Shown here: positions 1-64,000 of the stretch, piece after piece
How the letters are laid out: every line of letters starts with the position of its first letter
Numbering within the stretch: the stretch's first letter is position 1
NCBI RefSeq assembly: GCF_003390915.1
Contig: NZ_QMEM01000005.1
Coordinates: forward strand, 1 to 64,000
From: Lewinella sp. IMCC34183
GTDB lineage: Bacteria; Bacteroidota; Bacteroidia; Chitinophagales; Saprospiraceae
Direction: 5' to 3'
DNA length: 64,000 nt
Notes under the pieces: model-generated
Databases searched by the model: none
What the model saw: the letters and a program-made list of their open reading frames with translations, nothing else
Told to the model about the DNA's origin: nothing
Made by a program: the position numbers and the translations under genes

Positions 1-71
1 GCAATGATGCCGAGGCGCTGCTGGGTGGAAAATTTGCTCTGACGCATAGCGTACAAATTGAACGGGTTTGA
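1..71 (+). CDS. 3' end of an upstream gene (partial, unidentified)
   Basis: An open frame enters from the left edge (first full codon at 3) and stops with TGA at 69-71. It encodes a tail of 22 residues ending in HSVQIERV. The tail is too short to identify. It is followed at once by a perfect inverted repeat that would suit the end of a transcript, which supports a real gene end here. The alternative is a chance open stretch. Confidence 0.35.
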   Translation, partial: NDAEALLGGKFALTHSVQIERV

Positions 72-92
72 GAAAATTACGGGTAATTTTCT
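71..92 (+). terminator. Perfect 10-bp inverted repeat after the partial gene
   Basis: AGAAAATTAC at 71-80 and its reverse complement GTAATTTTCT at 83-92 are separated by 2 bases. It directly follows the stop codon at 69-71. It could act as a terminator or 3' stabilising hairpin, although there is no long T-run and the stem is AT-rich. Confidence 0.45.
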
Positions 93-262
93 ACTCATTC
101 ATGGACGCGGGGGAAGGGAAGTCTACAGGTCACTACTAAAGCAACTGCCACTACTGCTATAGGTAGACGGCGGTAGCGTTAGCTTCTCGGCTAAGCGGCG
201 GTCGATCCGGCAATGGGAGGTAAGAGCACCAAGATTCCCGTCCGTGTACCCAACCGGAAATG

Positions 263-270
263 TAGCTTTA
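263..270 (+). promoter_or_regulatory. Candidate -7 box for the symporter gene
   Basis: TAGCTTTA lies 19 bases upstream of the ATG at 290 and differs from the Bacteroidota -7 consensus TAnnTTTG only in the last base. The 72-262 stretch before it shows no gene. Confidence 0.35.
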
Positions 271-289
271 GCCCTATAATCCAAGGCAC

Positions 290-1570
290 ATGAGGCAGCT
301 GGCGCTCCACTGGAAGATCATCATCGGCATGGTACTGGGCGTGGCCTTCGGTTTCGCCGCCAGCGCGGCGGGGGCGACGGACTTCGTCGTCGACTGGATC
401 AAGCCCTTCGGCATCATCTTCATCAATGCGCTGAAGCTCATCGCCATCCCGCTCATCGTGGCCTCGCTCATCAAGGGCATCAGCGACCTGCAGGACATCT
501 CCCAGCTCTCCCGCATCGGCGGACGTACCCTGGCGATGTTCCTGTTCACGACCGTAACCGCGGTGACCGTCGGCCTGGGCATCGTCAACCTGGTGAACCC
601 GGGCCAGGTCGTCCTCCCGGAAACGCGGGAAAACCTGCTGGCCGCCTACGCCACGGACGCCAACCAACGCATCGAGATCGCTACCTCCCAGGCGGAGCAG
701 GGGCCGCTGCAGTTCTTCGTGGACATGGTGCCGGACAACATCGTCGGCGCGGCCGCCGCCAACGGCAACATGCTGCAGGTGATCTTCTTCGTCGTCTTCT
801 TCGGGGTCGGGCTCATCCTCATCCCGCCCGACAAGGCGCGGCCGGTGAAGGCCTTCTTCGACGGGGTGAACGACGTCGTCCTGAAGCTGATCGACCTGAT
901 CATGGCCACCGCTCCCTACGCCGTCTTCGCGCTGCTGGCGGCCCTGGTGGTCGAGGCCCCGACCGCCGACCTCTTCGCGGCGCTGCTGACGTACAGCGTC
1001 TGCGTGCTGCTGGGACTGGCCGTGCTGGTGCTTGGGTTTTACCCCCTCCTCGTCCGCCTGTTCACCGGCGTCGGATACGGGGCCTTCTTTCGCGGCATCG
1101 CCCCGGCGCAGTTGCTGGCCTTCAGCACGAGCTCCAGCGCCGCTACCCTGCCGGTTACCCTGGAGCGCACCACGGGCCACCTGGGCGTATCGGAGGAGAT
1201 CGCCAGTTTCGTGTTGCCCATCGGCGCCACCGTGAATATGGACGGCACGAGTCTGCACCAGGCGGTCGCGGCGGTCTTCATCGCGGAGGTCTTCGGGCTG
1301 GATCTCGACCTGACCACCCAGCTCGGCATCGTCGTTACGGCCAGTATGGCGTCGATCGGCGCGGCGGCCGTGCCCAGTGCCGGCATCATCACGCTGGTCA
1401 TCGTCCTCGGGCAGGCGGGCATCCCCGTGGAGGGCATCGCCCTGATCTTTGCCGTCGACCGCCCCCTGGACATGTGCCGCACCATCGCCAACATCACGGG
1501 CGACTCCACCGTAGCCATGGTCGTCGCCAATTCGGTGGGCAAACTGGACAAGGAGTCGATCGCGCGCTGA
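290..1570 (+). CDS. Dicarboxylate/amino acid:cation symporter (DAACS family)
   Basis: A 426-residue inner-membrane protein that matches the glutamate/dicarboxylate:Na+ or H+ symporter family (GltP/GltT/DctA type) in length and layout. Hydrophobic segments run throughout. The serine-rich re-entrant loop FSTSSSAATLPVT is at about residues 278-290, the substrate/cation motif NMDGTSL at about 313-319, and a second hairpin-loop motif AAVPSAG at about 360. The family couples uptake of acidic amino acids or C4-dicarboxylates to cation entry; the substrate cannot be fixed from sequence. The ATG at 290 starts a typical short cytoplasmic lead (MRQLALHWKI). It appears monocistronic. Confidence 0.9.
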   Translation: MRQLALHWKIIIGMVLGVAFGFAASAAGATDFVVDWIKPFGIIFINALKLIAIPLIVASLIKGISDLQDISQLSRIGGRTLAMFLFTTVTAVTVGLGIVNLVNPGQVVLPETRENLLAAYATDANQRIEIATSQAEQGPLQFFVDMVPDNIVGAAAANGNMLQVIFFVVFFGVGLILIPPDKARPVKAFFDGVNDVVLKLIDLIMATAPYAVFALLAALVVEAPTADLFAALLTYSVCVLLGLAVLVLGFYPLLVRLFTGVGYGAFFRGIAPAQLLAFSTSSSAATLPVTLERTTGHLGVSEEIASFVLPIGATVNMDGTSLHQAVAAVFIAEVFGLDLDLTTQLGIVVTASMASIGAAAVPSAGIITLVIVLGQAGIPVEGIALIFAVDRPLDMCRTIANITGDSTVAMVVANSVGKLDKESIAR

Positions 1571-1732
1571 CCGACGCCGTACGCCGTGCACGCGGCCCGG
1601 GCATTGCCGGCGCCCCCTGCACCCGCGCTCCGCCGCCGCCTGGGGTACCCGGAGCCGGCGCGACGAGCCCGTCGCCGTGAACATCCGGGCCCGCGGCGAC
1701 TTGCAGCTCTGAATCCCCGAAACTGTATCCCT

Positions 1733-2038
1733 ATGGCCGCCTGCGAATTCCCCATCACCTTCCACCAGGACCTCGACGAGCTCCTGGACCGCTTCACCCA
1801 GGCCGTACAGGTGAAAGGCGGCTCCTTCTCCCGCGACGGGCGGGCCGGCCGCTTCAGCATCCCCTCCCCGGAGGGCCCGGTGGAGGGCCTCTACACCGTA
1901 GCCGGCAACACCTTCCACTTCGAGATCACCACCCAACCCGCGGCGATCACCTGCCACCGCATCGACAACAGCTTCCGCAGCCTCATCGGCTCCCCGCCGG
2001 ATACCAGCCTCGACTTTGGCCTCGCGGAGGAAGAATAG
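1733..2038 (+). CDS. Small conserved-type protein, possibly PHA-granule-region-like
   Basis: A 101-residue soluble protein. I chose the ATG at 1733 rather than an upstream start, because residues encoded before it are low-complexity Pro/Ala/Arg. The pattern 'lysine-rich helix, GGSFSRDGRAGRFSI, then two-strand repeats' resembles the small family annotated as polyhydroxyalkanoic-acid system proteins, but the match is from memory and weak. There is no signal peptide or membrane segment. It follows the symporter by 160 bases and may be cotranscribed. Function unknown. Confidence 0.6.
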   Translation: MAACEFPITFHQDLDELLDRFTQAVQVKGGSFSRDGRAGRFSIPSPEGPVEGLYTVAGNTFHFEITTQPAAITCHRIDNSFRSLIGSPPDTSLDFGLAEEE

Positions 2039-2204
2039 GGGCGCCGGGCGCAGGTGCGAGGAAGCCGGAGTGGCCCGGGATACTGGCATCCACTGCTTCG
2101 GACCGCTGCCGTGGACCGTCTGGCGGGGCGGACGCATTAAAAGGGCAGGCATCGGGTGACAACTGAGGTTTCGCCGGTATAAAGGGGCACAAACACACGC
2201 TCCT

Positions 2205-2732
2205 ATGATTACACTCCCCTACCCCCACCTGCTGGTCTGCCTACTGGTGCTGATCCTGCCCTCTATGCTAACCGCCCAGCTGGGTTACGCCCTGGAGATT
2301 CCGGACATACCCGGAGAGGAAACCCGCCTGGGCTTCGAGGACCAAATCACCATCAGCAGTTTCTCCTACGGCGTCTCCTCCGACGACGACGGGGGTTCGT
2401 CCCGCCCTTCCGTCACCCAGGGATGCTTTCTGCTGGGCAAGTTCACGGACCGGGCTACCCCCTTCCTCTTCGACGCGGTGGCCAGACACAGGCGCTTCGA
2501 TGAGATAACCTTCACCGCGTACCGGACCACCGAAGGCACCGTCAACCTGATCGTCTACGAACTGAGGGACGTCAAAATCACCAAGTGGGAAACCGGCGCC
2601 GAAGACGGTACGGCCATCGAGGAGGTGATCGGTCTGGTTGCCGAGGAAGTTGAGGTCACGTACTACCTCCAGGACCCATCCGGCGGCCAGACGGAATACT
2701 CCATGAAGTACAACTTCGCGACGCCAAGATGA
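2205..2732 (+). CDS. Secreted Hcp-fold protein (T6SS tube-protein-like)
   Basis: A 175-residue protein with a Sec signal peptide (about residues 1-24, ending SMLTAQ). The mature part has the Hcp/effector layout: ITISSFSYGVS (about 48-58), SRPSVTQG, a central TPFLFDAVARHRRFDEITFTAY segment, the strand pair YELRDVKIT, and a C-terminal VEVTYYLQDPSGG strand. Canonical Hcp forms hexameric tubes of the type VI secretion system and has no signal peptide; this one is predicted to leave the cytoplasm by Sec. No T6SS gene is nearby. Its stop overlaps the start of the next gene (ATGA at 2729), so it is probably translated together with a T9SS cargo protein. Confidence 0.75.
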   Translation: MITLPYPHLLVCLLVLILPSMLTAQLGYALEIPDIPGEETRLGFEDQITISSFSYGVSSDDDGGSSRPSVTQGCFLLGKFTDRATPFLFDAVARHRRFDEITFTAYRTTEGTVNLIVYELRDVKITKWETGAEDGTAIEEVIGLVAEEVEVTYYLQDPSGGQTEYSMKYNFATPR

Positions 2733-3220
2733 GCCCCCTGATCAACACGATCCTTCGCCTTACGGCCTTATCGGTACTCGTGGCACTGTCGGCGATCGGA
2801 GCGGCCCAGACTCCAACCCTGACCGCCCCCTCCGTCAGCCCGATCGCCATTGCCGATGCCGGGGCCATCTCCGAGATCAGCGTCCCCCGGATCGCTTTGG
2901 CCGACGCGCCGGGGAGCTGCGGGAAGGTATCGGCCCCGATCGTCTCCACCCACGATCCACAGCGCATGGTCGGCATGCGCGTGTACCCCAACCCGCTGGT
3001 GGGCTGGGCGAAAGTGGAACTTCCCGAAATCCGCCGCGCCGGCGAACTGCAGCTGATCAACCAGCTGGGACAACAAGTTTGGTCGCAGCAGTATGCACCC
3101 GAAGCCGGTAAGCTCGTCGACCTGCAGCTGCCCACGGTTCCGCCCGGTGTGTACCTGCTCCTGTGGCGGGTCGGTGGACAGGTGCTGGCTGCGGAACGGG
3201 TGGTGAAGGTGCGTAACTGA
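2729..3220 (+). CDS. Small secreted protein with type IX sorting domain
   Basis: A 163-residue protein with an N-terminal signal peptide (about 1-26, ending IGAAQ) and a C-terminal type-A sorting domain from about residue 88: VYPNPLVGWAKVEL, then LQLINQLGQQVW, and finally the PPGVYLLLW...ERVVKVRN end, which is the classic pattern that sends proteins across the outer membrane via PorU/SprA. The part between (about 27-85) is short, rich in Ala/Ile/Pro/Ser, and not recognised. It overlaps the upstream Hcp-fold gene by 4 bases and may be its surface partner. Confidence 0.8.
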   Translation: MSPLINTILRLTALSVLVALSAIGAAQTPTLTAPSVSPIAIADAGAISEISVPRIALADAPGSCGKVSAPIVSTHDPQRMVGMRVYPNPLVGWAKVELPEIRRAGELQLINQLGQQVWSQQYAPEAGKLVDLQLPTVPPGVYLLLWRVGGQVLAAERVVKVRN

Positions 3221-3290
3221 CCGGAGCACGATCCCGCCGGCGGACGTCAACTCCCCACCCGCTCAGGTGTCCTATTGGCCACGTCGGACA

Positions 3291-4409
3291 ATGAAATTAC
3301 TGAAGCGGGTCATGGGTATAGCGATCATACTTTTTGCGGGCCTGGCGCTGGCCGGAGTCCTGTTCCTGCGGCAGGAGAAGCTGGGGGCCAGCCCGAGCGG
3401 GGAACGGCTGGAGCGCATCCGGCGGTCGCCGCACTACCGCGACGGCAAGTTTCGCAACCTGACGGAGACGCCCCTGCTCTCCGAGGGGCACGGCTGGCTC
3501 GACGTGCTGTACCGCAACTACGTCAAACCGATTCCGCGGCACCACCCCGTGGATACGCTGCCTTCCCTGAAGACGGACCTGCAGCAGCTGCCCGCGGACC
3601 GGGACCAGCTCGTCTGGTTCGGGCATTCGTCCTATTTCCTCCAGCTGGCGGGAAAGCGCATCCTGGTCGACCCGGTATTCAGCGGACAGGCGTCGCCGCT
3701 GCCCGGCACCCTGAAGGCCTTCCCCGGCACGGACGTGTACTCCGTCGCCGACCTGCCCGCCATCGACTACCTCTTCATCAGCCACGACCACTACGATCAC
3801 CTCGACTACGAGACCATCGTCGCGCTGCGGGACAAGGTCGGCCAGGTCATCTGCGGGCTCGGCGTGGGCAGCCACTTCGCGCGCTGGGGCTACCCCCCGG
3901 AAAAGATCGTGGAGCGGGACTGGTACGAATCGCTCACGGTGGATACCGGCTTTACCGTCTACGTGGAGCCGGCGCGGCACTTCTCGGGGCGGGGCATCTC
4001 CTCCGCCAATACCCTCTGGGCGAGCTACGTAGTGCAGACGCCGTCGCGCACCGTCTACCTGGGCGGCGACAGCGGCTACGACCGCCACTACGCGGAGATC
4101 GGCGCCAAGTACGGACCGATCGACCTCGCCATCCTGGACAACGGGCAGTACGACACCGCGTGGCGGGAGGTGCATAACCTGCCCGAAGATGTCCTGCAGG
4201 CCGCGCAGGACCTGGGGGCAACGAGCGTCCTGCCGGTCCACTCCTCCAAGTTTCCGCTCGCCGCCCACGGGTGGGACGAGCCCCTGCGCCGGATCACCGA
4301 ACTGAATGCGGACCATAATTTCCGGCTCGTCACGCCGATGATCGGAGAAGTGGTGTACCTGGACGATGGCGTGCAGCCATTCACGCGCTGGTGGGAGGGG
4401 GTTCGGTAA
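3291..4409 (+). CDS. MBL-fold metallo-hydrolase, NAPE-PLD-like
   Basis: A 372-residue metallo-beta-lactamase-fold enzyme. The zinc signature SHDHYDHLD is at about residues 164-172. It is preceded by LVWFGHSSYFLQLAGKRILVDPVF, the family's first strand and Asp, and followed by a GGDSGYD strand and VLPVHSSKF near the C-terminus. The N-terminus carries one hydrophobic segment (about 8-25), suggesting a membrane anchor facing the periplasm. Bacterial relatives are annotated as UlaG-like or N-acyl-phosphatidylethanolamine phospholipase D-like hydrolases; the real substrate is unknown. A GTG at 3267 in frame is possible, but the ATG at 3291 begins directly with the KLLKR lead of the anchor. Confidence 0.85.
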   Translation: MKLLKRVMGIAIILFAGLALAGVLFLRQEKLGASPSGERLERIRRSPHYRDGKFRNLTETPLLSEGHGWLDVLYRNYVKPIPRHHPVDTLPSLKTDLQQLPADRDQLVWFGHSSYFLQLAGKRILVDPVFSGQASPLPGTLKAFPGTDVYSVADLPAIDYLFISHDHYDHLDYETIVALRDKVGQVICGLGVGSHFARWGYPPEKIVERDWYESLTVDTGFTVYVEPARHFSGRGISSANTLWASYVVQTPSRTVYLGGDSGYDRHYAEIGAKYGPIDLAILDNGQYDTAWREVHNLPEDVLQAAQDLGATSVLPVHSSKFPLAAHGWDEPLRRITELNADHNFRLVTPMIGEVVYLDDGVQPFTRWWEGVR

Positions 4410-4513
4410 GCGGGTGACCGGCCGGCTAAACGCTGGAGCGGGCGAATGGCGCTTTTATCCTGCCCGCTAGCGCGCAGTTGTGCAGTATAAGCCCGTTCTT
4501 CAAGGCCGTGTCT

Positions 4514-5725
4514 ATGACTATACGCACGATCCTACTATCCCTACTGGCATCTTCCGCTTCGCTACACGGTCAGTCCGGGGCCCCCATCATCCGTAGCGAC
4601 GCCGTAGAAGTAAGTGGTACCGTGGGTAGAGATGGGAATGTGCTGTTGGCCGTACTGGAACGCCGCGTGGTCGCGGGATTACCCAGGGGGCAGATCTCGG
4701 TCTACGGCGCTTCCCATAAGGACGGATCCTGGGAGCCGATTTACCAAACGGGCGAAAGCAGTACCGCTGAGGACGTGGAATACGGAGACCCCAGTCTGGT
4801 GTACAACAGCCACGACGACCGTTTTTACCTGTTCGGAATGAAAATTCGTCGCTTGACGGGAAAGGACGGAGATGCGGTCTACGAGCCACCGGAGTTCAGG
4901 TCGGATCTGTTCGTCCGGTCGGCCGGCTCGGCCGGGAAGGACTGGTCGCCACCCAGGTTACTTCACGAAGATGCCGGCCGGTCCTTTGCCGACTATCCGG
5001 TAGCTCTGCTGCTCGATAAAACGCGCATCCTGGTGGCTTACACGGCAATTACCAGCCGGGACGCCGCAAGCGCTTCTTCCAGAATCCATTTGTCCTTGCT
5101 CAACCCGCTCGACGGCAGCTTGAGGTCCACTACCTTGCCCGAGGACCTCGGTATCGCACCCACGAAATCCGTAAGCTCCGTGGTGGCGGAGGGCAGCACC
5201 GTCTATTTGACGGTCGCTGACCCGGAGCGCCTTCATATTGTCGCGTACGACCTCGTCCGCGAATCCTTCAAATTGCTGATCAGCTACCCCCACTCGTTCG
5301 ACTGGACCAGGAATGTGGTGATCACCAAGTCGGTCGTGCACGGGGGGAAGGTGTACGTCGCGGCGCACCAGGCGCATACCGTCAATTCGGTCGTTAGCCT
5401 GTACCGTTTTGACCTGCGGCGGGGCATAGCCGCGGCTATTCGCAGCGATATAAAGGGTTCGCATATCTGCCTGGTTGGGGCAGGAGACAGATTGGTGATC
5501 ACCGCGAACCAAAAAATAGGAAGCCGGAGCAAGCTCGCCGTATACGCGCAACACCGGGGGAGCGAGAAGATCCGGCTGATCCGACGCTACGATACGGGAA
5601 AGTGGTCTTCGACGGGATATACGGGAGAATACCAGTACCTCCTGGAAACCGAAGGAAAGCTCACGCAATACTACATCAGGCATTCCCACCCACCCGGCGT
5701 CGGGCAGCGGCTGATCGGGCACTAG
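4514..5725 (+). CDS. Secreted protein, probably beta-propeller/sialidase-like, function unknown
   Basis: A 403-residue protein with a signal peptide (MTIRTILLSLLASSASLHGQ). I preferred the ATG at 4514 to one at 4478 because the longer form places 12 polar residues before the signal sequence. The mature part is rich in strands with repeated motifs such as GDPSLVYNSHDDRFYLFG and ILVAYTAI, reminiscent of BNR/sialidase or GH43-type propellers, but no Asp-box (SxDxGxTW) is intact. I do not recognise a specific enzyme family. No T9SS tail is present. It stands alone between the MBL hydrolase and a decayed gene. Confidence 0.65.
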   Translation: MTIRTILLSLLASSASLHGQSGAPIIRSDAVEVSGTVGRDGNVLLAVLERRVVAGLPRGQISVYGASHKDGSWEPIYQTGESSTAEDVEYGDPSLVYNSHDDRFYLFGMKIRRLTGKDGDAVYEPPEFRSDLFVRSAGSAGKDWSPPRLLHEDAGRSFADYPVALLLDKTRILVAYTAITSRDAASASSRIHLSLLNPLDGSLRSTTLPEDLGIAPTKSVSSVVAEGSTVYLTVADPERLHIVAYDLVRESFKLLISYPHSFDWTRNVVITKSVVHGGKVYVAAHQAHTVNSVVSLYRFDLRRGIAAAIRSDIKGSHICLVGAGDRLVITANQKIGSRSKLAVYAQHRGSEKIRLIRRYDTGKWSSTGYTGEYQYLLETEGKLTQYYIRHSHPPGVGQRLIGH

Positions 5726-5875
5726 GCTTGTTTTCTCTTTTGCCCAACGTAAGTGCTGCGCTAGCCAGCCAATGGTATACATTGAACGAGGGATCAGTGC
5801 CTGTACCCTATCCCTCACCTAAATCAAGCCCCCACCACGGATACTTCCCAAATGAAAGCGCACGCGGTGGCCTGA

Positions 5876-6205
5876 TGCCCGGCGGTACAGGACGGACCGG
5901 AAGGCTTTACCGGCCTACTTCGAGCGCATGCCGGAAGGTATTCCGACAGGATCATCACCTTCCTCCGCTGCATTGCCGAGCACGATCTGGTGGTCCTGCA
6001 CACCCAGCAGACCCGGCCGGGCGAGTTGGAATACGTAACCGTGACTTTCTTCCGGGTTGACCGGGACGGCAAGATCTGCGAGGCCCGGGGCGCGGTACAG
6101 CAAGTCCCACCCCCGAGGCCAGCAACGGCAACACGATGTACTATCCGGACAACACTTCGATCCTGGCAATTCCCTGCACCTGCGTCCGCGCCCTACCCTG
6201 CCTGA
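5876..6205 (+). pseudogene. Decayed SnoaL-like / NTF2-fold gene
   Basis: In frame from 5876 the peptide reads DGPEGFTGLLRAH, then CIAEHDLVVLHT, then LEYVTVTFFRVDRDGKICE. This matches the order GPEGF / IAEGDLVVVH / DIFRxxDGKIxEHWD of SnoaL-like (NTF2-fold) proteins. The start is lost: a TGA lies at 5873 in this frame and no start follows it. The expected C-terminal SNGNTM motif (EASNGNTMYY) is found in a different frame from 6115, so a frameshift sits in the C-rich run at about 6107-6114. The whole 5726-6283 gap has no other credible gene. A sequencing error could explain the shift but not the missing N-terminus. Confidence 0.6.
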
Positions 6206-6283
6206 AAAGCCGGAGGGCTTGAACGTACGAACGCAGCACCTACTATCTTTTGGCCTGCGGCAAACGACCCCGAACACGACGGC

Positions 6284-6856
6284 ATGACGGAAATCACCTT
6301 CATCAGACACGGCAGCACCGACTGGAACCTGGAGCAACGCGCTCAGGGGCACACCGACATCCCCCTCAATGCCACGGGCAGGCTGCAGGCGCAGGCCCTC
6401 GCGGAGCGGCTGCGGGGAGAACGCTGGGACTACCTGTACTCCAGCGGGCTGAGCCGGGCCCGGGAGACGGCGGAGATCATCGCCGCGGTGCTGGGCCTGA
6501 GCGTCAGGACGGACGGGCGGCTGATCGAGATGTCCTGCGGCGACTGTGAGGGGACGACCCCTGCGGAACGGGTGCAGCGGTGGGGCAAGGACTGGAAATC
6601 GCTGTCCCTGGGGGTGGAAAGCAGGGAAGCGATCGTGGAGCGCGGGCGTTCCTTCCTCTCCGACGTGCTCGATCGCCACGGGGGTGCCAAGGTGCTGGTG
6701 GTCAGCCACGGTGCCCTGCTCGGCCTGACCCTGCGCCACCTGCTTCCGGACATCCATACCGTGGGGGGGCTGCGGAACACGTCCATTACCAGACTTATCT
6801 TCCGGGAGGGCAGGCGGGAATGCGCGCTGTACAACTGCGCCGAACACATCAAATAG
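6284..6856 (+). CDS. Histidine phosphatase family protein (GpmB/CobC-like)
   Basis: A 190-residue cytosolic protein of the phosphoglycerate-mutase-like histidine phosphatase superfamily. The catalytic RHG triad is at residues 8-10 (TFIRHGSTDWN). The family pattern continues with LNATGRLQAQALAERL, YSSGLSRARETAEI (second Arg) and VVSHGALLGL (second His, about residue 142). Length fits a small-molecule phosphatase such as those acting on phosphoglycerate, alpha-ribazole phosphate or nucleotides; the substrate cannot be chosen from sequence. The gene stands alone. Confidence 0.88.
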   Translation: MTEITFIRHGSTDWNLEQRAQGHTDIPLNATGRLQAQALAERLRGERWDYLYSSGLSRARETAEIIAAVLGLSVRTDGRLIEMSCGDCEGTTPAERVQRWGKDWKSLSLGVESREAIVERGRSFLSDVLDRHGGAKVLVVSHGALLGLTLRHLLPDIHTVGGLRNTSITRLIFREGRRECALYNCAEHIK

Positions 6857-7008
6857 CACTGGCTGCCCCCCCCCGACGCGCACCATGACAAAAATAAAGG
6901 GGGAGGCTGGCGCGCGCGGACGCGGGTGCCAAGCTGACTTCGGGCCGCGGTCCGTCCGTCCCGGAGCTTCACCTAGGAAATAAAACGGTTTGCCACCCGT
7001 GGGGGGCG

Positions 7009-7016
7009 TACCTTTG
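7009..7016 (+). promoter_or_regulatory. Bacteroidota promoter of the cold-shock gene
   Basis: TACCTTTG at 7009-7016 is an exact TAnnTTTG -7 box, with TTTG at 6989-6992 in the -33 position, 16 bases upstream. Predicted transcripts have a leader of about 50 bases before the ATG at 7074, typical of cold-shock genes. Confidence 0.65.
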
Positions 7017-7073
7017 CGGCCGGTAGAGTTAGTACGCTATTACCTCGCCGATTAATACCAAGCAGACTCTACC

Positions 7074-7271
7074 ATGAGCAACGGAACCGTAAAATTCTTC
7101 AACCAGAGCAAAGGCTTTGGCTTCATCGCCCCCGAAGACGGTGGTAAGGACATCTTCGTCCACGCCAGCGGCCTCAACGGCGCCGACCTCGAAGAGGGCG
7201 ACAAAGTCACCTACGACGTCGAGGAAACCAAAAAAGGACTCAGCGCTATCAACGTCTCCATCGCGGAGTAA
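7074..7271 (+). CDS. Cold-shock protein, CspA family
   Basis: A 65-residue single cold-shock domain. RNP1 reads KGFGFI (13-18) and RNP2 reads DIFVHAS (26-32); start (MSNGTVKFF) and length are canonical. It binds single-stranded RNA/DNA and acts as an RNA chaperone. It has its own promoter about 60 bases upstream and a strong hairpin terminator immediately downstream, so it is monocistronic. It converges on a second, larger cold-shock-domain gene. Confidence 0.95.
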
Positions 7272-7291
7272 GCGCAGCGCCCCTAAAAAGC

Positions 7292-7322
7292 AAAGGCCCG
7301 TCAGTATCACTGACGGGCCTTT
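7292..7322 (+). terminator. Rho-independent terminator of the cold-shock gene
   Basis: Perfect 14-bp stem (7292-7305 with 7309-7322, GC-rich core GGCCCGTCAG) around a 3-base loop, followed by ctgtttta on the plus strand. A-rich sequence lies on the other side (aaaa at about 7285-7288), so it may work for both converging cold-shock genes. Confidence 0.85.
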
Positions 7323-7380
7323 CTGTTTTATGGCTTGGGCGGTGCGGGCCGCGGCGGCAGCGCACATCCGCGTATCCGGA

Positions 7381-7812
7381 CTAGTGGACGCGCACGGACA
7401 TGGCCACGGGTCCCTTGGGCCCCTTCCCGGCCTCGAAGGTCACCTTGCTGCCTTCGCGCGCGGAGGTTCCCAGCTCGTCAATGTGGACGAAATAGCTGAT
7501 CTGGCTGTTGTTGTCGGTGATGAAGCCGTAGCCCTTGTCGAGGTTCAGGAACTTGACGAAGCCCGTCTTCTCGAAGCGGGAGCCGGCCGGCTTTTCGCCC
7601 TTCGGAGTGCTCACGTCGATGTCCTCGATGGCGACTTCGGCCTTCTGGCTCTCGTCGGGGCGCTCGGTGGTCAGGTTGCCGTTCTCGTCGACGAACATGA
7701 ACTCGGGCGGCTTGCTGTTGCTCAGTTTCTTCTGTTCGCGGCGCAGTTGCTTGTCCCGGTTTTTCTTGCGGCGCTTCTTGTCTTTTTCTTTCTTGCTAAA
7801 ACTAATTGCCAT
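7381..7812 (-). CDS. Cold-shock-domain protein with lysine-rich N-terminus
   Basis: A 143-residue protein in two parts. Residues 1-33 are extremely basic (KKEKDKKRRKKNRDKQLRR), a likely RNA- or ribosome-binding tail. Residues about 80-143 form a cold-shock domain with KGYGFI and SYFVHIDEL in place of the RNP1 and RNP2 motifs. Between them is an acidic linker. This basic-tail plus CSD layout is frequent in Bacteroidota and is usually annotated only as a cold-shock protein. It is convergent with the small CspA gene and shares its terminator region. An inverted repeat upstream (7868-7890) may be regulatory. Confidence 0.88.
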   Translation of the reverse strand: MAISFSKKEKDKKRRKKNRDKQLRREQKKLSNSKPPEFMFVDENGNLTTERPDESQKAEVAIEDIDVSTPKGEKPAGSRFEKTGFVKFLNLDKGYGFITDNNSQISYFVHIDELGTSAREGSKVTFEAGKGPKGPVAMSVRVH

Positions 7813-7867
7813 ACTGGTAATTTTGCGGCGATGGAGGTCAATATCGACCCGGTTGACAACCCGATAC

Positions 7868-7890
7868 GTAGGTTACCAAAGCTCACCTAC
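7868..7890. promoter_or_regulatory. Inverted repeat in the CSD/EamA divergent region
   Basis: GTAGGT (7868-7873) and ACCTAC (7885-7890) are inverted around an 11-base spacer, with a further ACCTA copy just downstream (tatacctaac). The 199-base region separates two divergent genes, so this is a possible operator. No matching regulator is identified. Confidence 0.3.
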
Positions 7891-8011
7891 TATACCTAAC
7901 CGATAGCTCGCCACAAAGTTACCGACCCCGCGAAACGGCCGGTCCCGATTCCGGGGGCGGGAAACTAGTACCGGAGCCGAGGCGTTCGCACGGCAGAGCA
8001 ATCCCCTACCC

Positions 8012-8917
8012 ATGACCCACCTGCGCGGCGTACTGTGTATCATCGCCGGCGCGGCCAGCTACGGGGTACTCGCGACGGGGGTGAAGCTCGCCAACCTCCA
8101 GGGCCACCACACCGCCGTCCTCACCTTTTTCCAGTTCCTCTTCGGCGCGGCCGCGCTCAGCCTCGCCGTACGCTTCGGTGATCGCCGTCCCTCCCCCACC
8201 CCCACGGCGGATCCCCACGCCCGCCGCACCTTGCTGCTCTACGGCACCTCCCTCGGCTTCACCAGCTGCTTTTATTACCTGTCGCTCCGCTACGTTCCCG
8301 TTTCCATCGCCATCATCCTGCTGATGCAGACCATCTGGATGGGCACCGTGCTCGAGATGATCCTGACGCGTTCCCGCCCCGAACGCCTCAAGACGGTCGG
8401 CAGCCTCGTCGTGCTGGTCGGCACGGCCCTGGCGGTCAACATTTTCGACAACCTGGACGCCCTCGACCCGCTGGGGGTAGCCTACGGTCTGCTCGCCAGT
8501 ATGGCCTATACCGTTACCCTGCTGGCCTCGAACAAGGTGGCGGTCGAGCTGCCCGACGTGGTGCGCAGCAAGTACCTCGTACTGGGGGGCTTCGTCACCA
8601 TCCTGCTCTTCTGGAACGTCCAGATCGTCCGCCACTTTCACCTGGACGACGTCCCCCTGCTGCTGTACGGCCTCTTCCTGGCGGTCTTCGGCACCATCCT
8701 GCCTCCCGTGCTCTTCAGCCGCGGCTTCCCCGTCGTCGGGGTGGGCATCGGGAGTATCCTGGCGGCGGTGGAGATCCCCGTATCCATCCTCTCCGCCAAC
8801 GTACTGCTGGACGAGCAGGTCCGTGCCATCCAGTGGATCGGCGTGGGCATCATCATCCTGTCCGTGGTCCTGATCAACTACCAGCACCTGCGCCGGGAGA
8901 CCAAGCTGATTTCCTAG
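8012..8917 (+). CDS. EamA-family (DMT) transporter
   Basis: A 301-residue integral membrane protein with two EamA repeats (about 5-140 and 155-293) and about ten predicted helices. The start MTHLRGVLCIIAGAASYGVLA is the usual first helix of drug/metabolite transporters, and the last helix of repeat two is followed by a short polar tail. Members export amino acids, nucleobases, drugs or sugars; no substrate can be assigned. It is transcribed alone, divergently from the CSD gene. Confidence 0.88.
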   Translation: MTHLRGVLCIIAGAASYGVLATGVKLANLQGHHTAVLTFFQFLFGAAALSLAVRFGDRRPSPTPTADPHARRTLLLYGTSLGFTSCFYYLSLRYVPVSIAIILLMQTIWMGTVLEMILTRSRPERLKTVGSLVVLVGTALAVNIFDNLDALDPLGVAYGLLASMAYTVTLLASNKVAVELPDVVRSKYLVLGGFVTILLFWNVQIVRHFHLDDVPLLLYGLFLAVFGTILPPVLFSRGFPVVGVGIGSILAAVEIPVSILSANVLLDEQVRAIQWIGVGIIILSVVLINYQHLRRETKLIS

Positions 8918-9008
8918 CCTACCGATTAATTCGCGGCGCGGCCGCGGGTGCAGGGTGTTGGCTGAACCAGGCGGTGCGGGGCCGGTTACACCATTAAACG
9001 ATCACACC

Positions 9009-9440
9009 ATGCCCGCCAACCCCATTACCGTCAAGACCACCGTCGACGCCCCCCGCTCCGAAGCCTGGCACCTCTACACCGAGGCCGAGCACGTCATCAA
9101 CTGGAACTTCCCCTCCGAGGGCTGGCACTGTCCCGCCGCCGCCAACGACCTGACCGTCGGGGGCAAGTTCAAGATCACCATGGCCGAAAAGCAGGGCAAC
9201 CTGGAAGTCGAACTGGAGGGCACCTACGACGAGATCGAGGAACCCAACCACATCGCCTACACCCTCGACAACGGCCGCAAGGTGACCGTTGACTTTACCG
9301 AGCAAGGCGAAAAAACGGATGTCTCCGTCCAGTTTGAGCCCGGCGATAAGCAGCCGGCGGAAGAGCAGAAGAAACACTGGCAGGCCATCCTCGATAACTT
9401 CGCCACCTACGCCTCAAACTACGAGTCGGTCGCCGAGTAA
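9009..9440 (+). CDS. SRPBCC-domain protein (AHSA1-like)
   Basis: A 143-residue soluble protein with the START-like fold of the AHSA1/CalC group: [34 protein letters not shown] at the N-terminus, a [13 protein letters not shown] hairpin, and the C-terminal helix [18 protein letters not shown]. These small hydrophobic-ligand-binding proteins have many roles; here the function is unknown. The ATG at 9009 fits the family start better than one at 8955, which adds 18 residues of non-family sequence. It is followed directly by a palindromic tandem repeat. Confidence 0.85.
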
Positions 9441-9448
9441 CCCCCGTA

Positions 9449-9570
9449 CGACGCTGCCTCCGGAAGCCCAGTACAACGCTGCCTCCGGCAGCCCAGTACA
9501 ACGCTGCCTCCGGCAGCGAAAGCACAATGCTGCCTCCGGCAGCGCAGTACAATGCTGCCTCCGGCAGCGC
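9449..9570. repeat. Five tandem copies of a palindromic 25-26-bp unit
   Basis: Between the SRPBCC stop (9440) and the glutathione peroxidase start (9586), the core GCTGCCTCCGGCAGC occurs five times (the first copy with GGAAGC), each followed by a short spacer such as CCAGTACAAC. Each core is itself a hairpin (6-bp stem GCTGCC/GGCAGC, 3-base loop). Spacers are 10-11 bases, far too short for CRISPR. It resembles an intergenic palindromic repeat cluster or a multi-hairpin transcript spacer. Confidence 0.85.
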
Positions 9571-9585
9571 TACCCCCCCCCCACC

Positions 9586-10071
9586 ATGTCCACCACCCCC
9601 ACGTTCCACACCTTCACCGCCGACGACATCAAGGGACACCAAGTCTCCATGAACGACTACCAGGGCAAGGTCGTACTGGTCGTCAACACCGCCAGCCAGT
9701 GCGGCCTCACGCCCCAGTACGAGGGACTGGAGTCGCTCTACCAGCAGTTTCACGAGCGGGGCCTCGTGGTACTCGGTTTCCCCTGCAATCAGTTCGGCAA
9801 CCAGGAGTCCGGCGGCGAGGAGGAAATCAGTGAGTTTTGCCAGGTGAACTACGGCGTCAGCTTCCCCATGTTTTCGAAGGTCAAGGTGAACGGGAGCGAA
9901 GCCCACCCCCTGTTTCGCTACCTCAAGAAAGCCACCGGCGGCTTCCTCACCGACGCCATCAAATGGAACTTCACCAAATTCCTGATCGACCGCGACGGTA
10001 CCCCCGTCGAGCGGTTCGCGCCCACGACGGCACCGGAGCAGATCGCGCCCGCCATCGAGAAGCTCCTCTGA
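9586..10071 (+). CDS. Glutathione peroxidase-family thiol peroxidase
   Basis: A 161-residue GPx-family enzyme. The peroxidatic cysteine is in NTASQCGLT (Cys39, not selenocysteine). The second conserved block is [12 protein letters not shown], with a likely resolving cysteine, and the third is [11 protein letters not shown] with the catalytic Trp/Asn. It reduces H2O2 and lipid hydroperoxides, in bacteria usually with thioredoxin. No signal peptide, so cytosolic. The ATG at 9586 is immediately after the repeat array; upstream in-frame starts would translate the repeat and were rejected. Confidence 0.93.
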
Positions 10072-10133
10072 CGCGTTGCACCCGCGCGCCGCCGCCCGCG
10101 GCACTGGGGTCGCTCACTCCGTAATCAGTCGTC

Positions 10134-10814
10134 ATGTCCACCCCTACCCTCCCCGTTATTTTCTTTGACGTCAACGAGACCCTGCTCGACCTGCAACCCG
10201 TCAAGGACAGCGTCACCACCGCCCTCGGGGGCCGCCAGGAACTGGTACCGCTGTGGTTCGCCACGCTGCTGCAGTATTCCCTGGTGGCTACCGTGGGGAA
10301 GAATTACCAGCCCTTCGGAAAGATCGCCGCGGCGGCCCTGCAACTGGTCGCCAAAAAGAACGACCTTAACCTCTCGGAGGCCGACGCCCGCGCCGCCGTA
10401 CGGGCCCTGCGGGCCCTGCCGCCCCACCCCGAAGTGCCCGACGCCCTGCGGCGGCTGAAGAAGGCGGGCTATCGCCTCTTCACCCTCACCAATTCCGACC
10501 CGGAGGCGCTCGCCAACCAGATGGGGCACGCCGGCCTCGACGACTTCTTTGAGGACCTGCTCAGCGTCGACGCGGTGCGCAAGTTCAAGCCCCACCATGA
10601 GACCTACGCCTGGGCCGCCAGCCGCGTCGGACACGCGCCCGGCGATTGCCTCCTCGTCGCCGCCCACGGCTGGGACGTGGCCGGAGCCGGCTGGGCGGGC
10701 ATGCAGACGGCCTTCGTGGCGCGGTCCGGACAGGCGACCTACCCCCTGGCCGACGCACCCGGCATGACCGTTCCGGACCTCTCGGCCCTGGCGGACGCGC
10801 TCGTCGCCGGGTAG
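10134..10814 (+). CDS. Haloacid dehalogenase, type II (HAD superfamily)
   Basis: A 226-residue cytosolic HAD hydrolase. Motif I is FFDVNETLLDL with the nucleophilic Asp at 12; motif II is TLTNSD; motif III Lys lies in VRKFKP; motif IV is VAAHGWDVAGA. This set, including the conserved AHGWDxxGA, is the signature of type II 2-haloacid dehalogenases. The activity on haloacids is inferred from the family; many members act on other small substrates. The gene follows glutathione peroxidase by 62 bases and may be cotranscribed. Confidence 0.88.
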   Translation: MSTPTLPVIFFDVNETLLDLQPVKDSVTTALGGRQELVPLWFATLLQYSLVATVGKNYQPFGKIAAAALQLVAKKNDLNLSEADARAAVRALRALPPHPEVPDALRRLKKAGYRLFTLTNSDPEALANQMGHAGLDDFFEDLLSVDAVRKFKPHHETYAWAASRVGHAPGDCLLVAAHGWDVAGAGWAGMQTAFVARSGQATYPLADAPGMTVPDLSALADALVAG

Positions 10815-10889
10815 GCGCAGGGACCTCCGTGGGCCGGTCTGCCAGCGGCAGCTTACCTTAGGAGGGCTACGGTCACGCTATTTCCGCCC

Positions 10890-13403
10890 ATGTTCTACCC
10901 CCTTACGCTATTGCTGCTGCTCGCTACCGCGGCGGGCGCCCAGGACTACCAGCCGCTGGACCCCCGGGATCCGGTCGATTTCCGGGGGAGCTACCTGGTG
11001 TACCGGGGGGATACCATACGCCCTGGACCGCGGACCTTCTACGTCGACGGGCAACTGAGCGCGGCCGAGGCCGCCGCTTACCCCTACGTGTTTCACTCCG
11101 TACAGGCGGCGGCGCGGGAGCTGAATGCCGGTAGCGAGGAGGAACCGATGACCGTCTACCTCGCGCCCTACGTGTACTGGATCGACGACCCCGACGACCC
11201 TGCGGTACGGGTCCCGAAGCCGGGCCGCCCCGTACCCTACGGAATGGAGATCGCCTGTCCCTGGCTGCGCTTCGTGGGGCTGAACCGCCATCCGGAGAAC
11301 GTGGTCCTGGCCAGCAACCGCGGGCAGACGATGGGCGCGAAGGGCAACTTCACGATGTTTCGCTTTTCGGGCGACGGCACCGCCGCCGAGAACCTCACCT
11401 TCGGCAACTACTGCAACGTCGACCTCGACTACCCCCTGGCCCCCGCCCTCGGCCGGCCCCGGCGGGGAGACGCTATCGTGCAGGCGCAGCTGATCCACTG
11501 CGACGGTGACAAGATATTCGCCCGCAATGTGCGCTTCATCAGCCGGCTGAACCTCTGCCCCTTCGTCGGTGGCCGGCGGACGCTCTTCGACAGCTGCCAC
11601 TTCGAATCGACCGACGATGCCCTGTCCGGCTCGGCGGTGTACCTGAACAGTACGCTGACCTTCTTCAGTTCCAAACCCTGGTACCACACCACCGGCACCG
11701 GTGCGGTACTGCTCGACTGCGATGTCACCGTGCACACCCGCGGGATGCAGTACTTTACGAAGGCCGGTGGGCAGCTGGCGGTGGTCGGTACCCGCTTTGC
11801 TTCGGACGCGATGACCGGCGCGGACTGGAGCGACCACCCCGCGCCCACCACCCGGAACTACCAGTACGCGGTAACGCTCAACCGTGCCCCCCTGCCCATC
11901 GGAGGAGCGGGCTCGCCGCATACCGTACCCCTCGCCGGCGCGCCGGTCTTGGACGCCTACCGCTTCGTACACGACGGCGATACGGTCTACAACGTCTACA
12001 ACCTGCTGGCCGGGGACGACGGCTGGGATCCTTTACACCTCGGTGCGCGGGTACGCCGCGCGGAACGCGAGCTGGGCCGGCCACTGACGGGCCTCCCCGT
12101 ACAGCTCAACCTGTCGCCCCGCACGGCGGCCCTGGAGACCGGGACCGACTCCCTCACCGTGACGGCCACCAGCCTTCGTTTCGGCAACGTGCCGGCGGCG
12201 GGTACGCAGGTGCGGTGGTCCGTGGATACCGCGGACGCGGATTGGGTTATGCTCCGACCGGGCCCCGATGGAATTTCCTGCCGGGTGATTCCCACCAACC
12301 GGCAGGATACGGCCCGCCAGGTAATACTGACGGCAAGTACGCCGGCCGGACTGCGGGCCGCCAGCGCCCTGACCGTGCGCCCGGCGCGGTTGCCGGCCCC
12401 GGCCTTCGTGCACCCACCCAGGCTGGAACGGGCTGGTCCCGATGCGTTCCGGGTAAGCTACACCCTGGGGCAACTGCCCTACGCCGACGTCTCCGACATC
12501 AGTTGGTACCGCTGCGCGGACGCCGCCTGCACCGACCCCATACGCGTGGCCGTCACGCGTGACGATGCGCCGCTGCGCAGGTACCGCCTCACCGCCGCCG
12601 ACGCCGGCTGGCACCTGATGGCCGAGGTAGCCCCCCGCCACCTGCGCAGCGACCCCGGGGCCCCGCGTGCCGCGGTACTGGAGCGGCCGCTGAGCGCCGG
12701 GGAGGTACCGGCCCCGGACGCGGTCATCGCGACCGACTTCAGCCAAGAGGCCGTGGGAGACCAGCCTCGCGTGCTGCCCGGCTTCTGGACCTTTCGCCCC
12801 CTGACCGTTCCCGACATGAAAGAACCACCCCCACCGGGAGATACCTGGATGTACGGCCCCGGTAGTGCGGGCTCGGAGGGCATGACCGGCCTGCTACAGC
12901 GGGGCCGCACCGGCTCGCTGGCCTATACGCCGGTCGGTGAGGGATTCGGGGATATGGCCGCGCAGGTCACCGTCACCCCCTTCAAGACGGCCGGTCAGGG
13001 CTTCAGCGTAGCCCCCCTCTACATGGACATCCTGGTGAAGTACGACGCCGGCAGCAAAAGCGGTTACGGGCTGCGGCTGACCCGGGGCACTACCTACGGT
13101 AACGCGGTGGAGGCCTACCTGATCCGGTACGCGGACGGGGCGGTGGAGGCCCTGACCGAGCGCGTGTTCATCAGCGGATTCCGGCCGACCACCACCCTGG
13201 AGCTATCCGTGCGCGACGGCGTACTGCAGGCCCGATCCGGCACCACGGCGGAGTACGATGCCCGTGCTTACCCGGCGGAGGTCGTCCCGGACCTGGACCT
13301 CAGCGTACCCATACATGCCGGCCCGGCCGGCGGATTTGGCATCGAATACAACGGCGGTTCCACCACGTTGATCAATCGCGTGCGGCTGGAGTGGCGGCGG
13401 TAG
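10890..13403 (+). CDS. Secreted beta-helix protein, pectin-esterase-like, multidomain
   Basis: An 837-residue protein with a signal peptide (1-17, ending TAAGAQ). Residues about 30-370 form a right-handed parallel beta-helix domain: FHSVQAAARELNAG (family-8 carbohydrate-esterase-like start), LIHCDGDKIFARNVRFISRLNLC, and FDSCHFESTDDALSG. Residues about 400-600 look like one or two Ig-like folds, and about 610-837 a concanavalin-like or laminin-G-type sandwich. Bacteroidota homologues are annotated pectin esterase, though the catalytic Asp pair cannot be confirmed. It probably acts on plant or algal polysaccharide. There is no SusC/SusD pair, and no T9SS tail was seen. Confidence 0.7.
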   Translation: MFYPLTLLLLLATAAGAQDYQPLDPRDPVDFRGSYLVYRGDTIRPGPRTFYVDGQLSAAEAAAYPYVFHSVQAAARELNAGSEEEPMTVYLAPYVYWIDDPDDPAVRVPKPGRPVPYGMEIACPWLRFVGLNRHPENVVLASNRGQTMGAKGNFTMFRFSGDGTAAENLTFGNYCNVDLDYPLAPALGRPRRGDAIVQAQLIHCDGDKIFARNVRFISRLNLCPFVGGRRTLFDSCHFESTDDALSGSAVYLNSTLTFFSSKPWYHTTGTGAVLLDCDVTVHTRGMQYFTKAGGQLAVVGTRFASDAMTGADWSDHPAPTTRNYQYAVTLNRAPLPIGGAGSPHTVPLAGAPVLDAYRFVHDGDTVYNVYNLLAGDDGWDPLHLGARVRRAERELGRPLTGLPVQLNLSPRTAALETGTDSLTVTATSLRFGNVPAAGTQVRWSVDTADADWVMLRPGPDGISCRVIPTNRQDTARQVILTASTPAGLRAASALTVRPARLPAPAFVHPPRLERAGPDAFRVSYTLGQLPYADVSDISWYRCADAACTDPIRVAVTRDDAPLRRYRLTAADAGWHLMAEVAPRHLRSDPGAPRAAVLERPLSAGEVPAPDAVIATDFSQEAVGDQPRVLPGFWTFRPLTVPDMKEPPPPGDTWMYGPGSAGSEGMTGLLQRGRTGSLAYTPVGEGFGDMAAQVTVTPFKTAGQGFSVAPLYMDILVKYDAGSKSGYGLRLTRGTTYGNAVEAYLIRYADGAVEALTERVFISGFRPTTTLELSVRDGVLQARSGTTAEYDARAYPAEVVPDLDLSVPIHAGPAGGFGIEYNGGSTTLINRVRLEWRR

Positions 13404-13408
13404 CCCGG

Positions 13409-13780
13409 TCAGTGCCCGCCGGCGGTCTGGCGGTCGGTGCGGATGGCGTCCATGTGCTCCTTGGCCCATTCCACCAGTTGCTGGAGCAGGGGGAGCAGGC
13501 TTTCGGCGCGGTCGGTAAGCCGGTACTCCACCCGCGGGGGGACTTCGGGGTACACCTTCCGGTGGACGAGCCCGTCGGCCTCCAGCTTCTTGAGGCTCAC
13601 GGTAAGCATCTTCTGCGAAATACTGCCGATGGCCCGGTGAATCTCCCCGAACCGCAAGGTGCCCTCCGTACCCAGCAGCAGCAGGATGAGGGTAGACCAC
13701 TTATCGCCGAAGCGGTCCAGCACGTTGCGCACCGGGCACTGTTCGGCATCGGTAAAATCGATGGACTTTTTTTCTTCCAT
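13409..13780 (-). CDS. HxlR-family transcriptional regulator
   Basis: A 123-residue winged-helix regulator. The HxlR signature is clear: CPVRNVLDRFGDKWSTLILLLL (effector Cys15 followed by the first helix), LRFGEIHRAIGSISQKMLTVSLKKLEADGLV (recognition helix) and VEYRLTDRAESLLPLL. HxlR proteins often sense electrophiles through the N-terminal cysteine and control a divergent oxidoreductase. Exactly such a partner, the NmrA-like gene, is divergent 140 bases away, with a dyad overlapping its promoter. Confidence 0.92.
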   Translation of the reverse strand: MEEKKSIDFTDAEQCPVRNVLDRFGDKWSTLILLLLGTEGTLRFGEIHRAIGSISQKMLTVSLKKLEADGLVHRKVYPEVPPRVEYRLTDRAESLLPLLQQLVEWAKEHMDAIRTDRQTAGGH

Positions 13781-13863
13781 AAGTGACTGGTTATCAATAG
13801 TACTTACCCCGGGGTGCGTCGCGGAGACGGGCGTGCGCTCTTGTTCGCGGCGCAGCAGCCCCC

Positions 13864-13888
13864 TACCTTTGACTTACCAAAAGTAAGT
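13864..13888 (+). promoter_or_regulatory. Promoter with overlapping HxlR-type operator
   Basis: TACCTTTG at 13864-13871 is an exact -7 box reading toward the NmrA-like gene. Abutting it, ACTTAC (13872-13877) and GTAAGT (13883-13888) form a perfect inverted repeat with 5-base spacer. A weaker copy (agtaaataa) follows. HxlR regulators bind such short dyads, so repression by occlusion of the transcription start is likely. Confidence 0.55.
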
Positions 13889-13920
13889 AACAAACTTAAA
13901 ACAACTAAAAGTAAATAACC

Positions 13921-14808
13921 ATGCGTGAGACACTGATCACCGGAGTTACCGGACAACTCGGACGCGGCGTCCTGGAAGCACTTCAAGCGCGGAACGTTAC
14001 CGACTCGCTGGCCGTCCTGACGCGTCACCCCGAGGGCGATACGACCGAGGGCTTCCGCGAGCAGCAACTAGACGTCCGCATTGCCGACTACGCGGACCGG
14101 GCCGCCCTGGAGAAGGCCTTCGCAGGAATCGCGGTCCTTTACTTCGTGTCGTCGAGCGACATCGAGCACCGCCTGCCGCAGCACGAGAACGTCGTGGCCG
14201 CCGCACGGGCCGCCGGGGTGGAGCACATCCTCTACACCAGCAGCGTGCGCAAGACGGAGGGGCCGGAGACGGTCCTGCACCCGGTCATCGAAGCCCACCG
14301 GCAGACGGAGGAGTGGATCCGGGAGTCCGGCCTCACCTACACCATCCTGCGGCACAACCTCTACGCCGACCTGCTGCCATTCTTCATGGGCGCCCCCGAG
14401 CAACTGCTGAATACCGATACCGTGTACCTGCCGGCGGGGGCGGGCCGGGTGGCCCTGGTGCCCCGGGACGACCTGGCGGAAGCGGCGGCCACCATACTGG
14501 CCGACCCCGCCCCCTACCGCAACCGGATCCTGGAATTCAACGGCAGCGAGAACGTCACCTTCGGCGAGCTGACGGAGCAGCTTTCCGGGGTCCTGGGCCG
14601 GGAGCTCGACTACGTTTCCCCCTCCCGCGAGGAATTCCGGGAAACCCTGCGGGGGCACGGCGTCCCCGACGGTGCTATCTGGATGACGGACGTATTCGCG
14701 ACCGGAATTGCCGACGGGGAATTCTCCGGCAGCACTACCGATTTGGAGAAGGTCCTCGGTCGCCGGTCGCGTCCGCTGCGCTCCCTGCTCCACGAAGTCT
14801 ATGGCTGA
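13921..14808 (+). CDS. NAD(P)-dependent oxidoreductase, NmrA/QorB-like
   Basis: A 295-residue Rossmann protein. The dinucleotide-binding motif GVTGQLGRG is at 8-16. Family features continue with DYADRAALEKAFAGIAVLYFVSS, VEHILYTSS and LTYTILRHNLY. Members such as QorB are NADPH-dependent quinone reductases or redox sensors. Pairing with a divergent HxlR regulator matches the ytfG/ytfH arrangement and suggests a response to quinones or other electrophiles. The leader of about 50 bases contains the operator dyad. Confidence 0.88.
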   Translation: MRETLITGVTGQLGRGVLEALQARNVTDSLAVLTRHPEGDTTEGFREQQLDVRIADYADRAALEKAFAGIAVLYFVSSSDIEHRLPQHENVVAAARAAGVEHILYTSSVRKTEGPETVLHPVIEAHRQTEEWIRESGLTYTILRHNLYADLLPFFMGAPEQLLNTDTVYLPAGAGRVALVPRDDLAEAAATILADPAPYRNRILEFNGSENVTFGELTEQLSGVLGRELDYVSPSREEFRETLRGHGVPDGAIWMTDVFATGIADGEFSGSTTDLEKVLGRRSRPLRSLLHEVYG

Positions 14809-14847
14809 GCGACGTCTGCGGTACTGCGCCGCGGTGTTGTACATTTC

Positions 14848-14870
14848 GGGGGCGGACACGTTCCGCCCCC
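14848..14870. terminator. GC-rich hairpin between two genes
   Basis: Perfect 9-bp inverted repeat (14848-14856 with 14862-14870; GGGGGCGGA/TCCGCCCCC) around the loop CACGT, with no T-run. It lies 40 bases after the NmrA-like stop and 13 bases before the ATG at 14884. It may end the upstream transcript or sit in the leader of the next gene. Confidence 0.55.
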
Positions 14871-14883
14871 TACCCTACCGACC

Positions 14884-15225
14884 ATGCGCCCCACGATCGA
14901 TACCCAACCCACCGACTCCCCGGAAGAGGCCTTCCAGAACCAGACCCTGCGCCCCATCCTGAAGCAGCAGCACGACGGCCTCGTGAAGGTCCTGCAACAC
15001 TACCTGCGCAAGCGCAAGGTGCGGATGGAGCAGGTAGCTGCCGACCAGCGCTTCGCCAAGGTAAAGGAGCTCGTCACCCGCGACAACCGCCTGCGCGGAC
15101 TGCTCTTCGGCATGACGATCGGTCACTTCGACGCCACGGAATTGACGTTCTACCTGGACCACGAGGGGGAAATCAACCGGAGAATCACCAACTTGCTGGT
15201 GGAGCGGCTGCGGGGCGCCCTGTAG
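14884..15225 (+). CDS. Small helical protein, function unknown
   Basis: A 113-residue soluble, charged, mostly helical protein (EEAFQNQTLRPILKQQHDGLVKVLQHYL, then LRGLLFGMTIGHFDATELTFYL). There is no signal peptide, no cysteine and no known catalytic motif that I can see. Composition and codon use match neighbouring genes, which supports a real gene. I recall no definite family; relatives in Bacteroidota appear as hypothetical proteins. A strong hairpin precedes it. Confidence 0.65.
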   Translation: MRPTIDTQPTDSPEEAFQNQTLRPILKQQHDGLVKVLQHYLRKRKVRMEQVAADQRFAKVKELVTRDNRLRGLLFGMTIGHFDATELTFYLDHEGEINRRITNLLVERLRGAL

Positions 15226-15290
15226 TTCGGCGACGGCCATCGGTAGCGCATGTCCCGGGTGGGCCGTAGCTTCTCGGGCAAAGCAGGATC

Positions 15291-16682
15291 ATGCGTAATT
15301 TCTTTTCTCTCCTGTGCCTCGTGCTGACCGGTGCCCTTCCGGGTCAGTCCGCCGCACCGCCAAACGTTATCGTAATCTTTGCCGACGACCTCGGATACGG
15401 GGACCTGGGCAGCTACGGTCATCCGACCATTCGTACGCCCCGGCTTGACAGCATGGCGCGCGAGGGGCAGCGGTGGACGAGCTACTACGTGGCCGCCAAC
15501 GTATGTACCCCTAGCCGGGCGGCCTTGCTTACCGGCCGCTATCCGATCCGCAGCGGCATGACGAGCGGCGTCCACGGCGTGCTGTTTCCCTACAGCACGG
15601 GGGGCTTGCCGGCCAGTGAGATCACCGTGGCCGAGCAACTGCGATCGGCCGGCTACGCTACGGCAGCGATCGGCAAGTGGCACCTCGGCCACCTGCCGCA
15701 ATACCTGCCTACCCGCCACGGCTTCGACCGGTACTTCGGCATTCCGTACTCCAACGACATGGACCTGCAATCGGAACTCTCCTACGGCGATTTCTGGCGG
15801 CAACCCCACGACTCCATCCGCCCCGGAAACTTCAACGTGCCCCTGCTGCGCGACACTACGGTCGTGGAGCGCCCCGCCGACCAGCGGACCATCACGCGGC
15901 GCTATACCGAGGAGGCGCTGGACTTTATCCGTGAGCAGAAAGACGGTCCCTTCTTCGTATACCTGGCCCACAACCTGCCGCACGTACCGCTCTTTGCCTC
16001 CGCGGACTTCCTGGGCCGCAGCGACCGGGGACTGTACGGCGACGTAGTGGAGGAGATCGACGACGGCGTGGGCCGCATTCTGGACTTGCTGCGCGAGCGC
16101 GGCCTGGCGGAGAACACCCTGGTCATCTTCACCTCCGACAACGGTCCGTGGCGTTCCTACGGGCTCGACGGCGGCAGCCCCGGCCCCTTCTACGCGGGCA
16201 AGGGCACCACCTGGGAGGGCGGCCACCGCGTGCCGGCGATCTTCTGGTGGCCCGGGCACATCTCCCCGGCGACCGTCCGGGGCGTCGGCACGACCCTCGA
16301 TCTGCTGCCTACCCTGTCGGCCCTGGCCGGCGTGGCGGTACCCGATGACCGCCTGATCGACGGCGTCGACCTGTCGGCCACCCTCCTGGAGGGGGCGGAA
16401 AGTCCCCGGCAGGAGATGATCTACTACCGCGATACGACGGTGTACGCGGTGCGGCAAGGCCCCTGGAAGGCACACTTCGTGACCCAGGGGAATTACGGGC
16501 AGTTCGGGGCGCGGGAGGTTCACGATCCGCCGCTGCTGTACCACCTGGGCCGGGACCCCGGAGAAACCACTGACGTGGCCGCCACCCACCCCGACATCGT
16601 ACGCGCGCTCACCGCACTGGCGGACCGCCACCGGGCTACGGTGGTACCGGTGCCGGACCAACTGGCGGAATGGCGGGAGTGA
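15291..16682 (+). CDS. Sulfatase, formylglycine-dependent
   Basis: A 463-residue exported sulfatase of the arylsulfatase type. Signal peptide 1-20 (ending PGQSA). Metal-binding Asp pair in FADDLGYGD (31-39). The formylglycine motif is CTPSRAALLTGRYP with Cys72, the residue oxidised by the anaerobic or FGE maturase. GKWHLG (Lys/His) and FTSDNGP (Asp/Asn) complete the active site. Length is typical. It probably removes sulfate from a polysaccharide or small aryl sulfate in the periplasm; the substrate is unknown. No adjacent maturase or SusCD genes. Confidence 0.94.
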   Translation: MRNFFSLLCLVLTGALPGQSAAPPNVIVIFADDLGYGDLGSYGHPTIRTPRLDSMAREGQRWTSYYVAANVCTPSRAALLTGRYPIRSGMTSGVHGVLFPYSTGGLPASEITVAEQLRSAGYATAAIGKWHLGHLPQYLPTRHGFDRYFGIPYSNDMDLQSELSYGDFWRQPHDSIRPGNFNVPLLRDTTVVERPADQRTITRRYTEEALDFIREQKDGPFFVYLAHNLPHVPLFASADFLGRSDRGLYGDVVEEIDDGVGRILDLLRERGLAENTLVIFTSDNGPWRSYGLDGGSPGPFYAGKGTTWEGGHRVPAIFWWPGHISPATVRGVGTTLDLLPTLSALAGVAVPDDRLIDGVDLSATLLEGAESPRQEMIYYRDTTVYAVRQGPWKAHFVTQGNYGQFGAREVHDPPLLYHLGRDPGETTDVAATHPDIVRALTALADRHRATVVPVPDQLAEWRE

Positions 16683-16783
16683 GTGGTGGGATCGTCGCCT
16701 CGGTGACGGGATTCGGCGCCGGGCGGTCCTAGTAATCGGGTAATCAGTACCTTGTATCGACCGACCCGAAATGCTAAACGGCC

Positions 16784-17323
16784 ATGAAGCTGCTGTTCCC
16801 CCTCCTTTTCCTGCTTTCCACCCCCCTGATGGCCCAACTGGACCTGCCGGCCGACTTCCAGGCGCGCCTAGACGGTATGGACATCCGGTTCAACGCCCCC
16901 CTCGACAGCGACTTTCGCGAGCGGACGCTGCGGCAGGACAACCGCTGGCTGGAGGACCACTTCGCCATGACCTCCCGCAGCGAGAAACTGGAACTGCGCT
17001 TCCACCTCCTGCCCGAGCACGAAGGGGACACCTACTACCAGATGCCCCACCTGGCCGCGACCACGCTGGCCATGAACCTGGGCAGCAACGACGAGGACGC
17101 CGTCACGGCCGTACACAGCTTCGGGGAGGAGGAGCTGATCCTCTACGGGGCCGATTGGGCGCGGATGTACACTTTTCGGCCTAAACGTAGCTTCAGCGAC
17201 AAGGAGCAGGCCCAGCTCATCGCGCTGTACCGGGAAGGGCGGGGGCTGGCCTATACCATCCTGTTGTTCGATAAGGCACCCATTACGCTGGAGGGGCGAC
17301 AGCTATCGCTGCGGTTCCGCTAA
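16784..17323 (+). CDS. Secreted protein of unknown function
   Basis: A 179-residue protein with a clear signal peptide (MKLLFPLLFLLSTPLMAQ). The mature part has alternating strand and helix predictions, with FMRF-like hydrophobic patches such as LELRFHLLPEHEGDTYY, and no cysteine or catalytic motif I recognise. A TACCTTGT element at 16748-16755 may be its promoter. Its stop is 4 bases from the end of the convergent pdeM gene. Confidence 0.7.
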   Translation: MKLLFPLLFLLSTPLMAQLDLPADFQARLDGMDIRFNAPLDSDFRERTLRQDNRWLEDHFAMTSRSEKLELRFHLLPEHEGDTYYQMPHLAATTLAMNLGSNDEDAVTAVHSFGEEELILYGADWARMYTFRPKRSFSDKEQAQLIALYREGRGLAYTILLFDKAPITLEGRQLSLRFR

Positions 17324-17327
17324 GTTT

Positions 17328-17978
17328 TCAGGCGACGGCCAGCACGGATTGCTCCGCCAGGACGAACACCCGGTCGCCGGGCCGTACCGCTACCTGCGCA
17401 CAGCCGGTAAATTCTCCGAAGGCCGGCAGGATTCCTTCGGCGGCACCAAAGTAGAAGGCGGGCAACTTCATGCCGCGCCGGCTGCGGTCGAGCAGCTTTA
17501 CGCAGGGATGCACGTGTCCGCACAGGTTGTACCGCCCCGGGATACGGTCGGTCTCCGACAGCGGATGGTGGCTGAAGCTGAACCCGTCCTCGGTGATGAC
17601 CTCGGGGTGAAGGATCAGCCGCGCCTCCCGGTAATGATGCGCCGGCAGTATGTCGTGATTGCCGGGTACCAACTCGAACGAGATCGCCGGATAGGCAGCG
17701 GTGAAGTCACAAAACGACTGCCACACGTGGTTGTGGTCGCTGTGGAACAGGTCGCCAAGTAGGAGCACCCGCCGGGGCCGTAGTTCCTCCAGCAGGCCGC
17801 GGAGGCGGGCAAAGTTGACGTCGCACACCAGTGACGGCACGGCAATGCCCGCGCGCCGGAAGTGAGCGCCCTTGCCGAGGTGCAGGTCGGCGAGCAGCAG
17901 CGTCGCTTTCCGTTCCCAGAACACGGCGCGGTCGGGGTGCAATAACAGGCGTTCGTCCGCTACGGTGATGGGTTCCAT
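17328..17978 (-). CDS. pdeM: Ligase-associated DNA damage response endonuclease PdeM
   Basis: A 216-residue calcineurin-like metallophosphoesterase. Metal motifs are LLADLHLGKGAHFR (D/H), GDLFHSDHN, PGNHD and CGHVHPCV, in family order. The spacing and the LGKGAHFR block are distinctive for PdeM, the nuclease usually encoded with a DNA ligase and helicase (LigD-LhrC type) system. Those partners are not in the window. The ATG at 17978 is used; one at 17999 would add 7 residues. The gene is convergent with the preceding one with only a 4-base gap. Confidence 0.85.
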   Translation of the reverse strand: MEPITVADERLLLHPDRAVFWERKATLLLADLHLGKGAHFRRAGIAVPSLVCDVNFARLRGLLEELRPRRVLLLGDLFHSDHNHVWQSFCDFTAAYPAISFELVPGNHDILPAHHYREARLILHPEVITEDGFSFSHHPLSETDRIPGRYNLCGHVHPCVKLLDRSRRGMKLPAFYFGAAEGILPAFGEFTGCAQVAVRPGDRVFVLAEQSVLAVA

Positions 17979-18132
17979 GTCCCGGCAAAAGTAGCGCAAG
18001 GAACGCTAGCGGAGGGCGGCCGGGGGGGACGGCTTGCGTCATACGGGGGACAGCTGCGCGGGGGCGGGGTGCCTCCAAACCGTCAAGGAAACGTCAAGGT
18101 GGGCCCCGTTACCCAACCCCGGGGTGTCCCGG

Positions 18133-18140
18133 TACCTTGT
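18133..18140 (+). promoter_or_regulatory. Candidate -7 box very close to a start codon
   Basis: TACCTTGT lies 8 bases before the ATG at 18149. If it is the -7 element, the transcript would start within a few bases of the start codon (near-leaderless). One base deviates from TAnnTTTG. Confidence 0.35.
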
Positions 18141-18148
18141 ACAGGCGT

Positions 18149-18955
18149 ATGCAACTGAACCAAATCCCCCTACTGCTTTCCCTGCTTCTTTGCACCTGCG
18201 GCCCCGCCACCTCGGAGGGGCAGCTGCCCTACGATGTCAATGGCCCCGAGTTGGTAGCCGACCTGCCGGACCAACTCGAGGAAATTTCCGGATTGGGTAG
18301 TGACGGCGACAAGCTCTACGCCATTGAGGACGAGGACGGTATCCTGTTCGTACTCGACCGCACTACCGGCTCCCTGATCGGACTGTACGACTTTGCGGAA
18401 GACGGGGATTACGAGGGCGTCGACGTAGTGGGCGATGAGGTGTGGGTCGCTCGCAGTGACGGGCACCTCTTTCAGATCCGGCAACCGGGCCAGGAGGACC
18501 AGGACGTGACCGAGTACAAGACCTTCCTCACCGAAGGGAACAACGTCGAGGGGCTGTTTTACGACGCCCCACATGACCGCCTGTTACTGGCCTGCAAGGA
18601 TGACCCGAAGGGGAACGGCCTGGACAATGAGAACCGCTACGTCTTCGCCTTCGATCTGAACAGCCGGCGACTGGAGGAGGACCCCGTGATCTCCTTCCCG
18701 CGCATGAACAGCTTTTCGCCCTCCGCGATCGCCATCCACCCGCAGCGTTCGGAGATCTACCTGCTCAGTAGCGTAGGGAAGCAGCTGGCGATCCTGACGC
18801 CGGAGGGTAAGTTCAAGTCGCTTCACAAGTTGCGAAAAAGCCTCTTCGGGCAACCCGAGGGGCTCACCTTTACGCCCGACGGTACGATGTACATCAGTAC
18901 CGAGGCCCGCGGCGGCAATCCGGCCCGGTTATATAGGCTACCTTTGCTGCCCTAA
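18149..18955 (+). CDS. SdiA-regulated-family lipoprotein (six-bladed propeller)
   Basis: A 268-residue protein with a lipoprotein signal (LLLSLLLCTC, Cys17 or Cys15). The mature part fits the SdiA-regulated domain family: LEEISGLGSDGDKLYAIEDEDGILFVLD, GDYEGVDVVGDEVWV, NNVEGLFYDAPHDRLLLACK, and FGQPEGLTFTPDGTMYIS, the repeated blades. In the family these periplasmic or outer-membrane propellers often hydrolyse phosphoanhydrides or bind ligands; function is unproven. The TTG at 18137 was rejected in favour of the ATG at 18149. Confidence 0.82.
   Translation: MQLNQIPLLLSLLLCTCGPATSEGQLPYDVNGPELVADLPDQLEEISGLGSDGDKLYAIEDEDGILFVLDRTTGSLIGLYDFAEDGDYEGVDVVGDEVWVARSDGHLFQIRQPGQEDQDVTEYKTFLTEGNNVEGLFYDAPHDRLLLACKDDPKGNGLDNENRYVFAFDLNSRRLEEDPVISFPRMNSFSPSAIAIHPQRSEIYLLSSVGKQLAILTPEGKFKSLHKLRKSLFGQPEGLTFTPDGTMYISTEARGGNPARLYRLPLLP
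18939..18946 (+). promoter_or_regulatory. Promoter of the polyprenyl synthase inside the preceding gene
   Basis: Exact -7 box TACCTTTG at 18939-18946, within the last codons of the upstream gene, 26 bases before the ATG at 18973. Suggests independent transcription of the synthase. Confidence 0.6.
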
Positions 18956-18972
18956 TCAGCCGCCCTCCCCTG

Positions 18973-19947
18973 ATGGCCACCGGCCTCGACGAAATAAAGC
19001 GACCCATCGCCCACGAACTGGAAACCTTCGAACGAAGGTTCCGCGAGACCCTGCGGTCGCCGGTACCGCTGATGGACCGCATTACCTACTACATCGTGCG
19101 GCGGAAGGGCAAGCAGATGCGGCCGATGTTTACCTTCTTCTGCGCGCAGGCCTGCGGCGGCATCAACGACGATACCTACACCGCCGCCAGCCTCATCGAA
19201 CTGGTGCACACGGCCAGCCTGGTGCACGACGACGTGGTCGACGAAAGCTACGAACGCCGCGGCTTCTTCAGCATCAACGCCCTGTGGAAGAACAAGATCG
19301 CGGTGCTGGTGGGCGACTACTTCCTCGCGCGGGGGCTATCCATCGCCCTTAAGAACCGTCAGTACCGTACGCTGGAGATCAGCTCCGACGCGGTCCAGTC
19401 CCTCGCCGAGGGGGAACTGCTGCAGATAGAGAAAGCCCGCCGCCTGGATATCGACGAGGACATCTACTTCGAGGTCATCCGGCAGAAGACCGCCAGCCTG
19501 ATCGCCGCCTCCTGCGCGGCCGGCGCGGCGTCGGCCACCGAGGATGAGGACACGGTGAGCCGCATGCACGCCTTCGGGGAAAAGATCGGTATCGCCTTCC
19601 AGATCCGCGACGATCTGTTCGACTTCGGCCTCGACAACGTCGGCAAGCCCCGCGGCATCGATATCAAGGAGAAGAAGATGACCCTGCCCCTGATCCACGC
19701 GCTGAACCGCGCCCCGCGGGCGGAACGTCGCCGGGTGATTCGAAACATCAAGAAGCACAGCGACGAACCCGAGCGGGTCCAGGAAGTACTTCGCTTCGTC
19801 CGGGAAAGCGAGGGAATTGCGTACGCGGAGGCCGCGATGTACCGCTACCGCGACGAGGCCTTCGAGCTTCTACGGGAACTGCCCCCCTCCGAGGCCCGCG
19901 CCTGCCTGGAGCAGTTGGTGAACTACGTGGTCGACCGCGAGTACTAA
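18973..19947 (+). CDS. All-trans polyprenyl diphosphate synthase
   Basis: A 324-residue isoprenyl synthase. The first Asp-rich motif is HDDVVDE (about 83-89) and the second is RDDLFDF (about 213-219). LVGDYFLARGL and QIEKARRLDID are also characteristic of the long-chain (octaprenyl/heptaprenyl) group. It would extend farnesyl diphosphate for the menaquinone side chain, the quinone expected in Bacteroidota. The gene lies 17 bases after the SdiA-type lipoprotein and has its own promoter. Confidence 0.93.
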   Translation: MATGLDEIKRPIAHELETFERRFRETLRSPVPLMDRITYYIVRRKGKQMRPMFTFFCAQACGGINDDTYTAASLIELVHTASLVHDDVVDESYERRGFFSINALWKNKIAVLVGDYFLARGLSIALKNRQYRTLEISSDAVQSLAEGELLQIEKARRLDIDEDIYFEVIRQKTASLIAASCAAGAASATEDEDTVSRMHAFGEKIGIAFQIRDDLFDFGLDNVGKPRGIDIKEKKMTLPLIHALNRAPRAERRRVIRNIKKHSDEPERVQEVLRFVRESEGIAYAEAAMYRYRDEAFELLRELPPSEARACLEQLVNYVVDREY

Positions 19948-20024
19948 GCAGAACCGGCCCGAACTTATCCGGCCGGTTGACCTTGATATGACGTCTTCTC
20001 CCTCCCCTCGCTAATTGCCCAGCT

Positions 20025-20237
20025 ATGCGTAATGTCAGCCTGCTCTCAGTCGTCCGGGGAAGATACCAGCAACTGTGCCGCGTACTGCAGGGGGTCGCCC
20101 AACTGGATGTTCGACCGCGTGAGGTGATACTGGTATTCATCAACGAACCCATCCCCCACTGTCTACCGAATCCGGGCTGCCCGGCATACTCCTTCCGGCT
20201 CTGTGCCGCTGACGCCCGCTTCCGGTCAGCGTATTGA
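20025..20237 (+). pseudogene. Truncated glycosyltransferase family 2 remnant
   Basis: This 70-codon frame reads VSLLSVVRGRYQQLCRVLQGVAQLDVRPREVILVFINEPIP, which matches the first strand, helix and second strand of GT-A glycosyltransferases (usual pattern SLxTVVRGRxxxLxxxLxGL). It stops long before the DxD region: the usual length is over 250 residues. No continuation was found downstream, where the next gene runs convergently. I read it as an N-terminal fragment left after deletion. The 19948-20293 gap has no other gene. Confidence 0.5.
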
Positions 20238-20293
20238 ACGAGCCCGGGACCGATGAGGGGGGGGCGGCCGCCGCGACGGGCTCTTCCGCTGAT

Positions 20294-21184
20294 TCAGTAA
20301 ATGCCTCCGGTGTGGGCGACTACGATCACGGCACCCGAGGGGTATGCCCCGGCGCTCACGCGGTCCAGTACTCCCGTGAACAGCTTGGCGGTGTAGACCG
20401 GCTCCAGCGGCGGCAGGCCGGCCACGCCGATATCGGCCCGCGTGGCCAGCGCGCCCGCCGGCCGGTGGAGTTGCCAGTGAGCGGGAAACTTCGCATAGCC
20501 GCGTCCGGCATACCGGGAAAACACGCTGAACTCCGCCCGGGCGTTTCCCATCTGCCGCCGGATGGTTTCCGCCATCCACTCACCGCGCAGGGCAGGGAAT
20601 ACTTCCACGTGGGTAGTGGTGCCCGCAGCCGCGGCAACGACCCCGGCGGCCGTTCCTCCGGTGCCGGCACTGAGGCAAAAGTAGTCGGGGGCATATCCGA
20701 GTTGGCGCACGGTTTCGTGAAACAGCTCTCCGGTGAGGGGCAGGGAAGCGGTGGAGGTGCCGCCCTCAGGAACGATGATATGATCCGGATCCGGCACCAG
20801 TTGGCGCAGGGTAGCGGCATCGTCCCGCAGGCGGTAGGTCGTACGGTCCAGGAAGCGGAGCTCACCGCCGCGCGCCGCGGCAAAGTCGAGTACGGGATTG
20901 CGTACGGGTTCGCCGCGGATGAGGAAGCTCGTCCGGAAGCCGAAGCGCTCCCCGGCCGCAGCGAGGGCCGCCACGTGATTACTGTAGGCACCACCGAAGG
21001 TCACTACCGTACGGCCGGCCAGATCGCTGCGCCGTAGCAGGGGGCTAAGCTTACGCACCTTGTTGCCCTGGAGCGGACTCCCGGGTTCGAAGGCGTATCG
21101 ATCGTCGCGCTTGACGAAGCACCGCAGGCCGCGGGCCGTAATTTCCGGCAGAAGGAGGGGTTCGAGGGGGCTCGGCGGGAGCAC
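20294..21184 (-). CDS. PLP-dependent ACC deaminase / D-cysteine desulfhydrase family
   Basis: A 296-residue fold-type II PLP enzyme. The PLP lysine is in SPLQGNKVRKL; GGAYSNHVAALAAAG and SAGTGGTAAGV are the phosphate- and substrate-binding loops; HTGG near the end closes the site. It resembles the 1-aminocyclopropane-1-carboxylate deaminase/D-cysteine desulfhydrase group, which deaminates ACC or splits D-cysteine to pyruvate, ammonia and H2S. The two activities cannot be separated by eye. The start is a GTG at 21184; stop of the adjacent HMA gene lies 2 bases upstream, suggesting an operon. Confidence 0.88.
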   Translation of the reverse strand: MLPPSPLEPLLLPEITARGLRCFVKRDDRYAFEPGSPLQGNKVRKLSPLLRRSDLAGRTVVTFGGAYSNHVAALAAAGERFGFRTSFLIRGEPVRNPVLDFAAARGGELRFLDRTTYRLRDDAATLRQLVPDPDHIIVPEGGTSTASLPLTGELFHETVRQLGYAPDYFCLSAGTGGTAAGVVAAAAGTTTHVEVFPALRGEWMAETIRRQMGNARAEFSVFSRYAGRGYAKFPAHWQLHRPAGALATRADIGVAGLPPLEPVYTAKLFTGVLDRVSAGAYPSGAVIVVAHTGGIY

Positions 21185-21186
21185 GC

Positions 21187-21402
21187 CTAGTCGAGGGGCC
21201 GAATATCGTAGCCGGCGTCCTCGACGACGCGAACGATCGCGTCTTCGGAGGCCGTGCCTTCGACGGTGAGCACCTTCCGGTCGTCCTCCACGTCAACGCG
21301 CCAGATGGTCACGCCCTCCAGGTCGTCGAGGAAGGAGCTCACGCTGCGGACGCAGCTGACACAGTTGATGTTAGTGGCAAAGGATTGAAGCGTAGCGGTC
21401 AT
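21187..21402 (-). CDS. Small heavy-metal-associated (HMA) domain protein
   Basis: A 71-residue ferredoxin-like HMA domain. The metal motif is NCVSCV (Cys14 and Cys17), in the position of the CxxC of copper chaperones, and VTIWRVDVEDDRKVLTVEG and VVEDAGYDI match the following strands. It is probably a cytosolic copper or other soft-metal binder. No P-type ATPase is adjacent. It is read just ahead of the deaminase gene, 2 bases apart. Confidence 0.85.
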   Translation of the reverse strand: MTATLQSFATNINCVSCVRSVSSFLDDLEGVTIWRVDVEDDRKVLTVEGTASEDAIVRVVEDAGYDIRPLD

Positions 21403-21446
21403 GGGTTTACATGGTCTATTCGGTGCTATGAACGCCCCAAACCGAA

Positions 21447-21482
21447 AAATGGGTCACCCTCCCGGAGGAAGATGACCCATTT
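21447..21482 (-). terminator. Terminator after tsf
   Basis: AAATGGGTCA (21447-21456) pairs with TGACCCATTT (21473-21482), a perfect 10-bp stem with a 16-base loop, 20 bases beyond the tsf stop. On the minus strand it is followed by T residues (aaaat on plus at 21445-21449). Confidence 0.75.
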
Positions 21483-21501
21483 AATGATTCGGGGGGGCGG
21501 T

Positions 21502-22332
21502 TTAGCCCAGGGCGACGTGCTTGAAGTCGGTGACTTTCAGTCCCTTCTCGACGCTGTCGAGGTACTGGGCTACGGTCTGCTTGTCGCTCTTCACGAAAGC
21601 CTGGTTTTCCAGGGTGTTCTCCTTGAAGAACTTGTTCAGGCGGCCCTGACCGATCTTTTCGAGCATGGCCTCGGGCTTGCCTTCCTGGCGGGCGAGGTCC
21701 ATGGCGATGTCGAGCTCCTGGTCGATGGTAGCCTGGTCTATGCCTTTCTTGTTGACGGCGATCGGCTTCATGGCGGCTACCTGCATGGCAACGTCGCGGC
21801 CGGCCTCGAAGGCATTTTCGTCGTTCTTGGTAAGGGCCACCAGCACACCGGCACGGTAGCCGCTGTGGATGTAGGGAGCCACCAGCGGGGCGCTGAGCTG
21901 CTCGTAGGCGGTGACGCTGATCTTCTCGTTGATTTTGCCGACCATTTCGGTGACCTTGTCGCCTACGGTCAGGCTACCTTCCATGGTGAGGCCGTTGAGG
22001 GCGTCCACGTCGGCGGGCTTTTGGGCCAGGGCGAGGTCGGCGATCTTCTGGGCGAAGGCGACGAAGTCGTCGTTCTTGGCCACGAAGTCGGTCTCGCTGC
22101 TGAGCCGAACGATCACTCCGTAGTCGTTAGCGTCGTTCACCTGGGCGATGACCACGCCCTCGTTGGCTTCGCGGTCGCCGCGCTTGGCCGCAACCTTCTC
22201 GCCGCGCTTACGCAGAATTTCAATGGCCTTGTCGAAGTCTCCCTCGGCTTCCGCCAGGGCCTTCTTGCAGTCCATCATACCGGAACCGGTCATGTCCCGC
22301 AGTTTCTTTACTTCTTGGGCTGAAATAGCCAT
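21502..22332 (-). CDS. tsf: Translation elongation factor Ts
   Basis: A 276-residue EF-Ts, the GDP-exchange factor for EF-Tu. The N-terminal UBA-like domain has the universal start ISAQEVKKLRDMTGSGMMDCKKALAEAEGDFDKAIEILRKRG. SETDFVAKNDDFV and the coiled C-terminal region follow in family order. It is the last gene of the rplM-rpsI-rpsB-tsf cluster and ends at a hairpin terminator. Confidence 0.97.
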   Translation of the reverse strand: MAISAQEVKKLRDMTGSGMMDCKKALAEAEGDFDKAIEILRKRGEKVAAKRGDREANEGVVIAQVNDANDYGVIVRLSSETDFVAKNDDFVAFAQKIADLALAQKPADVDALNGLTMEGSLTVGDKVTEMVGKINEKISVTAYEQLSAPLVAPYIHSGYRAGVLVALTKNDENAFEAGRDVAMQVAAMKPIAVNKKGIDQATIDQELDIAMDLARQEGKPEAMLEKIGQGRLNKFFKENTLENQAFVKSDKQTVAQYLDSVEKGLKVTDFKHVALG

Positions 22333-22381
22333 AGTCTGTAGATATTTATTGGTTCTTGATAGGTGGTGGCGGGTAGTATAT

Positions 22382-22424
22382 AGCGGAGAGTGGATAGCGT
22401 ACTACACGCTACCCACTCTCCGCT
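22382..22424 (-). repeat. Large hairpin between rpsB and tsf
   Basis: Arms of 19 bases (22382-22400 and 22406-22424; GCGGAGAGTGG core) form a stem with one A-C mismatch and a 5-base loop. It sits 9 bases after the rpsB stop and 49 before tsf on the transcript. There is no U-run after it, so it is more likely an attenuator, RNA-processing site or stabilising element than a full terminator. Confidence 0.85.
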
Positions 22425-22433
22425 ACTTCCTGC

Positions 22434-23183
22434 TTACTCGGCGGTAGCGGCAGCTTCCGTCTCCTCCCCGCTGCTTTCCTTGGCGTCCTTCTCTTCGCCG
22501 CGCTGGGCCAGGCCCTCCTTGATGCACTCGACGAGGTAGGCGATGATCACGCCAACGGCCTTGCTGGCGTCGTCGTTGCCGGGGATAGCGTAGTCGACGC
22601 TGGTGGGGTCGGCGTTGGTATCCACGATACCGAAGGTGCGCATGCCCAGCTTCTTGGCTTCGGCGATGGCGAGGTGCTCGTGTACGATATCGACGACGAA
22701 GATGGCGTTGGGGATCCGCTGCATGTCAGCGATACCACCCAGTACTTTATTCATCTTCTCGTGCTCCCGGGTGAGGGTCAGGCGCTCCTTCTTGGTGACG
22801 CTGTCGAGGGTACCGTCGGCGAGCATGCGCTCGATGTTCTGCATCTTGCGGATGGAGCGACGGATGGTGTTGAAGTTGGTGAGCATACCTCCCTGCCACC
22901 GGTCGGTGACGTAGGGCATGTTCGTTTCCTGAGCGGCGGCGGTAACGATGTCGCGGGCCTGCTTCTTGGTGGCCACGAAGAGGATCTTCTTGCCGGCACG
23001 GGCGATCTGCCGCATTGCGTTTCCGACGCGGTCGAGGCTCTCGAGCGTCCGATTAAGGTCGATGAGGTGAATGCCGTTCTTTTCCGTAAAGATGTAGGGC
23101 GACATCTTGGGGTTCCACTTCCGGCGCAGGTGGCCGAAGTGTACGCCGGCGTCCAGGAGCTGCTGATGGGTGGGCTTAGCCAT
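22434..23183 (-). CDS. rpsB: 30S ribosomal protein S2
   Basis: A 249-residue S2 protein. The start MAKPTHQQLLDAGVHFGH is the conserved start, so the ATG at 23183 was chosen over a longer open frame with a non-family lead. KRKWNPKM-like and YVTDRWQGGMLTNF blocks are present. The C-terminus ends in a low-complexity acidic/Ala tail (SSGEETEAAATAE). It lies between rpsI and tsf with long leaders on both sides. Confidence 0.97.
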   Translation of the reverse strand: MAKPTHQQLLDAGVHFGHLRRKWNPKMSPYIFTEKNGIHLIDLNRTLESLDRVGNAMRQIARAGKKILFVATKKQARDIVTAAAQETNMPYVTDRWQGGMLTNFNTIRRSIRKMQNIERMLADGTLDSVTKKERLTLTREHEKMNKVLGGIADMQRIPNAIFVVDIVHEHLAIAEAKKLGMRTFGIVDTNADPTSVDYAIPGNDDASKAVGVIIAYLVECIKEGLAQRGEEKDAKESSGEETEAAATAE

Positions 23184-23321
23184 GGTTTCTTTATATATGT
23201 AGTCCGCGGGGGGAGTACGGACCGGTTCGTTAAATGATGGGAAAAAGGGAAGGGACCGGAAGTACCCCGACAAGCGGCGGCCCACAGGGAACCACCAGCC
23301 GGGTGAGCTTCCGTACGGCCG

Positions 23322-23711
23322 CTAGCGCTTGGAGAACTGGAAGCTCTTACGGGCCTTGGGCTTACCGTACTTCTTCCGCTCTACTACGCGGGCGTCGCGG
23401 GTCAGCAGCTTGTTGCTCTTCAGGGGGCTGCGGAAATCTTCGTTGAGCTTGACGAGGGCGCGGCTGATGGCCATGCGAATGGCTTCGGCCTGTCCTTTGT
23501 ACCCGCCGCCGTCGACGTTTACGTTGACGTCGTAGATGGCATTGTCCACCTCAATGACGTGGAACGGCTGGACGATTTTGCCCTGGACGTGCGTCTGGGG
23601 AAAGTAGGTCTTGTAGTCCTTACCGTTGACGGTGATATTACCCTTACCCTGCATGAGGTAGACGCGGGCGACGGCGGCTTTACGGCGGCCTATGGCATTA
23701 ATTTGTTCCAT
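23322..23711 (-). CDS. rpsI: 30S ribosomal protein S9
   Basis: A 129-residue S9 protein. It starts MEQINAIGRRKAAVARVYL and ends FQFSKR, the universally conserved C-terminal KR tail that reaches the decoding centre. GGGYKGQAEAIRMAISRAL is intact. It is cotranscribed with rplM, 141 bases apart, a fairly long spacer for these genes. Confidence 0.97.
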   Translation of the reverse strand: MEQINAIGRRKAAVARVYLMQGKGNITVNGKDYKTYFPQTHVQGKIVQPFHVIEVDNAIYDVNVNVDGGGYKGQAEAIRMAISRALVKLNEDFRSPLKSNKLLTRDARVVERKKYGKPKARKSFQFSKR

Positions 23712-23852
23712 TAGTTGTTGCTTTGGTGCGTTGTCGGATTGGTGCGTTTTCGGCTCTCAGAAACGGAGGTTTCGGCGGGGCCGCAGGTGCGAGGGCCGTG
23801 GGTGGGGGAAGCGGGCCAACGCAACAACGCAGTAAATCACTGACGCAATAAC

Positions 23853-24293
23853 CTATTTGAGTTCTTCGGGTTGCTGGGCGGTGTGGGGATGCTCGGCGCC
23901 GGCGTATACGTGAAGCTTCCGGTACTGGGCGCGACCAAGCTTGGTCTTGGGCATCATGCCCTTGATGGCGTGCTCGATCACCAGCTCGGGCTTGCGGGCC
24001 AGGATCTGACGGGGCGTTGCCTTCCGCTGTCCCCCCGGGTAACCGGTGTGGCGCAGGTATACCTTATCGTTGAACTTCTGTCCGGTGAAGCGGACTTTGT
24101 CGGCGTTAATGACGATCACGTGGTCGCCGTTGTCGAAGTGGGGGGTGTAGTCAGGCTTGTGCTTGCCGCGCAGAACGTGCGCGATGCGGCTGGCCAGGCG
24201 ACCGACGATCTCGCCCTCGGCGTCGATCACGTGCCACTTGCGCTCAACGGTATTCACGTTGGCCGACTGCGTCTTGTAGGAAAGGGTATTCAC
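23853..24293 (-). CDS. rplM: 50S ribosomal protein L13
   Basis: A 146-residue L13 protein ([64 protein letters not shown]). It starts with GTG at 24293 and is the promoter-proximal gene of the cluster. A -7 box TACCTTTG lies 74 bases upstream. Autoregulation through the leader is known for some ribosomal operons but cannot be shown here. Confidence 0.97.
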
Positions 24294-24366
24294 GGGAAAT
24301 ACTTGATTTTACGGATTTATCGCCCCGCGAGGCACTCCGCAGGGAGCGCCGTTACGAAAGCGGACG

Positions 24367-24374
24367 CAAAGGTA
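24367..24374 (-). promoter_or_regulatory. Promoter of the rplM cluster
   Basis: On the minus strand TACCTTTG is read at 24374-24367, an exact -7 box. A TTGGTTG element about 20 bases further upstream fits the -33 position. The implied leader is about 70 bases. The rest of 24294-24555 shows no gene. Confidence 0.6.
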
Positions 24375-24555
24375 CAAGTATCCGGCGGTACAACCAAGGG
24401 TTTGGAATCCTATTTTCCGCACCCTACCCTCATAAGTCACTGAAAAACAGTTAAAATTTCGCACGGAGCCGCGCACGGTCCCTTCGGAGGGCAACGCTAA
24501 TGAACTTACCCTTAGCGTAATATGTCCGGCCGTACCGCACGTCCGGCGATTAAAC

Positions 24556-26313
24556 TCAACGCCGCGTGTCGGGGTCCGAAGGCGAACCCGCCGCATCGGG
24601 GCCGGACGCTTCCACGATCTGTACCCTTTCCCTGGCCAGCCGGGCTCCGGCGGACAGGCGGGCGAGGTAGCGTACCATTGCCTCGCGGATGTCGCAGTGC
24701 AGGTCCCAGGCGGAACTGGCGTCCTTTGCAGAGCACAGGCACCGGATTTCCAGGGCCTCCTTGTCGCTGCCAATTACCTGTACGGTGGGCTTACTTTCCT
24801 GGTCGTAGAGATCGTGGTTACGCAGCAACTCCCCGAACTTGTCGCGCATCGCGTCTACGTCTACCGTGTAGTCGGCGTGCAAAATGATGGGCTTGAGCAT
24901 GTGTGGATCGTTCATGCTCCAGTTTTCGAACGGATGAGTAATGAAGTACTTCAGCGGTATGATAAGCCGCCGGGCGTCCCAGGTCTTGATTACCAGGTAC
25001 GTAAAGCGGATAGACTCGATGGTGCCGTACTCGCCCTCGAAGATGACGCTGTCCCCGATCCGGGCGGGTTTGGAAATGGCGATCTGCAGGCCCGCCACGA
25101 TATTGCCGAGCGTGGGTTGGGCGGCGATACCGAGCAGAATAGTAGCCAGCCCCGCCGAAGCCATCAGGCTGACGCCCAGGGTCTGCAGGCCGGGAAACTG
25201 CCCCACCACGACGCCCATTCCCACGACCACGACGACAAAGATTACCACCCGGCGCGCCACGCTGATCGAGGTCAGCATCCGCCGGCTTTCCATGTTCTGG
25301 TCGTCGGTGATGTCGCCCACCTGCGTATCCGTCAGGCGCTCCATGAAGTAGTCTACTGATCCGATGACCAGCCAGATGACGGACACGATGACCACTACCA
25401 GCAGAAATGCGTAGATGTAGGCCGACCACGCTCCGGCAATGCTGAGTACGTCATTCATCCCCAGGTAGAAAACGAAAACGGCCAGCGCCAGTGACACCGG
25501 TCGGGCCACGTGCTCGCTGAGGTCAGTCACCCAGGGGTTTTTGCTGCGCCCCAGCAGGAAGCGGGTCACGTACCGCATGAAGTAATAAAGCCCCCAGCAC
25601 ACGGCCGCCAGCAGCAGCACCGCCACGACTTTCCACAGCGAGATCCCCAGTACCGTGCGGTCCGCCCACTCCGGGACGTTGCGGTCCAGCCAGGTAGGGC
25701 CGAAAGCCGCGTACAGGGTTTCGACATTTTCGACCGTTGAGGGGGCCACCACCCACACCGGCGCGCGCTCTCCTACCCGCACGCGCTGGAGGTAGAGTTG
25801 ATATTCCCGGTCGGCGGGTTGCAGGCGGCCCCAGGAAACGGTCCGCCGGGGCTGGCCCGCGATGGCTTGCTGGCCGGCCGCCGCCATGTTCGTCTGGGCA
25901 TCGGGCCGGTCGGACAGCCCCCCCCAGTCGATGGAAACCCGCTGGTTGATCACGTAAAACAGCTTGCGGGCAAGTACAGCCCCCTGGGCTGCCTGTACGC
26001 GGGCGGGCAACAGATTGAAATTCAGGGCGTAGGCCGCCCGCTCGAAATCCCCTTCCCGGGCGCTGGTTATAAAGTGTTCCAGCGCAGCCTGCGGGGTCCG
26101 CAGGTTGATATCTGCGGGTCGCTCGGGCAGGCCCGCATTGAGCCGGTCGAGTGAAAAGTAGGCCGCCTCGTAACCGTTGAGCGCCATGGTATCCGGAAGG
26201 GTGGCAGGAGCCGGACGTACCAACGTATCCTTGGACGGGAGGGAATCGGAGGAGGTTGACTGCGCAATGAGCAGGTAAGGAAGCAGTAACAGGTAATAAA
26301 TCAGTGAGCGCAT
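24556..26313 (-). CDS. MscS-family mechanosensitive channel with periplasmic N-domain
   Basis: A 585-residue protein: signal-like N-terminal segment (1-20), a soluble periplasmic domain to about residue 215, then several membrane helices (about 225-400) and a cytosolic domain. The MscS pore and upper vestibule motifs are visible: SLMASAGLATILLGIAAQPTLGNIVAGLQIAI (pore helix region) followed by the beta-domain FEGEYGTIESIRFTYLVIKTWDARRLIIP. The size is of the larger MscM/YbdG-like type rather than the 286-residue MscS. It would release ions during osmotic downshock. Transcribed with the GAF kinase 23 bases upstream. Confidence 0.88.
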   Translation of the reverse strand: MRSLIYYLLLLPYLLIAQSTSSDSLPSKDTLVRPAPATLPDTMALNGYEAAYFSLDRLNAGLPERPADINLRTPQAALEHFITSAREGDFERAAYALNFNLLPARVQAAQGAVLARKLFYVINQRVSIDWGGLSDRPDAQTNMAAAGQQAIAGQPRRTVSWGRLQPADREYQLYLQRVRVGERAPVWVVAPSTVENVETLYAAFGPTWLDRNVPEWADRTVLGISLWKVVAVLLLAAVCWGLYYFMRYVTRFLLGRSKNPWVTDLSEHVARPVSLALAVFVFYLGMNDVLSIAGAWSAYIYAFLLVVVIVSVIWLVIGSVDYFMERLTDTQVGDITDDQNMESRRMLTSISVARRVVIFVVVVVGMGVVVGQFPGLQTLGVSLMASAGLATILLGIAAQPTLGNIVAGLQIAISKPARIGDSVIFEGEYGTIESIRFTYLVIKTWDARRLIIPLKYFITHPFENWSMNDPHMLKPIILHADYTVDVDAMRDKFGELLRNHDLYDQESKPTVQVIGSDKEALEIRCLCSAKDASSAWDLHCDIREAMVRYLARLSAGARLARERVQIVEASGPDAAGSPSDPDTRR

Positions 26314-26336
26314 ACCGATGCAACGCCCCGGATGGG

Positions 26337-27572
26337 CTACCGTGTTTGCAAATTGCTGGTCGGTGCCGAGGAATTATCCGGTAAGTAGAAGGTAAAGGTG
26401 CTACCGGCACCCATCTCGGATTTTACCTCAATGGTCCCGCCGAGTGCCTCGACCAAACGCTTCACGATGGACAAGCCGACGCCGTGTCCGGCCGGTCCGC
26501 TCTGCCGGGCGCTGTGAAAAAGCCTAAAAATGGCCTTGAGGTCGTGTTTCGGAATCCCCGGTCCGTTATCGGTTACCGAGAAGCGGCATCCCCGCCCCGC
26601 CTCCTGGCCGCAATCGATTTCTATTCGGCACACAGCCTTCTCGCAAAACTTGTGGGCATTACCGATGAGGTTCTGGAAGATTTGGAGAAGGGCCACGCGG
26701 GAAGTGTATAGCTCCCTCAGGTTACCGGTCAGAACACACTCGCACCGCTCCCGGGTACCAAGCTGCCGGATAGCCAGTTCCACGATCTCCTGCACGTTGA
26801 CCTGCGTACGGTCGGAGGTTAGGCTGCGTGATACCTGGCTGTACCGCAATACCCCCTCGATCATACTGGAGGCGGCTGCGGCCCGCTCGGTGATCATGTC
26901 CACCAGTGTCCAGCCGTCCGGCGGGAGAGCATCCCGGTATTCCTCACGGAGGATTTCGCCGGCCTGCTGGATGTTGCGCACCGGGGCTTTCAGGTCGTGG
27001 GCAATGACGTGACTGAAATCACGCAACAGGGAATAGGCGGCCTCCCGCTCCCGCAACCGTTCCTCCGCCTCCGCGAGAAGCCGCCGCAGTTCGAACAACT
27101 TAACTACCTGGCTGGCAAGACCCTCCAGCGCAGAAAGTTGTTCCTCCGTCAGCACCCGCGGTTCCCGGTCGATCACGCACAGACTGCCCAGCGCGTGCCC
27201 TTCCCGGGTCACCAGGGGTACCCCCGCATAAAAGACGATCTGGGGGTCGCCTTTCACGAATTCATTGGCCGCGAAGCGCTTATCCTTCCGGGCATCCGGG
27301 ACGATCATGGGCTGCTGCGGGGTGAGTATGGTATGGGAACAGAACGCCAAATCGCGGTCCGTCTGCCGCAGGTCGGGATCCAGCCCCCGCTGGGACTTAA
27401 ACCACTGTCGGTTCTCGTCCACCAGGCTGATGAGGGAGATCGGCGCACCGCAGATGTAGGCCGCCATGGCCGTGAGGCTATCGTACTCGTCTTCAGGCAG
27501 GCTGTCGAGAATGCGGTACGACCGCAGGTTCTCCAATCGTTCCGCCTCTTGCTCGCTTGAAGGTGATTCCAC
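26337..27572 (-). CDS. GAF-domain sensor histidine kinase
   Basis: A 411-residue cytosolic kinase. Residues about 20-160 are a GAF domain (ISLVDENRQWFKSQRGLD, FCSHTILTPQQPMIVPDA). A HisKA-type dimerisation helix follows with the phospho-accepting His in VIAHDLKAPVRN. The catalytic domain contains NLIGNAHKF (N-box), VTDNGPGIP and GHGVGLSIVKRLVEALGG (G boxes). The GTG at 27572 is the start. No membrane segment is seen, so it probably senses an internal or soluble signal. No cognate regulator lies beside it; the neighbouring genes are an MscS channel and an exported Dps. Confidence 0.9.
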   Translation of the reverse strand: MESPSSEQEAERLENLRSYRILDSLPEDEYDSLTAMAAYICGAPISLISLVDENRQWFKSQRGLDPDLRQTDRDLAFCSHTILTPQQPMIVPDARKDKRFAANEFVKGDPQIVFYAGVPLVTREGHALGSLCVIDREPRVLTEEQLSALEGLASQVVKLFELRRLLAEAEERLREREAAYSLLRDFSHVIAHDLKAPVRNIQQAGEILREEYRDALPPDGWTLVDMITERAAAASSMIEGVLRYSQVSRSLTSDRTQVNVQEIVELAIRQLGTRERCECVLTGNLRELYTSRVALLQIFQNLIGNAHKFCEKAVCRIEIDCGQEAGRGCRFSVTDNGPGIPKHDLKAIFRLFHSARQSGPAGHGVGLSIVKRLVEALGGTIEVKSEMGAGSTFTFYLPDNSSAPTSNLQTR

Positions 27573-27608
27573 GTACTAATAAGCGAATGAGCGGCCGGAG
27601 AGTTGGGT

Positions 27609-28166
27609 TTACTTCAAAAATGAGCGGACTTTCCACAGGTGAAGGTCCAGCATATCCTTGACGGAGATGAGCAGATCCTGGGTGACGGGGTCCGTTTCGC
27701 CGGTTTCGGTGATGCGACGGGCCACGTTGTTGGAGAGTTGTTCGTAGCGCTCCGCAAGGATCTCCAGGCTCCGCTTGTCGCTGACGAAGCCGGCGGGGGT
27801 GGCCGGGCTCAGCGGACTGTCGGAAACCACCGTGGCGGGACGGTTGTCGGCGGGTTGGTCGAGGGCGAGTTTACGCTCGGCTACTTCGTCGATCGTGCCG
27901 GAAAGGCCTTCGTAGAATTCTTCGTAGAGCTCGTGCAGCGAGATGAAGAGCGGGCCGGTTATGTTCCAGTGCAGCTGGTGCACGGCGTAGTACTGATCGG
28001 TCAGCTCTACCAACGTGGCCTGTAGCGCATCGGTGGTGGGCGGGATGTCGGTTTCGGCCCGGGGCACGCGGTCGGCACCGGTCGGGGATCGGTAATCGGT
28101 ACTAAAGCTCTGCTGGGCGAAGCCAACGACGGGTAGGAGGAGAAGGGAGAAAAGAAGGGATTTCAT
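27609..28166 (-). CDS. Exported Dps-like ferritin
   Basis: A 185-residue Dps-family protein. All ferroxidase ligands are in place: LHWNITGP (His), LHELYEEFYEGL (His and Glu) and TIDEVAER (Asp, Glu), spaced as in Dps. Unusually, it begins with a clean signal peptide (MKSLLFSLLLLPVVGFAQQ), so it should act outside the cytoplasm, sequestering iron and consuming H2O2 in the periplasm rather than binding the nucleoid. A linker of about 25 residues follows the signal. The start ATG at 28166 gives the signal; no later start would keep the domain intact. Confidence 0.88.
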   Translation of the reverse strand: MKSLLFSLLLLPVVGFAQQSFSTDYRSPTGADRVPRAETDIPPTTDALQATLVELTDQYYAVHQLHWNITGPLFISLHELYEEFYEGLSGTIDEVAERKLALDQPADNRPATVVSDSPLSPATPAGFVSDKRSLEILAERYEQLSNNVARRITETGETDPVTQDLLISVKDMLDLHLWKVRSFLK

Positions 28167-28365
28167 GATCTTATAGGTTGGGGGTTATCAATTGTCCAAA
28201 CAATCAAATCCAAGCCCCCCTACGGGCACCCGGTCGTGTCTGCTCTGGTGGAACCACCGGGGCCCCGCGGCTTGTTCCGGGCAACACGCTGTTAGTTTAG
28301 ACAAATGCGAAAAGGTACTGGTCCGCCCAACCCCTACGGTGTCGGTGTCGGTGGTCACGCGTCGG

Positions 28366-28722
28366 TCAGGCCTTTTTGGGGTGCCGGTTAACCAGAAAGT
28401 AGAAATACACCCCCCCGAGTCCGTAAAACAGATAATCGATCACGTCGCGGCTAAACCCCTCCTCGTAACGGGGGAAGACTTCCTCGAACAGCACCGCCAG
28501 CAGCAGGGTAGCCACGGCGGTTTCGAGCGCGGTCAGCCGCGGAACCCGGAAGATGACCCGGCGCTCGAGCAACCAGAGCCCCAGCAGTACCGGAGGACAC
28601 AGGAAGGGATCGAGGTAGCCGTCCAGCAGGCCGGAGCGCAGACCGAACCCGAGTTGCGCTACCTGGTGCAGCACGAAGGCCACCACGGCGATCCACCAGA
28701 ACGGATTGCGCAGCACCCTCAC
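28366..28722 (-). CDS. Small membrane protein (annotated elsewhere as Mg-citrate transporter-like)
   Basis: A 118-residue membrane protein with about three to four helices (RVLRNPFWWIAVVAFVLHQ, FLCPPVLLGLWLLERRV, LETAVATLLLAVLFEEVF, VIDYLFYGLGGVYFYF). I chose GTG at 28722 because it overlaps the stop of the upstream gene as GTGA and begins at the family start MRVLRNP. Bacteroidota homologues carry the label 'magnesium citrate secondary transporter', which I regard as weakly supported. A longer open frame to 28872 is non-family sequence. Confidence 0.6.
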   Translation of the reverse strand: MRVLRNPFWWIAVVAFVLHQVAQLGFGLRSGLLDGYLDPFLCPPVLLGLWLLERRVIFRVPRLTALETAVATLLLAVLFEEVFPRYEEGFSRDVIDYLFYGLGGVYFYFLVNRHPKKA

Positions 28723-28946
28723 AGGACGGCGAAGAATGCGACGACCACGCCAATGAGGATGAGGGGGGAAAGGGCAAGCAGGACGATGATCCCCAACAGT
28801 CGGACCCCGAGCTTCGTCAGGCCGACCAGGGGCGGATCCTCGGGGTGGATGGTCGCGAGGTTGTTCCACCACTGGTAGGTTTCCACCGCCTTTTCGGTGA
28901 TGGCGGGTTTACCGGCCTCCGACGCGGCTTCCTGTTCTTGCTCCAT
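28719..28946 (-). CDS. Single-span membrane protein, unknown function
   Basis: A 75-residue protein: an acidic soluble lead (EQEQEAASEAGKP...), the amphipathic stretch ETYQWWNNLATIHPED, then one long hydrophobic segment (about 47-75) at the very C-terminus. The stop overlaps the start of the following gene by 4 bases, so the two are likely translated together. No family recognised. Confidence 0.65.
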   Translation of the reverse strand: MEQEQEAASEAGKPAITEKAVETYQWWNNLATIHPEDPPLVGLTKLGVRLLGIIVLLALSPLILIGVVVAFFAVL

Positions 28947-29035
28947 GCAGACCCTAACGCCGGCGACCGCCGTTCGGGTTCGCGCGCGGGAAGGGCGAGC
29001 CCGGGCCGCACCTTACCTTAGCGTAAAGCGATCCG

Positions 29036-29971
29036 ATGCACCCACCCACCCTTTTGGCGGTTCTCCTCGCCTGCCTCGCAGCTCCGCTCGCCGCCCAGGC
29101 ACCTTACGTCTTCTCCTACTTTACCGGCAACGGAGAGGACGGGCTGCACCTTGCCTACAGTGAAGACGGGTTTGCGTGGGTCCCACTCAACGAAAACAGG
29201 CCCGTCCTCACCCCCTACGTGGGTGAGGACAAACTAATGCGCGACCCCTGTATCGTGCGCGGGGGAGACGGCATGTTCCACATGGTCTGGACCGTCAGCT
29301 GGCACGAGCGCGGCATCGGGTACGCCCGCTCGCCCGACCTAATCCACTGGTCCGACGAACGCTACCTGCCCGTCATGGAGCACGAGCCGGAAGCGCGCAA
29401 CGCCTGGGCCCCCGAAGTATACTACGACGCTCCGAGCGGCCGCTATTTGATCTACTGGGCGTCCACTATTCCGGGACGCTATCCCGCTACCGACTCCAGC
29501 GGCGACAATGGCCTCAACCACCGTATGTACTATACCGTCACCGAAGATTTCTCCTCCTTTACGCCGACGGAAGTGCTCTACGACCGGGGCTTCAACGTCA
29601 TCGACGCCACCATCCACGCCGACGGGGACCACTACGTGATGTTTTTGAAGGACGAAACCAAACTGCCGACGGCCGAGAAAAACATTCGCATCGCCTACGC
29701 CGACCACCTTACCGGTCCCTATACAGACGCCTCACCCCCCGTGACCGACCATTGGGTGGAGGGCCCCACGGCTACACGGATCGACGGCGATTGGGTGCTG
29801 TACTACGATCGCTACACCCACCACGCCATGGGGGCGGTACGCTCACCCGACCTGCAAGCGTGGACCGATATCTCGGACCGACTCGCGTTTCCGGAAGGTA
29901 CCCGCCACGGTACGATAGTGCCCGTCACGACCGTCGAACTGAAGCAGCTACGGGAAGTGCTGGAGGAGTAG
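29036..29971 (+). CDS. Secreted GH43-like glycoside hydrolase
   Basis: A 311-residue five-bladed propeller enzyme with a signal peptide (1-20, ending APLAAQ). Motifs typical of GH43/GH32-type glycosidases are present: LMRDPCIVRGGDGMFHMVWT (catalytic-base region), ARSPDLIHWSDE, NAWAPEVYYDAPSGRYLIYWAS (transition-state Asp/Glu blade) and DHWVEGPTATRIDGDWVLYYDR (general-acid Glu region). These fit an arabinofuranosidase/xylosidase-type enzyme; the substrate is inferred only. A -7-like TACCTTAG lies 18 bases before the ATG. Confidence 0.85.
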   Translation: MHPPTLLAVLLACLAAPLAAQAPYVFSYFTGNGEDGLHLAYSEDGFAWVPLNENRPVLTPYVGEDKLMRDPCIVRGGDGMFHMVWTVSWHERGIGYARSPDLIHWSDERYLPVMEHEPEARNAWAPEVYYDAPSGRYLIYWASTIPGRYPATDSSGDNGLNHRMYYTVTEDFSSFTPTEVLYDRGFNVIDATIHADGDHYVMFLKDETKLPTAEKNIRIAYADHLTGPYTDASPPVTDHWVEGPTATRIDGDWVLYYDRYTHHAMGAVRSPDLQAWTDISDRLAFPEGTRHGTIVPVTTVELKQLREVLEE

Positions 29972-30217
29972 CCTGAGGGAGCAGTGGGCGCCCGGCGCAG
30001 GCAGTGAAGGAGGACTCGGTGAGTGAAAGGACGGAGCCAAAGCAAGCGGGATAATCACTACTGGCGTTGGTGTGGAAGAAACCACGAGGCTCTCTCCGGC
30101 CAATGAAAATAATGCGGTACCCGGGGCAGTATCGGGTTGTTGGCCTGGAAAATGATACTCGGCGGGCCGATGCGTAAGGTATTTCCGCCCAATCGTCCAG
30201 GCGGGTTACCTTACGGA

Positions 30218-30376
30218 ATGGATCCGACCTTGCTGCTGGATGTTTCCCTCACGCGCCCGCACCCCGGAGGGCTCTTCTGGGGATATCTCGTTCTTTTCGT
30301 GTTGCCGTTGCTGATCGGCGGGATTGCCCTAGTCCGGTGGCTAAGTGGCCAGAAAACCCGGGGATCGGAAAAATAG
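30218..30376 (+). CDS. Small single-span membrane protein
   Basis: A 52-residue protein: hydrophobic DPTLLLDVSLTRP, then the segment GLFWGYLVLFVLPLLIGGIALVRWL and a short basic tail. I used the ATG at 30218; an upstream TTG at 30137 adds 27 residues of low-quality sequence. A TACCTTAC stretch ends 4 bases before the ATG and may be a -7 element. Function unknown. Between 29972 and 30217 nothing else is seen. Confidence 0.45.
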   Translation: MDPTLLLDVSLTRPHPGGLFWGYLVLFVLPLLIGGIALVRWLSGQKTRGSEK

Positions 30377-30479
30377 GAATCACGTCTTGCCCAGCAACGA
30401 ATAGTATCTCCTCAGAAGAGGACGGCTACCGTACGGTTGCATCTAAAGAAAAGGGAAAACGGGTTCGGCGGCGATCTAT

Positions 30480-30782
30480 CTAGCCGATGAAGTACACCGG
30501 GGCCAGGATATCGTGGCGCGAAGCTGCCTGATGATCGCAATTGCCCGCGGGGCAATCGGAAGGAGCGAGGTGATCGAGGGGGGCAGCGTCTATCCGCTCC
30601 CCTACGCAGATACAGTGGAGATCGCTGTCGTCCGAATGCGTAACGGTAACCGAAACACCGAACACACCGGTCACGCCACCTACCAGGTACAGGGGTTCCT
30701 CGACATCAACGAAAAAGGAGTCGGAAGCGGTCGCACGCCGGGCGGCGGCGGGCGCGAAGGGCTTGAACTGATCGTAGGACAT
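30480..30782 (-). CDS. Orphan cysteine-containing small protein
   Basis: A 100-residue protein from the ATG at 30782 (MSYDQFKPFAP). An upstream in-frame ATG at 30824 is less likely. The middle is hydrophobic and strand-like (EEPLYLVGGVTGVFGVSVTV), and the rest has four cysteines in CIC and SDCPAGNC contexts. No signal peptide, no known family. The Cys-rich C-terminal half and small size recall peptide precursors or metal binders, but nothing nearby supports a biosynthetic cluster. Confidence 0.5.
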   Translation of the reverse strand: MSYDQFKPFAPAAARRATASDSFFVDVEEPLYLVGGVTGVFGVSVTVTHSDDSDLHCICVGERIDAAPLDHLAPSDCPAGNCDHQAASRHDILAPVYFIG

Positions 30783-30967
30783 GGCGGTGGCTTGGGCGGT
30801 GAAGGATAATCCCCTATTTAACATAACACTAACCTAACAAGGCCGTGTTCGGTCCTAACGTGAAAATTCTTCACTTTTCTTCCACCCAGGTCACCCGGGT
30901 TTGCTTCACGGGCTACCCTCCTCCGCCGCCCGCTCCCCTACTCTGCCGGGGGAGGGGCCGCTGCCGG

Positions 30968-31270
30968 TCAGGGAAGGTCCATATCCAGTAGTACGCCGCT
31001 CATACACTTGCCGTGGGCATCGCTGACGAGCGAAGTGGTGACCCCGCCGTGAAGCGCGCGCTCGCACACAAATAGCAACGCCTGTAGCTTCGGCAGTTCG
31101 TAGCGTTTAACCTCCCCCCGCACGTTATGGCGCAGGTGATGCGCTACACGATCGGCGGTAACTTCACGTAGCAGGCGCTGGTAGTCCTCCCCGGCGTAGG
31201 GTATAAGCGAAAGGGTAAGGGTATCTCCCTTGTCTCCCGCACGGGAGTGAGCGATATCGTAGAGTTTCAC
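30968..31270 (-). CDS. AtuA C-terminal-domain-like protein
   Basis: A 100-residue protein (LYDIAHSRAGDKGDTLTLSLIPY) matching the C-terminal ferredoxin-like domain usually fused to AtuA-type (acyclic terpene utilisation) proteins. Here it is a separate gene whose GTG start overlaps the preceding stop (GTGA), so a heteromeric AtuA complex is likely. It is the last gene of the CitMHS-AtuA operon. Precise role unknown. Confidence 0.8.
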   Translation of the reverse strand: MKLYDIAHSRAGDKGDTLTLSLIPYAGEDYQRLLREVTADRVAHHLRHNVRGEVKRYELPKLQALLFVCERALHGGVTTSLVSDAHGKCMSGVLLDMDLP

Positions 31271-32592
31271 GGGCGGTACAGGCTAAGTTTGGGTTCAATA
31301 AGCTTACGGTCGAGTAGCACGGACACTATGCCGATCACCTCGGTGACCGATTTTCGCGCACCTCCGCCACCAAAGGGCCCGTTGGTGTACAGGGCTTCGA
31401 CCTCCTCGCCTACCCTGCCGGCCAGCGCGGCATCGGAGGCGTGGCCGGCTATGCGCAGGCGGCATTCCTTGTCGGTTGTCGGCGCGGCTCCCCCCAGGTT
31501 GACGGAATCAACCCCTACCAGGTCAATGCGCAGGTCCGGCACGTCCGGTTGCAGCCGTTCCCGGATGATCTGTCCGGCCAGCCGCGCCCGGTCGACGGCA
31601 CCCGGCCCCGCGTAGGATATCTCCCCCTCCCCCCGGTAGCCGGCCCGGTACCCCACGCTCACTTTCAGCCGGTCCGGGCGGGGCGCCCCGCCGCCGCCGC
31701 TGACGTGTACCTCATCGGTGGCCATTTGCTGCAGGGAAACGGTGCTGAAGTCCGCCGCCACGTCCGGCGTCAGGTAGGCAAAGGGATCGATGACCTCGTA
31801 GAGCAGCTGTTCCTTGACCGTCCGCAGGTCGATGCGGCCGCCGGTTGCGGGCAATTTGGTAAGGGTGGCCGCCCCGTCGGCCTCCACTTCCGCTATGGGG
31901 TAGCCAATGTGGGCGGGGTCGGGTACCTGTTTACGGTTCGCGTCGAGAAAATAGCCGCCGCAGACCTGGGCTCCACACTCGAGCAAGTGCCCCACGACGG
32001 TACCCTGGCCGAGCCTGGTGACATCGTCCGGTGACCAGCCGAAGTGGTACATCAGGGGTGCCAGCACGAGACTGGGGTCGGCTACGCGGCCGGTCACCAC
32101 GATATCGGCCCCGGCGGCCAGTGCCGGCAGGATGGCATCGACACCCAGGTAGGCGTTGGCGGAAATGATGCCGGGATAATCGGCTAGTGGGCGGCCGGTT
32201 TCCAGGGTAGGCAGGTCGGGACGTAACTGATCCAGGACGTCGTCGCCGCTCACCGCCGCTACCGTAACGGACAGGCCAAGCCGGCGGGCGATCGCCTGTA
32301 CCCGGCGGGCGGCGGCCTCCGGATTGGCCGCACCGAAGTTGGTGACGAGCCGCACGCGATGCTCCACCAGCGCGGGCAGCAACAGCTCCATCCGCCGCTC
32401 GAGGAGCGGGTCGAAGCCGGCTTCCGGGTCCTGTAATTTTCGCCGCTGGGCCAGCGCGATGGTCCGCTCGGCCAGGCATTCGAGGATGAGGTAGTCAAGG
32501 TTACCCCGGCTGACCAGGTCCACGGCCGGTTCCAGCCGGTCGCCCGAAAAGCCGGCGCCACCACCGATGCGGAGGGTAGTTTTTTTGCTCAT
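31267..32592 (-). CDS. AtuA-family protein (N-terminal domain, DUF1446 type)
   Basis: A 441-residue cytosolic protein of the AtuA/DUF1446 family: RIGGGAGFSGDRLEPA at the start, LDYLILECLAERTIAL, VTGRVADPSLVLAPLMYHFGW and GPFGGGGARKSV near the end. Members are linked to catabolism of acyclic terpenes and of some hydroxy-acids; the biochemistry is poorly defined. The usual C-terminal domain is encoded by the next gene. Start and stop overlap both neighbours (ATGA and GTGA), so the three genes form a tightly coupled operon with the CitMHS transporter. Confidence 0.85.
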   Translation of the reverse strand: MSKKTTLRIGGGAGFSGDRLEPAVDLVSRGNLDYLILECLAERTIALAQRRKLQDPEAGFDPLLERRMELLLPALVEHRVRLVTNFGAANPEAAARRVQAIARRLGLSVTVAAVSGDDVLDQLRPDLPTLETGRPLADYPGIISANAYLGVDAILPALAAGADIVVTGRVADPSLVLAPLMYHFGWSPDDVTRLGQGTVVGHLLECGAQVCGGYFLDANRKQVPDPAHIGYPIAEVEADGAATLTKLPATGGRIDLRTVKEQLLYEVIDPFAYLTPDVAADFSTVSLQQMATDEVHVSGGGGAPRPDRLKVSVGYRAGYRGEGEISYAGPGAVDRARLAGQIIRERLQPDVPDLRIDLVGVDSVNLGGAAPTTDKECRLRIAGHASDAALAGRVGEEVEALYTNGPFGGGGARKSVTEVIGIVSVLLDRKLIEPKLSLYRP

Positions 32593-33887
32593 ACGCTGAT
32601 GGCGCCGATCAGTACGGCGGATAGAAGAATGATGAGGGTGACGAGGAAGGCCAGTGGGATCGTCCGCCGCTGGTGCTCGCCGAGGTCCACGCCGGTGAGC
32701 CCCACCAGCAGGTAGGTAGATCCGGTCAGGGGGCTGACGGGGAAGCCCGTCGTCATCTGTCCCATGATCGCGGCCCGCCCCACCTCAAGGCCGTCACCGC
32801 CGAAGTGCTCCGCAGTGGTGCTTAGCAGGGGCAGCATACCGAAGTAGAAACTATCGGGATCAAAGAGCAGGCTGGCGGGCATGCTCGCCAATCCGGTCAG
32901 CAGTGCAAGCCGCTCGCCTACGGCGTCGGGTACGAAGGTGACCGCGGCGGCTGCCATGGCCTCGATCATGCCGGACGATTTGAGGATCCCCGTAAAGCAG
33001 CCGGCGGCAAACAGGATGCTGGCCATCAACAGGGCCGCCCGCGCGTGGGCGTCTATGCGCTCGCGCTGTCGTGCCAGTCTGGGGTAGTTCACCGTCACCC
33101 CGATCACGAAAGCCCCAATGAAGACCACGTGGGGCGGTACGATGGCCGAAATGAGTATCCCAACCGTCACCAGGATCAGCAGTCCATTGAACCAGAGGCG
33201 GTCCGGGCGGCGGTTGTCCGGCTCCTCTCCTTCCGGTTCCGGCCGCTCGGTGACGATCGCGACAGACCGCTGTCCGGCAAGGCGCCGCCGCTCCGTAAGG
33301 CCGAGCCACCAGGCGATGGCGAGCACCGACAGCAGGCCCACAACTACCGGCAGCAGGATGGGATTGAAGAGCTCCGTCACCGGCACGTCCAGCGCCGTCG
33401 CCGCCCGGATGGTCGGCCCGCCCCAGGGCAGGATGTTCATCGTCCCGGCCGCCAGGGCCGCCACGGTGGCCAGGGTGGTCCGGCGCATACCAAGGGCGTC
33501 GTAAAGGGGAAGCATCGCCGGTATGGTGATGAGGAAGGTGACGGCGCCGGACCCGTCCAGGTGCACCAGCATCGCCAGCAGGGCGGTCACGACGGCGATC
33601 CGCGCGGGATCGTTGCCGGCCAGCGCCAGCAACCGCCGGATGACCGGTTCAAAGGTGCCCGCGTCCATCATGATGCCGAAGAACAGGATGGCGAAGACGA
33701 ACATGGCCGCCGTCGGTGCAATGGCCACGATGCCCGCGGTCATGAAGTCCGCGGTTTCCAGGCCGAAGCCGGCCAGCAGGGCCGTGGTAACGGGCACGAC
33801 CACCAGCGCCACCACCGGGGAGAGGGTCTTGCTGATGACGAGGAAGAGCAGCAGAAGGATCGTGAGCAGTCCGAGAAAGGCGAGCAC
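32589..33887 (-). CDS. CitMHS-family transporter
   Basis: A 432-residue integral membrane protein of the citrate-Mg2+:H+ / ion-transporter superfamily, with about twelve helices. Family patterns include IVAIAPTAAMFVFAILFFGIMMDAGTF, MLVHLDGSGAVTFLITIPAMLPLYDALGM and MNILPWGGPTIRAA. It starts with GTG at 33887. Known members take up metal-citrate complexes. Coupling to AtuA-type genes suggests import of a polycarboxylate or branched acid that AtuA then processes; this is inference from operon structure. Confidence 0.85.
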   Translation of the reverse strand: MLAFLGLLTILLLLFLVISKTLSPVVALVVVPVTTALLAGFGLETADFMTAGIVAIAPTAAMFVFAILFFGIMMDAGTFEPVIRRLLALAGNDPARIAVVTALLAMLVHLDGSGAVTFLITIPAMLPLYDALGMRRTTLATVAALAAGTMNILPWGGPTIRAATALDVPVTELFNPILLPVVVGLLSVLAIAWWLGLTERRRLAGQRSVAIVTERPEPEGEEPDNRRPDRLWFNGLLILVTVGILISAIVPPHVVFIGAFVIGVTVNYPRLARQRERIDAHARAALLMASILFAAGCFTGILKSSGMIEAMAAAAVTFVPDAVGERLALLTGLASMPASLLFDPDSFYFGMLPLLSTTAEHFGGDGLEVGRAAIMGQMTTGFPVSPLTGSTYLLVGLTGVDLGEHQRRTIPLAFLVTLIILLSAVLIGAISV

Positions 33888-33950
33888 GGCAGCAAGATAA
33901 CCGATAGGAGTAAACCCGCTTTGCCGCGAACCGGTCTTGGCACCTTTCCC

Positions 33951-35261
33951 CTACCGCCTTACGGAGAACGATTTGCTAATTATCGGAACGGTATCCTGAT
34001 TCTCGTAGACCTCGATGCGCGTGTGCGGATAGGCTACATAGTCGGGGTTACGTACGCGCTCCTCGGGGCAGGTTTCCGGTGGGATCGCGTTGCAGTACTC
34101 GCTACCGAGGTACTCATTCTTCAAATTGTCCATCGTGAACAGGAGGAGTCTGAAATCGGCACGGCCCTCCGTGTCCGCGGTGAAAATGCGCGAAGTATCG
34201 GACCGGTTGAATTCCGAAAGCTGCCACGCCGTCTGAGCGCCATCCATGTACATGCCCCAATTGGCACCGGAAACCTTCACCCTGACGCTTGCCCCCTGCG
34301 GCAGCTCTGCGGAGAGGGAGTAATCCCCCGAGGTGAATACCGAATCCGAACCCAGTAAATTCCTGCCGTACGCCCCCGCCTCAGGGTAGAAGACCGGATT
34401 GGTGAACGTAAAGGAGGTTTCCTGAATGAAGCGGTTTATATAATCCTCGAAATTCGGTATTTCAACCTCCTGATTCAGTTCCGCATAGCGGGCTTCCAGG
34501 TGATTCCGGATGCCGGCGGGGTGCAGATAAGTGGCGTTGTTGATGAGTTGGGATCCCAGGGTTTCATTGTCGAGGACGCCGTCGGTCCTGATGTCGTTAC
34601 TGATGCTGGCTACCAGCGTGGAAAGCTCGCCCACCGCCAGTTTTCCCTGGAGAATGACGGACATTGCCAGCAACTTCGCGTTATCATCACCCCCACGGGT
34701 AATATCCATCAGCTCAGATGCGGCCCCTACTTCCGCGCCCATTTCAAACAGGCTGAGAATTTCCCGCTGCGCCTGCGTTTTCGCCGCTGCGAACTCCTTT
34801 CCGTTCTGCACCAGGTACTCCACCCTCGGTCGCTCCAGGGTAGTCAGCAAATTCACGTTCAGGGAGCTGCGGTCCGCCAGATCGCTGACGGCGTGGAGCG
34901 TAAGCTGTGCGCCGGAAATTTCGTCAGTGACTTCATTAAAGTAGAACCCGTCGGCCCGCAGGAGAACGTAAGGCGAAGCCAGGGTCACGTCCCGCAGTTC
35001 GAAGGTGCCGCGATCGTCGACAATCTGGGTGGCAAACTGCTTGCCCGTCTGGGAGAGCCGCTCCGTCAGCTCCCCGATGCTCAGCGATGTGCCGCTGAGG
35101 TAGGGGCCTTTCTGTACGTAGCCCCCGACGCTGTCGTAATGCACCGATCCAGATTCGGGCTCCGTGGTGGGAATCTCCGCTACCGGCGGGGCGATGTACT
35201 CCTTTTCACAGGACAGGAGAATGCACAAAAAGAGGGCAAGAACGCAGAGCGGACGGTACAT
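33951..35261 (-). CDS. Lipoprotein of unknown function
   Basis: A 436-residue lipoprotein: signal MYRPLCVLALFLCILLSC with lipid-anchored Cys18, then SEK-type charged residues. The ATG at 35261 begins the signal directly; an ATG at 35282 would add 7 residues. The mature part contains a domain with GYVQKGPYLSGTSLSIGEL, seen in other Bacteroidota surface lipoproteins as a short beta-domain near the N-terminus, then a mostly helical middle (AAKTQAQREILSLFEMG, GELSTLVASISNDI) and a beta-rich C-terminus. Function not recognised. Confidence 0.75.
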   Translation of the reverse strand: MYRPLCVLALFLCILLSCEKEYIAPPVAEIPTTEPESGSVHYDSVGGYVQKGPYLSGTSLSIGELTERLSQTGKQFATQIVDDRGTFELRDVTLASPYVLLRADGFYFNEVTDEISGAQLTLHAVSDLADRSSLNVNLLTTLERPRVEYLVQNGKEFAAAKTQAQREILSLFEMGAEVGAASELMDITRGGDDNAKLLAMSVILQGKLAVGELSTLVASISNDIRTDGVLDNETLGSQLINNATYLHPAGIRNHLEARYAELNQEVEIPNFEDYINRFIQETSFTFTNPVFYPEAGAYGRNLLGSDSVFTSGDYSLSAELPQGASVRVKVSGANWGMYMDGAQTAWQLSEFNRSDTSRIFTADTEGRADFRLLLFTMDNLKNEYLGSEYCNAIPPETCPEERVRNPDYVAYPHTRIEVYENQDTVPIISKSFSVRR

Positions 35262-35391
35262 ACGGGAAGTCGGATAAGCCATTGGGGAAAACGACCGTCA
35301 TCGATATTCATCGGTAAATACCGACGATGATCCCGCGGTCGGGAATTCACTTCTCTGAACGGCTGGGCCGGCACCCCATTGCCCATTAAGA

Positions 35392-35422
35392 AAGCGCCCG
35401 GCAGCAATGCTACCGGGCGCTT
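35392..35422 (-). terminator. Terminator of pnp
   Basis: AAGCGCCCGGCAGCA and TGCTACCGGGCGCTT form a stem of about 15 bp with a single mismatch and a 1-base loop. It lies 26 bases past the pnp stop on the minus strand. Confidence 0.8.
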
Positions 35423-35447
35423 AATCTGTGTACGTAAGTGCGAAAGA

Positions 35448-37739
35448 CTAGTCGTCGTCGCGGTCACGCCGGCGTCCGCCGCCGCGACGCTCGCCGCGAT
35501 CACGTCCGCCACCACGGCGGTCGCCGCGGTCGCCGCGGTCGCCCCGGTCACGTCCGCGCGATTTGGCGGCCTTGCGCTCTTCCTCAAGCTCCTCGTCCGT
35601 CGGGATGGTACCGTCGGCGCGGGGCATGATGGCCTTGCGGCTGAGGCGTAGCTTGCCGGTCCGCTCATCGATGTCGACGATCTTGAACTTGACCTTGTCG
35701 CCTTCGTTGAACTCGTCCTCAACGCTCTCGATGCGGCTGTGACTCATCTCGCTCACGTGCAGCAGGCCGTCGCGGCCGCCTTCGAAGCCGACGAATACGC
35801 CGTAGGGCATGATCGTCTTGACGGTGCCTTCGTAGACCTCGCCCACCTCGGGGGTGAAGGTGATCTTCTTGATGCGGGCTACCGCGTCTTCGATGGCCGC
35901 CTTGTCCGAGCTGGCGATAGACACGTGGCCCTTGCCGTCGATCTCGTCGATGTTGATGTTGGTGCCGGTGAGCTCCTGCAGCTCCTGGATGATCTTACCG
36001 CCGGGTCCGATGACCGCGCCGATGAAGCTTTTCTCGATGATGAGCTTGACGATGCGGGGGGCGTGGGGCTTGATATCGTTGCGGGGCTCGCTGAGCGACT
36101 TGTCCATCTCACCGAGGATGTGCAGGCGGCCGACGCGGGCCTGTTCGAGGGCCTGCTCCAGCTGCTCGTAGGGCAATCCGTCAATCTTGATGTCCATCTG
36201 GCAGGCGGTGATACCCTTGCTGGTACCGGTGACCTTGAAATCCATATCGCCCAGGGCGTCTTCGTCGCCGAGGATGTCGCTGAGGATGGCAATCTTGCCG
36301 CCCTCGGCCACCATACCCATGGCGATACCGGCTACGGGCCGCTTGATCTGCACGCCGCCGTCCATGAGGGCGAGCGAGCCGGCGCAGACGGTAGCCATCG
36401 AGCTGGAGCCGTTGGACTCCATGATGTCGGAAACCAGGCGGATGGTGTGGGTCATCTCATCGGGCAGTACCTGCCGGATCGAGCGGCCGGCCAGGTTGGC
36501 GTGGCCCACTTCGCGGCGGCCGGGGCCGCGCATCGGCTTGGTCTCACCGACCGAGTAGGCCGGGAAATTGTAGTGCAGGATGAAGTTGTCGTAGCTGTTT
36601 TCGTAGGCGATGTCGACCATGGCCTGGTCGGTCTTGGTGCCCAGCGTAAGGCTGGTAAGGGACTGGGTCTCGCCGCGGTTGAAGATGGCCGAACCGTGGG
36701 CGGAGGGCAAATAGTCCACTTCCGTCCAGATGGGACGCACCTCGTCGAAGGCGCGGCCGTCAAGGCGCTTCTTGTCGTCGAGCATCATGTTGCGGATGAG
36801 CTTCTTCTGCACCTTGTCGTAGGCGGCGCTGACGTCCTCCTTGTTCTCGGTCATCCACTCCTCGCCCTTTTCGGCCAGGGCTACTTCCTTGAAGTTCTCC
36901 TTGACCTCCTTGAAGGAGCTCTTGCGGGTAGCCTTGTCGCTGGCCGATCCGGCGACGCGCAGGATCTCGCTGCGGATGGATTTTTCGACGTAGCTGAGCA
37001 CGTCGGGGTTGATCTCGTGGATCTCCACGTCGCGGGTGGTGGCTTTATCGCCGACCTGCTCCTTCAGGCGCAGCTGGGCGTCGCACATGGTCTTGATGGC
37101 CCCGTGGCCGACCTTGAGGGCCTCCAGGATGGCGCTTTCCTCTACTTCCTTGGCTTCGCCCTCCACCATCATGATGTTGGACTTGTCGGCGGCCACGATC
37201 AGGTCGAGGTCGGCCTCGGCCAGTTGACTGCGGTCGGGGTTGACGACATACTCGCCGTTGATGCGGGCGACGCGGCACTCCGAGATGGGGCCTTCGAAGG
37301 GAATATTCGAGCAGGTCAGCGCGGCCGAGGCGGCCAGACCGGCGAGGGCGTCGGGCATGACCTCCTCGTCGAGAGAGATCAGGTTGATGATGATCTGGGT
37401 ATCAAACATGTACCCCTTCGGAAACAGCGGACGGATGGCGCGGTCAACGAGGCGGGAGATCAGGATCTCGTAGTCGTTGAGGCGGGCTTCGCGGCGGAAG
37501 AAGTTACCGGGAATGCGGCCGGCGGCGGCAAACTTCTCCTGGTAATCCACGCTGAGCGGGAAGAAGCTCTGTCCCTCCCGTACGCTGGTGCTGGATACGG
37601 CGGAGCAGAAGAGCATGGTCTTGCCGCACTTGACGACGACCGATCCGTCGGCTTGGGTGGCCAGTTTACCGGTCTCGATGGTGACTTCCCGGCCGTTGGG
37701 CAGGGAGAAGTTCACCGACATTGGGGTTTGATTACCCAT
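35448..37739 (-). CDS. pnp: Polyribonucleotide nucleotidyltransferase (PNPase)
   Basis: A 763-residue PNPase, the phosphate-dependent 3'-5' exoribonuclease. Two RNase PH domains surround an alpha-helical linker. The active-site Asp region is MDFKVTGTSKGITACQMDIKIDG, and GPGRREVGHANLAGRSI lies in the second PH domain. A KH domain (GPGGKIIQELQELTG) and an S1 domain (GEVYEGTVKTIMPYGVFVGF) follow. The protein ends with an Arg/Gly/Asp-rich tail (RGDRGDRRGGGRDRGERRGGG) of about 36 residues. The ATG at 37739 gives MGNQTPMSVNFSLP; the internal Met 6 residues on is an alternative. Confidence 0.96.
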   Translation of the reverse strand: MGNQTPMSVNFSLPNGREVTIETGKLATQADGSVVVKCGKTMLFCSAVSSTSVREGQSFFPLSVDYQEKFAAAGRIPGNFFRREARLNDYEILISRLVDRAIRPLFPKGYMFDTQIIINLISLDEEVMPDALAGLAASAALTCSNIPFEGPISECRVARINGEYVVNPDRSQLAEADLDLIVAADKSNIMMVEGEAKEVEESAILEALKVGHGAIKTMCDAQLRLKEQVGDKATTRDVEIHEINPDVLSYVEKSIRSEILRVAGSASDKATRKSSFKEVKENFKEVALAEKGEEWMTENKEDVSAAYDKVQKKLIRNMMLDDKKRLDGRAFDEVRPIWTEVDYLPSAHGSAIFNRGETQSLTSLTLGTKTDQAMVDIAYENSYDNFILHYNFPAYSVGETKPMRGPGRREVGHANLAGRSIRQVLPDEMTHTIRLVSDIMESNGSSSMATVCAGSLALMDGGVQIKRPVAGIAMGMVAEGGKIAILSDILGDEDALGDMDFKVTGTSKGITACQMDIKIDGLPYEQLEQALEQARVGRLHILGEMDKSLSEPRNDIKPHAPRIVKLIIEKSFIGAVIGPGGKIIQELQELTGTNINIDEIDGKGHVSIASSDKAAIEDAVARIKKITFTPEVGEVYEGTVKTIMPYGVFVGFEGGRDGLLHVSEMSHSRIESVEDEFNEGDKVKFKIVDIDERTGKLRLSRKAIMPRADGTIPTDEELEEERKAAKSRGRDRGDRGDRGDRRGGGRDRGERRGGGRRRDRDDD

Positions 37740-38158
37740 TATTGATTGGACTTTAAATGAAAATATACGTTCGTTCGCCGGCCGCGTGGAGCACGGCAGA
37801 CGGTGACACAAAACAAACTGCGATGGGGAAGGAAGGGGCGGCGGGGCGCAGGTGCGGAGCAGCGTACGGGCCAGCCGGTTGGCGCGGTTCGTGACCGCGT
37901 TGTTCTTTCTATCCCGCCGGGGGTCGCTGGAGACCGACGGATGCCGCACGCGCGCGACAGTTCATGTAGTCATTTTGTATCGGCGCGAATATACAAACAA
38001 TTCACAGCTTGCCCGTCGGAGGAACCTTCATGGAAGATTTCCCGCCATCCGCAACGGGTACCGTAGCTTCGCGACCGCCGCCGGGGTTTGCCGGTCCCGG
38101 CCGCAGCGTTTATCTTGAGTACTTCCGACACCTTCCCTGACCACCAATTTCCACGCCT
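37740..38158. promoter_or_regulatory. Divergent regulatory gap, pnp / CHASE3 kinase
   Basis: 419 bases with no credible gene. On the plus strand TATCTTGA at 38111-38118 may be the -7 box for the kinase. On the minus strand, sequences around 37980-38000 (gaatatacaaac) contain an AT-rich stretch that could carry the pnp promoter; no exact TAnnTTTG is evident. Confidence 0.3.
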
Positions 38159-39610
38159 TTGCAAGCATCCCCCGCCGAGCCCGTGAGCGACAAGAGCTAC
38201 CGGCTCTTTCGTATCGTCTTTGTGGGGCTGATCCTGCTCACCATCATTGTGCTGGCGTCGGTGATCACCGAGTTCCGTGCCGTGAACGTCCGCAAGAAAC
38301 TGGACCACGCCCTCCACCTGGAACGCAGTATCGGCAATCTGCTGAGCCTCATCCAGGACGCCGAAACCGGGCAGCGGGGATACCTGCTCACCGGTGAGCC
38401 CTCCTACCTGAAGCCCCAGCTCCAGGCCACCGATGCCATCGACCGCATCCTGGCCGAAATCAACGAAGCCGTGGCCGGGGATTCGCTGCAGACCGCGCGG
38501 GCCGAGAACGTGACCGCGCTCACCCGGCGCAAGTTTCAGGATATCGCAGCCACCATCAAATACTACCGCCAGGGTAATACGGACGCGCTCACCGAACGCT
38601 TCCAGACCCAGCGCGGCCGCTCCATTATGGATAGCATCCGGCTCGACGTGCAGCTGCTGCGGAGCATAGAGACCCGGGACGTTGAACTGCGGCAGCGGCA
38701 ATTGGATAGCCTCAGTACCGTGACCACCTTCCTGCGGCTGATGGGCGTGATCGGACTGGCGACAGTCTTCTACTACATCTACAGCCAGCTGCGCCCCCTA
38801 GTATCCACGATCAGCGGATGGAACGAGGCCATGGCGGCCGAGATCGTGGAGCGGCGGCGTATCGAGCAGGTCAATAACGAGCTCATCGCCTCCCTCAACA
38901 ACAAGAACCGCGAGCTCGACCAGTTCGCCTACATCGCTTCCCACGACCTCAACGAGCCGCTGCGGACCGTAAGCAACTACGTGGAGGTACTCAACGAAGA
39001 CTACGGAGGACAGCTCGACAGCAAGGCGAGGGAACTACTCGACACCATCCAGCGGGCTACGGTACGCATGCGCGACCTCATCGAGACGCTCCTCCACTTC
39101 AGCCGTATCGGCCGTAGCGAAGCCGCCGCCCGCGTAGACCTGGGCTGCATCGTCAACGAAGCCCGCGAAAACCTCGAATTGCGTATCGAGGAATCCGCGG
39201 CCACGATATCCGTCGAACCGCTGCCCGACGTGACCGGCTACGCGGTTGAACTCCGTCAGCTTTTCCAAAACCTGCTGGCCAATGCCCTGAAGTTCCACCG
39301 TCCCGGTCACCCGCCCCGGATCGAAGTGTTCGGCCGGGCAACGGCGGAGTGCGTCCAGGTGAGCGTGCGGGACCAGGGCATCGGCATGTCCGAGGAGGAC
39401 CAGCAGAAGATTTTCGACTTATTCACCCGGTTGAATAGTCGCGATAGTTACGAAGGGCAAGGAATTGGTCTGGCGTTTTGCCAAAAAATAGTACAATTGC
39501 ACCAGGGTACGATCACCGTGGACAGCCAGCCCGGCCGCGGGAGTACCTTTACCGTGACCATACCCAGGAGTCTAGACTATGAACAAGTTAGGGTGCGTCC
39601 TTCTAATTGA
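38159..39610 (+). CDS. CHASE3-domain sensor histidine kinase
   Basis: A 483-residue kinase. Two membrane segments (about 20-40 and 195-215) enclose a CHASE3 sensory domain with the signature IQDAETGQRGYLLTGEPSYL. The cytosolic part has a coiled coil, a HisKA helix with the phospho-accepting His in YIASHDLNEPLRTVSNY, and an HATPase with NLLANALKFH and GQGIGLAFCQKIVQLHQG. The start is uncertain: TTG at 38159 or GTG at 38183. The stop overlaps the response-regulator gene by 32 bases, a strong sign that the two form one signalling unit. Confidence 0.9.
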   Translation: MQASPAEPVSDKSYRLFRIVFVGLILLTIIVLASVITEFRAVNVRKKLDHALHLERSIGNLLSLIQDAETGQRGYLLTGEPSYLKPQLQATDAIDRILAEINEAVAGDSLQTARAENVTALTRRKFQDIAATIKYYRQGNTDALTERFQTQRGRSIMDSIRLDVQLLRSIETRDVELRQRQLDSLSTVTTFLRLMGVIGLATVFYYIYSQLRPLVSTISGWNEAMAAEIVERRRIEQVNNELIASLNNKNRELDQFAYIASHDLNEPLRTVSNYVEVLNEDYGGQLDSKARELLDTIQRATVRMRDLIETLLHFSRIGRSEAAARVDLGCIVNEARENLELRIEESAATISVEPLPDVTGYAVELRQLFQNLLANALKFHRPGHPPRIEVFGRATAECVQVSVRDQGIGMSEEDQQKIFDLFTRLNSRDSYEGQGIGLAFCQKIVQLHQGTITVDSQPGRGSTFTVTIPRSLDYEQVRVRPSN

Positions 39611-40013
39611 CGATTCGGACGCTGATAACTTTATCCATACCCGGCGACTCACGAAGATGAATATCGCCAATGAGATCGTGGTCCGACACAACGGCCGCGA
39701 GGGGCTGCGCTATTTCACTACCCCACCCTCCGACGGCTCTACCGCTACCCGCCCCGACCTGCTTTTCCTGGACATCAACATGCCCGTCATGGACGGGTGG
39801 GAATTTCTGGACGCCTACCGCGAATTACCCGCCGAGCAGCGCGCCCGCGTGACGATCCTGATGATCACCAGCTCCATTGGCGAGGGCGACCAGGAGCGCT
39901 CCCGGCAGTTTACCTGCATCGATGGCCACGAGCCCAAACCGCTGACCCGCGAGAAGCTCCGCAACCTTCTCACTACCCACTTCCCGGATTTCTCCGTCGA
40001 CCACCTCGACTAG
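39579..40013 (+). CDS. Response regulator (receiver domain only)
   Basis: A 144-residue single receiver domain. The phospho-accepting Asp is in LLFLDINMPVMDGWEF; the acidic pair is IDDSD at the start, and the Lys of the conserved KP is in HEPKPLT. There is no output domain, so it probably acts by protein contact or as part of a phosphorelay, like the Rcp-type partners of CHASE3/phytochrome kinases. It overlaps the kinase by 32 bases. Its stop overlaps the convergent DinB-like gene by 4 bases. Confidence 0.92.
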   Translation: MNKLGCVLLIDDSDADNFIHTRRLTKMNIANEIVVRHNGREGLRYFTTPPSDGSTATRPDLLFLDINMPVMDGWEFLDAYRELPAEQRARVTILMITSSIGEGDQERSRQFTCIDGHEPKPLTREKLRNLLTTHFPDFSVDHLD

Positions 40014-40477
40014 ACCAGCCGGCGCTGCGCCAGCATGGTTCCCAGATGCAGCGCTTCGTGCACGTTGTTGAACTCCACCGCGCGTAGCAGATCGGTCACG
40101 GTCACCCCCAGTTTGGTAGTGTATGGCCGGTACCCGCTCCAGTCCAGGTCGTCGCAGGCTTCCCGTAGCTTCTCGTTGCCGGCGAGCAGTTCGGTCCGGA
40201 TGTAGGCGTAATCTTCCGTGGCCAGGTCACCTTCGGGACGGGTACCCCGCCGGTAGCGCGCCACGAATGCCGCGCCGCTCGGGGTCGGGTGACCGCCCAG
40301 CGCGTAGGTAAGTTGTTCCTGGGTGGCGATGACGTGGCCGGCGTTCCAGATCAGATTGTTATTGAAGCCCGCCGGCACCCGGTCGAGCTGCGCCGGCGTA
40401 ACGCTTTCGGTGAGGGCCAGGATGCGCTTGCGGAGTTGCAGGTGGTCCTGGAGGGCGGTAGCGAAGCGGTCGGTCAT
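40010..40477 (-). CDS. DinB-family protein
   Basis: A 155-residue four-helix bundle protein of the DinB/DUF1572-type superfamily. The metal histidines are seen in NNLIWNAGHVIATQEQL and NNVHEALHLGTML. These proteins often act as thiol-dependent transferases, but specific function is unknown. It overlaps murI by 4 bases (ATGA) and is probably cotranscribed downstream of it. Confidence 0.85.
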   Translation of the reverse strand: MTDRFATALQDHLQLRKRILALTESVTPAQLDRVPAGFNNNLIWNAGHVIATQEQLTYALGGHPTPSGAAFVARYRRGTRPEGDLATEDYAYIRTELLAGNEKLREACDDLDWSGYRPYTTKLGVTVTDLLRAVEFNNVHEALHLGTMLAQRRLV

Positions 40478-41298
40478 GCATCGGGGGTAGTTAGGCGCTT
40501 AAGGTACGGCAGCACCCACCGGCGGTCCGCATTGAGGGCGGGCAGGTGCCGCAGGGTACGCTGCAGGGGGGCGCTGCCGCCGGTGCAGAGAAAATCGTGT
40601 CGAACTGATATTTCGGGTTCAGAAGCCGCCAGACCCCGCCGTTGAAGCAGACGTTGCACCTGCCGCGCCGCCGCCCCGGAAGGATCGATCACGTCGGTGC
40701 CGGGGGGCAGGGCCGCGCGGATGTCCCCGATCACCAGGGGATAGTGGGTGCAGCCCAGTACGACGGTGTCCAGCTCACCGGCGCCGGACAGCAGGTCCTC
40801 CAACAGGGCGCGTACCGGCACGGATCCGGCACCGTGGGCCTCGATGCGCTCCACCAGGCCCACGCAGGGGCTTTCCCATACCGGCCGGTCCGCCAGATAG
40901 CGGGCACGCAGGGCACGGTAGCGGGCGCTGCGCAGGGTGACCGCCGTAGCCAGTACGCCGACGTTGCGGCCCCGGGCGGCCGGCTTCACGGCAGGCTCAA
41001 GTCCTACGAAAGGCACGTCGGGGTAGCTTTCCCGTAGCCCGTCAATGGCGATGCTGGTAGCGGTATTGCAGGCTACCACCACGAGCTTCGCCCCCGCGGC
41101 CAGCAGGTAGTCGGTGATGCGTCGGCTGAAGTCGAAAACTTCCGCATCGGTGCGCGCGCCGTATGGGGCGTGGTGGTTGTCCGAAACGTACAGGAGGGAT
41201 TCCCGGGGCAGCAGCCCACAAACAGCATTGGCGACCGAGAGGCCGCCAATGCCGGAGTCGAAGACTCCAATGGATCCGTTATGGGGGGGCAGGTACAC
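40474..41298 (-). CDS. murI: Glutamate racemase
   Basis: A 274-residue racemase that makes D-glutamate for peptidoglycan. Both catalytic cysteines are present: VVVACNTATS (Cys77) and VVLGCTHYPLV (about Cys188), and the start GVFDSGIGGLSVANAV with DNHHAPYG is conserved. The start is GTG at 41298. It lies 9 bases downstream of an OmpH-type gene, giving an envelope-biogenesis operon. Confidence 0.95.
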   Translation of the reverse strand: MYLPPHNGSIGVFDSGIGGLSVANAVCGLLPRESLLYVSDNHHAPYGARTDAEVFDFSRRITDYLLAAGAKLVVVACNTATSIAIDGLRESYPDVPFVGLEPAVKPAARGRNVGVLATAVTLRSARYRALRARYLADRPVWESPCVGLVERIEAHGAGSVPVRALLEDLLSGAGELDTVVLGCTHYPLVIGDIRAALPPGTDVIDPSGAAARQVQRLLQRRGLAASEPEISVRHDFLCTGGSAPLQRTLRHLPALNADRRWVLPYLKRLTTPDA

Positions 41299-41307
41299 CG
41301 GCCGGAG

Positions 41308-41814
41308 TTAGATACCCAGCTTGGCGCGCACCATGGCGCTGACGTCCTGGCTTTCCTGACCGTAGAGCAGCACCTGCTGGTCGAAGATGAAGGTGTAGCC
41401 ATTCTCCTCGGCGACCGCCTTGATGGCGTCGTTGACGGACTTGTAGATGGGCTCGAGCAGTTCCTGCCGCTTCTTCTGCAGGTCGTTCATCATGGACTGC
41501 TCGAAGGAGCCGATCTCTTCCTCCCGGGCCTGGAGCTTGGCGGCCTCCTCCTGCTGTTGCTTGGGGCTCATGGTGCCTTCCTGGGCCTTGGCCTGCAGGG
41601 CCTGGTAGTCGGTCTGGAACGTCTGGACCATGGCCTGACCCTTCTTCTGGAGCTGCTTCTGCAGTCCCTCGAGGTTGGATTCGGCGGCCTTCATAGCGGG
41701 AAGATCGGCGAGGATCTCGGCGGAGTTGACGTACCCGAATTTCTGGGCGGTTGCGGTAGCGGTGGCTACGAAGAGCAGCAGCGCTACGAAAGCGAATTTA
41801 AAAACCTGGTTCAT
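41308..41814 (-). CDS. OmpH/Skp-family periplasmic chaperone (copy 1)
   Basis: A 168-residue periplasmic protein. Signal peptide 1-23 (ATATATAQ), then FGYVNSAEILADLPAMKAAE, a long alpha-helical coiled coil rich in Gln/Glu/Lys (about 45-130) and a conserved C-terminal strand NGYTFIFDQQVLLYG. Skp trimers hold unfolded outer-membrane proteins in their tentacles. Adjacent to a second copy, a common Bacteroidota arrangement next to BamA, which is not in the window. Confidence 0.92.
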   Translation of the reverse strand: MNQVFKFAFVALLLFVATATATAQKFGYVNSAEILADLPAMKAAESNLEGLQKQLQKKGQAMVQTFQTDYQALQAKAQEGTMSPKQQQEEAAKLQAREEEIGSFEQSMMNDLQKKRQELLEPIYKSVNDAIKAVAEENGYTFIFDQQVLLYGQESQDVSAMVRAKLGI

Positions 41815-41861
41815 CGTTGATGTTTAGGGGTTAGTATACGTGAGGGCGACGCGCGCGTCGA

Positions 41862-42380
41862 TCAGTTCCGCAGGGAGCGGAGGATCTCGTCGGTCTTATC
41901 GTACTGGTCGCTGGAGAAAATAATCCCTGCGGCTCCGGCACGGTCGAATATGAAATCGTAGTTGTTCTGGTTGGCGTAGGTCTCTACGGCCTCGTAGATG
42001 GCGTCCTGGATCGGCTTCACCAGCTCCTGCCGGCGCTGGAAGAGGGCTCCCTCGGGGCCGAAGCGCTCGCGCTGCATGTTACGCACCTTTGTTTCGCGAT
42101 CGAGGATCGCTTCTTCCTGGGCGGAGCGCTGGTCGTCGGTCATGAGCACCTGCTCGGCTTGGTACTTGTTGTACAGACCCTTGATGGCGTCGTACTCCTG
42201 GTTGATCTCCTGCTGCCACTTGGCGGCCAGCTGGTCGAGCTGCTCCTGCGCGTCCTGGTATTCGGTGATGCTGCTCAGGATGCGCTCCATATCGATGGAG
42301 GCGATCTTCTGAGCGGACAACTGCGTACCCAGGCCGGCGACGGCGAAGAGGGCGATCATCAAATAGGTGCGAAAACGCAT
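41862..42380 (-). CDS. OmpH/Skp-family periplasmic chaperone (copy 2)
   Basis: A 172-residue paralogue: signal 1-23 (ending GTQLSAQ), IASIDMERILSSITEYQDAQEQL, helical tentacle region, and C-terminal NNYDFIFDRAGAAGIIFSSDQYDKTDEIL. I used the ATG at 42380, which gives a normal signal peptide, not the upstream start at 42416. Separated from copy 1 by 47 bases. A -7 box (TACTTTTG, 42407-42400 minus) lies 19 bases upstream, so this is the first gene of the murI operon. Confidence 0.92.
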   Translation of the reverse strand: MRFRTYLMIALFAVAGLGTQLSAQKIASIDMERILSSITEYQDAQEQLDQLAAKWQQEINQEYDAIKGLYNKYQAEQVLMTDDQRSAQEEAILDRETKVRNMQRERFGPEGALFQRRQELVKPIQDAIYEAVETYANQNNYDFIFDRAGAAGIIFSSDQYDKTDEILRSLRN

Positions 42381-42399
42381 AGCGTCGAATTTTGGATGA

Positions 42400-42407
42400 C
42401 AAAAGTA
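42400..42407 (-). promoter_or_regulatory. Promoter of the ompH-ompH-murI-dinB operon
   Basis: TACTTTTG on the minus strand is an exact TAnnTTTG box, 19 bases before the ATG at 42380. Confidence 0.6.
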
Positions 42408-42570
42408 CAGAGGCACGTGCCGTTCTGCTAAGCAATAGACGTCTGAATACGTGCGAAGTTACCTCGATAAGGAACTTTTAATTCCGCCTCAACTCATTTA
42501 AACATCTGATTAACAAACGTTTGTACCGCCAATTTAGCCGTAATCCAACTACCTGTTTAACGCAATATTA

Positions 42571-42600
42571 ACGGCCCCGCCCCGGTCGGGACGGGGCCGT
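42571..42600 (-). terminator. Terminator of rnr
   Basis: ACGGCCCCG (42571-42579) pairs with CGGGGCCGT (42592-42600); the intervening CCCCGGTCGGGA extends the stem. It lies 25 bases past the rnr stop on the minus strand and is followed by TTAATATT. Confidence 0.75.
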
Positions 42601-42625
42601 CAGGGCACCCGGAGGGGGAATAACG

Positions 42626-44869
42626 CTAACTGCGCACCTTGCGTCGGCTGCCGCGCGACTGCCGCTTGGGCTTCTCGGCGGGTGCGGGCTCGCCGTGCAC
42701 TTTGAGGACGCTGACCAGCGACATATCGATGCGCCGGCGGTCGAGATCGACGTCCTCGATCTTCACGCGGACCTGGTCGCCCATCTTGAGTTTCTTGCCG
42801 GACTTCTTGCCGGTGATGAAGAGCTTACCGGCCGCCATATCGTAGGGCTCGTCCATTTTGTCGAAGGGTACCATGCCCTCTACGAAGTTATCGATCAGCT
42901 CAATGAAGACGCCGAAGTCGGCCAGGCCGTTAATGACGCCATCGAATTCTTCCCCGACGTTGTCCAGCATGAACTCGGTCTGCTTGTACTTGATGCTCTC
43001 GCGCTCGGCGGTGACGGCCTTCCGCTCCTGACTGCTGATGTGCTTGCAGGTCTCTTCGAGCTTTTCGGGATTCGCCTTGAAAAGGCTGCCCTTCTCCAGG
43101 TTCTTCTCCAGCAGGCGGTGTACCAGCACGTCGGCGTAGCGGCGGATGGGCGAGGTGAAGTGGGTATAGTTTTCGAAGCCCAGTCCGTAGTGTCCGATAT
43201 TCTGGGTCGTGTAGACGGCCTTGGACATCGTACGGATGGCGATCGGGGAAAGCATCTTGACCATGGGGTCCTCGTCGGCCTTGGCCAGCAGGTTGTTGTA
43301 GCTCTGGGTTACGGCCTGCGGGGAGCTCAGGTCCATGTCGTAGCCGAGCGCCAGGGCGAACTTGGCCAGTTCGGAAACCTTCTCCATATCCGGCTCGTCG
43401 TGGACCCGGTATACGAAGGGGATGTTTTGCTTCAGGCGCTCCTCCTTCTTTTTGATGAAGGTGGCTACTTCCTTGTTGGCGAGGAGCATGAAGTCCTCGA
43501 TCAGCATATTGGTATCGATGCGGTCCTTGATGTAGACCTCCAGGGGCTTGCCGTCGTCGTCGAGCTTGAAGCGCACTTCATTGGTGTTGAAGTCGATGGA
43601 GCCTTCCTTGAAGCGGCGCTTGCGGAGCTTGTCGGCGATCCGGTCCATGAGGTCCAGTTCGTCGACGAAGTCGCCCTCGCCCGTATCCAGCACTTCCTGG
43701 GCCTCCTCATAGGTAAACCGGCGGTCGGAGTGAATGACGGTACGCCCGAACCAGCGGTCGGTGACCTTGAAACTCTTGGGGTTGAACTTAAAAACCGCGC
43801 TGAAGGTGAGCTTATCCTCGTTCGGACGCAGCGAGCAAAGCTCGTTACTGATCCGCTCGGGCAGCATGGGGCAGACCCGGTCCACCAGGTAAACGCTGGT
43901 GGTGCGGTCGGCGGCCTCCTCGTCGAGGGCGCTGCCGGGCCGGACGTAGTGGCTGACGTCGGCGATGTGCACGCCGATCTCGATCTGCCCGTCTTCCAGG
44001 GTCTGGATGGAGAGGGCGTCGTCGAAGTCCTTGGCCGTGAGCGGATCGATGGTGAAGGTGGTCACCTCGCGCATGTCGCGGCGGATATTGATCTCCTGGG
44101 GCGTGATCTCGCCGGGCAGGGCCTCGCTCTCGGCGAGTACCGCATCGGGGAAGGTGATCTGGAAGCCGTTGTTGATCAGAATGGACTGCATCTCGATGTT
44201 GCTCGAGCCGGGCTCCCCGAGTACGGCGGTGATCTGGCCGCTGATCTGTCCGTAGCGGTTCTCTTCCCAGTCGACGATCTGTACGACGACCTTTTCGCCG
44301 TTATTCGCGCCGATGAGTTCCGACCGGTGTACGGCCACGCTCAGGGTTTTGCCGCCCGGGCCGTCGACGACGACTTCGGCGTATTTCTCGTGGATCTTCA
44401 GGGTGCCGACGAAGTGAGTCACGCTGCGTTCGAGTACCTCGGCCACTTCGCCCTCGGGCTTGCGGCGGCCGCCGGGGGTCCAGTAACGTACCTTGACCTT
44501 GTCGCCGTCCTGGGCGTTACCGAGCCGGTTGGAGGAAACGTATATGTCGTTGGCCTCGCCGTCCATAATAATGTAGGCGGCGCCGCTGCGCGTCATATCG
44601 ACACGGCCCTCGGCGTAGCTGGTGGACCGCTTCTCGCCGCCGCTGCGGTTGAACTGGTAGCGGTGACCGTCGGTTACTTTGGCTTTCCCGCCGCTGACGA
44701 GCTTATCCAGGGCCGCCTGGATGCTTTCGCTGCTGTTCTTGATCTTAAGTTTACGCTGTAGTTGCTTGGGGTTGAGCTGCTTTCGGGCATTAGCCTTTAG
44801 CTCCTGGTAAATGGCGCGCTCCAAATCGCGCGACTTGAGCTTACCGCTCTTCGATTTATTCTTTGGCAT
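42626..44869 (-). CDS. rnr: Ribonuclease R
   Basis: A 747-residue RNase II-family exonuclease. The N-terminal basic segment (MPKNKSKSGKLKSRDLE) precedes winged-helix and cold-shock domains. The RNB core has the metal aspartates in TAKDFDDALS, the VCPMLPERISNELCSLRPN block and an HFTSPIRRYADVLVH motif. An S1 domain (FDGVINGLADFGVFIEL) and a basic tail (RQSRGSRRKVRS) end the protein. The ATG at 44869 starts the family sequence; upstream frame to 45199 does not look coding. It degrades structured RNA 3'-5'. Confidence 0.95.
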   Translation of the reverse strand: MPKNKSKSGKLKSRDLERAIYQELKANARKQLNPKQLQRKLKIKNSSESIQAALDKLVSGGKAKVTDGHRYQFNRSGGEKRSTSYAEGRVDMTRSGAAYIIMDGEANDIYVSSNRLGNAQDGDKVKVRYWTPGGRRKPEGEVAEVLERSVTHFVGTLKIHEKYAEVVVDGPGGKTLSVAVHRSELIGANNGEKVVVQIVDWEENRYGQISGQITAVLGEPGSSNIEMQSILINNGFQITFPDAVLAESEALPGEITPQEINIRRDMREVTTFTIDPLTAKDFDDALSIQTLEDGQIEIGVHIADVSHYVRPGSALDEEAADRTTSVYLVDRVCPMLPERISNELCSLRPNEDKLTFSAVFKFNPKSFKVTDRWFGRTVIHSDRRFTYEEAQEVLDTGEGDFVDELDLMDRIADKLRKRRFKEGSIDFNTNEVRFKLDDDGKPLEVYIKDRIDTNMLIEDFMLLANKEVATFIKKKEERLKQNIPFVYRVHDEPDMEKVSELAKFALALGYDMDLSSPQAVTQSYNNLLAKADEDPMVKMLSPIAIRTMSKAVYTTQNIGHYGLGFENYTHFTSPIRRYADVLVHRLLEKNLEKGSLFKANPEKLEETCKHISSQERKAVTAERESIKYKQTEFMLDNVGEEFDGVINGLADFGVFIELIDNFVEGMVPFDKMDEPYDMAAGKLFITGKKSGKKLKMGDQVRVKIEDVDLDRRRIDMSLVSVLKVHGEPAPAEKPKRQSRGSRRKVRS

Positions 44870-45050
44870 TCTTGGGATACATGCGATCGCCCCCGTTGGA
44901 CGATCGGTGCGCGGAAGTGGCGCAACGGATACATTGGTATGGGTATTCACTTCGGGAACACTCAATTTGCGCATTAGTTTGTTTGCCCCCGGGCCGCGCG
45001 GCTGAACACCGGGACCCCCGCAAGCGGTTAGGTGGATAAAGTAGTTATCC

Positions 45051-45845
45051 GTGAAAATTATACCCAACTGCACCCTGCTGCTGCTTCTGGCCATATCGCT
45101 GCTGGCTACGTCCTGTACGAAAGACGGTGACCTCAACGTGTTTTCCGTAGAACAGGAACTGGAACTCGGCCGGCAGACCGACGCCGAAATCCGCAGCATG
45201 CCCGGTGAGTATCCGATCCTGGAACGGTCGGCCTACCCCCAGGCTTACGCCTACCTGCAAGGTATGGTCGACGAAATCGTACGGGAGGGCCAGGTGAGTT
45301 ACGCGGACGAATTTCCGTATACGGTGACGCTCATCGATTCCGACGTGGAGAATGCCTTTGCTACCCCGGGGGGCTTCATCTACGTGTATACGGGGCTCGT
45401 AGCCACACTGGAAACCGGAGACGAGCTGGCCGGCGTACTGGGCCACGAGATCGCCCACGCCGCCCGGCGGCACGCCACTAACCAGCTGACCAAACAGTAC
45501 GGTTTCTCCACCCTGGTCAGCCTGGTTACCGGCAGCAGCGACCCGGGCTTGCTGGGGCGGGTCGCCGGCTCCCTGCTTAGCCTGCAGTTTACCCGCAGCG
45601 ACGAGAAAGAGGCCGACGACTATTCCGTGGACTACCTCTGCCAGACGAATTACGCCGCCAACGGGGCCGCCGGCTTTTTCGAGCAGATCCAGGACCAACC
45701 CTCTCCCCCCGCCTTCCTGAGCTCTCACCCCAGCCCCGCCAACCGCGTCGAGGACATCAATGCCCGCGCCGACGACAAAAACTGCAGCACCCTAACCAGC
45801 GACCGCGTGGACTTTCAGGCCTTCCAGGCCCGGGTAACGAACTAA
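45051..45845 (+). CDS. M48-family metalloprotease lipoprotein
   Basis: A 264-residue lipoprotein (signal to Cys22 in LLATSC; GTG start at 45051). The zinc motif HEIAH is at about 133-137 with the third ligand Glu in RSDEKEADDYSVDYL. NAFATPGGFIYVYTGLV is the conserved preceding block. It is a compact BepA/LoiP-like periplasmic peptidase implicated in envelope protein quality control. Its neighbours on the minus strand are rnr, so it has its own promoter. Confidence 0.92.
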   Translation: MKIIPNCTLLLLLAISLLATSCTKDGDLNVFSVEQELELGRQTDAEIRSMPGEYPILERSAYPQAYAYLQGMVDEIVREGQVSYADEFPYTVTLIDSDVENAFATPGGFIYVYTGLVATLETGDELAGVLGHEIAHAARRHATNQLTKQYGFSTLVSLVTGSSDPGLLGRVAGSLLSLQFTRSDEKEADDYSVDYLCQTNYAANGAAGFFEQIQDQPSPPAFLSSHPSPANRVEDINARADDKNCSTLTSDRVDFQAFQARVTN

Positions 45846-45868
45846 CGTCCCGCACCGCCGCCCTACCC

Positions 45869-45876
45869 TACCTTTG
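45869..45876 (+). promoter_or_regulatory. -7 box directly at a start codon (leaderless mRNA candidate)
   Basis: Exact TACCTTTG at 45869-45876, only 5 bases before the ATG at 45882. If functional, transcription begins at or next to the start codon. Confidence 0.55.
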
Positions 45877-45881
45877 CGGCC

Positions 45882-47144
45882 ATGTCTTCGACCCCCATCG
45901 TTATCGTAGGTGCCGGCCCCGCCGGTGCCGCTACCGCCTTGCGCCTGTCGTACCTCGGTATCCCCAGCGTCCTGCTGGACAAGTCAGGTTTTCCCCGCGA
46001 TAAAGTGTGCGGTGACGCCATCTCGGGCAAGGTCCCTACCCTGCTCAACCGCCTCGATCCGGCCATTATGGACCGCTTCCGGCAGCGATTCTCGCCGGCC
46101 GACGTATGGGGCATCCGCTTTTACCCCCCGAGCCGGAAGCTGATCGAGCTGCCTTTTAAGATCGGGTACGAACGTGTTCCCGACGCGGCTCCCGGCTACG
46201 TCAGCAAACGAATCGACTTCGATCACTTCCTCATTCAGGAAGTGCAGCGACGCGATGATATCGACCTCCACCTCCACGCCGACATCGTGGCCACGGAGCG
46301 CACCGGGGAAGGGTACGTCGTACGGGCCAGGGACGGCCGCGAATGGCAGTGCCGCCTGCTCATCGACGGCAGCGGCGCCCACAGCCGCTTCAGCCGACAC
46401 GAGGCCGGCCTGGAAACCGACCGCCGACACCACGCCGCCGCGGTACGCGCGTACTACCGCGGGGTGACGGGCTTCCACCCCGACAACTTCATCGAGCTGC
46501 ACTTTCTGGACGCCTACAACCCCGGCTACTTCTGGATCTTTCCCCTGCCGAACGGCGAGGCGAACGTAGGCCTGGGTATGCGCTCCGACATCGTCAAGGC
46601 GCGGGGCCTGAACCTGCGCCGCGAACTGGACGCGATCGTCGCCTCCGAACAGTTTCGCGATCGCTTCCGCGACGCCGAGCAGATCGACCCTACGGTCGGC
46701 TATGGCCTGCCGCTGGGTTCCCGCGACCGCACCCTCTCGGGCGACCACTACCTGCTCACCGGCGACGCCGGCCACCTCATCGACCCGCTCACCGGCGAGG
46801 GCATCGGCAACGCGGTGTACTCCGGCTTCATCGCCGCCGAGCTGGCGCAGCGGTGCCTGCAGGAAAATCGCTTCGATGCGGAATTTCTTTCCGCCTACGA
46901 CATCCGGATCGACCGCGTACTACGTACTGAACTACGACTGAGTTACCGGTTGCAGCAGATCATGCAGCGAAAGTGGATAACAAATTTGCTTACCGGCATC
47001 ATTGCAGCCAACCCTAAGCTCGTCGAACTACTCTGTAGAATGTACACCGACTTCGAGCTGCGCAAGCAGTTGGTCAAACCGACCTTCTGGTGGAAGCTGT
47101 TCCGCACTAAACGCGGCAAACTCCCCGCCGTAGCCGAAAAGTGA
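45882..47144 (+). CDS. Geranylgeranyl-reductase-family flavoprotein
   Basis: A 420-residue FAD-dependent oxidoreductase. The dinucleotide motif is VGAGPAGAATALRLSYLG (8-24), followed by GDAISGKVPTLL and the second FAD motif GDAGHLIDPLTGEGIGNAV (about 295-313). Features match the geranylgeranyl/polyprenyl reductase and related hydroxylase group, often linked to saturation of isoprenoid chains in quinones or lipids. The sequence RQRFSPADVWGIRFYPPSRK gives the substrate-domain strand. Substrate unknown; possibly connected with the menaquinone chain made by the synthase at 19 kb. Confidence 0.85.
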   Translation: MSSTPIVIVGAGPAGAATALRLSYLGIPSVLLDKSGFPRDKVCGDAISGKVPTLLNRLDPAIMDRFRQRFSPADVWGIRFYPPSRKLIELPFKIGYERVPDAAPGYVSKRIDFDHFLIQEVQRRDDIDLHLHADIVATERTGEGYVVRARDGREWQCRLLIDGSGAHSRFSRHEAGLETDRRHHAAAVRAYYRGVTGFHPDNFIELHFLDAYNPGYFWIFPLPNGEANVGLGMRSDIVKARGLNLRRELDAIVASEQFRDRFRDAEQIDPTVGYGLPLGSRDRTLSGDHYLLTGDAGHLIDPLTGEGIGNAVYSGFIAAELAQRCLQENRFDAEFLSAYDIRIDRVLRTELRLSYRLQQIMQRKWITNLLTGIIAANPKLVELLCRMYTDFELRKQLVKPTFWWKLFRTKRGKLPAVAEK

Positions 47145-47256
47145 CGAAAGTGTTAAAGGGAAAAAAATTCCCAACCCCGATGTAACATTTCGCTCCGTCC
47201 GGTGGTTAAGTGAGCAGTTGATTAAGTTTCATATATACTAGTGAGTGTAAAGTGAG

Positions 47257-47294
47257 CCTCCGACCCTATTTTAGGGATTGGGGGTTCTTTTTTT
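47257..47294 (+). terminator. Rho-independent terminator
   Basis: CCTCCGACCCTA at 47257-47268 pairs with the TAGGGATTGGGGG stretch at 47272-47284, with one bulge. It is followed by TTCTTTTTTT. It lies 110 bases after the flavoprotein stop. Confidence 0.75.
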
Positions 47295-47345
47295 ATGCCA
47301 TGTCGTCAACGACCGCGGCCCCCCACAGCCTTCCTTTTCCTGCTT

Positions 47346-49319
47346 TTAGTCCACTAACCGCCAGCTGGCCCCGATCCGCAAGGCCGCGTCGGGGTAGGGA
47401 TGTTCGGCCGTCAGGTACAGCAGACGATCGCTGATCAGTGTCTGGGCCTGTATGTATTTGACGAAGAACCGGAATTTGGTCACCCGCAGGCTGAAGAACG
47501 GATCGGCCTGGGCGTAGAACGTGGTGCGTTGCCGTTCCTGCAACTGGAATTGCTGAAGCAGGGGGTTGTAGTACCGCGGCTGAAAGCCGCTCACCAGCCG
47601 CACGTCAACGCCCAGGTTCACGTTCAGTACGCCGAACCACTTGCCCGCGTAGTAGAAACTGTGCTCACCGTAGAACTGCGGCAGGCGAAAGATCTCATCG
47701 GCCTGCTGTAGCAGCACCCGGTTGTCCAGGCGGTACGCCCCGAAGCTAAAGTTACGCTCGGCGGTAAGCTGCAGGATGCTATGCGGTCCGTCGCTCTGCT
47801 GCGGCAGGCCTTCCGTATCGAAGTATACGTAATTCGACAGCAGGCTATAGGCCAGTCCTGCCCGCACCCGGACGAAGGGCAGCGTGTAGGCGCCCTCCAG
47901 CCGCAGCTCGAGGGTTTTCCCGAAGTCCCGGTCGTAAAGCGGGCTTCCGTTCAAGAGGTACGTACGCTGCACCAGGTCGGGAGCGTACAGCTGGTTGACG
48001 GCCCCTACTTCCAGCTTGCCAGCCCGGCCGAGGTCGAGTTCCCCGGCGGCCGCGATCCGGTAATCGCCGATCTGCCCGATCAGGTTGAACTGTCCGTCCA
48101 CCTGCAGCTGCAGGCGGTCGCTGGGGCGTACGCCCAGACTGGCGTTGGCCAGCAGGAAACTCAGGGTACTGTCGCCGCGGTCCCCTCCCAGGCGGTGCAG
48201 CTGGTGAGTGAGGCCAAGTTCGAGCAGATCGCGCTGTACGGTTTCCTGGCTGGCGGAGCGGGTTCTCCGGAAGGTGGAGAAGCCGACCTCGTTGCTGATC
48301 AGCTGGTGGGTGATGAGGTTGCGCAGGCCGCGAACGTCCCGGTCGAGCAGGGGGTAGTTGTTGTAGAAGCTGCTGTCGGCGGGCGCGCGCAGGTTGCTCA
48401 GCCGGTAGGATTGCCGGTCGACCTTCAGCTGGTGCTTCAGCGTGAAGGCCCGCCGTTCCCGGCCGGTCAGGGTGTCCGTGGACGCCCCGAACTGCAGGTA
48501 CTGGGTCACCGCTATCTCCCGGTAGGCATGGCGGCCGAAGGTGGTAGCGAGGTAGGGGGTGAGCAGGCCCAGGTTATTGATCTCGTCCGTACCGTTCGTC
48601 TCGCCGAAGCTGGCAATACCACCATTCTGTTCTTGCTCGAAGGTATTGGCGGCGTAGCTGAAGTATCCGCTGTAACGGCTCCCGGGCGGGCGCACGGCCA
48701 GGCCCACGGCTACCGAACTGTTGCGCACGCGGCTGCCGGGGAAGTTATCCTGGTTGCCGGTCTGGAAGATCCGCTGGTAGTTCAGCAGCAGGTTGACCCC
48801 GTCGGCGAAGTTGCGGCTGAAGCGGGCGGTCAGCATGCCGTCGTTCTGCTCGCTGCCGCGCAGGTACTGGAGGTAGGTAAACGGCCGCTGCAGACGGTAG
48901 AAGTCGAGGTTGTCGCTATCCACCTTGTACAGGTCGTACTGCCGCAGCCCCACCTCCAGCCCACGCCGGTATACGGGCGCGTACCGCAGTGGGTAGGCCG
49001 GCGTACCGTTTGTGCCGAGCGTACCGTAGTCGTAGGGTACCACGCGGTCGGGCTCGTAGCGCTGGAAGCCGTTGAGCAGGCTGTCGTCGAAGCGCCGTTC
49101 CACGTTGGGGTTTTCCACCCGGTACAGGAATATACCGAAGGTATCGGGGGCGATGACGCGCTGGTCCTGCGGCCGGCCGCGACGGGCGCTCGCGGCGTCG
49201 TAGTCGGGGTCGTCGGGGCTCAGCTCCCCGGTGTCGGTCGGATCGAGGACCTGGGCCGGGAGGCAGGTGCAGAGCAACAGCCCGAATAGCAGCAGTGTAT
49301 GGCTCAGGTTCCTGTTCAT
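47346..49319 (-). CDS. Putative porin (outer-membrane beta-barrel)
   Basis: A 657-residue outer-membrane protein with a signal peptide (MNRNLSHTLLLFGLLLCTCLPAQ). It matches the Bacteroidota 'putative porin' family: YRVENPNVERRFDDSLLNGFQRY near the N-terminus, SEQNDGMLTARFSRNFADGVNLLLNYQRIFQTG, and many amphipathic strands ending with a short aromatic strand (IGASWRLVD). The ATG at 49319 begins the signal; an ATG at 49331 is possible. Substrate specificity unknown. It is read just after fabI, 42 bases apart. Confidence 0.82.
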   Translation of the reverse strand: MNRNLSHTLLLFGLLLCTCLPAQVLDPTDTGELSPDDPDYDAASARRGRPQDQRVIAPDTFGIFLYRVENPNVERRFDDSLLNGFQRYEPDRVVPYDYGTLGTNGTPAYPLRYAPVYRRGLEVGLRQYDLYKVDSDNLDFYRLQRPFTYLQYLRGSEQNDGMLTARFSRNFADGVNLLLNYQRIFQTGNQDNFPGSRVRNSSVAVGLAVRPPGSRYSGYFSYAANTFEQEQNGGIASFGETNGTDEINNLGLLTPYLATTFGRHAYREIAVTQYLQFGASTDTLTGRERRAFTLKHQLKVDRQSYRLSNLRAPADSSFYNNYPLLDRDVRGLRNLITHQLISNEVGFSTFRRTRSASQETVQRDLLELGLTHQLHRLGGDRGDSTLSFLLANASLGVRPSDRLQLQVDGQFNLIGQIGDYRIAAAGELDLGRAGKLEVGAVNQLYAPDLVQRTYLLNGSPLYDRDFGKTLELRLEGAYTLPFVRVRAGLAYSLLSNYVYFDTEGLPQQSDGPHSILQLTAERNFSFGAYRLDNRVLLQQADEIFRLPQFYGEHSFYYAGKWFGVLNVNLGVDVRLVSGFQPRYYNPLLQQFQLQERQRTTFYAQADPFFSLRVTKFRFFVKYIQAQTLISDRLLYLTAEHPYPDAALRIGASWRLVD

Positions 49320-49361
49320 CGTCCTTATCAACGCGGCACCGGCACGAATCGCGCCCGCCCC

Positions 49362-50165
49362 CTAGTGCTCAAGTGCCTTGGGGTTCATTCCCATGTTGCT
49401 GAAGCCGCCGTCGTGGTACAGGTTCTGCATCGTTACGTAGCGGGTGTAGTCGCTGAAGAGGGTGGCGCAGTACTCACCGCAGCTGCGGGCGGTTGCGTTG
49501 CCGAGGGGCGACATCTTGTCGGCGTAGCCGAAAAATTCGTCGAAGCCTTTCACGCCCTTGCCGGCGGTCGTCATCGTGGGCGACTGGCTGATGGTGTTTA
49601 CGCGTACGTGGTTCTTTTCCCCGAAGTGGTAACCGAAACTGCGGGCGAAGCTTTCCAGCAGCGCCTTCGACTCGGCCATTTCACTGTAGTCGGGGAAGGT
49701 GCGCTGCGCGGCGATGTAGGTCAGTCCCAGGATGCTGCCCCAGTCGGCCATGTGGTCTCCATTGTAGAGTACCTGGCACATCTTGTGAAAGCTGATGGCG
49801 CTGATGTCAAAGGTCTTCAGCATCCAGTCATGCTTGAGGTCCGTGTAGCTTTTTCCCTTGCGTACGTTGAGCGACATACCGATGGCGTGGAGTACGAAGT
49901 CGAGCTTGCCCCCCAGGATCTCTTCCGACTTGGTGAAGAGATTTTGCAGGTCCTCCAGGCTGGTAGCGTCCGCCGGGATGATCTCGGCTCCCAGGCGCTC
50001 CCCCAACTCATTGAGGCTGCCGAAGCGCAGGGCCACGGGCGCGTTGGTCAGGGTGAATTTCGCGCCCATTTCGGCGCAAACCTCGGCGACCTGCCAGGCG
50101 ATGCTTTGATTGTCCAGGGCTCCGAAGATGACGCCGCGCTTGCCGGCGAGTAATTGGCTGCTCAT
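49362..50165 (-). CDS. fabI: Enoyl-[acyl-carrier-protein] reductase (NADH)
   Basis: A 267-residue short-chain-dehydrogenase-like FabI, completing each elongation cycle of fatty acid synthesis. The motif GALDNQSIAWQVA matches the atypical glycine motif of FabI, AIGMSLNVRKGKS carries the catalytic Tyr region, and DYSEMAESKALLESFAR contains the active-site Tyr-x6-Lys. The start is ATG at 50165 (MSSQLLAGKRG). A -7 box TACCTTTG lies 23 bases upstream. Confidence 0.94.
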   Translation of the reverse strand: MSSQLLAGKRGVIFGALDNQSIAWQVAEVCAEMGAKFTLTNAPVALRFGSLNELGERLGAEIIPADATSLEDLQNLFTKSEEILGGKLDFVLHAIGMSLNVRKGKSYTDLKHDWMLKTFDISAISFHKMCQVLYNGDHMADWGSILGLTYIAAQRTFPDYSEMAESKALLESFARSFGYHFGEKNHVRVNTISQSPTMTTAGKGVKGFDEFFGYADKMSPLGNATARSCGEYCATLFSDYTRYVTMQNLYHDGGFSNMGMNPKALEH

Positions 50166-50188
50166 GTAGGGGATATTTTTGTGAGCGC

Positions 50189-50196
50189 CAAAGGTA
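50189..50196 (-). promoter_or_regulatory. Promoter of fabI
   Basis: On the minus strand TACCTTTG at 50196-50189, 23 bases before the ATG at 50165. Confidence 0.55.
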
Positions 50197-50200
50197 AGCG

Positions 50201-51286
50201 TTAAGCCTTTGTACTCCCGTCCAGCCGTTCGCGCACCTTGCGGACCACCAGGGGCAGGTTGTCGGATTCGACGATCCGGCTGTGTACGACCACGGGCGTG
50301 GTGAACCGCGGCGTCCCCCGTTTGCTGAGGATCTGTACGCGCATGTCGTAGAGGTTGGCCGTCCGCACGATGTCGAAGCGGTACCGTTGCCCCTCGTTGT
50401 CGTAGGTGAGCACGAAGTAGAACTCCAGGGGCAGCGGCCGGCCGATCAGGAGGAGCTGGGGGGCGTCGAGCATCACGTTCTCGCCCTGTTGTACGGGCCG
50501 GAAGCGGCCGGTAAAGGACGGGTACTCGCGGAATTGCGACCGTACGCCCACGGTGGCCAGCGCCAGGCGGGCCTCGTTCAGGTACTGCCGGTTGATGACT
50601 AGGGGGTCGGCGGGGGCGGGATCGGGCGCTTCTGGATGGACACGCCATTCGCCGCTGGCGATATCGCGGTACTCCATCGGCCCGAGCCGCAGCTTATAGT
50701 CGAAAGCGGGGAAGGTGGGCGAGTAGTAGCCCGGGTAATAGTAGGTGAAGTCGCGCTCCAGCCCCAGTTCTACCTCCAGCAGCATGGTGTAAAGTCCAAG
50801 GCTGGCGCTGGCGTAGGCCGGGTCGTAAATACCGGCCTTGGTGTACATCACGCGGCGGCCGACGTCGAAGTAACTAAAGGCCACCAGGCGCTCCCCCTCG
50901 TACACCCGCAGCAGGTGGGTACCCAGCACCTGTTGCCCGTCTTCGTTGTATACGTTATACTCCAGGTCTTCCCGCGTCTTGTCCGGATGCTCGCGCATGT
51001 AAAGCCGGTTGACGTGCAGGAGCTCCTCGTCCGGAGTGCCGGCACGCTCGTGGGTGACGCGGAACCGCCGGCCGTTCCGGCGCAGGAGCTTGCGGTGGCG
51101 CCGCTTGAAGGTGAAGTCGGTCAGCGGCAACCGGATCTGCAGGCAGCCGTGGAGCTCGTCGTCGTCGGTACGCAGGTAGTCGGACGTATAGATGGACTGG
51201 CCCGTGGGCCGCCACCCCCGTTCCAGAAAGGCGTCGAGGTTCTCCGGCTCAAGGAACTGCTGAGGATGGATAATGTGGGTGGCCAA
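50201..51286 (-). CDS. Arginyl/leucyl-tRNA-protein transferase-like protein
   Basis: A 361-residue protein related to the arginyl-tRNA:protein transferase (ATE/Bpt) and GNAT folds. The Cys-rich N-terminal region of canonical ATE is missing. RRHRKLLRRNGRRFRVT, a family-like basic block, and DVGRRVMYTKAGIYDPAYASASLGLYTMLLEVELGLERDFTYYYPGYY, the highly conserved C-terminal core, are clear. Starts with TTG at 51286; a -7 box TACCTTTG is 18 bases upstream. It may attach an amino acid to protein N-termini, but without the N-domain activity is uncertain. Confidence 0.75.
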   Translation of the reverse strand: MATHIIHPQQFLEPENLDAFLERGWRPTGQSIYTSDYLRTDDDELHGCLQIRLPLTDFTFKRRHRKLLRRNGRRFRVTHERAGTPDEELLHVNRLYMREHPDKTREDLEYNVYNEDGQQVLGTHLLRVYEGERLVAFSYFDVGRRVMYTKAGIYDPAYASASLGLYTMLLEVELGLERDFTYYYPGYYSPTFPAFDYKLRLGPMEYRDIASGEWRVHPEAPDPAPADPLVINRQYLNEARLALATVGVRSQFREYPSFTGRFRPVQQGENVMLDAPQLLLIGRPLPLEFYFVLTYDNEGQRYRFDIVRTANLYDMRVQILSKRGTPRFTTPVVVHSRIVESDNLPLVVRKVRERLDGSTKA

Positions 51287-51304
51287 AGGGCGGGGGTATT
51301 ACGG

Positions 51305-51312
51305 CAAAGGTA
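51305..51312 (-). promoter_or_regulatory. Promoter of the ATE-like gene
   Basis: Minus-strand TACCTTTG at 51312-51305, 18 bases before the TTG start at 51286. It sits between the ATE-like gene and the upstream end of the nitrate operon. Confidence 0.5.
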
Positions 51313-51352
51313 CCGGGGTGGCAAGGTAACCGCCGCTGCCGGGTACATTGTT

Positions 51353-52798
51353 TTAACGGGCGGGAGGTATTATGAGTTCCGCCTCGCGGAAGTCGTGACG
51401 CCCCGCCCCGCACGTCCAGCAGCTGTAGTCTTCGGGTACTTCCGCAAAGGGGGTGCCGGCCGGCACCCCCGCCGCCGCGTCCCCGTAAGTCGGATCATAG
51501 ACGCTCAGGCAGCGGCCGCACTGCATGGCGGAGCGGGTCGACGCGGCGGCGGCGGGCCGGTGGGTACTGCGGACGACCTCCTCCAGCTGCCCGTCCAGCT
51601 GCTCGAAGTACCGCTGGCTGAGCTCCAGCATCAGTTCCGCGAGTTCCGAGCGGTCGACGCGGCGGGCGTATTCGGCGTACTGCCGCGTATTGGGGTCAAA
51701 GTTGCGCGCGCACTTCAGCGTGTAGAGGGGCGGCACCGGGAAGCCGTCGACCAGGCCCTCCCGCGACGGCTCCCGTTCGATGAAGATGCTGGTGAAGGGC
51801 ACGTGGTCGCCGTCGCTGATGCCGAAGGTCAGCCCGTAGGTGCTGATGTCGCGGCGGTCGAACTCCCGCACCAGGTACCGCTTCAGCTCGAGGGCGTCGC
51901 CGTCGGCGACCGGCAGGTGCCAGTTGAGCTCCAGGCTGCTGTGGCGGGCGTTGATGCCGAACCGGCCGAGCAGCTTTTCCCAGCGCAGGCGACCGCCGTC
52001 CGGGATGCCGCTTACGATGAAGCTCTTCCAGGGCGTGATGCTCAGCTTGCCGATCCGGTGCTCCAGGCAGAGGTCGCAGGCGGCGGCCATGAAGTCGAGG
52101 GAGTACCAGTTGTCGCGCCAGTAGAGCCCGAGCCAGTAGTGCTCGGCGTCCAGCCGGTTCATGCCCTCGTAGTAGGGGAAGGGCCGGAAGGGGATCGTCA
52201 GGTCGTCCCGCACGTCGCGCAGGTTGAGGTTTTCGTTTTCGTGGACCAGGGCGATCACTTCCTCCAGGTCTTCGGCGCTCCCGGCCCCGCACAGGCTGCC
52301 GGCTACGCGGCCCAGGTCCCAACTGTGGATGAGGGCGGGGAAGGTGCGCATCTCCGGCCAGCCGGGCAACTTGATGTAGAGGTACCAGTAGTCCTCCTCC
52401 GCCGAGGCCACAAAATTGAGGTGGCCGGTGAAGAGCGGCACCAGGCGCTGGCGCGGGTCCGCCAGGTTGATCTCCAGGGTTGCCGGAAAGCTGAATTGCT
52501 CCAGCAGGTACAGGTAGGTGGAGCTGGTGAGCCAGGGCGTGGAGGGAAAGATTCCTGCCGCTACGTAGCTGCACACGATGTTGGCGCAGTGGGGGCCGGC
52601 CAGGGACTCGACCCGCAGCCGCGGGAAGCGCGCCAGTATGCCGGCCTGCTCTTCGCGGACCGGAAAGAGGATATCCTGCCGCGACCCGAAATGCAGGCCG
52701 TCTAGGCCCAGGGCACGCGCCAGGTCGATGATGGTGAGCAGTTCGCTGGGCGACAGGACGCCGCCGCGTACGGCCACGCGGTGGAGCTTGGTTCTCAT
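51353..52798 (-). CDS. Sulfite/nitrite-reductase-like protein with C-terminal rubredoxin domain
   Basis: A 481-residue protein in the nitrate operon. Residues about 10-60 resemble the first half-domain of siroheme reductases (GGVLSPSELLTIIDLARALG, FGSRQDILFP). A second copy follows at about 250-330 (KLSITPWKSFIVSGIP). Yet the usual Fe-S ligands (CxxxxxC plus CxxxC) are not found: cysteines occur as PHCANIVCS and AACDLCL, and the expected CTG..C block reads SSLELNWHLP. The last 60 residues are a rubredoxin domain (CGRC ... CWTCG). The ATG at 52798 overlaps the end of the nitrate reductase gene. It probably transfers electrons; nitrite reductase activity is open. Confidence 0.7.
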   Translation of the reverse strand: MRTKLHRVAVRGGVLSPSELLTIIDLARALGLDGLHFGSRQDILFPVREEQAGILARFPRLRVESLAGPHCANIVCSYVAAGIFPSTPWLTSSTYLYLLEQFSFPATLEINLADPRQRLVPLFTGHLNFVASAEEDYWYLYIKLPGWPEMRTFPALIHSWDLGRVAGSLCGAGSAEDLEEVIALVHENENLNLRDVRDDLTIPFRPFPYYEGMNRLDAEHYWLGLYWRDNWYSLDFMAAACDLCLEHRIGKLSITPWKSFIVSGIPDGGRLRWEKLLGRFGINARHSSLELNWHLPVADGDALELKRYLVREFDRRDISTYGLTFGISDGDHVPFTSIFIEREPSREGLVDGFPVPPLYTLKCARNFDPNTRQYAEYARRVDRSELAELMLELSQRYFEQLDGQLEEVVRSTHRPAAAASTRSAMQCGRCLSVYDPTYGDAAAGVPAGTPFAEVPEDYSCWTCGAGRHDFREAELIIPPAR

Positions 52799-55700
52799 AC
52801 GGCGCTGAGTTGGTGTTCGAGGATGCTTTTCACTTCGGGGCGGCAGCTTCCGCAGCCCAGGCCGGCGCCCGACTGCGCCACCAGGGCGTCGTAGTCGCGG
52901 CAACCGCCGGCGATGGCCCCGACCAGGTTGCCCTCGCCGACGTTGTTGCAGCTGCACACCAGGCGGCCCTGCAGCGGCGGCCGGGAGCTGCCCGACCGCA
53001 GCAGTTCCTCGCGCCGGTCGCCCAGTTCGAGGCGGTCCTCGATGAGCGCGCGGTACTCCGCAAATTCGTTCTTGTCGCCGATGAGTACGGCCCCGACCAG
53101 GCGGTCCTGGTACACGACGCACTTCTTGTAGTACCGCCGGCTCAGGTCGCGGAAGACCACCTCCTCGTAGCCGTCCACACCGGGCGGCGGACTGGTTTCG
53201 CCCAGGCTGCAGAGGTCGAGGTCGCGAAACTTGAGGATATTCATCGGTACGGACCCGGCGTACACCGCCGTTACGTCGCCGGCCAGGGAAGCGGCCAGTA
53301 CGTCGGCCTGCTGCTCGGCCGCGGCGGTGATGCCGAAGCGGCGCCCCCGCCACTCCGCCACTTCCCCTATGGCGTAGACCCGCTCGTCGCTGGTCTGCAG
53401 CCGATCGTCTACCTGTATGCCGCCGCCGCAGCGCAGCCCCGCGGTCCGGCCTACCTCCAGGTTCGGGCGCGTGCCGATGGCGTACACCACCGCGTCGCAT
53501 ACCAGGCCGATTCCGCTCTTGAACGTTACCCGCAGCGCACCTGCGGCCCCGCCCTCCCCCGCGGCGATGGGGAAGATGGTGTCCACCTCGTTGCGGAAGT
53601 AGATCTGGATGCCCCGCGCGCCGACGTCGTCGGCCAGGAGCTGGCTGGCCGTAGCGTCCAGTTGCCGCTCCATCAGGCGGTTGCTGCGCTGCACCAGCGT
53701 CACCCGCACGTCGATCTCCTGCAGGGCGGCGGCCAGCTCCAGGCCCAGCAGCCCGCCGCCGACGATGAGGGCGTGGGCCGGGCGTTGCCGGCGGGCGGCG
53801 GCCAGGTGGCCGTTGAGTCGGTCCGCGTCTTCCCGCTGCCGCATCGTGAAGACGCCCGGCAGGTGCAGGGGGACGTCGCGGGGCACGAAGGGGCGGCTGC
53901 CGGTGGCGATCACCAGGCGGTCGTAGGCGTAGCTTTCGCCGCTGGCGGTGTAGAGCACGCGGTGCTCGCGGTCGATCCGTTCGATCGTGGTGTCGAGGTG
54001 CAGGTCGAATTCCGGTCGCTCGTCCCGGCGGAGCTTCTGCAGCTGCTCCCAGCTCAGGTGCTCGGTGACGTACTCCGGCAGGAGCACCCGGTTGTAGAAG
54101 GCGTGGGACTCCCGCGAGAACACCGTAATGCGGTCGCGGCGGTTGTGCGCCCGGTAGCTGGCGATGAAGCGGTGGGCCGCCGCGCCGGCCCCGATCACCA
54201 CGATGTGCTCCGCTTCCTTCTCATAGGGCCGTACGCTCACGTGGCAGAACTTGTAGTTGGGCTGCTTGCTGTAGGGGTCCAGGCTGTCGTCGGTCAGGTT
54301 GTTGGCCCGGGTCAGGGCGCTGCCGAGGGTCTTTCCCCAGTGCATCGGCAGGAAGACGACGCCCCGCCGCAGGTCACGCGAGTAGCGGACGCGAGCGCGT
54401 ACCTCCCCGTTGGCGGAGCGGATCACCGCCAGCTGGTCTTCCGCCAGCCGCTCGGCCGCAGCGTCCAGTGGGTGGATCTCGAGGTAGGGCAGCTCGATGT
54501 GCCGCCGCAGCCGCGCCACCTTGCCCGTGCGGGTCATCGTGTGCCACTGGTCGCGGATGCGGCCGGTGGTAAGCACGTACGGCCGGTCGGGCGGCGGGGG
54601 CGGGGGCACCTCCTGGTGGGAGATGGTACTGAGGAAGCGGGCCCGGCCGGTCGGGGTATAGAAGCGGTGGTCGGTGAACAGCCGCGGCGTTCCGGGGTGG
54701 ACGGGTGTCGGCACGGGCCACTGAAAGCTGCCCTCCCGCCGCAGCCGCTCGTGGCTCAGGCCGCTGACGTCGATGCGGGTACCGGCGGTCATGCGCGCGT
54801 ACTCGTCGTACACTTCCCCCACGTCGCGGTAGTCGAAGCCGGCAAAGCCCATGCGCCGCGCGAAGTCTATGAGGATATCCGCGTCCGGCCGCGCTTCCCC
54901 CGGCGGGGGCACGAGGGGCTGCAGCAGGCTGATGCGGCGGTCGGAGTTGGTCATCGTCCCGGTCTTTTCCAGCCAGCCGGCGGCGGGCAGCAGCAGGTCG
55001 GCGTAGGCGGCGGTGTCGCTGCGGTTGCTGATGTCCTGTACCACCACGAAGCGGGCCTTGCGCAGGGCCCCGTCGGCCCGCAGGGCGTTGGGGAGGCTCA
55101 CCGAGGGGTTGGTACAGATGATCCAGATGGCCTTCAGTTTGCCGCTTTCCAGGGCGTCGAACATCTGGGTGGCGGTCAGGCCGGGCGCGGCGGGCAGCTG
55201 TTCCACGCCCCAGAAGCGGGCGATTTCCTCCCGGTCCTCCCGGTTGGCCAGCACGCGGTGGGCGGCGAGCAGACTGGCCATGCCCCCCACCTCGCGGCCG
55301 CCCATGGCGTTGGGCTGGCCGGTGAGCGAGAAGGGGCCGGCACCCGGCTTGCCGATCTGCCCGGTCAGCAGGTGGAGGTTGATCAGGCTGCCGTTCTTTT
55401 CCACCCCCACCCGGCTCTGGTTGAGGCCCATGGCCCACATCGACAGGAAGGCCCGGGCGTCGCCGATGTAGTCGGCGGCGCGCTTGATGTCGTCCAGGCT
55501 TACGCCGCAGGTCTTGGCGGCGGAGCGCAGGTGCAGCGCCTTGAGGATGCGGACGTAATTTTCCCCGGCTTCCGTGTGGCTGCGGATGAACTCGAGGTCC
55601 ATGCGGTTGGTGTCGTACAGCCGGCGGGCGATGGCGTGGTAAAGCAGCACGTCGGTACCGGGCACGATCTGCAGGTGCAGGTCGGCCAGGGCGCAGGTGT

Positions 55701-56322
55701 CGGTCCGGCGGGGGTCCACCACGATGATCCGGGTGCCCGGGGCGGCCGCTTTCCGGGCTTCTACCCGCCGCCACAAGATGGGATGGCACCAGGCCGGGTT
55801 GGCCCCGGCCACCAGCAGGCAGTCGGTGTGGTCGATGTCCTCGTAGCTCACGGGCACGGCGTCCTCCCCCAGCATCTTGGTGTAGGCGACGACCGTGGAG
55901 CTCATGCACAGCCGCGAGTTGGTATCGATGTTGTTGGTGCCCAGGTATCCCTTCACCAGCTTGTTGGCCAGGTAGTACTCCTCCGTGAGGCACTGCCCGG
56001 AAATGTAGAAGCCCACGCTGTCCGGCCCGTGCTCCGCGATGACGGAGCGAAATACGGCCGCGGCGCGGTCGAGGGCCTCGTCCCAGCTGGCGCGCCGCAG
56101 TTCGTGGTGGCGGTTGAGCCGCAGCTGGGGGTAGAGGAGGCGGTCCGAGCGATCCTGGACTACGTAGTTGAGGGTGCGCCCCTTCGAGCAGAGCTGCCCC
56201 CGGTTGGCGGGGTGGTCGGGGTCGCCCTCCACCGTGAGGTGGCCCCGCCCGTCGCGGCGGGCAATGATTCCGCAGCCTACGCCACAGTACGAACAGGTGG
56301 TCTTCACTTCGGATACGGCCAT
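52795..56322 (-). CDS. nasA: Nitrate reductase fused to FAD/NAD(P)H and BFD modules
   Basis: A 1175-residue cytosolic enzyme of three parts. About 1-700 is an assimilatory molybdopterin nitrate reductase: N-terminal [4Fe-4S] motif CSYCGVGC with QLCSKG, candidate Mo-ligand Cys in TNSRLCMSS, and LTGQPNAMGGREVGG. About 720-1080 is an NirB-like FAD/NAD(P)H reductase (VIGAGAAAHRFI, LVIATGSRPFVP, GLLGLELAAAL, VYAIGEVAEWRG). The C-terminus (about 1120-1170) is a BFD-type [2Fe-2S] domain (VCSCNNVGE and GCGSC). Start ATG at 56322. Fusion allows direct NAD(P)H-to-nitrate electron flow. Symbol by domain similarity. Confidence 0.88.
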   Translation of the reverse strand: MAVSEVKTTCSYCGVGCGIIARRDGRGHLTVEGDPDHPANRGQLCSKGRTLNYVVQDRSDRLLYPQLRLNRHHELRRASWDEALDRAAAVFRSVIAEHGPDSVGFYISGQCLTEEYYLANKLVKGYLGTNNIDTNSRLCMSSTVVAYTKMLGEDAVPVSYEDIDHTDCLLVAGANPAWCHPILWRRVEARKAAAPGTRIIVVDPRRTDTCALADLHLQIVPGTDVLLYHAIARRLYDTNRMDLEFIRSHTEAGENYVRILKALHLRSAAKTCGVSLDDIKRAADYIGDARAFLSMWAMGLNQSRVGVEKNGSLINLHLLTGQIGKPGAGPFSLTGQPNAMGGREVGGMASLLAAHRVLANREDREEIARFWGVEQLPAAPGLTATQMFDALESGKLKAIWIICTNPSVSLPNALRADGALRKARFVVVQDISNRSDTAAYADLLLPAAGWLEKTGTMTNSDRRISLLQPLVPPPGEARPDADILIDFARRMGFAGFDYRDVGEVYDEYARMTAGTRIDVSGLSHERLRREGSFQWPVPTPVHPGTPRLFTDHRFYTPTGRARFLSTISHQEVPPPPPPDRPYVLTTGRIRDQWHTMTRTGKVARLRRHIELPYLEIHPLDAAAERLAEDQLAVIRSANGEVRARVRYSRDLRRGVVFLPMHWGKTLGSALTRANNLTDDSLDPYSKQPNYKFCHVSVRPYEKEAEHIVVIGAGAAAHRFIASYRAHNRRDRITVFSRESHAFYNRVLLPEYVTEHLSWEQLQKLRRDERPEFDLHLDTTIERIDREHRVLYTASGESYAYDRLVIATGSRPFVPRDVPLHLPGVFTMRQREDADRLNGHLAAARRQRPAHALIVGGGLLGLELAAALQEIDVRVTLVQRSNRLMERQLDATASQLLADDVGARGIQIYFRNEVDTIFPIAAGEGGAAGALRVTFKSGIGLVCDAVVYAIGTRPNLEVGRTAGLRCGGGIQVDDRLQTSDERVYAIGEVAEWRGRRFGITAAAEQQADVLAASLAGDVTAVYAGSVPMNILKFRDLDLCSLGETSPPPGVDGYEEVVFRDLSRRYYKKCVVYQDRLVGAVLIGDKNEFAEYRALIEDRLELGDRREELLRSGSSRPPLQGRLVCSCNNVGEGNLVGAIAGGCRDYDALVAQSGAGLGCGSCRPEVKSILEHQLSAV

Positions 56323-56504
56323 AGAGCAGGTAGAGTACGTAGGTGATTGGGGGTAGATACCGCCCGTAAAGGTACACAAAGGGGGCAAACGAATAAATTA
56401 TACTTAGAAATTTACGTATTTATTTACGTAGTTAAACTAAGTGTACGTAGATTTGTCCCAGCGGGCGCTTCCCGCTTACTCACTGCTCACTACCGTACAT
56501 CGCT
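56323..56504. promoter_or_regulatory. Divergent nitrate promoter region with nested dyad
   Basis: AT-rich 182-base gap. TACGTA occurs at 56336-56341, 56413-56418, 56425-56430 and 56444-56449. ACTTAG (56402-56407) and CTAAGT (56437-56442) flank the middle two, so all four elements share a centre at about 56422. TAGATTTG at 56448-56455 is a -7 box toward the porin; TACCTTTA at 56374-56367 (minus) with TTTG upstream is a near -7 box toward nasA. The dyad lies between the two promoters. Confidence 0.6.
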
Positions 56505-57788
56505 ATGAAACAGCTTATCTACCTGCTTTTCCTCGTCGGCGCCGCGGCACCACTCGGTGCCCAGTTCCGGCTTTCGGCCGAGGTGCGGCCGCGGACCGAG
56601 TTCCGTAACGGCTTCAAGACCCCCCGCTCGCCGGGCGACGCCCCGGCCTTCTTCACCGAGCAACGCAGCCGCCTCTACGTAGACTACGCAGAGGAGAAGT
56701 ACACCTTCCGCCTGGCGCTCCAGGACGTCCGGCTGTGGGGGGAGGAACCCCAGATCTTTAAGGACGACGCCGGCAACACCTTCCTGAGCGAGGCCTGGGG
56801 GCAGTACCACGTCAGCCCGCGCTTCTCCGTCAAGGCGGGCCGCCAGATCATCAGCTACGACAACGAGCGCATCCTCGGTGGCCTCGAGTGGGCCCAGCAG
56901 GGCCGCCGGCACGACGCCCTCCTGCTGCAGTTCACCGACGAGAAGAAGGTCAACCAGCTCCACCTCGGCTTCGCCTTCAACGCCGACGACGACCGCCCGG
57001 AACCCGGCTACCTACAGGCGCCGGGGGCTAATTTCTACACCGTCGCGGGCAACTACAAGAGCCTGCAGTACGCCTGGTTCAACCATACCTTCGCCGAAGA
57101 ACAGGGGACGCTGTCGCTGCTGACCCTCAACGCCACCCAGCAGAACCCCGACTCCACGGTCTCCAACAAGCAGACCCTGGGCGCCTATCTGGACTACCAG
57201 CTCGGCAAGTTCCGCCTGGGCGCCGACCTCTATACCCAGACCGGCCGACTGGGCGGCCGCAGCGTCGCCGCCTGGCTCGGCGGCCTCAACGTCACCTACC
57301 CCACCAAGGCCACGCCCCTCACCCTGGGGGTCGAGTACGTGTCCGGACAGGACGACGCCAACGACACCGACCGGGCGACCTACTTCCTACCCGACTACGG
57401 CACGAACCACGCCTTCAACGGCCTGATGGACTACTTCTACGTCGGCCCCGCCAACGGCACCGTCGGCGTGACGGACCTCTACCTTAAGACCAAGTGGGCC
57501 GTCGGGGGAGCCTCCCTGCTGGCCCACGTTCACCACTTCCTCACCGGCTCCGAGCAGCTGGACGCAGCCGGCAACGCCCTCTCCCCCTCCCTGGGCAGCG
57601 AGCTCGACCTGGTGTACGTGCGCGCCCTGGCCCCCGCCGTCACTCTGCACGTCGGCTACTCCCACCTCCTCGGCACCGAGACGCTCACCGACCTGCGGCC
57701 CGGCAGCATGAAGTCGAATAACTGGGCCTGGACCATGATCACCTTCAAGCCTACCCTCTTCGAAACGGAGGCTAAAAAGAAAAAATAA
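56505..57788 (+). CDS. Outer-membrane porin (alginate-export-like) of the nitrate operon
   Basis: A 427-residue outer-membrane beta-barrel with a signal peptide (1-19, ending LGAQ). [17 protein letters not shown] and the strand [31 protein letters not shown] match the alginate_exp/porin group, and strands alternate to a C-terminal [13 protein letters not shown]. As the first gene of the Nrt operon, it probably lets nitrate or nitrite through the outer membrane; specificity is inferred from location. Expression would be driven by the TAGATTTG promoter. Confidence 0.8.
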
Positions 57789-57822
57789 TCCCCGGCACCA
57801 CCGGACATCACCCCTTCCCGCC

Positions 57823-59196
57823 ATGCGATACTCCTACCTGCCCCTCCTCCTGCTGGCCTGCATCCTCACCGCCTGCGGTCAGCACGCCGCCGCACCCGCC
57901 ACCGACGGCGCCGCCGCCGCCAACCTGGCGCTCATTGAAAAGCCCCAGCTGACCTTCGGCTTCATCAAGCTCACCGACATGGCCCCGCTGGCCATCGCCA
58001 AGGAACTCGGCTACTTCCGCGAGGAGGGGCTCTACGTTACCCTGGAAGCCCAGTCGAACTGGAAAAATATCCTGGACCGGGTGATCGACGGGCAACTCGA
58101 CGGCGCCCACATGCTGGCCGGGCAGCCCATCGCCGCCGGTGCCGGCTTCGGCCGCCAGGCCAAGCTGATCACCCCCTTCAGCATGGACCTCAACGGCAAC
58201 GGCATCACCGTGTCCAACGACGTCTGGGACAAGATGAAGCCCCACCTCCCCCTCGACGCCGACGGGCGGCCCGCCCACCCGATCTCGGCCACGGCGCTCG
58301 CGCCCGTGGTGGAGGAGTACCGCAACGCCGGAAAGGCCTTTAAAATGGGGATGGTCTTCCCCGTGTCCACCCACAACTACGAGCTCCGCTACTGGCTGGC
58401 TGCGGCGGGCATCCACCCCGGTTTCTATACCGCCGACAACATCCAGGGACAGGTGGACGCCGAGGTGCTGCTCTCCGTCACCCCGCCCCCGCAAATGCCC
58501 GCCACCCTCGAGGCCGGCACCATCTACGGCTACTGCGTAGGCGAGCCCTGGAACCAGCAGGCCGTCTTCAAGGGCATCGGGGTGCCCGTGGTGACCAACT
58601 ACGACATCTGGCAGAACAACCCCGAAAAGGTATTTGCCCTGCGGGCCGACTTCGCTACCCAGTACCCCAACACCACGACGGCCATCACCAAGGCCCTCAT
58701 CCGGGCGGGACAGTGGCTCGACGACCCGGCCAACCGCGCCCGGGCCGTCGGCATCCTCTCGCGGCCCGATTACGTGGGGGCCGACTCCGTGGTCCTGGCC
58801 AACTCCATGACCGGCACTTTCGAATTCGAGAAGGGAGACAAGCGGGATATGCCGGACTTCAACGTCTTCTACCGCCACGACGCCACCTACCCCTTCTACT
58901 CCGACGGTATCTGGTTCCTGACCCAGATGCGCCGCTGGGGCCAGATTCCCGAAGCCAAGCCGGCCGACTGGTACCACGCCACCATCAAGGAAATCTACCG
59001 CCCCGACCTCTGGCGCACCGCCGCTTCCGCACTGGTGGCCGAGGGGCACATCCCCGCTGCCGACGTGCCGGAGACCGACGGCTACAAGCCCGCCACCTCC
59101 GCCTTCATCGATGGCCTCCCCTACGACGGTAAGGACCCCATCGGCTACCTCAACAGCTTCTCCATCGGCAACAAGGACGCAGAACCCAGCCGCTAG
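57823..59196 (+). CDS. Nitrate/nitrite ABC transporter substrate-binding lipoprotein
   Basis: A 457-residue CmpA/NrtA-family binding protein anchored through Cys18 ([13 protein letters not shown]). Conserved blocks: [71 protein letters not shown] and [14 protein letters not shown]. Known members bind nitrate/nitrite or bicarbonate; nitrate is favoured by the adjacent reductase. It is followed by permease and two ATPases in the same direction. Spacing to the porin is 34 bases. Confidence 0.9.
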
Positions 59197-59234
59197 CCCC
59201 CCACCTACCCGCAAACGCTAAAATCTCCTGCCCC

Positions 59235-60338
59235 ATGGGACAATCCCAAGCCACCACCTCCCTGGCCCCCGCCCCGAAGGCGGCCCTGCCCGCCCTGACC
59301 CGCTTCCTGCCCGACCGGGCGGCCCTGGCCCGCCGGGCCCCGGGCGCAGCCCGCACCCTCCTCATCTCCCTGGCCTCGATGGCCGTATTCCTGCTGCTGT
59401 GGCAGCTCAGCGCCAGCTACCTCTACGGCGTCGAGGCGGACGCCCGCATCGCGCGGGTCACCCAGGAACAGGGCGAGGCCGCGGGCGCGGAGATGGCGGC
59501 CTGCATCGCCTCCGGCAACATCAGTTGCCGGCCCAATACCCTGCCCTTCCCCGGCGAGGTCGTGCAGGCCGCGCAACTGCTGCTGGCCGACCACCGCGCC
59601 ATCCGGGCGAAGAAGCTTGCCTTCCGCGCCGAGACCGCCCCGGTGAACGCGGCCCGCGCCGAGCAGGGCCTCGACCCGATCGTGTACACGGGCCGGCCGT
59701 CCTTCCTCGACCAGGTGGGCACCAGCCTGAAGACGGTCGCCGTAGGCTTCCTCATCTCGCTGCTCATCGCGGTGCCCCTCGGCGTACTGATCGGGCTGAA
59801 CGATACCCTGCGCATCGCCTTCAACTGGATGATCCAGGTCTTCAAGCCGGTGTCGCCGGTGGTCTGGCTGCTACTCGTCTTCATGATCGTAAAGACCCTC
59901 ACGCTCGGCTCGGATTCGGATACCTCCTTCCTCATCTCCTCCATCAGCGTAGGCCTCTGCGCCATGTGGGCCACCCTGGTGAATACCAGCCTGGGCGTCT
60001 CCTCGGTGAACAAGGACTACCTGAACGTGGCCCGCGTGCTCCAGCTCGGCATCGGCAAGAAGATCTTCAAGGTCATCCTGCCCTCCGCTATCCCGCTGAT
60101 CTTCACCGGCATGCGTATCACCGTGAGCGTCGCCTGGATGGTCCTCATCGCCATCGAGCTCCTGGCCCAGAGCCCCGGCCTCGGCTCCTTCGTCTGGGAG
60201 GAATTCCAGAACGGAGGCACCGACAGCAACGCCAAGATCATCGTCGCCATGTTCGTCATCGGACTCGTGGGCTTCCTCCTGGACCGCATGATGTTCTGGG
60301 TACAGCAGCGGGTTTCCTTCGAAACGGTACGGGCCTGA
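59235..60338 (+). CDS. Nitrate ABC transporter permease (NrtB-like)
   Basis: A 367-residue inner-membrane permease. N-terminal Ala/Pro-rich lead, then helix LLISLASMAVFLLLWQLSASYL. A long insert (about 75-150, containing CIASGNISCRPNTLPFP) lies between the first and second helices. The transmembrane core begins LDQVGTSLKTVAVGFLISLLIAVPLGVLIGLNDT and holds the EAA-type loop (LNVARVLQLGIGKKIFKVILPSAIPLIFTGMR). It matches the CmpB/NrtB size class including the insert. It forms the channel for the two downstream ATPases. Confidence 0.9.
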   Translation: MGQSQATTSLAPAPKAALPALTRFLPDRAALARRAPGAARTLLISLASMAVFLLLWQLSASYLYGVEADARIARVTQEQGEAAGAEMAACIASGNISCRPNTLPFPGEVVQAAQLLLADHRAIRAKKLAFRAETAPVNAARAEQGLDPIVYTGRPSFLDQVGTSLKTVAVGFLISLLIAVPLGVLIGLNDTLRIAFNWMIQVFKPVSPVVWLLLVFMIVKTLTLGSDSDTSFLISSISVGLCAMWATLVNTSLGVSSVNKDYLNVARVLQLGIGKKIFKVILPSAIPLIFTGMRITVSVAWMVLIAIELLAQSPGLGSFVWEEFQNGGTDSNAKIIVAMFVIGLVGFLLDRMMFWVQQRVSFETVRA

Positions 60339-60339
60339 T

Positions 60340-60381
60340 CCCTCGTCCCTGTACCCTCGTCCCTGTACCCTCATCCCTATC
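60340..60381. repeat. Three tandem 14-bp repeats between permease and ATPase genes
   Basis: CCCTCGTCCCTGTA occurs at 60340-60353 and 60354-60367, with a third copy (CCCTCATCCCTATC) at 60368-60381. The run fills most of the 52-base spacer before the ATG at 60391. Probably replication-slippage; no function is evident. Confidence 0.85.
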
Positions 60382-60390
60382 CCCTTCCCC

Positions 60391-61254
60391 ATGATAGAAT
60401 TCCGCAACGTAAGCCACTGGTACGGCGAAGGCCCCGACCGCACCGAAGTGCTTTCCAACATCAACCTGACCATCGCCGAGGGCGAATTCCTGGCCATCGT
60501 GGGCTTCACCGGATCCGGAAAGACCACCCTGGTCAACCTCATGACCGGCCTGCTGCAGCCCAGCGCGGGGCAGGTCCTGTACCGGGGCGAGCCGATTACC
60601 GGCCCGGCACCCGAGCGGGGCATCATCTTCCAGAATTACAGCCTGCTGCCGTGGCTATCGGTCTACCAGAACGTGGCCCTCGCGGTCGACGAGGTGTACG
60701 ACGACTGGCCGAAGGGCCGCCGCGACGCCCACATCCGGAAGTTCGTGGAAATGGTGGGACTGAGCCACGCGATCGACAAGCACCCCGGCGAACTGAGCGG
60801 GGGGATGCGGCAGCGCGTATCGATCGCCCGCGTGCTGGCCACCGACCCCGACCTGCTGCTGATGGACGAGCCGCTCGGTGCCCTCGACGCCCTCACCCGC
60901 GGCAACCTCCAGGATGAGATCCTGCGCATTTGGAGCGCCAACCGCCGCACCGCCGTGCTGATCACCAACGACGTCGACGAGGGCATCTACATGGCCGACC
61001 GGATCATTCCCCTCGACCCCGGACCGGCCGCCGGCCTGGGCCCGGAGTTCCGCATCGACCTCGAACGGCCACGCGACAAGACGGATATGAACCACGATCC
61101 CCACTTCAAGCGCGTGCGCACCGACATCCTCAATTACCTCGTCGGTCTCGGGGAGGCCTCCCGCCCGCCCCGCGACGGATCACTCCGCCTGCCCGATCTA
61201 CAACCCATCCTGCCCGGCACCCGCAGCTTCGTCTCCCGCTGGCGCCGCGCCTAA
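60391..61254 (+). CDS. Nitrate ABC transporter ATP-binding protein (NrtC-like)
   Basis: A 287-residue ATPase. Walker A GFTGSGKTTL, Q-loop IIFQNYSLLPWLS, signature LSGGMRQRVSIARVLATDPDLLLMDEPLGALD (Walker B included). Compared with NrtC of cyanobacteria it lacks the C-terminal substrate-binding-like domain. The C-terminus ends in a basic/proline stretch. It should pair with the second ATPase gene downstream. Confidence 0.9.
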   Translation: MIEFRNVSHWYGEGPDRTEVLSNINLTIAEGEFLAIVGFTGSGKTTLVNLMTGLLQPSAGQVLYRGEPITGPAPERGIIFQNYSLLPWLSVYQNVALAVDEVYDDWPKGRRDAHIRKFVEMVGLSHAIDKHPGELSGGMRQRVSIARVLATDPDLLLMDEPLGALDALTRGNLQDEILRIWSANRRTAVLITNDVDEGIYMADRIIPLDPGPAAGLGPEFRIDLERPRDKTDMNHDPHFKRVRTDILNYLVGLGEASRPPRDGSLRLPDLQPILPGTRSFVSRWRRA

Positions 61255-61265
61255 CCCCCTACCCC

Positions 61266-62069
61266 ATGAGTGTCCTACCTGCCCCCTCCGCGCTTTCCCT
61301 GCGCGACGTCGTCCTCGACTTCCGCGACCTGACCAAGGTGTACCCCACCCCGACCGGCGAGTACGTAGTGCTGGAAAACCTGCAGCTACAGATCAAAAAG
61401 GAGGAATTCGTTTCCATCATCGGCCACTCCGGCTGCGGAAAGACGACCCTGCTCACGATGATCGCCGGCCTCAACGACATCAGCCGCGGCCAAATCCTGC
61501 TGAACGAGTTCCCGATCACGGGACCGGGGCCCGACCGGGGCGTGATCTTCCAGTCGCCCAGCCTCCTGCCCTGGATGACCGCCCTGGAAAACGTCCTGCT
61601 CGGTGTCGAACAGGTGTTCCCGCAGGCCAGCCGCGCCCAGCAGCGCGACATCTGCCGCTACTACCTCGACAAGGTGGGCCTCGGCAACGCGCTCGACCGG
61701 CGCGCCACCGAGCTCAGCCAGGGTATGCAGCAGCGGGTGGGAATTGCCCGGGCCTTCGCCCTGAAACCCAAGATCCTGCTCCTGGACGAACCCTTCGGTA
61801 TGCTTGACTCCCTGACGCGCGCCGAACTGCAGGACGTCCTGCTGGAAGTCTGGGATAAGGAAAAGATTACCGCCATCCAGATCACCCACGACGTCGACGA
61901 AGCCATTTTCCTGGCCGACCGGGTGATCATGATGACCTCGGGGCCGCGTGCCCAGATCGGCGACATACTGGACATCGACTTTGCGCGGCCGCGGGTGCGG
62001 AAGGACATCCTCAACCACCCCGACTACTACGGCTACCGCGAGCACCTCATCGGCTTCCTGGAACACTAG
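61266..62069 (+). CDS. Nitrate ABC transporter ATP-binding protein (NrtD-like)
   Basis: A 267-residue ATPase, paralogous to the preceding one. Walker A GHSGCGKTTLL, Q-loop VIFQSPSLLPWM, signature LSQGMQQRVGIARAF (with Gln for Gly), Walker B ILLLDEPFGMLD, and switch His in THDVDEAIFLADR. The lead VLDFRDLTKVYPTPTGEYVVLENL is a standard NrtD/CmpD start. It ends convergently with the response-regulator gene, overlapping by 4 bases. The ATG at 61266 is preferred over any upstream frame. Confidence 0.9.
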   Translation: MSVLPAPSALSLRDVVLDFRDLTKVYPTPTGEYVVLENLQLQIKKEEFVSIIGHSGCGKTTLLTMIAGLNDISRGQILLNEFPITGPGPDRGVIFQSPSLLPWMTALENVLLGVEQVFPQASRAQQRDICRYYLDKVGLGNALDRRATELSQGMQQRVGIARAFALKPKILLLDEPFGMLDSLTRAELQDVLLEVWDKEKITAIQITHDVDEAIFLADRVIMMTSGPRAQIGDILDIDFARPRVRKDILNHPDYYGYREHLIGFLEH

Positions 62070-62716
62070 CCGAGCCCGAGCTGGCGGACGCGGCGGGCGA
62101 GTTCGCTGCTGTTGCTGACGTTCAGTTTCTTCATCATGTTGAAGCGGTGTGTTTCTACGGTCCGCCGGCTGAGCTCGAGCTGATCGGCGATCTCCTGGTT
62201 GGTGGCCCCCTGCAGGATGATCGGGAGGATCTGCTTCTCCCGCCGCGTGAGTACGATCTTTTCGGTGGGTTCGGCCGGTTTCGGCGACAGGTCCGACCGC
62301 ACCAGCTGGCGGATCAGGATATTGGACAGATCGCCACTGAAGTAGCGGTCGCCACCAACGATGGTGTGTACCGCGCGCAGAAATTCCTCCCGGCTGGCGT
62401 CCTTGAGCAGGTATCCGTACGCGCCGGCGTCGATGGACTGCAGGACGTACTCCTCGCTATCGTGCATCGAGAGCATCAGGCAGGGGACGGTATGGCCCTC
62501 CTGTGCCAGCCGCCGCACGGCTTCGATGCCGTTCAGCCGGGGCATCCGGATATCGACGATCGCCAGATCGGGCCGTGCGGTACGGACCAGCTCCAGCAGG
62601 GCCTCCCCGTTATCGGCTTCCCCGACCACGTGCAGGTCGGGCTCATCTTCGAGCAGGCGCCGGATGCCGTCCCGGACGAGCGCGTGATCGTCGGCGAGTA
62701 TAATATTGATTGGCAT
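62066..62716 (-). CDS. LuxR-family response regulator (NarL-like)
   Basis: A 216-residue two-domain regulator: receiver (ADDHALVRDG, phospho-acceptor Asp55 in VDIRMPRLNG) and C-terminal LuxR-type HTH (LTRREKQILPIILQGATNQEIADQLELSRRTVETHRFNMMKKL). It is the type used by NarXL/NarQP nitrate systems. Its neighbour, the kinase gene 37 bases upstream, is the probable partner. Location beside the Nrt/Nas genes makes control of this island likely. The stop overlaps the NrtD-like stop by 4 bases, convergently. Confidence 0.9.
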   Translation of the reverse strand: MPINIILADDHALVRDGIRRLLEDEPDLHVVGEADNGEALLELVRTARPDLAIVDIRMPRLNGIEAVRRLAQEGHTVPCLMLSMHDSEEYVLQSIDAGAYGYLLKDASREEFLRAVHTIVGGDRYFSGDLSNILIRQLVRSDLSPKPAEPTEKIVLTRREKQILPIILQGATNQEIADQLELSRRTVETHRFNMMKKLNVSNSSELARRVRQLGLG

Positions 62717-62753
62717 GATCAGGTAAACGATTGGGCGGGGCCAAAGTACAGGT

Positions 62754-64000
62754 TTACGGCCGATCGGCGTCCGCCGTTGGCGAAGCCTGGCAGGCGGCCA
62801 GGGGTACGTTGATCGTGATGCGGGTTCCGTGCTCGGGAGCGGAACGGACGAACAGGCGGCCCTGGAGTTGGGCGATCCGGTCCTCGATCGAGATGAGCCC
62901 CAGACCGGAGCCGTCGGTCCGCGACCGCACCGCCTCGGGATCGAAGCCCCGGCCGTCGTCGTCTACGGTGATGCTGAGCAGGGTTTCCCCCGCGGACAGG
63001 GTCACCAGGATGTAGTTCGCCCCGGCGTACTTGATGGCGTTGTTTACGGCCTCCTGGGTGATGCGGTACAGGTTGAGCTCCGCGGCGGGATCGAGCTGGA
63101 CGTCAAAGGATTCGTTCTCAAACACCACCCGCTCGCCGGTCAGCCGGCTGAGTTCGCGGGCCATGCGGTCGAGGGTGATGGCCAGTCCGTAATCGCTGAG
63201 CTCGGGTGGCCGCAGGTTGAAGGTGGCCATGCGTACGCCGCGGATGATGTCACCGGCAAGCCCCTTGAGGTGGTGCAGGTCGTTGCGGCTACGCTCGGAT
63301 CCGTCGAGTTTGAGGCTCTCCAGGCTGAACTTCAGGGCGGTGAGCGTCTGCCCTACCCCGTCGTGGAGGTCGCGGGCTACCCGCAGCCGCTCTTTCTCCT
63401 GGGCTTCGGTGGTCTGCTGGGCCCGCTGCCGCGCCCGCTCCTTCTCGGCGGCGATCTGCTGTTCGGTGACCGCGCTGAGCTCGTCGCGGGCCTGCCGGTT
63501 CTCGGTGATGTCGGTGGCTAGCACGAAGAGGTCCACGTCGGTCCCCGATCGCCGGGCGGGCAGGATACTCAGCTCCAGGAAGCGTGGTGCCCCCGCCGCA
63601 TCGGCCAGTTCCCATTCTCCGCGCCAGGGACTCGAGGTGACGTTGCGGATGATCTCTTCCATGCGGATCCGGCGGCCTTCCCGGCGGTTGAGGACATCGG
63701 CGAAGGTGCGTTTCTCTGCGACCGCTTCCTCACCCACCAATTCCCGGAACTTCTTACTCAGGTGAATGATGGTGCCGTCGGCACGCAGGGAGGCGAACAG
63801 CGCCGCCTCGTCGATGGCGGCATTGAGCGCGTACAGCTGCCGCAGGGTGGCCTCCTTCTCGGCCGCGGCCCGCTCCGAGGCTTCCCGCGCCTGAATCTGG
63901 GCCCCGCGTTCCGTCTCTATCCGCGCGAACTGCAGGCGTACGAAATTGCCGATGGGCCGAAAGATGAACAGCAGTTCGAGGAGCAGGATCCCGACCGTGA
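62754..64000 (-). CDS. HisKA_3 sensor histidine kinase, 5' end outside the window (NarX-like)
   Basis: The open frame continues to the right edge. From the far end it has a hydrophobic helix (VGILLLELLFIFRPIGNFVRLQ), a coiled coil, a PAS domain (IHLSKKFRELVGEEA ... ATDITENRQARDEL), then HisKA_3 with the phospho-accepting His in ERLRVARDLHDGVGQTLTALK and the HATPase (YRITQEAVNNAIKYAG, VDDDGRGFDPE, GSGLGLISIEDRI). The membrane helix followed by a signalling coil is what NarX/PilJ-type nitrate sensors have. At least 415 codons are seen; the N-terminal sensor is missing. Confidence 0.88.
   Translation of the reverse strand, partial: TVGILLLELLFIFRPIGNFVRLQFARIETERGAQIQAREASERAAAEKEATLRQLYALNAAIDEAALFASLRADGTIIHLSKKFRELVGEEAVAEKRTFADVLNRREGRRIRMEEIIRNVTSSPWRGEWELADAAGAPRFLELSILPARRSGTDVDLFVLATDITENRQARDELSAVTEQQIAAEKERARQRAQQTTEAQEKERLRVARDLHDGVGQTLTALKFSLESLKLDGSERSRNDLHHLKGLAGDIIRGVRMATFNLRPPELSDYGLAITLDRMARELSRLTGERVVFENESFDVQLDPAAELNLYRITQEAVNNAIKYAGANYILVTLSAGETLLSITVDDDGRGFDPEAVRSRTDGSGLGLISIEDRIAQLQGRLFVRSAPEHGTRITINVPLAACQASPTADADRP

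Follow-up and report, generated by a model that had tools for sequence, protein, structure and literature searches.

What is the role of a protein that joins a body resembling siroheme-dependent sulfite and nitrite reductases to a C-terminal rubredoxin, lacks the cysteines of the reductase iron-sulfur cluster, and is encoded by a gene overlapping that of a nitrate reductase? The question is raised by an open reading frame at 51,353-52,798 (minus strand, ATG start, 481 amino acids) in a window of 64,000 nucleotides from Lewinella sp. IMCC34183 (positions 1-64,000 of contig NZ_QMEM01000005.1). We coined the name RdNir for this protein in the present analysis. Its predicted siroheme-reductase-fold body spans residues 1-405 and is followed by the rubredoxin.

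Pfam analyses identified a first NIR_SIR_ferr half domain (PF03460; residues 7-51, 52,646-52,780 on the minus strand; 39.1 bits against a cut-off of 24), which contains the motif FGSRQDILFP, and a rubredoxin domain with two CxxC ligand pairs (PF00301; residues 425-470, 51,389-51,526 on the minus strand; 51.6 bits against a cut-off of 23; C427, C430, C460 and C463). In a profile search of the genome, which is 98% complete, RdNir was the sole PF00301 match. The catalytic NIR_SIR domain PF01077 did not match RdNir at E<=1, and its only matches in the genome are the assimilatory sulfite reductase (SiR) and NirB. No NCBIfam model scored above its cut-off on the window protein. Identity as precorrin-3B synthase (CobG) was rejected, as TIGR02435 gave 11 bits against a cut-off of 234.8. 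The second NIR_SIR half is recognised by profile alignment and fold only. In the alignments, FGSRQDILFP lines up with the siroheme-reductase motif TTRQ, and KLSITPWKSF with the equivalent strand of the second half. The paired half-domain pattern proposed from the sequence alone is thus borne out by PF03460, the profile alignment and the fold over the whole body, and the terminal rubredoxin by its PF00301 score and a match to the rubredoxin fold.

An AlphaFold2 model of RdNir has a pLDDT of 82.6, with the lowest value in the body (61) at residues 281-290. The structural comparison with NirA/CysI that the sequence-only reading had proposed yields a complete predicted siroheme-reductase fold: the model aligns with Escherichia coli SiRHP (4g38) at Z 25.8 and 3.9 Å over 372 residues, with spinach nitrite reductase (2akj) at Z 23.1 and with Mycobacterium tuberculosis NirA (1zj8) at Z 21.1. 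The tail aligns with Desulfovibrio gigas rubredoxin (1rdg) at Z 9.7 and 1.3 Å over 52 residues. Profile comparison with hhalign matched the RdNir body to SiR end-to-end over 387 columns (probability 88.6%, E 2.6e-6), with probabilities of 89.7% in a second run and 87.3% for SiR and NirA combined. The probability against NirA, a small set of five sequences, was 4%, and that against NirB was weak (16% and 36% in two runs) and confined to the region around the first half domain. A search of the body profile against the sequences of PDB chains returned no siroheme reductase and a single match, 6bdc, with E 0.15. The relation therefore rests on PF03460, hhalign and the fold, from which we conclude that the body has a predicted full siroheme-reductase fold.

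To characterise the family we compiled 109 sequences, comprising the window protein, 28 from genomes of the phylum and the best 80 of at least 583 loci; some species are possibly in both source sets, and the bodies of L006 and L037 are identical, leaving 108 distinct sequences. The CX5C...CX3C cluster motif is found in the body of none of the 108 (which include the best 80 of at least 583), and neither half of it occurs within residues 265-345. Two methods, a MAFFT alignment of 13 RdNir sequences with 23 reductases and hhalign, agree on the fate of the ligand segments. The first ligand loop of SiR and NirA, with its CX5C, is an 11-column gap in RdNir beside NARHSSLEL, within residues 283-296 (NARHSSLELNWHLP; 51,911-51,952, minus strand). 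The second segment, with its CX3C, falls near LTFGISDGD (residues 323-331; 51,806-51,832, minus strand). Stray cysteines occur in these two segments in 3/108 and 9/108 of the distinct sampled sequences, respectively. The cluster cysteines are hence absent, as the sequence-only reading had stated. That reading also held that ligands conserved at shifted positions would overturn it; we looked for them in the 108 sequences and found none, the only conserved cysteines being those of the rubredoxin and a C241-x-x-C244 pair in the body (52,067-52,078, minus strand). Given the failure of this defining cluster test, we do not file RdNir as a siroheme reductase.

The C241 and C244 residues, each present in 107 of the 108 distinct sequences (including the best 80 of at least 583), are new relative to SiR and NirA and had gone unremarked in the earlier reading. 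Segment 283-300 is 18 residues long in all 108, and R285 and H286 (107/108 each) as well as E290 and K258 (108/108 each) are near-invariant. The replaced ligand segments are thus not decayed. Across the 109 sampled sequences, conservation reaches 98% or more in 57 columns, indicating that the protein as a whole is not decaying.

We also compared the substrate pocket. Of four basic positions, the last is occupied by Asn in tobacco nitrite reductase, and the window protein keeps only R7, with the second Arg replaced by A72 and the Lys pair by T107 and E109. These four substrate residues (Arg, Arg, Lys, Lys) are conserved across sulfite reductases (PMC10229431); their equivalence to RdNir positions was assigned in the present analysis. 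Within the distinct sampled sequences, the R7 position holds R in 102/108 and K in 5/108, and R40 is found in 108/108. None of the 108 keeps the Arg preceding N73 (the RN motif), which is replaced by E, Q, N, P, A, S, H or D; we take this Arg to correspond to SiRHP Arg153. Elsewhere in the family, K or R is found at position 107 in 62/108 and at position 109 in 95/108, in a KxK register taken from MAFFT that differs from the hhalign register by one residue.

RdNir therefore resembles NirA, CysI and SiRHP in its two-half-domain fold over approximately residues 1-405 and in the equivalents of R7 and R40, but differs in lacking the four cluster cysteines, the RN-motif Arg and PF01077, and in its new CxxC and rubredoxin. 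The tail has the Cys4 site and fold of a PF00301 rubredoxin, but is fused C-terminally to a reductase-like body. A rubredoxin-type Cys4 site occurs in 107/108 distinct sequences (including the best 80 of at least 583), and the loop between the CxxC pairs has 28-29 residues in 106 of the 109 sampled. L029 and L028 have shorter loops, of 15 and 8 residues respectively, and L033 lacks the domain. The shortened Cys4 domains of L028 and L029 may, we assume, be nearer to a rubrerythrin-like or zinc-ribbon site. Judging from the residues alone, the Cys4 of the RdNir tail may hold Zn in place of Fe. Overall, RdNir is a metal-stripped relative of siroheme reductases with a rubredoxin, a new combination of known parts.

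We identified RdNir in 29 of 395 Bacteroidota genomes by matches to the body in a single-protein search, an approach that could miss distant relatives; 12 further genomes with a rubredoxin-only match were dropped from the count. A profile search in one class recovered the same four RdNir genomes and one not in the first sample. A genome scan found at least 583 stretches encoding relatives, which together with the 29 genomes indicates that the protein is not a chance product. The closest named relative among the matches listed is from Neolewinella aquimaris (78% identity). Four plasmid records carry RdNir, two from Persicobacter and one each from Hymenobacter and Spirosoma. We conclude that RdNir is a conserved Bacteroidota family. 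RefSeq names one member only ‘rubredoxin’ (WP_245126150.1, Hymenobacter volaticus), and a full-text literature search, with coverage excluding most subscription papers, found no description of the protein. A mention of rubredoxin in PMC10232911 concerns PknG, which is unrelated.

The RdNir gene lies in a cluster for nitrate use. Upstream on the same strand, 52,795-56,322 (minus strand) encodes an assimilatory nitrate reductase in which NasA (Mo/4Fe4S), an FAD pyridine-nucleotide oxidoreductase and a BFD [2Fe-2S] domain are fused, as assigned by Pfam. The ATG of RdNir overlaps the stop of this gene by 4 bp (ATGA, 52,795-52,798), in agreement with the overlap described earlier; the FAD and BFD domains on the nitrate reductase are an addition to that description. 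PF18267, the C-terminal domain of rubredoxin reductases, is present in the FAD part of the fusion. It is also present in the FAD part of NirB and hence is no specific sign of a rubredoxin partner. Divergent from these genes, Pfam identified an outer-membrane porin (Alginate_exp; 56,505-57,788, plus strand), homologues of which recur in many of the best 80 of at least 583 loci. The porin gene is followed on the plus strand by genes for a nitrate-binding protein (NMT1_2; 57,823-59,196), a permease (BPD_transp_1; 59,235-60,338) and two ATPases (ABC_tran; 60,391-61,254 and 61,266-62,069), whose products are presumably NrtA-, NrtB-, NrtC- and NrtD-like, respectively. A response regulator (Response_reg and GerE; 62,066-62,716, minus strand), which we take to be of the NarL type, comes next. 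At or beyond the window end lie genes for a PilJ-HisKA_3 sensor kinase, a DUF4202 protein, a Rieske protein (NirD) and NirB, the last at 65,607-68,009 of the contig, outside the window. Besides NirBD, the genome encodes an assimilatory SiR; NirB and SiR both have their siroheme/4Fe-4S domains intact. Overall, the locus is a nitrate-assimilation island of the ordinary kind, in a Neolewinella-like bacterium.

Directly downstream of RdNir, 50,201-51,286 (minus strand) encodes an arginyl-tRNA-protein transferase-like protein (ATE_C), and a homologue is found downstream in L037-L040. DUF4202 homologues recur beside nirD/nirB in many of the best 80 of at least 583 loci, for example at 4,479-5,117 (minus strand) of L035 (245 bits).

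We examined synteny in 92 loci, the best 80 of at least 583 and 12 further loci. RdNir follows an FAD-bearing nitrate reductase ORF on the same strand in 90 of the 92, and the two exceptions, L043 and L129, begin at contig ends. In 88 of these 90, one ORF encodes both the NasA and the FAD domain; the other two are truncated by contig ends. Measured from the stop of the NasA fusion to the point where the RdNir frame opens (rather than to its start codon), the distance has a median of -16 and is at most 245 bases in 88 loci, with 594 and 828 in the remaining two.

Among the 395 genomes, fused NasA is found in 33 (full-length matches, with G179 counted at 158-1177), and NirB scores above the cut-off in 28, which are exactly those with both the NasA fusion and RdNir. 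The additional RdNir genome, G126, has its gene at a contig edge, without the rubredoxin; the NasA fusion and NirB were both searched for in this genome and neither was found. Five genomes have the fusion without RdNir (G008, G050, G155, G179 and G219). They have no NirB above the cut-off, and each encodes a NirA within approximately 3 kb (444-574 bits), with CX5C...CX3C in 5/5. RdNir was not found in the eight genomes of the 395 with unfused NasA only. A second sample, drawn from one class (195 genomes, some of them shared with the first), gave RdNir in five and NirB in the same five, and seven NasA fusions without NirB, none of them accompanied by RdNir. The co-occurrence of RdNir and NirB may rest on few evolutionary events, as when one cluster is inherited together. 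The link to nitrate or nitrite reduction anticipated from the sequence is strongly supported by the synteny and co-occurrence.

The ligand motifs of NirA are intact in these five fused-NasA genomes lacking RdNir (loci L117-L121), and NirA is followed in L118 and L121 by what we take to be flavodoxin-like and FNR-like ORFs. Plasmid matches to NasA number 285, of which only five cover at least 80% of the fusion, from Persicobacter (2), Hymenobacter, Spirosoma and Nonomuraea; the Nonomuraea match has 33.5% identity and is in two pieces. A NasA match is also found in Cupriavidus.

Based on the fold, the missing ligands, the rubredoxin, the overlap with and position behind the NasA fusion and the presence in every sampled NirB genome, we propose, with confidence that is evenly balanced, that RdNir is a pseudo-nitrite-reductase and acts as an adaptor subunit, for redox transfer or docking, of the NAD(P)H-type nitrate reductase of Bacteroidota (the NasA-FAD-BFD fusion) in pathways where NirBD would make the ammonia. 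The body would dock onto the NasA fusion, perhaps also onto NirBD. The tethered rubredoxin would relay electrons from the FAD module, which is of the rubredoxin-reductase class, to the Mo enzyme or the siroheme enzyme, and the CxxC of the body might bind a second metal or form a redox disulfide. The electron-delivery function suggested from the sequence is our favoured, tentative reading. Against an adaptor stand the NasA fusions without RdNir in NirA genomes, the loss of the rubredoxin in L033 and its shortening in L028 and L029. Nor do the data support a view of RdNir as a stand-in for an electron-transfer module lost from NasA: in the sampled loci, the fusion keeps the BFD motif in 84/84 ORFs with RdNir and 5/5 without, and the N-terminal 4Fe4S motif, by regular expression, in 82/84 and 4/5. 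The fusion thus has its own modules, and none is missing that would call for a rubredoxin, which speaks against a simple electron bridge.

Several known systems offer partial parallels. In the anaerobic NO reductase flavorubredoxin NorV, as in RdNir, a C-terminal rubredoxin is carried on a larger body, but the NorV body is a flavodiiron protein and not a siroheme-reductase fold. The FAD part of the NasA fusion scores 158 bits against NorW, the reductase of NorV, below the NCBIfam cut-off of 392. RdNir shares its pathway and a related half domain with NirBD, but NirB keeps its FAD, BFD and NIR_SIR domains. The flavoprotein Flp of Bradyrhizobium japonicum is needed for growth on nitrate and not on nitrite, as described in PMC4724949, and is an auxiliary redox protein of nitrate use that provides a precedent for a nitrate-specific redox partner. 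Flp differs in being itself an FAD/NAD(P)H flavoprotein (PMC4724949); here, such a module is fused to NasA.

Two further readings place RdNir between the NasA fusion and NirBD. We regard as possible, if somewhat doubtful, that an ancestral nitrite reductase lost its siroheme/[4Fe-4S] site and became a rubredoxin-bearing coupling subunit joining the NasA fusion and NirBD in a nitrate-to-ammonia complex of Bacteroidota, with electrons and possibly nitrite passing between them. A subunit that only bridges the same partners structurally, or channels nitrite between them, without electron transfer, would suit L033, which has no rubredoxin, and the occurrence of RdNir in the 395 genomes only where the fusion and NirB are both found, except in G126 at a contig edge; conservation of the Cys4 in 107/108 sampled members points instead to a metal function, and we consider such a bridge distinctly unlikely. 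Alternatively, RdNir might be a maturation or cofactor-delivery factor, bound to NasA or NirB while Mo, Fe-S or siroheme is inserted, with the rubredoxin as a metal- or redox-sensing domain. Consistent with this role, the gene overlaps or lies close to that of the NasA fusion, the protein has no catalytic cluster of its own and is found in every NirB genome sampled, and in Hymenobacter volaticus a cobA gene (siroheme synthesis) follows RdNir. The role is rendered unlikely, however, by the five genomes in which the NasA fusion occurs without RdNir and by E. coli and Bacillus subtilis, our search controls, which have NirB and are not known to encode RdNir.

The sequence-only reading had also considered that the protein might itself reduce nitrite, using another set of cofactors. 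Such an active nitrite or oxyanion reductase would use siroheme without [4Fe-4S] and receive electrons via the tethered rubredoxin, perhaps with H286 as an axial ligand. The predicted complete reductase fold, the retention of R7 and R40 in the pocket and the strict conservation of R285, H286 and E290 in place of the first cluster loop would agree with catalysis. However, all four cluster ligands are absent, the RN-motif Arg is missing from all 108 sampled sequences, the KxK is replaced in the window protein (although 95/108 have K or R at position 109), PF01077 is unmatched and 28 of the 29 RdNir genomes have NirB. NirB, NirD and SiR are all encoded in this genome, cofactor domains included, so that nitrite reduction does not require RdNir. 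We thus disfavour it as the nitrite reductase of the genome and judge the active enzyme quite improbable. More improbable still is a nitrate/nitrite or NO sensor-regulator, with sensing by the oxyanion pocket and transduction by the rubredoxin or CxxC. Sensor-kinase and response-regulator genes are present in the same cluster and the pocket is partly kept, but Pfam recognises no output domain in RdNir, which follows an enzyme gene in all 90 loci with readable upstream DNA.

Nitrate assimilation in the Bacteroidota that carry RdNir thus appears to be a three-part system, composed of the NasA-FAD-BFD fusion, RdNir and NirBD, and the function of its middle part is not described in the literature that we searched. 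It would be unusual for an enzyme to have become a redox adaptor in this way, its siroheme-reductase scaffold maintained by strong selection once the catalytic metal site was lost.
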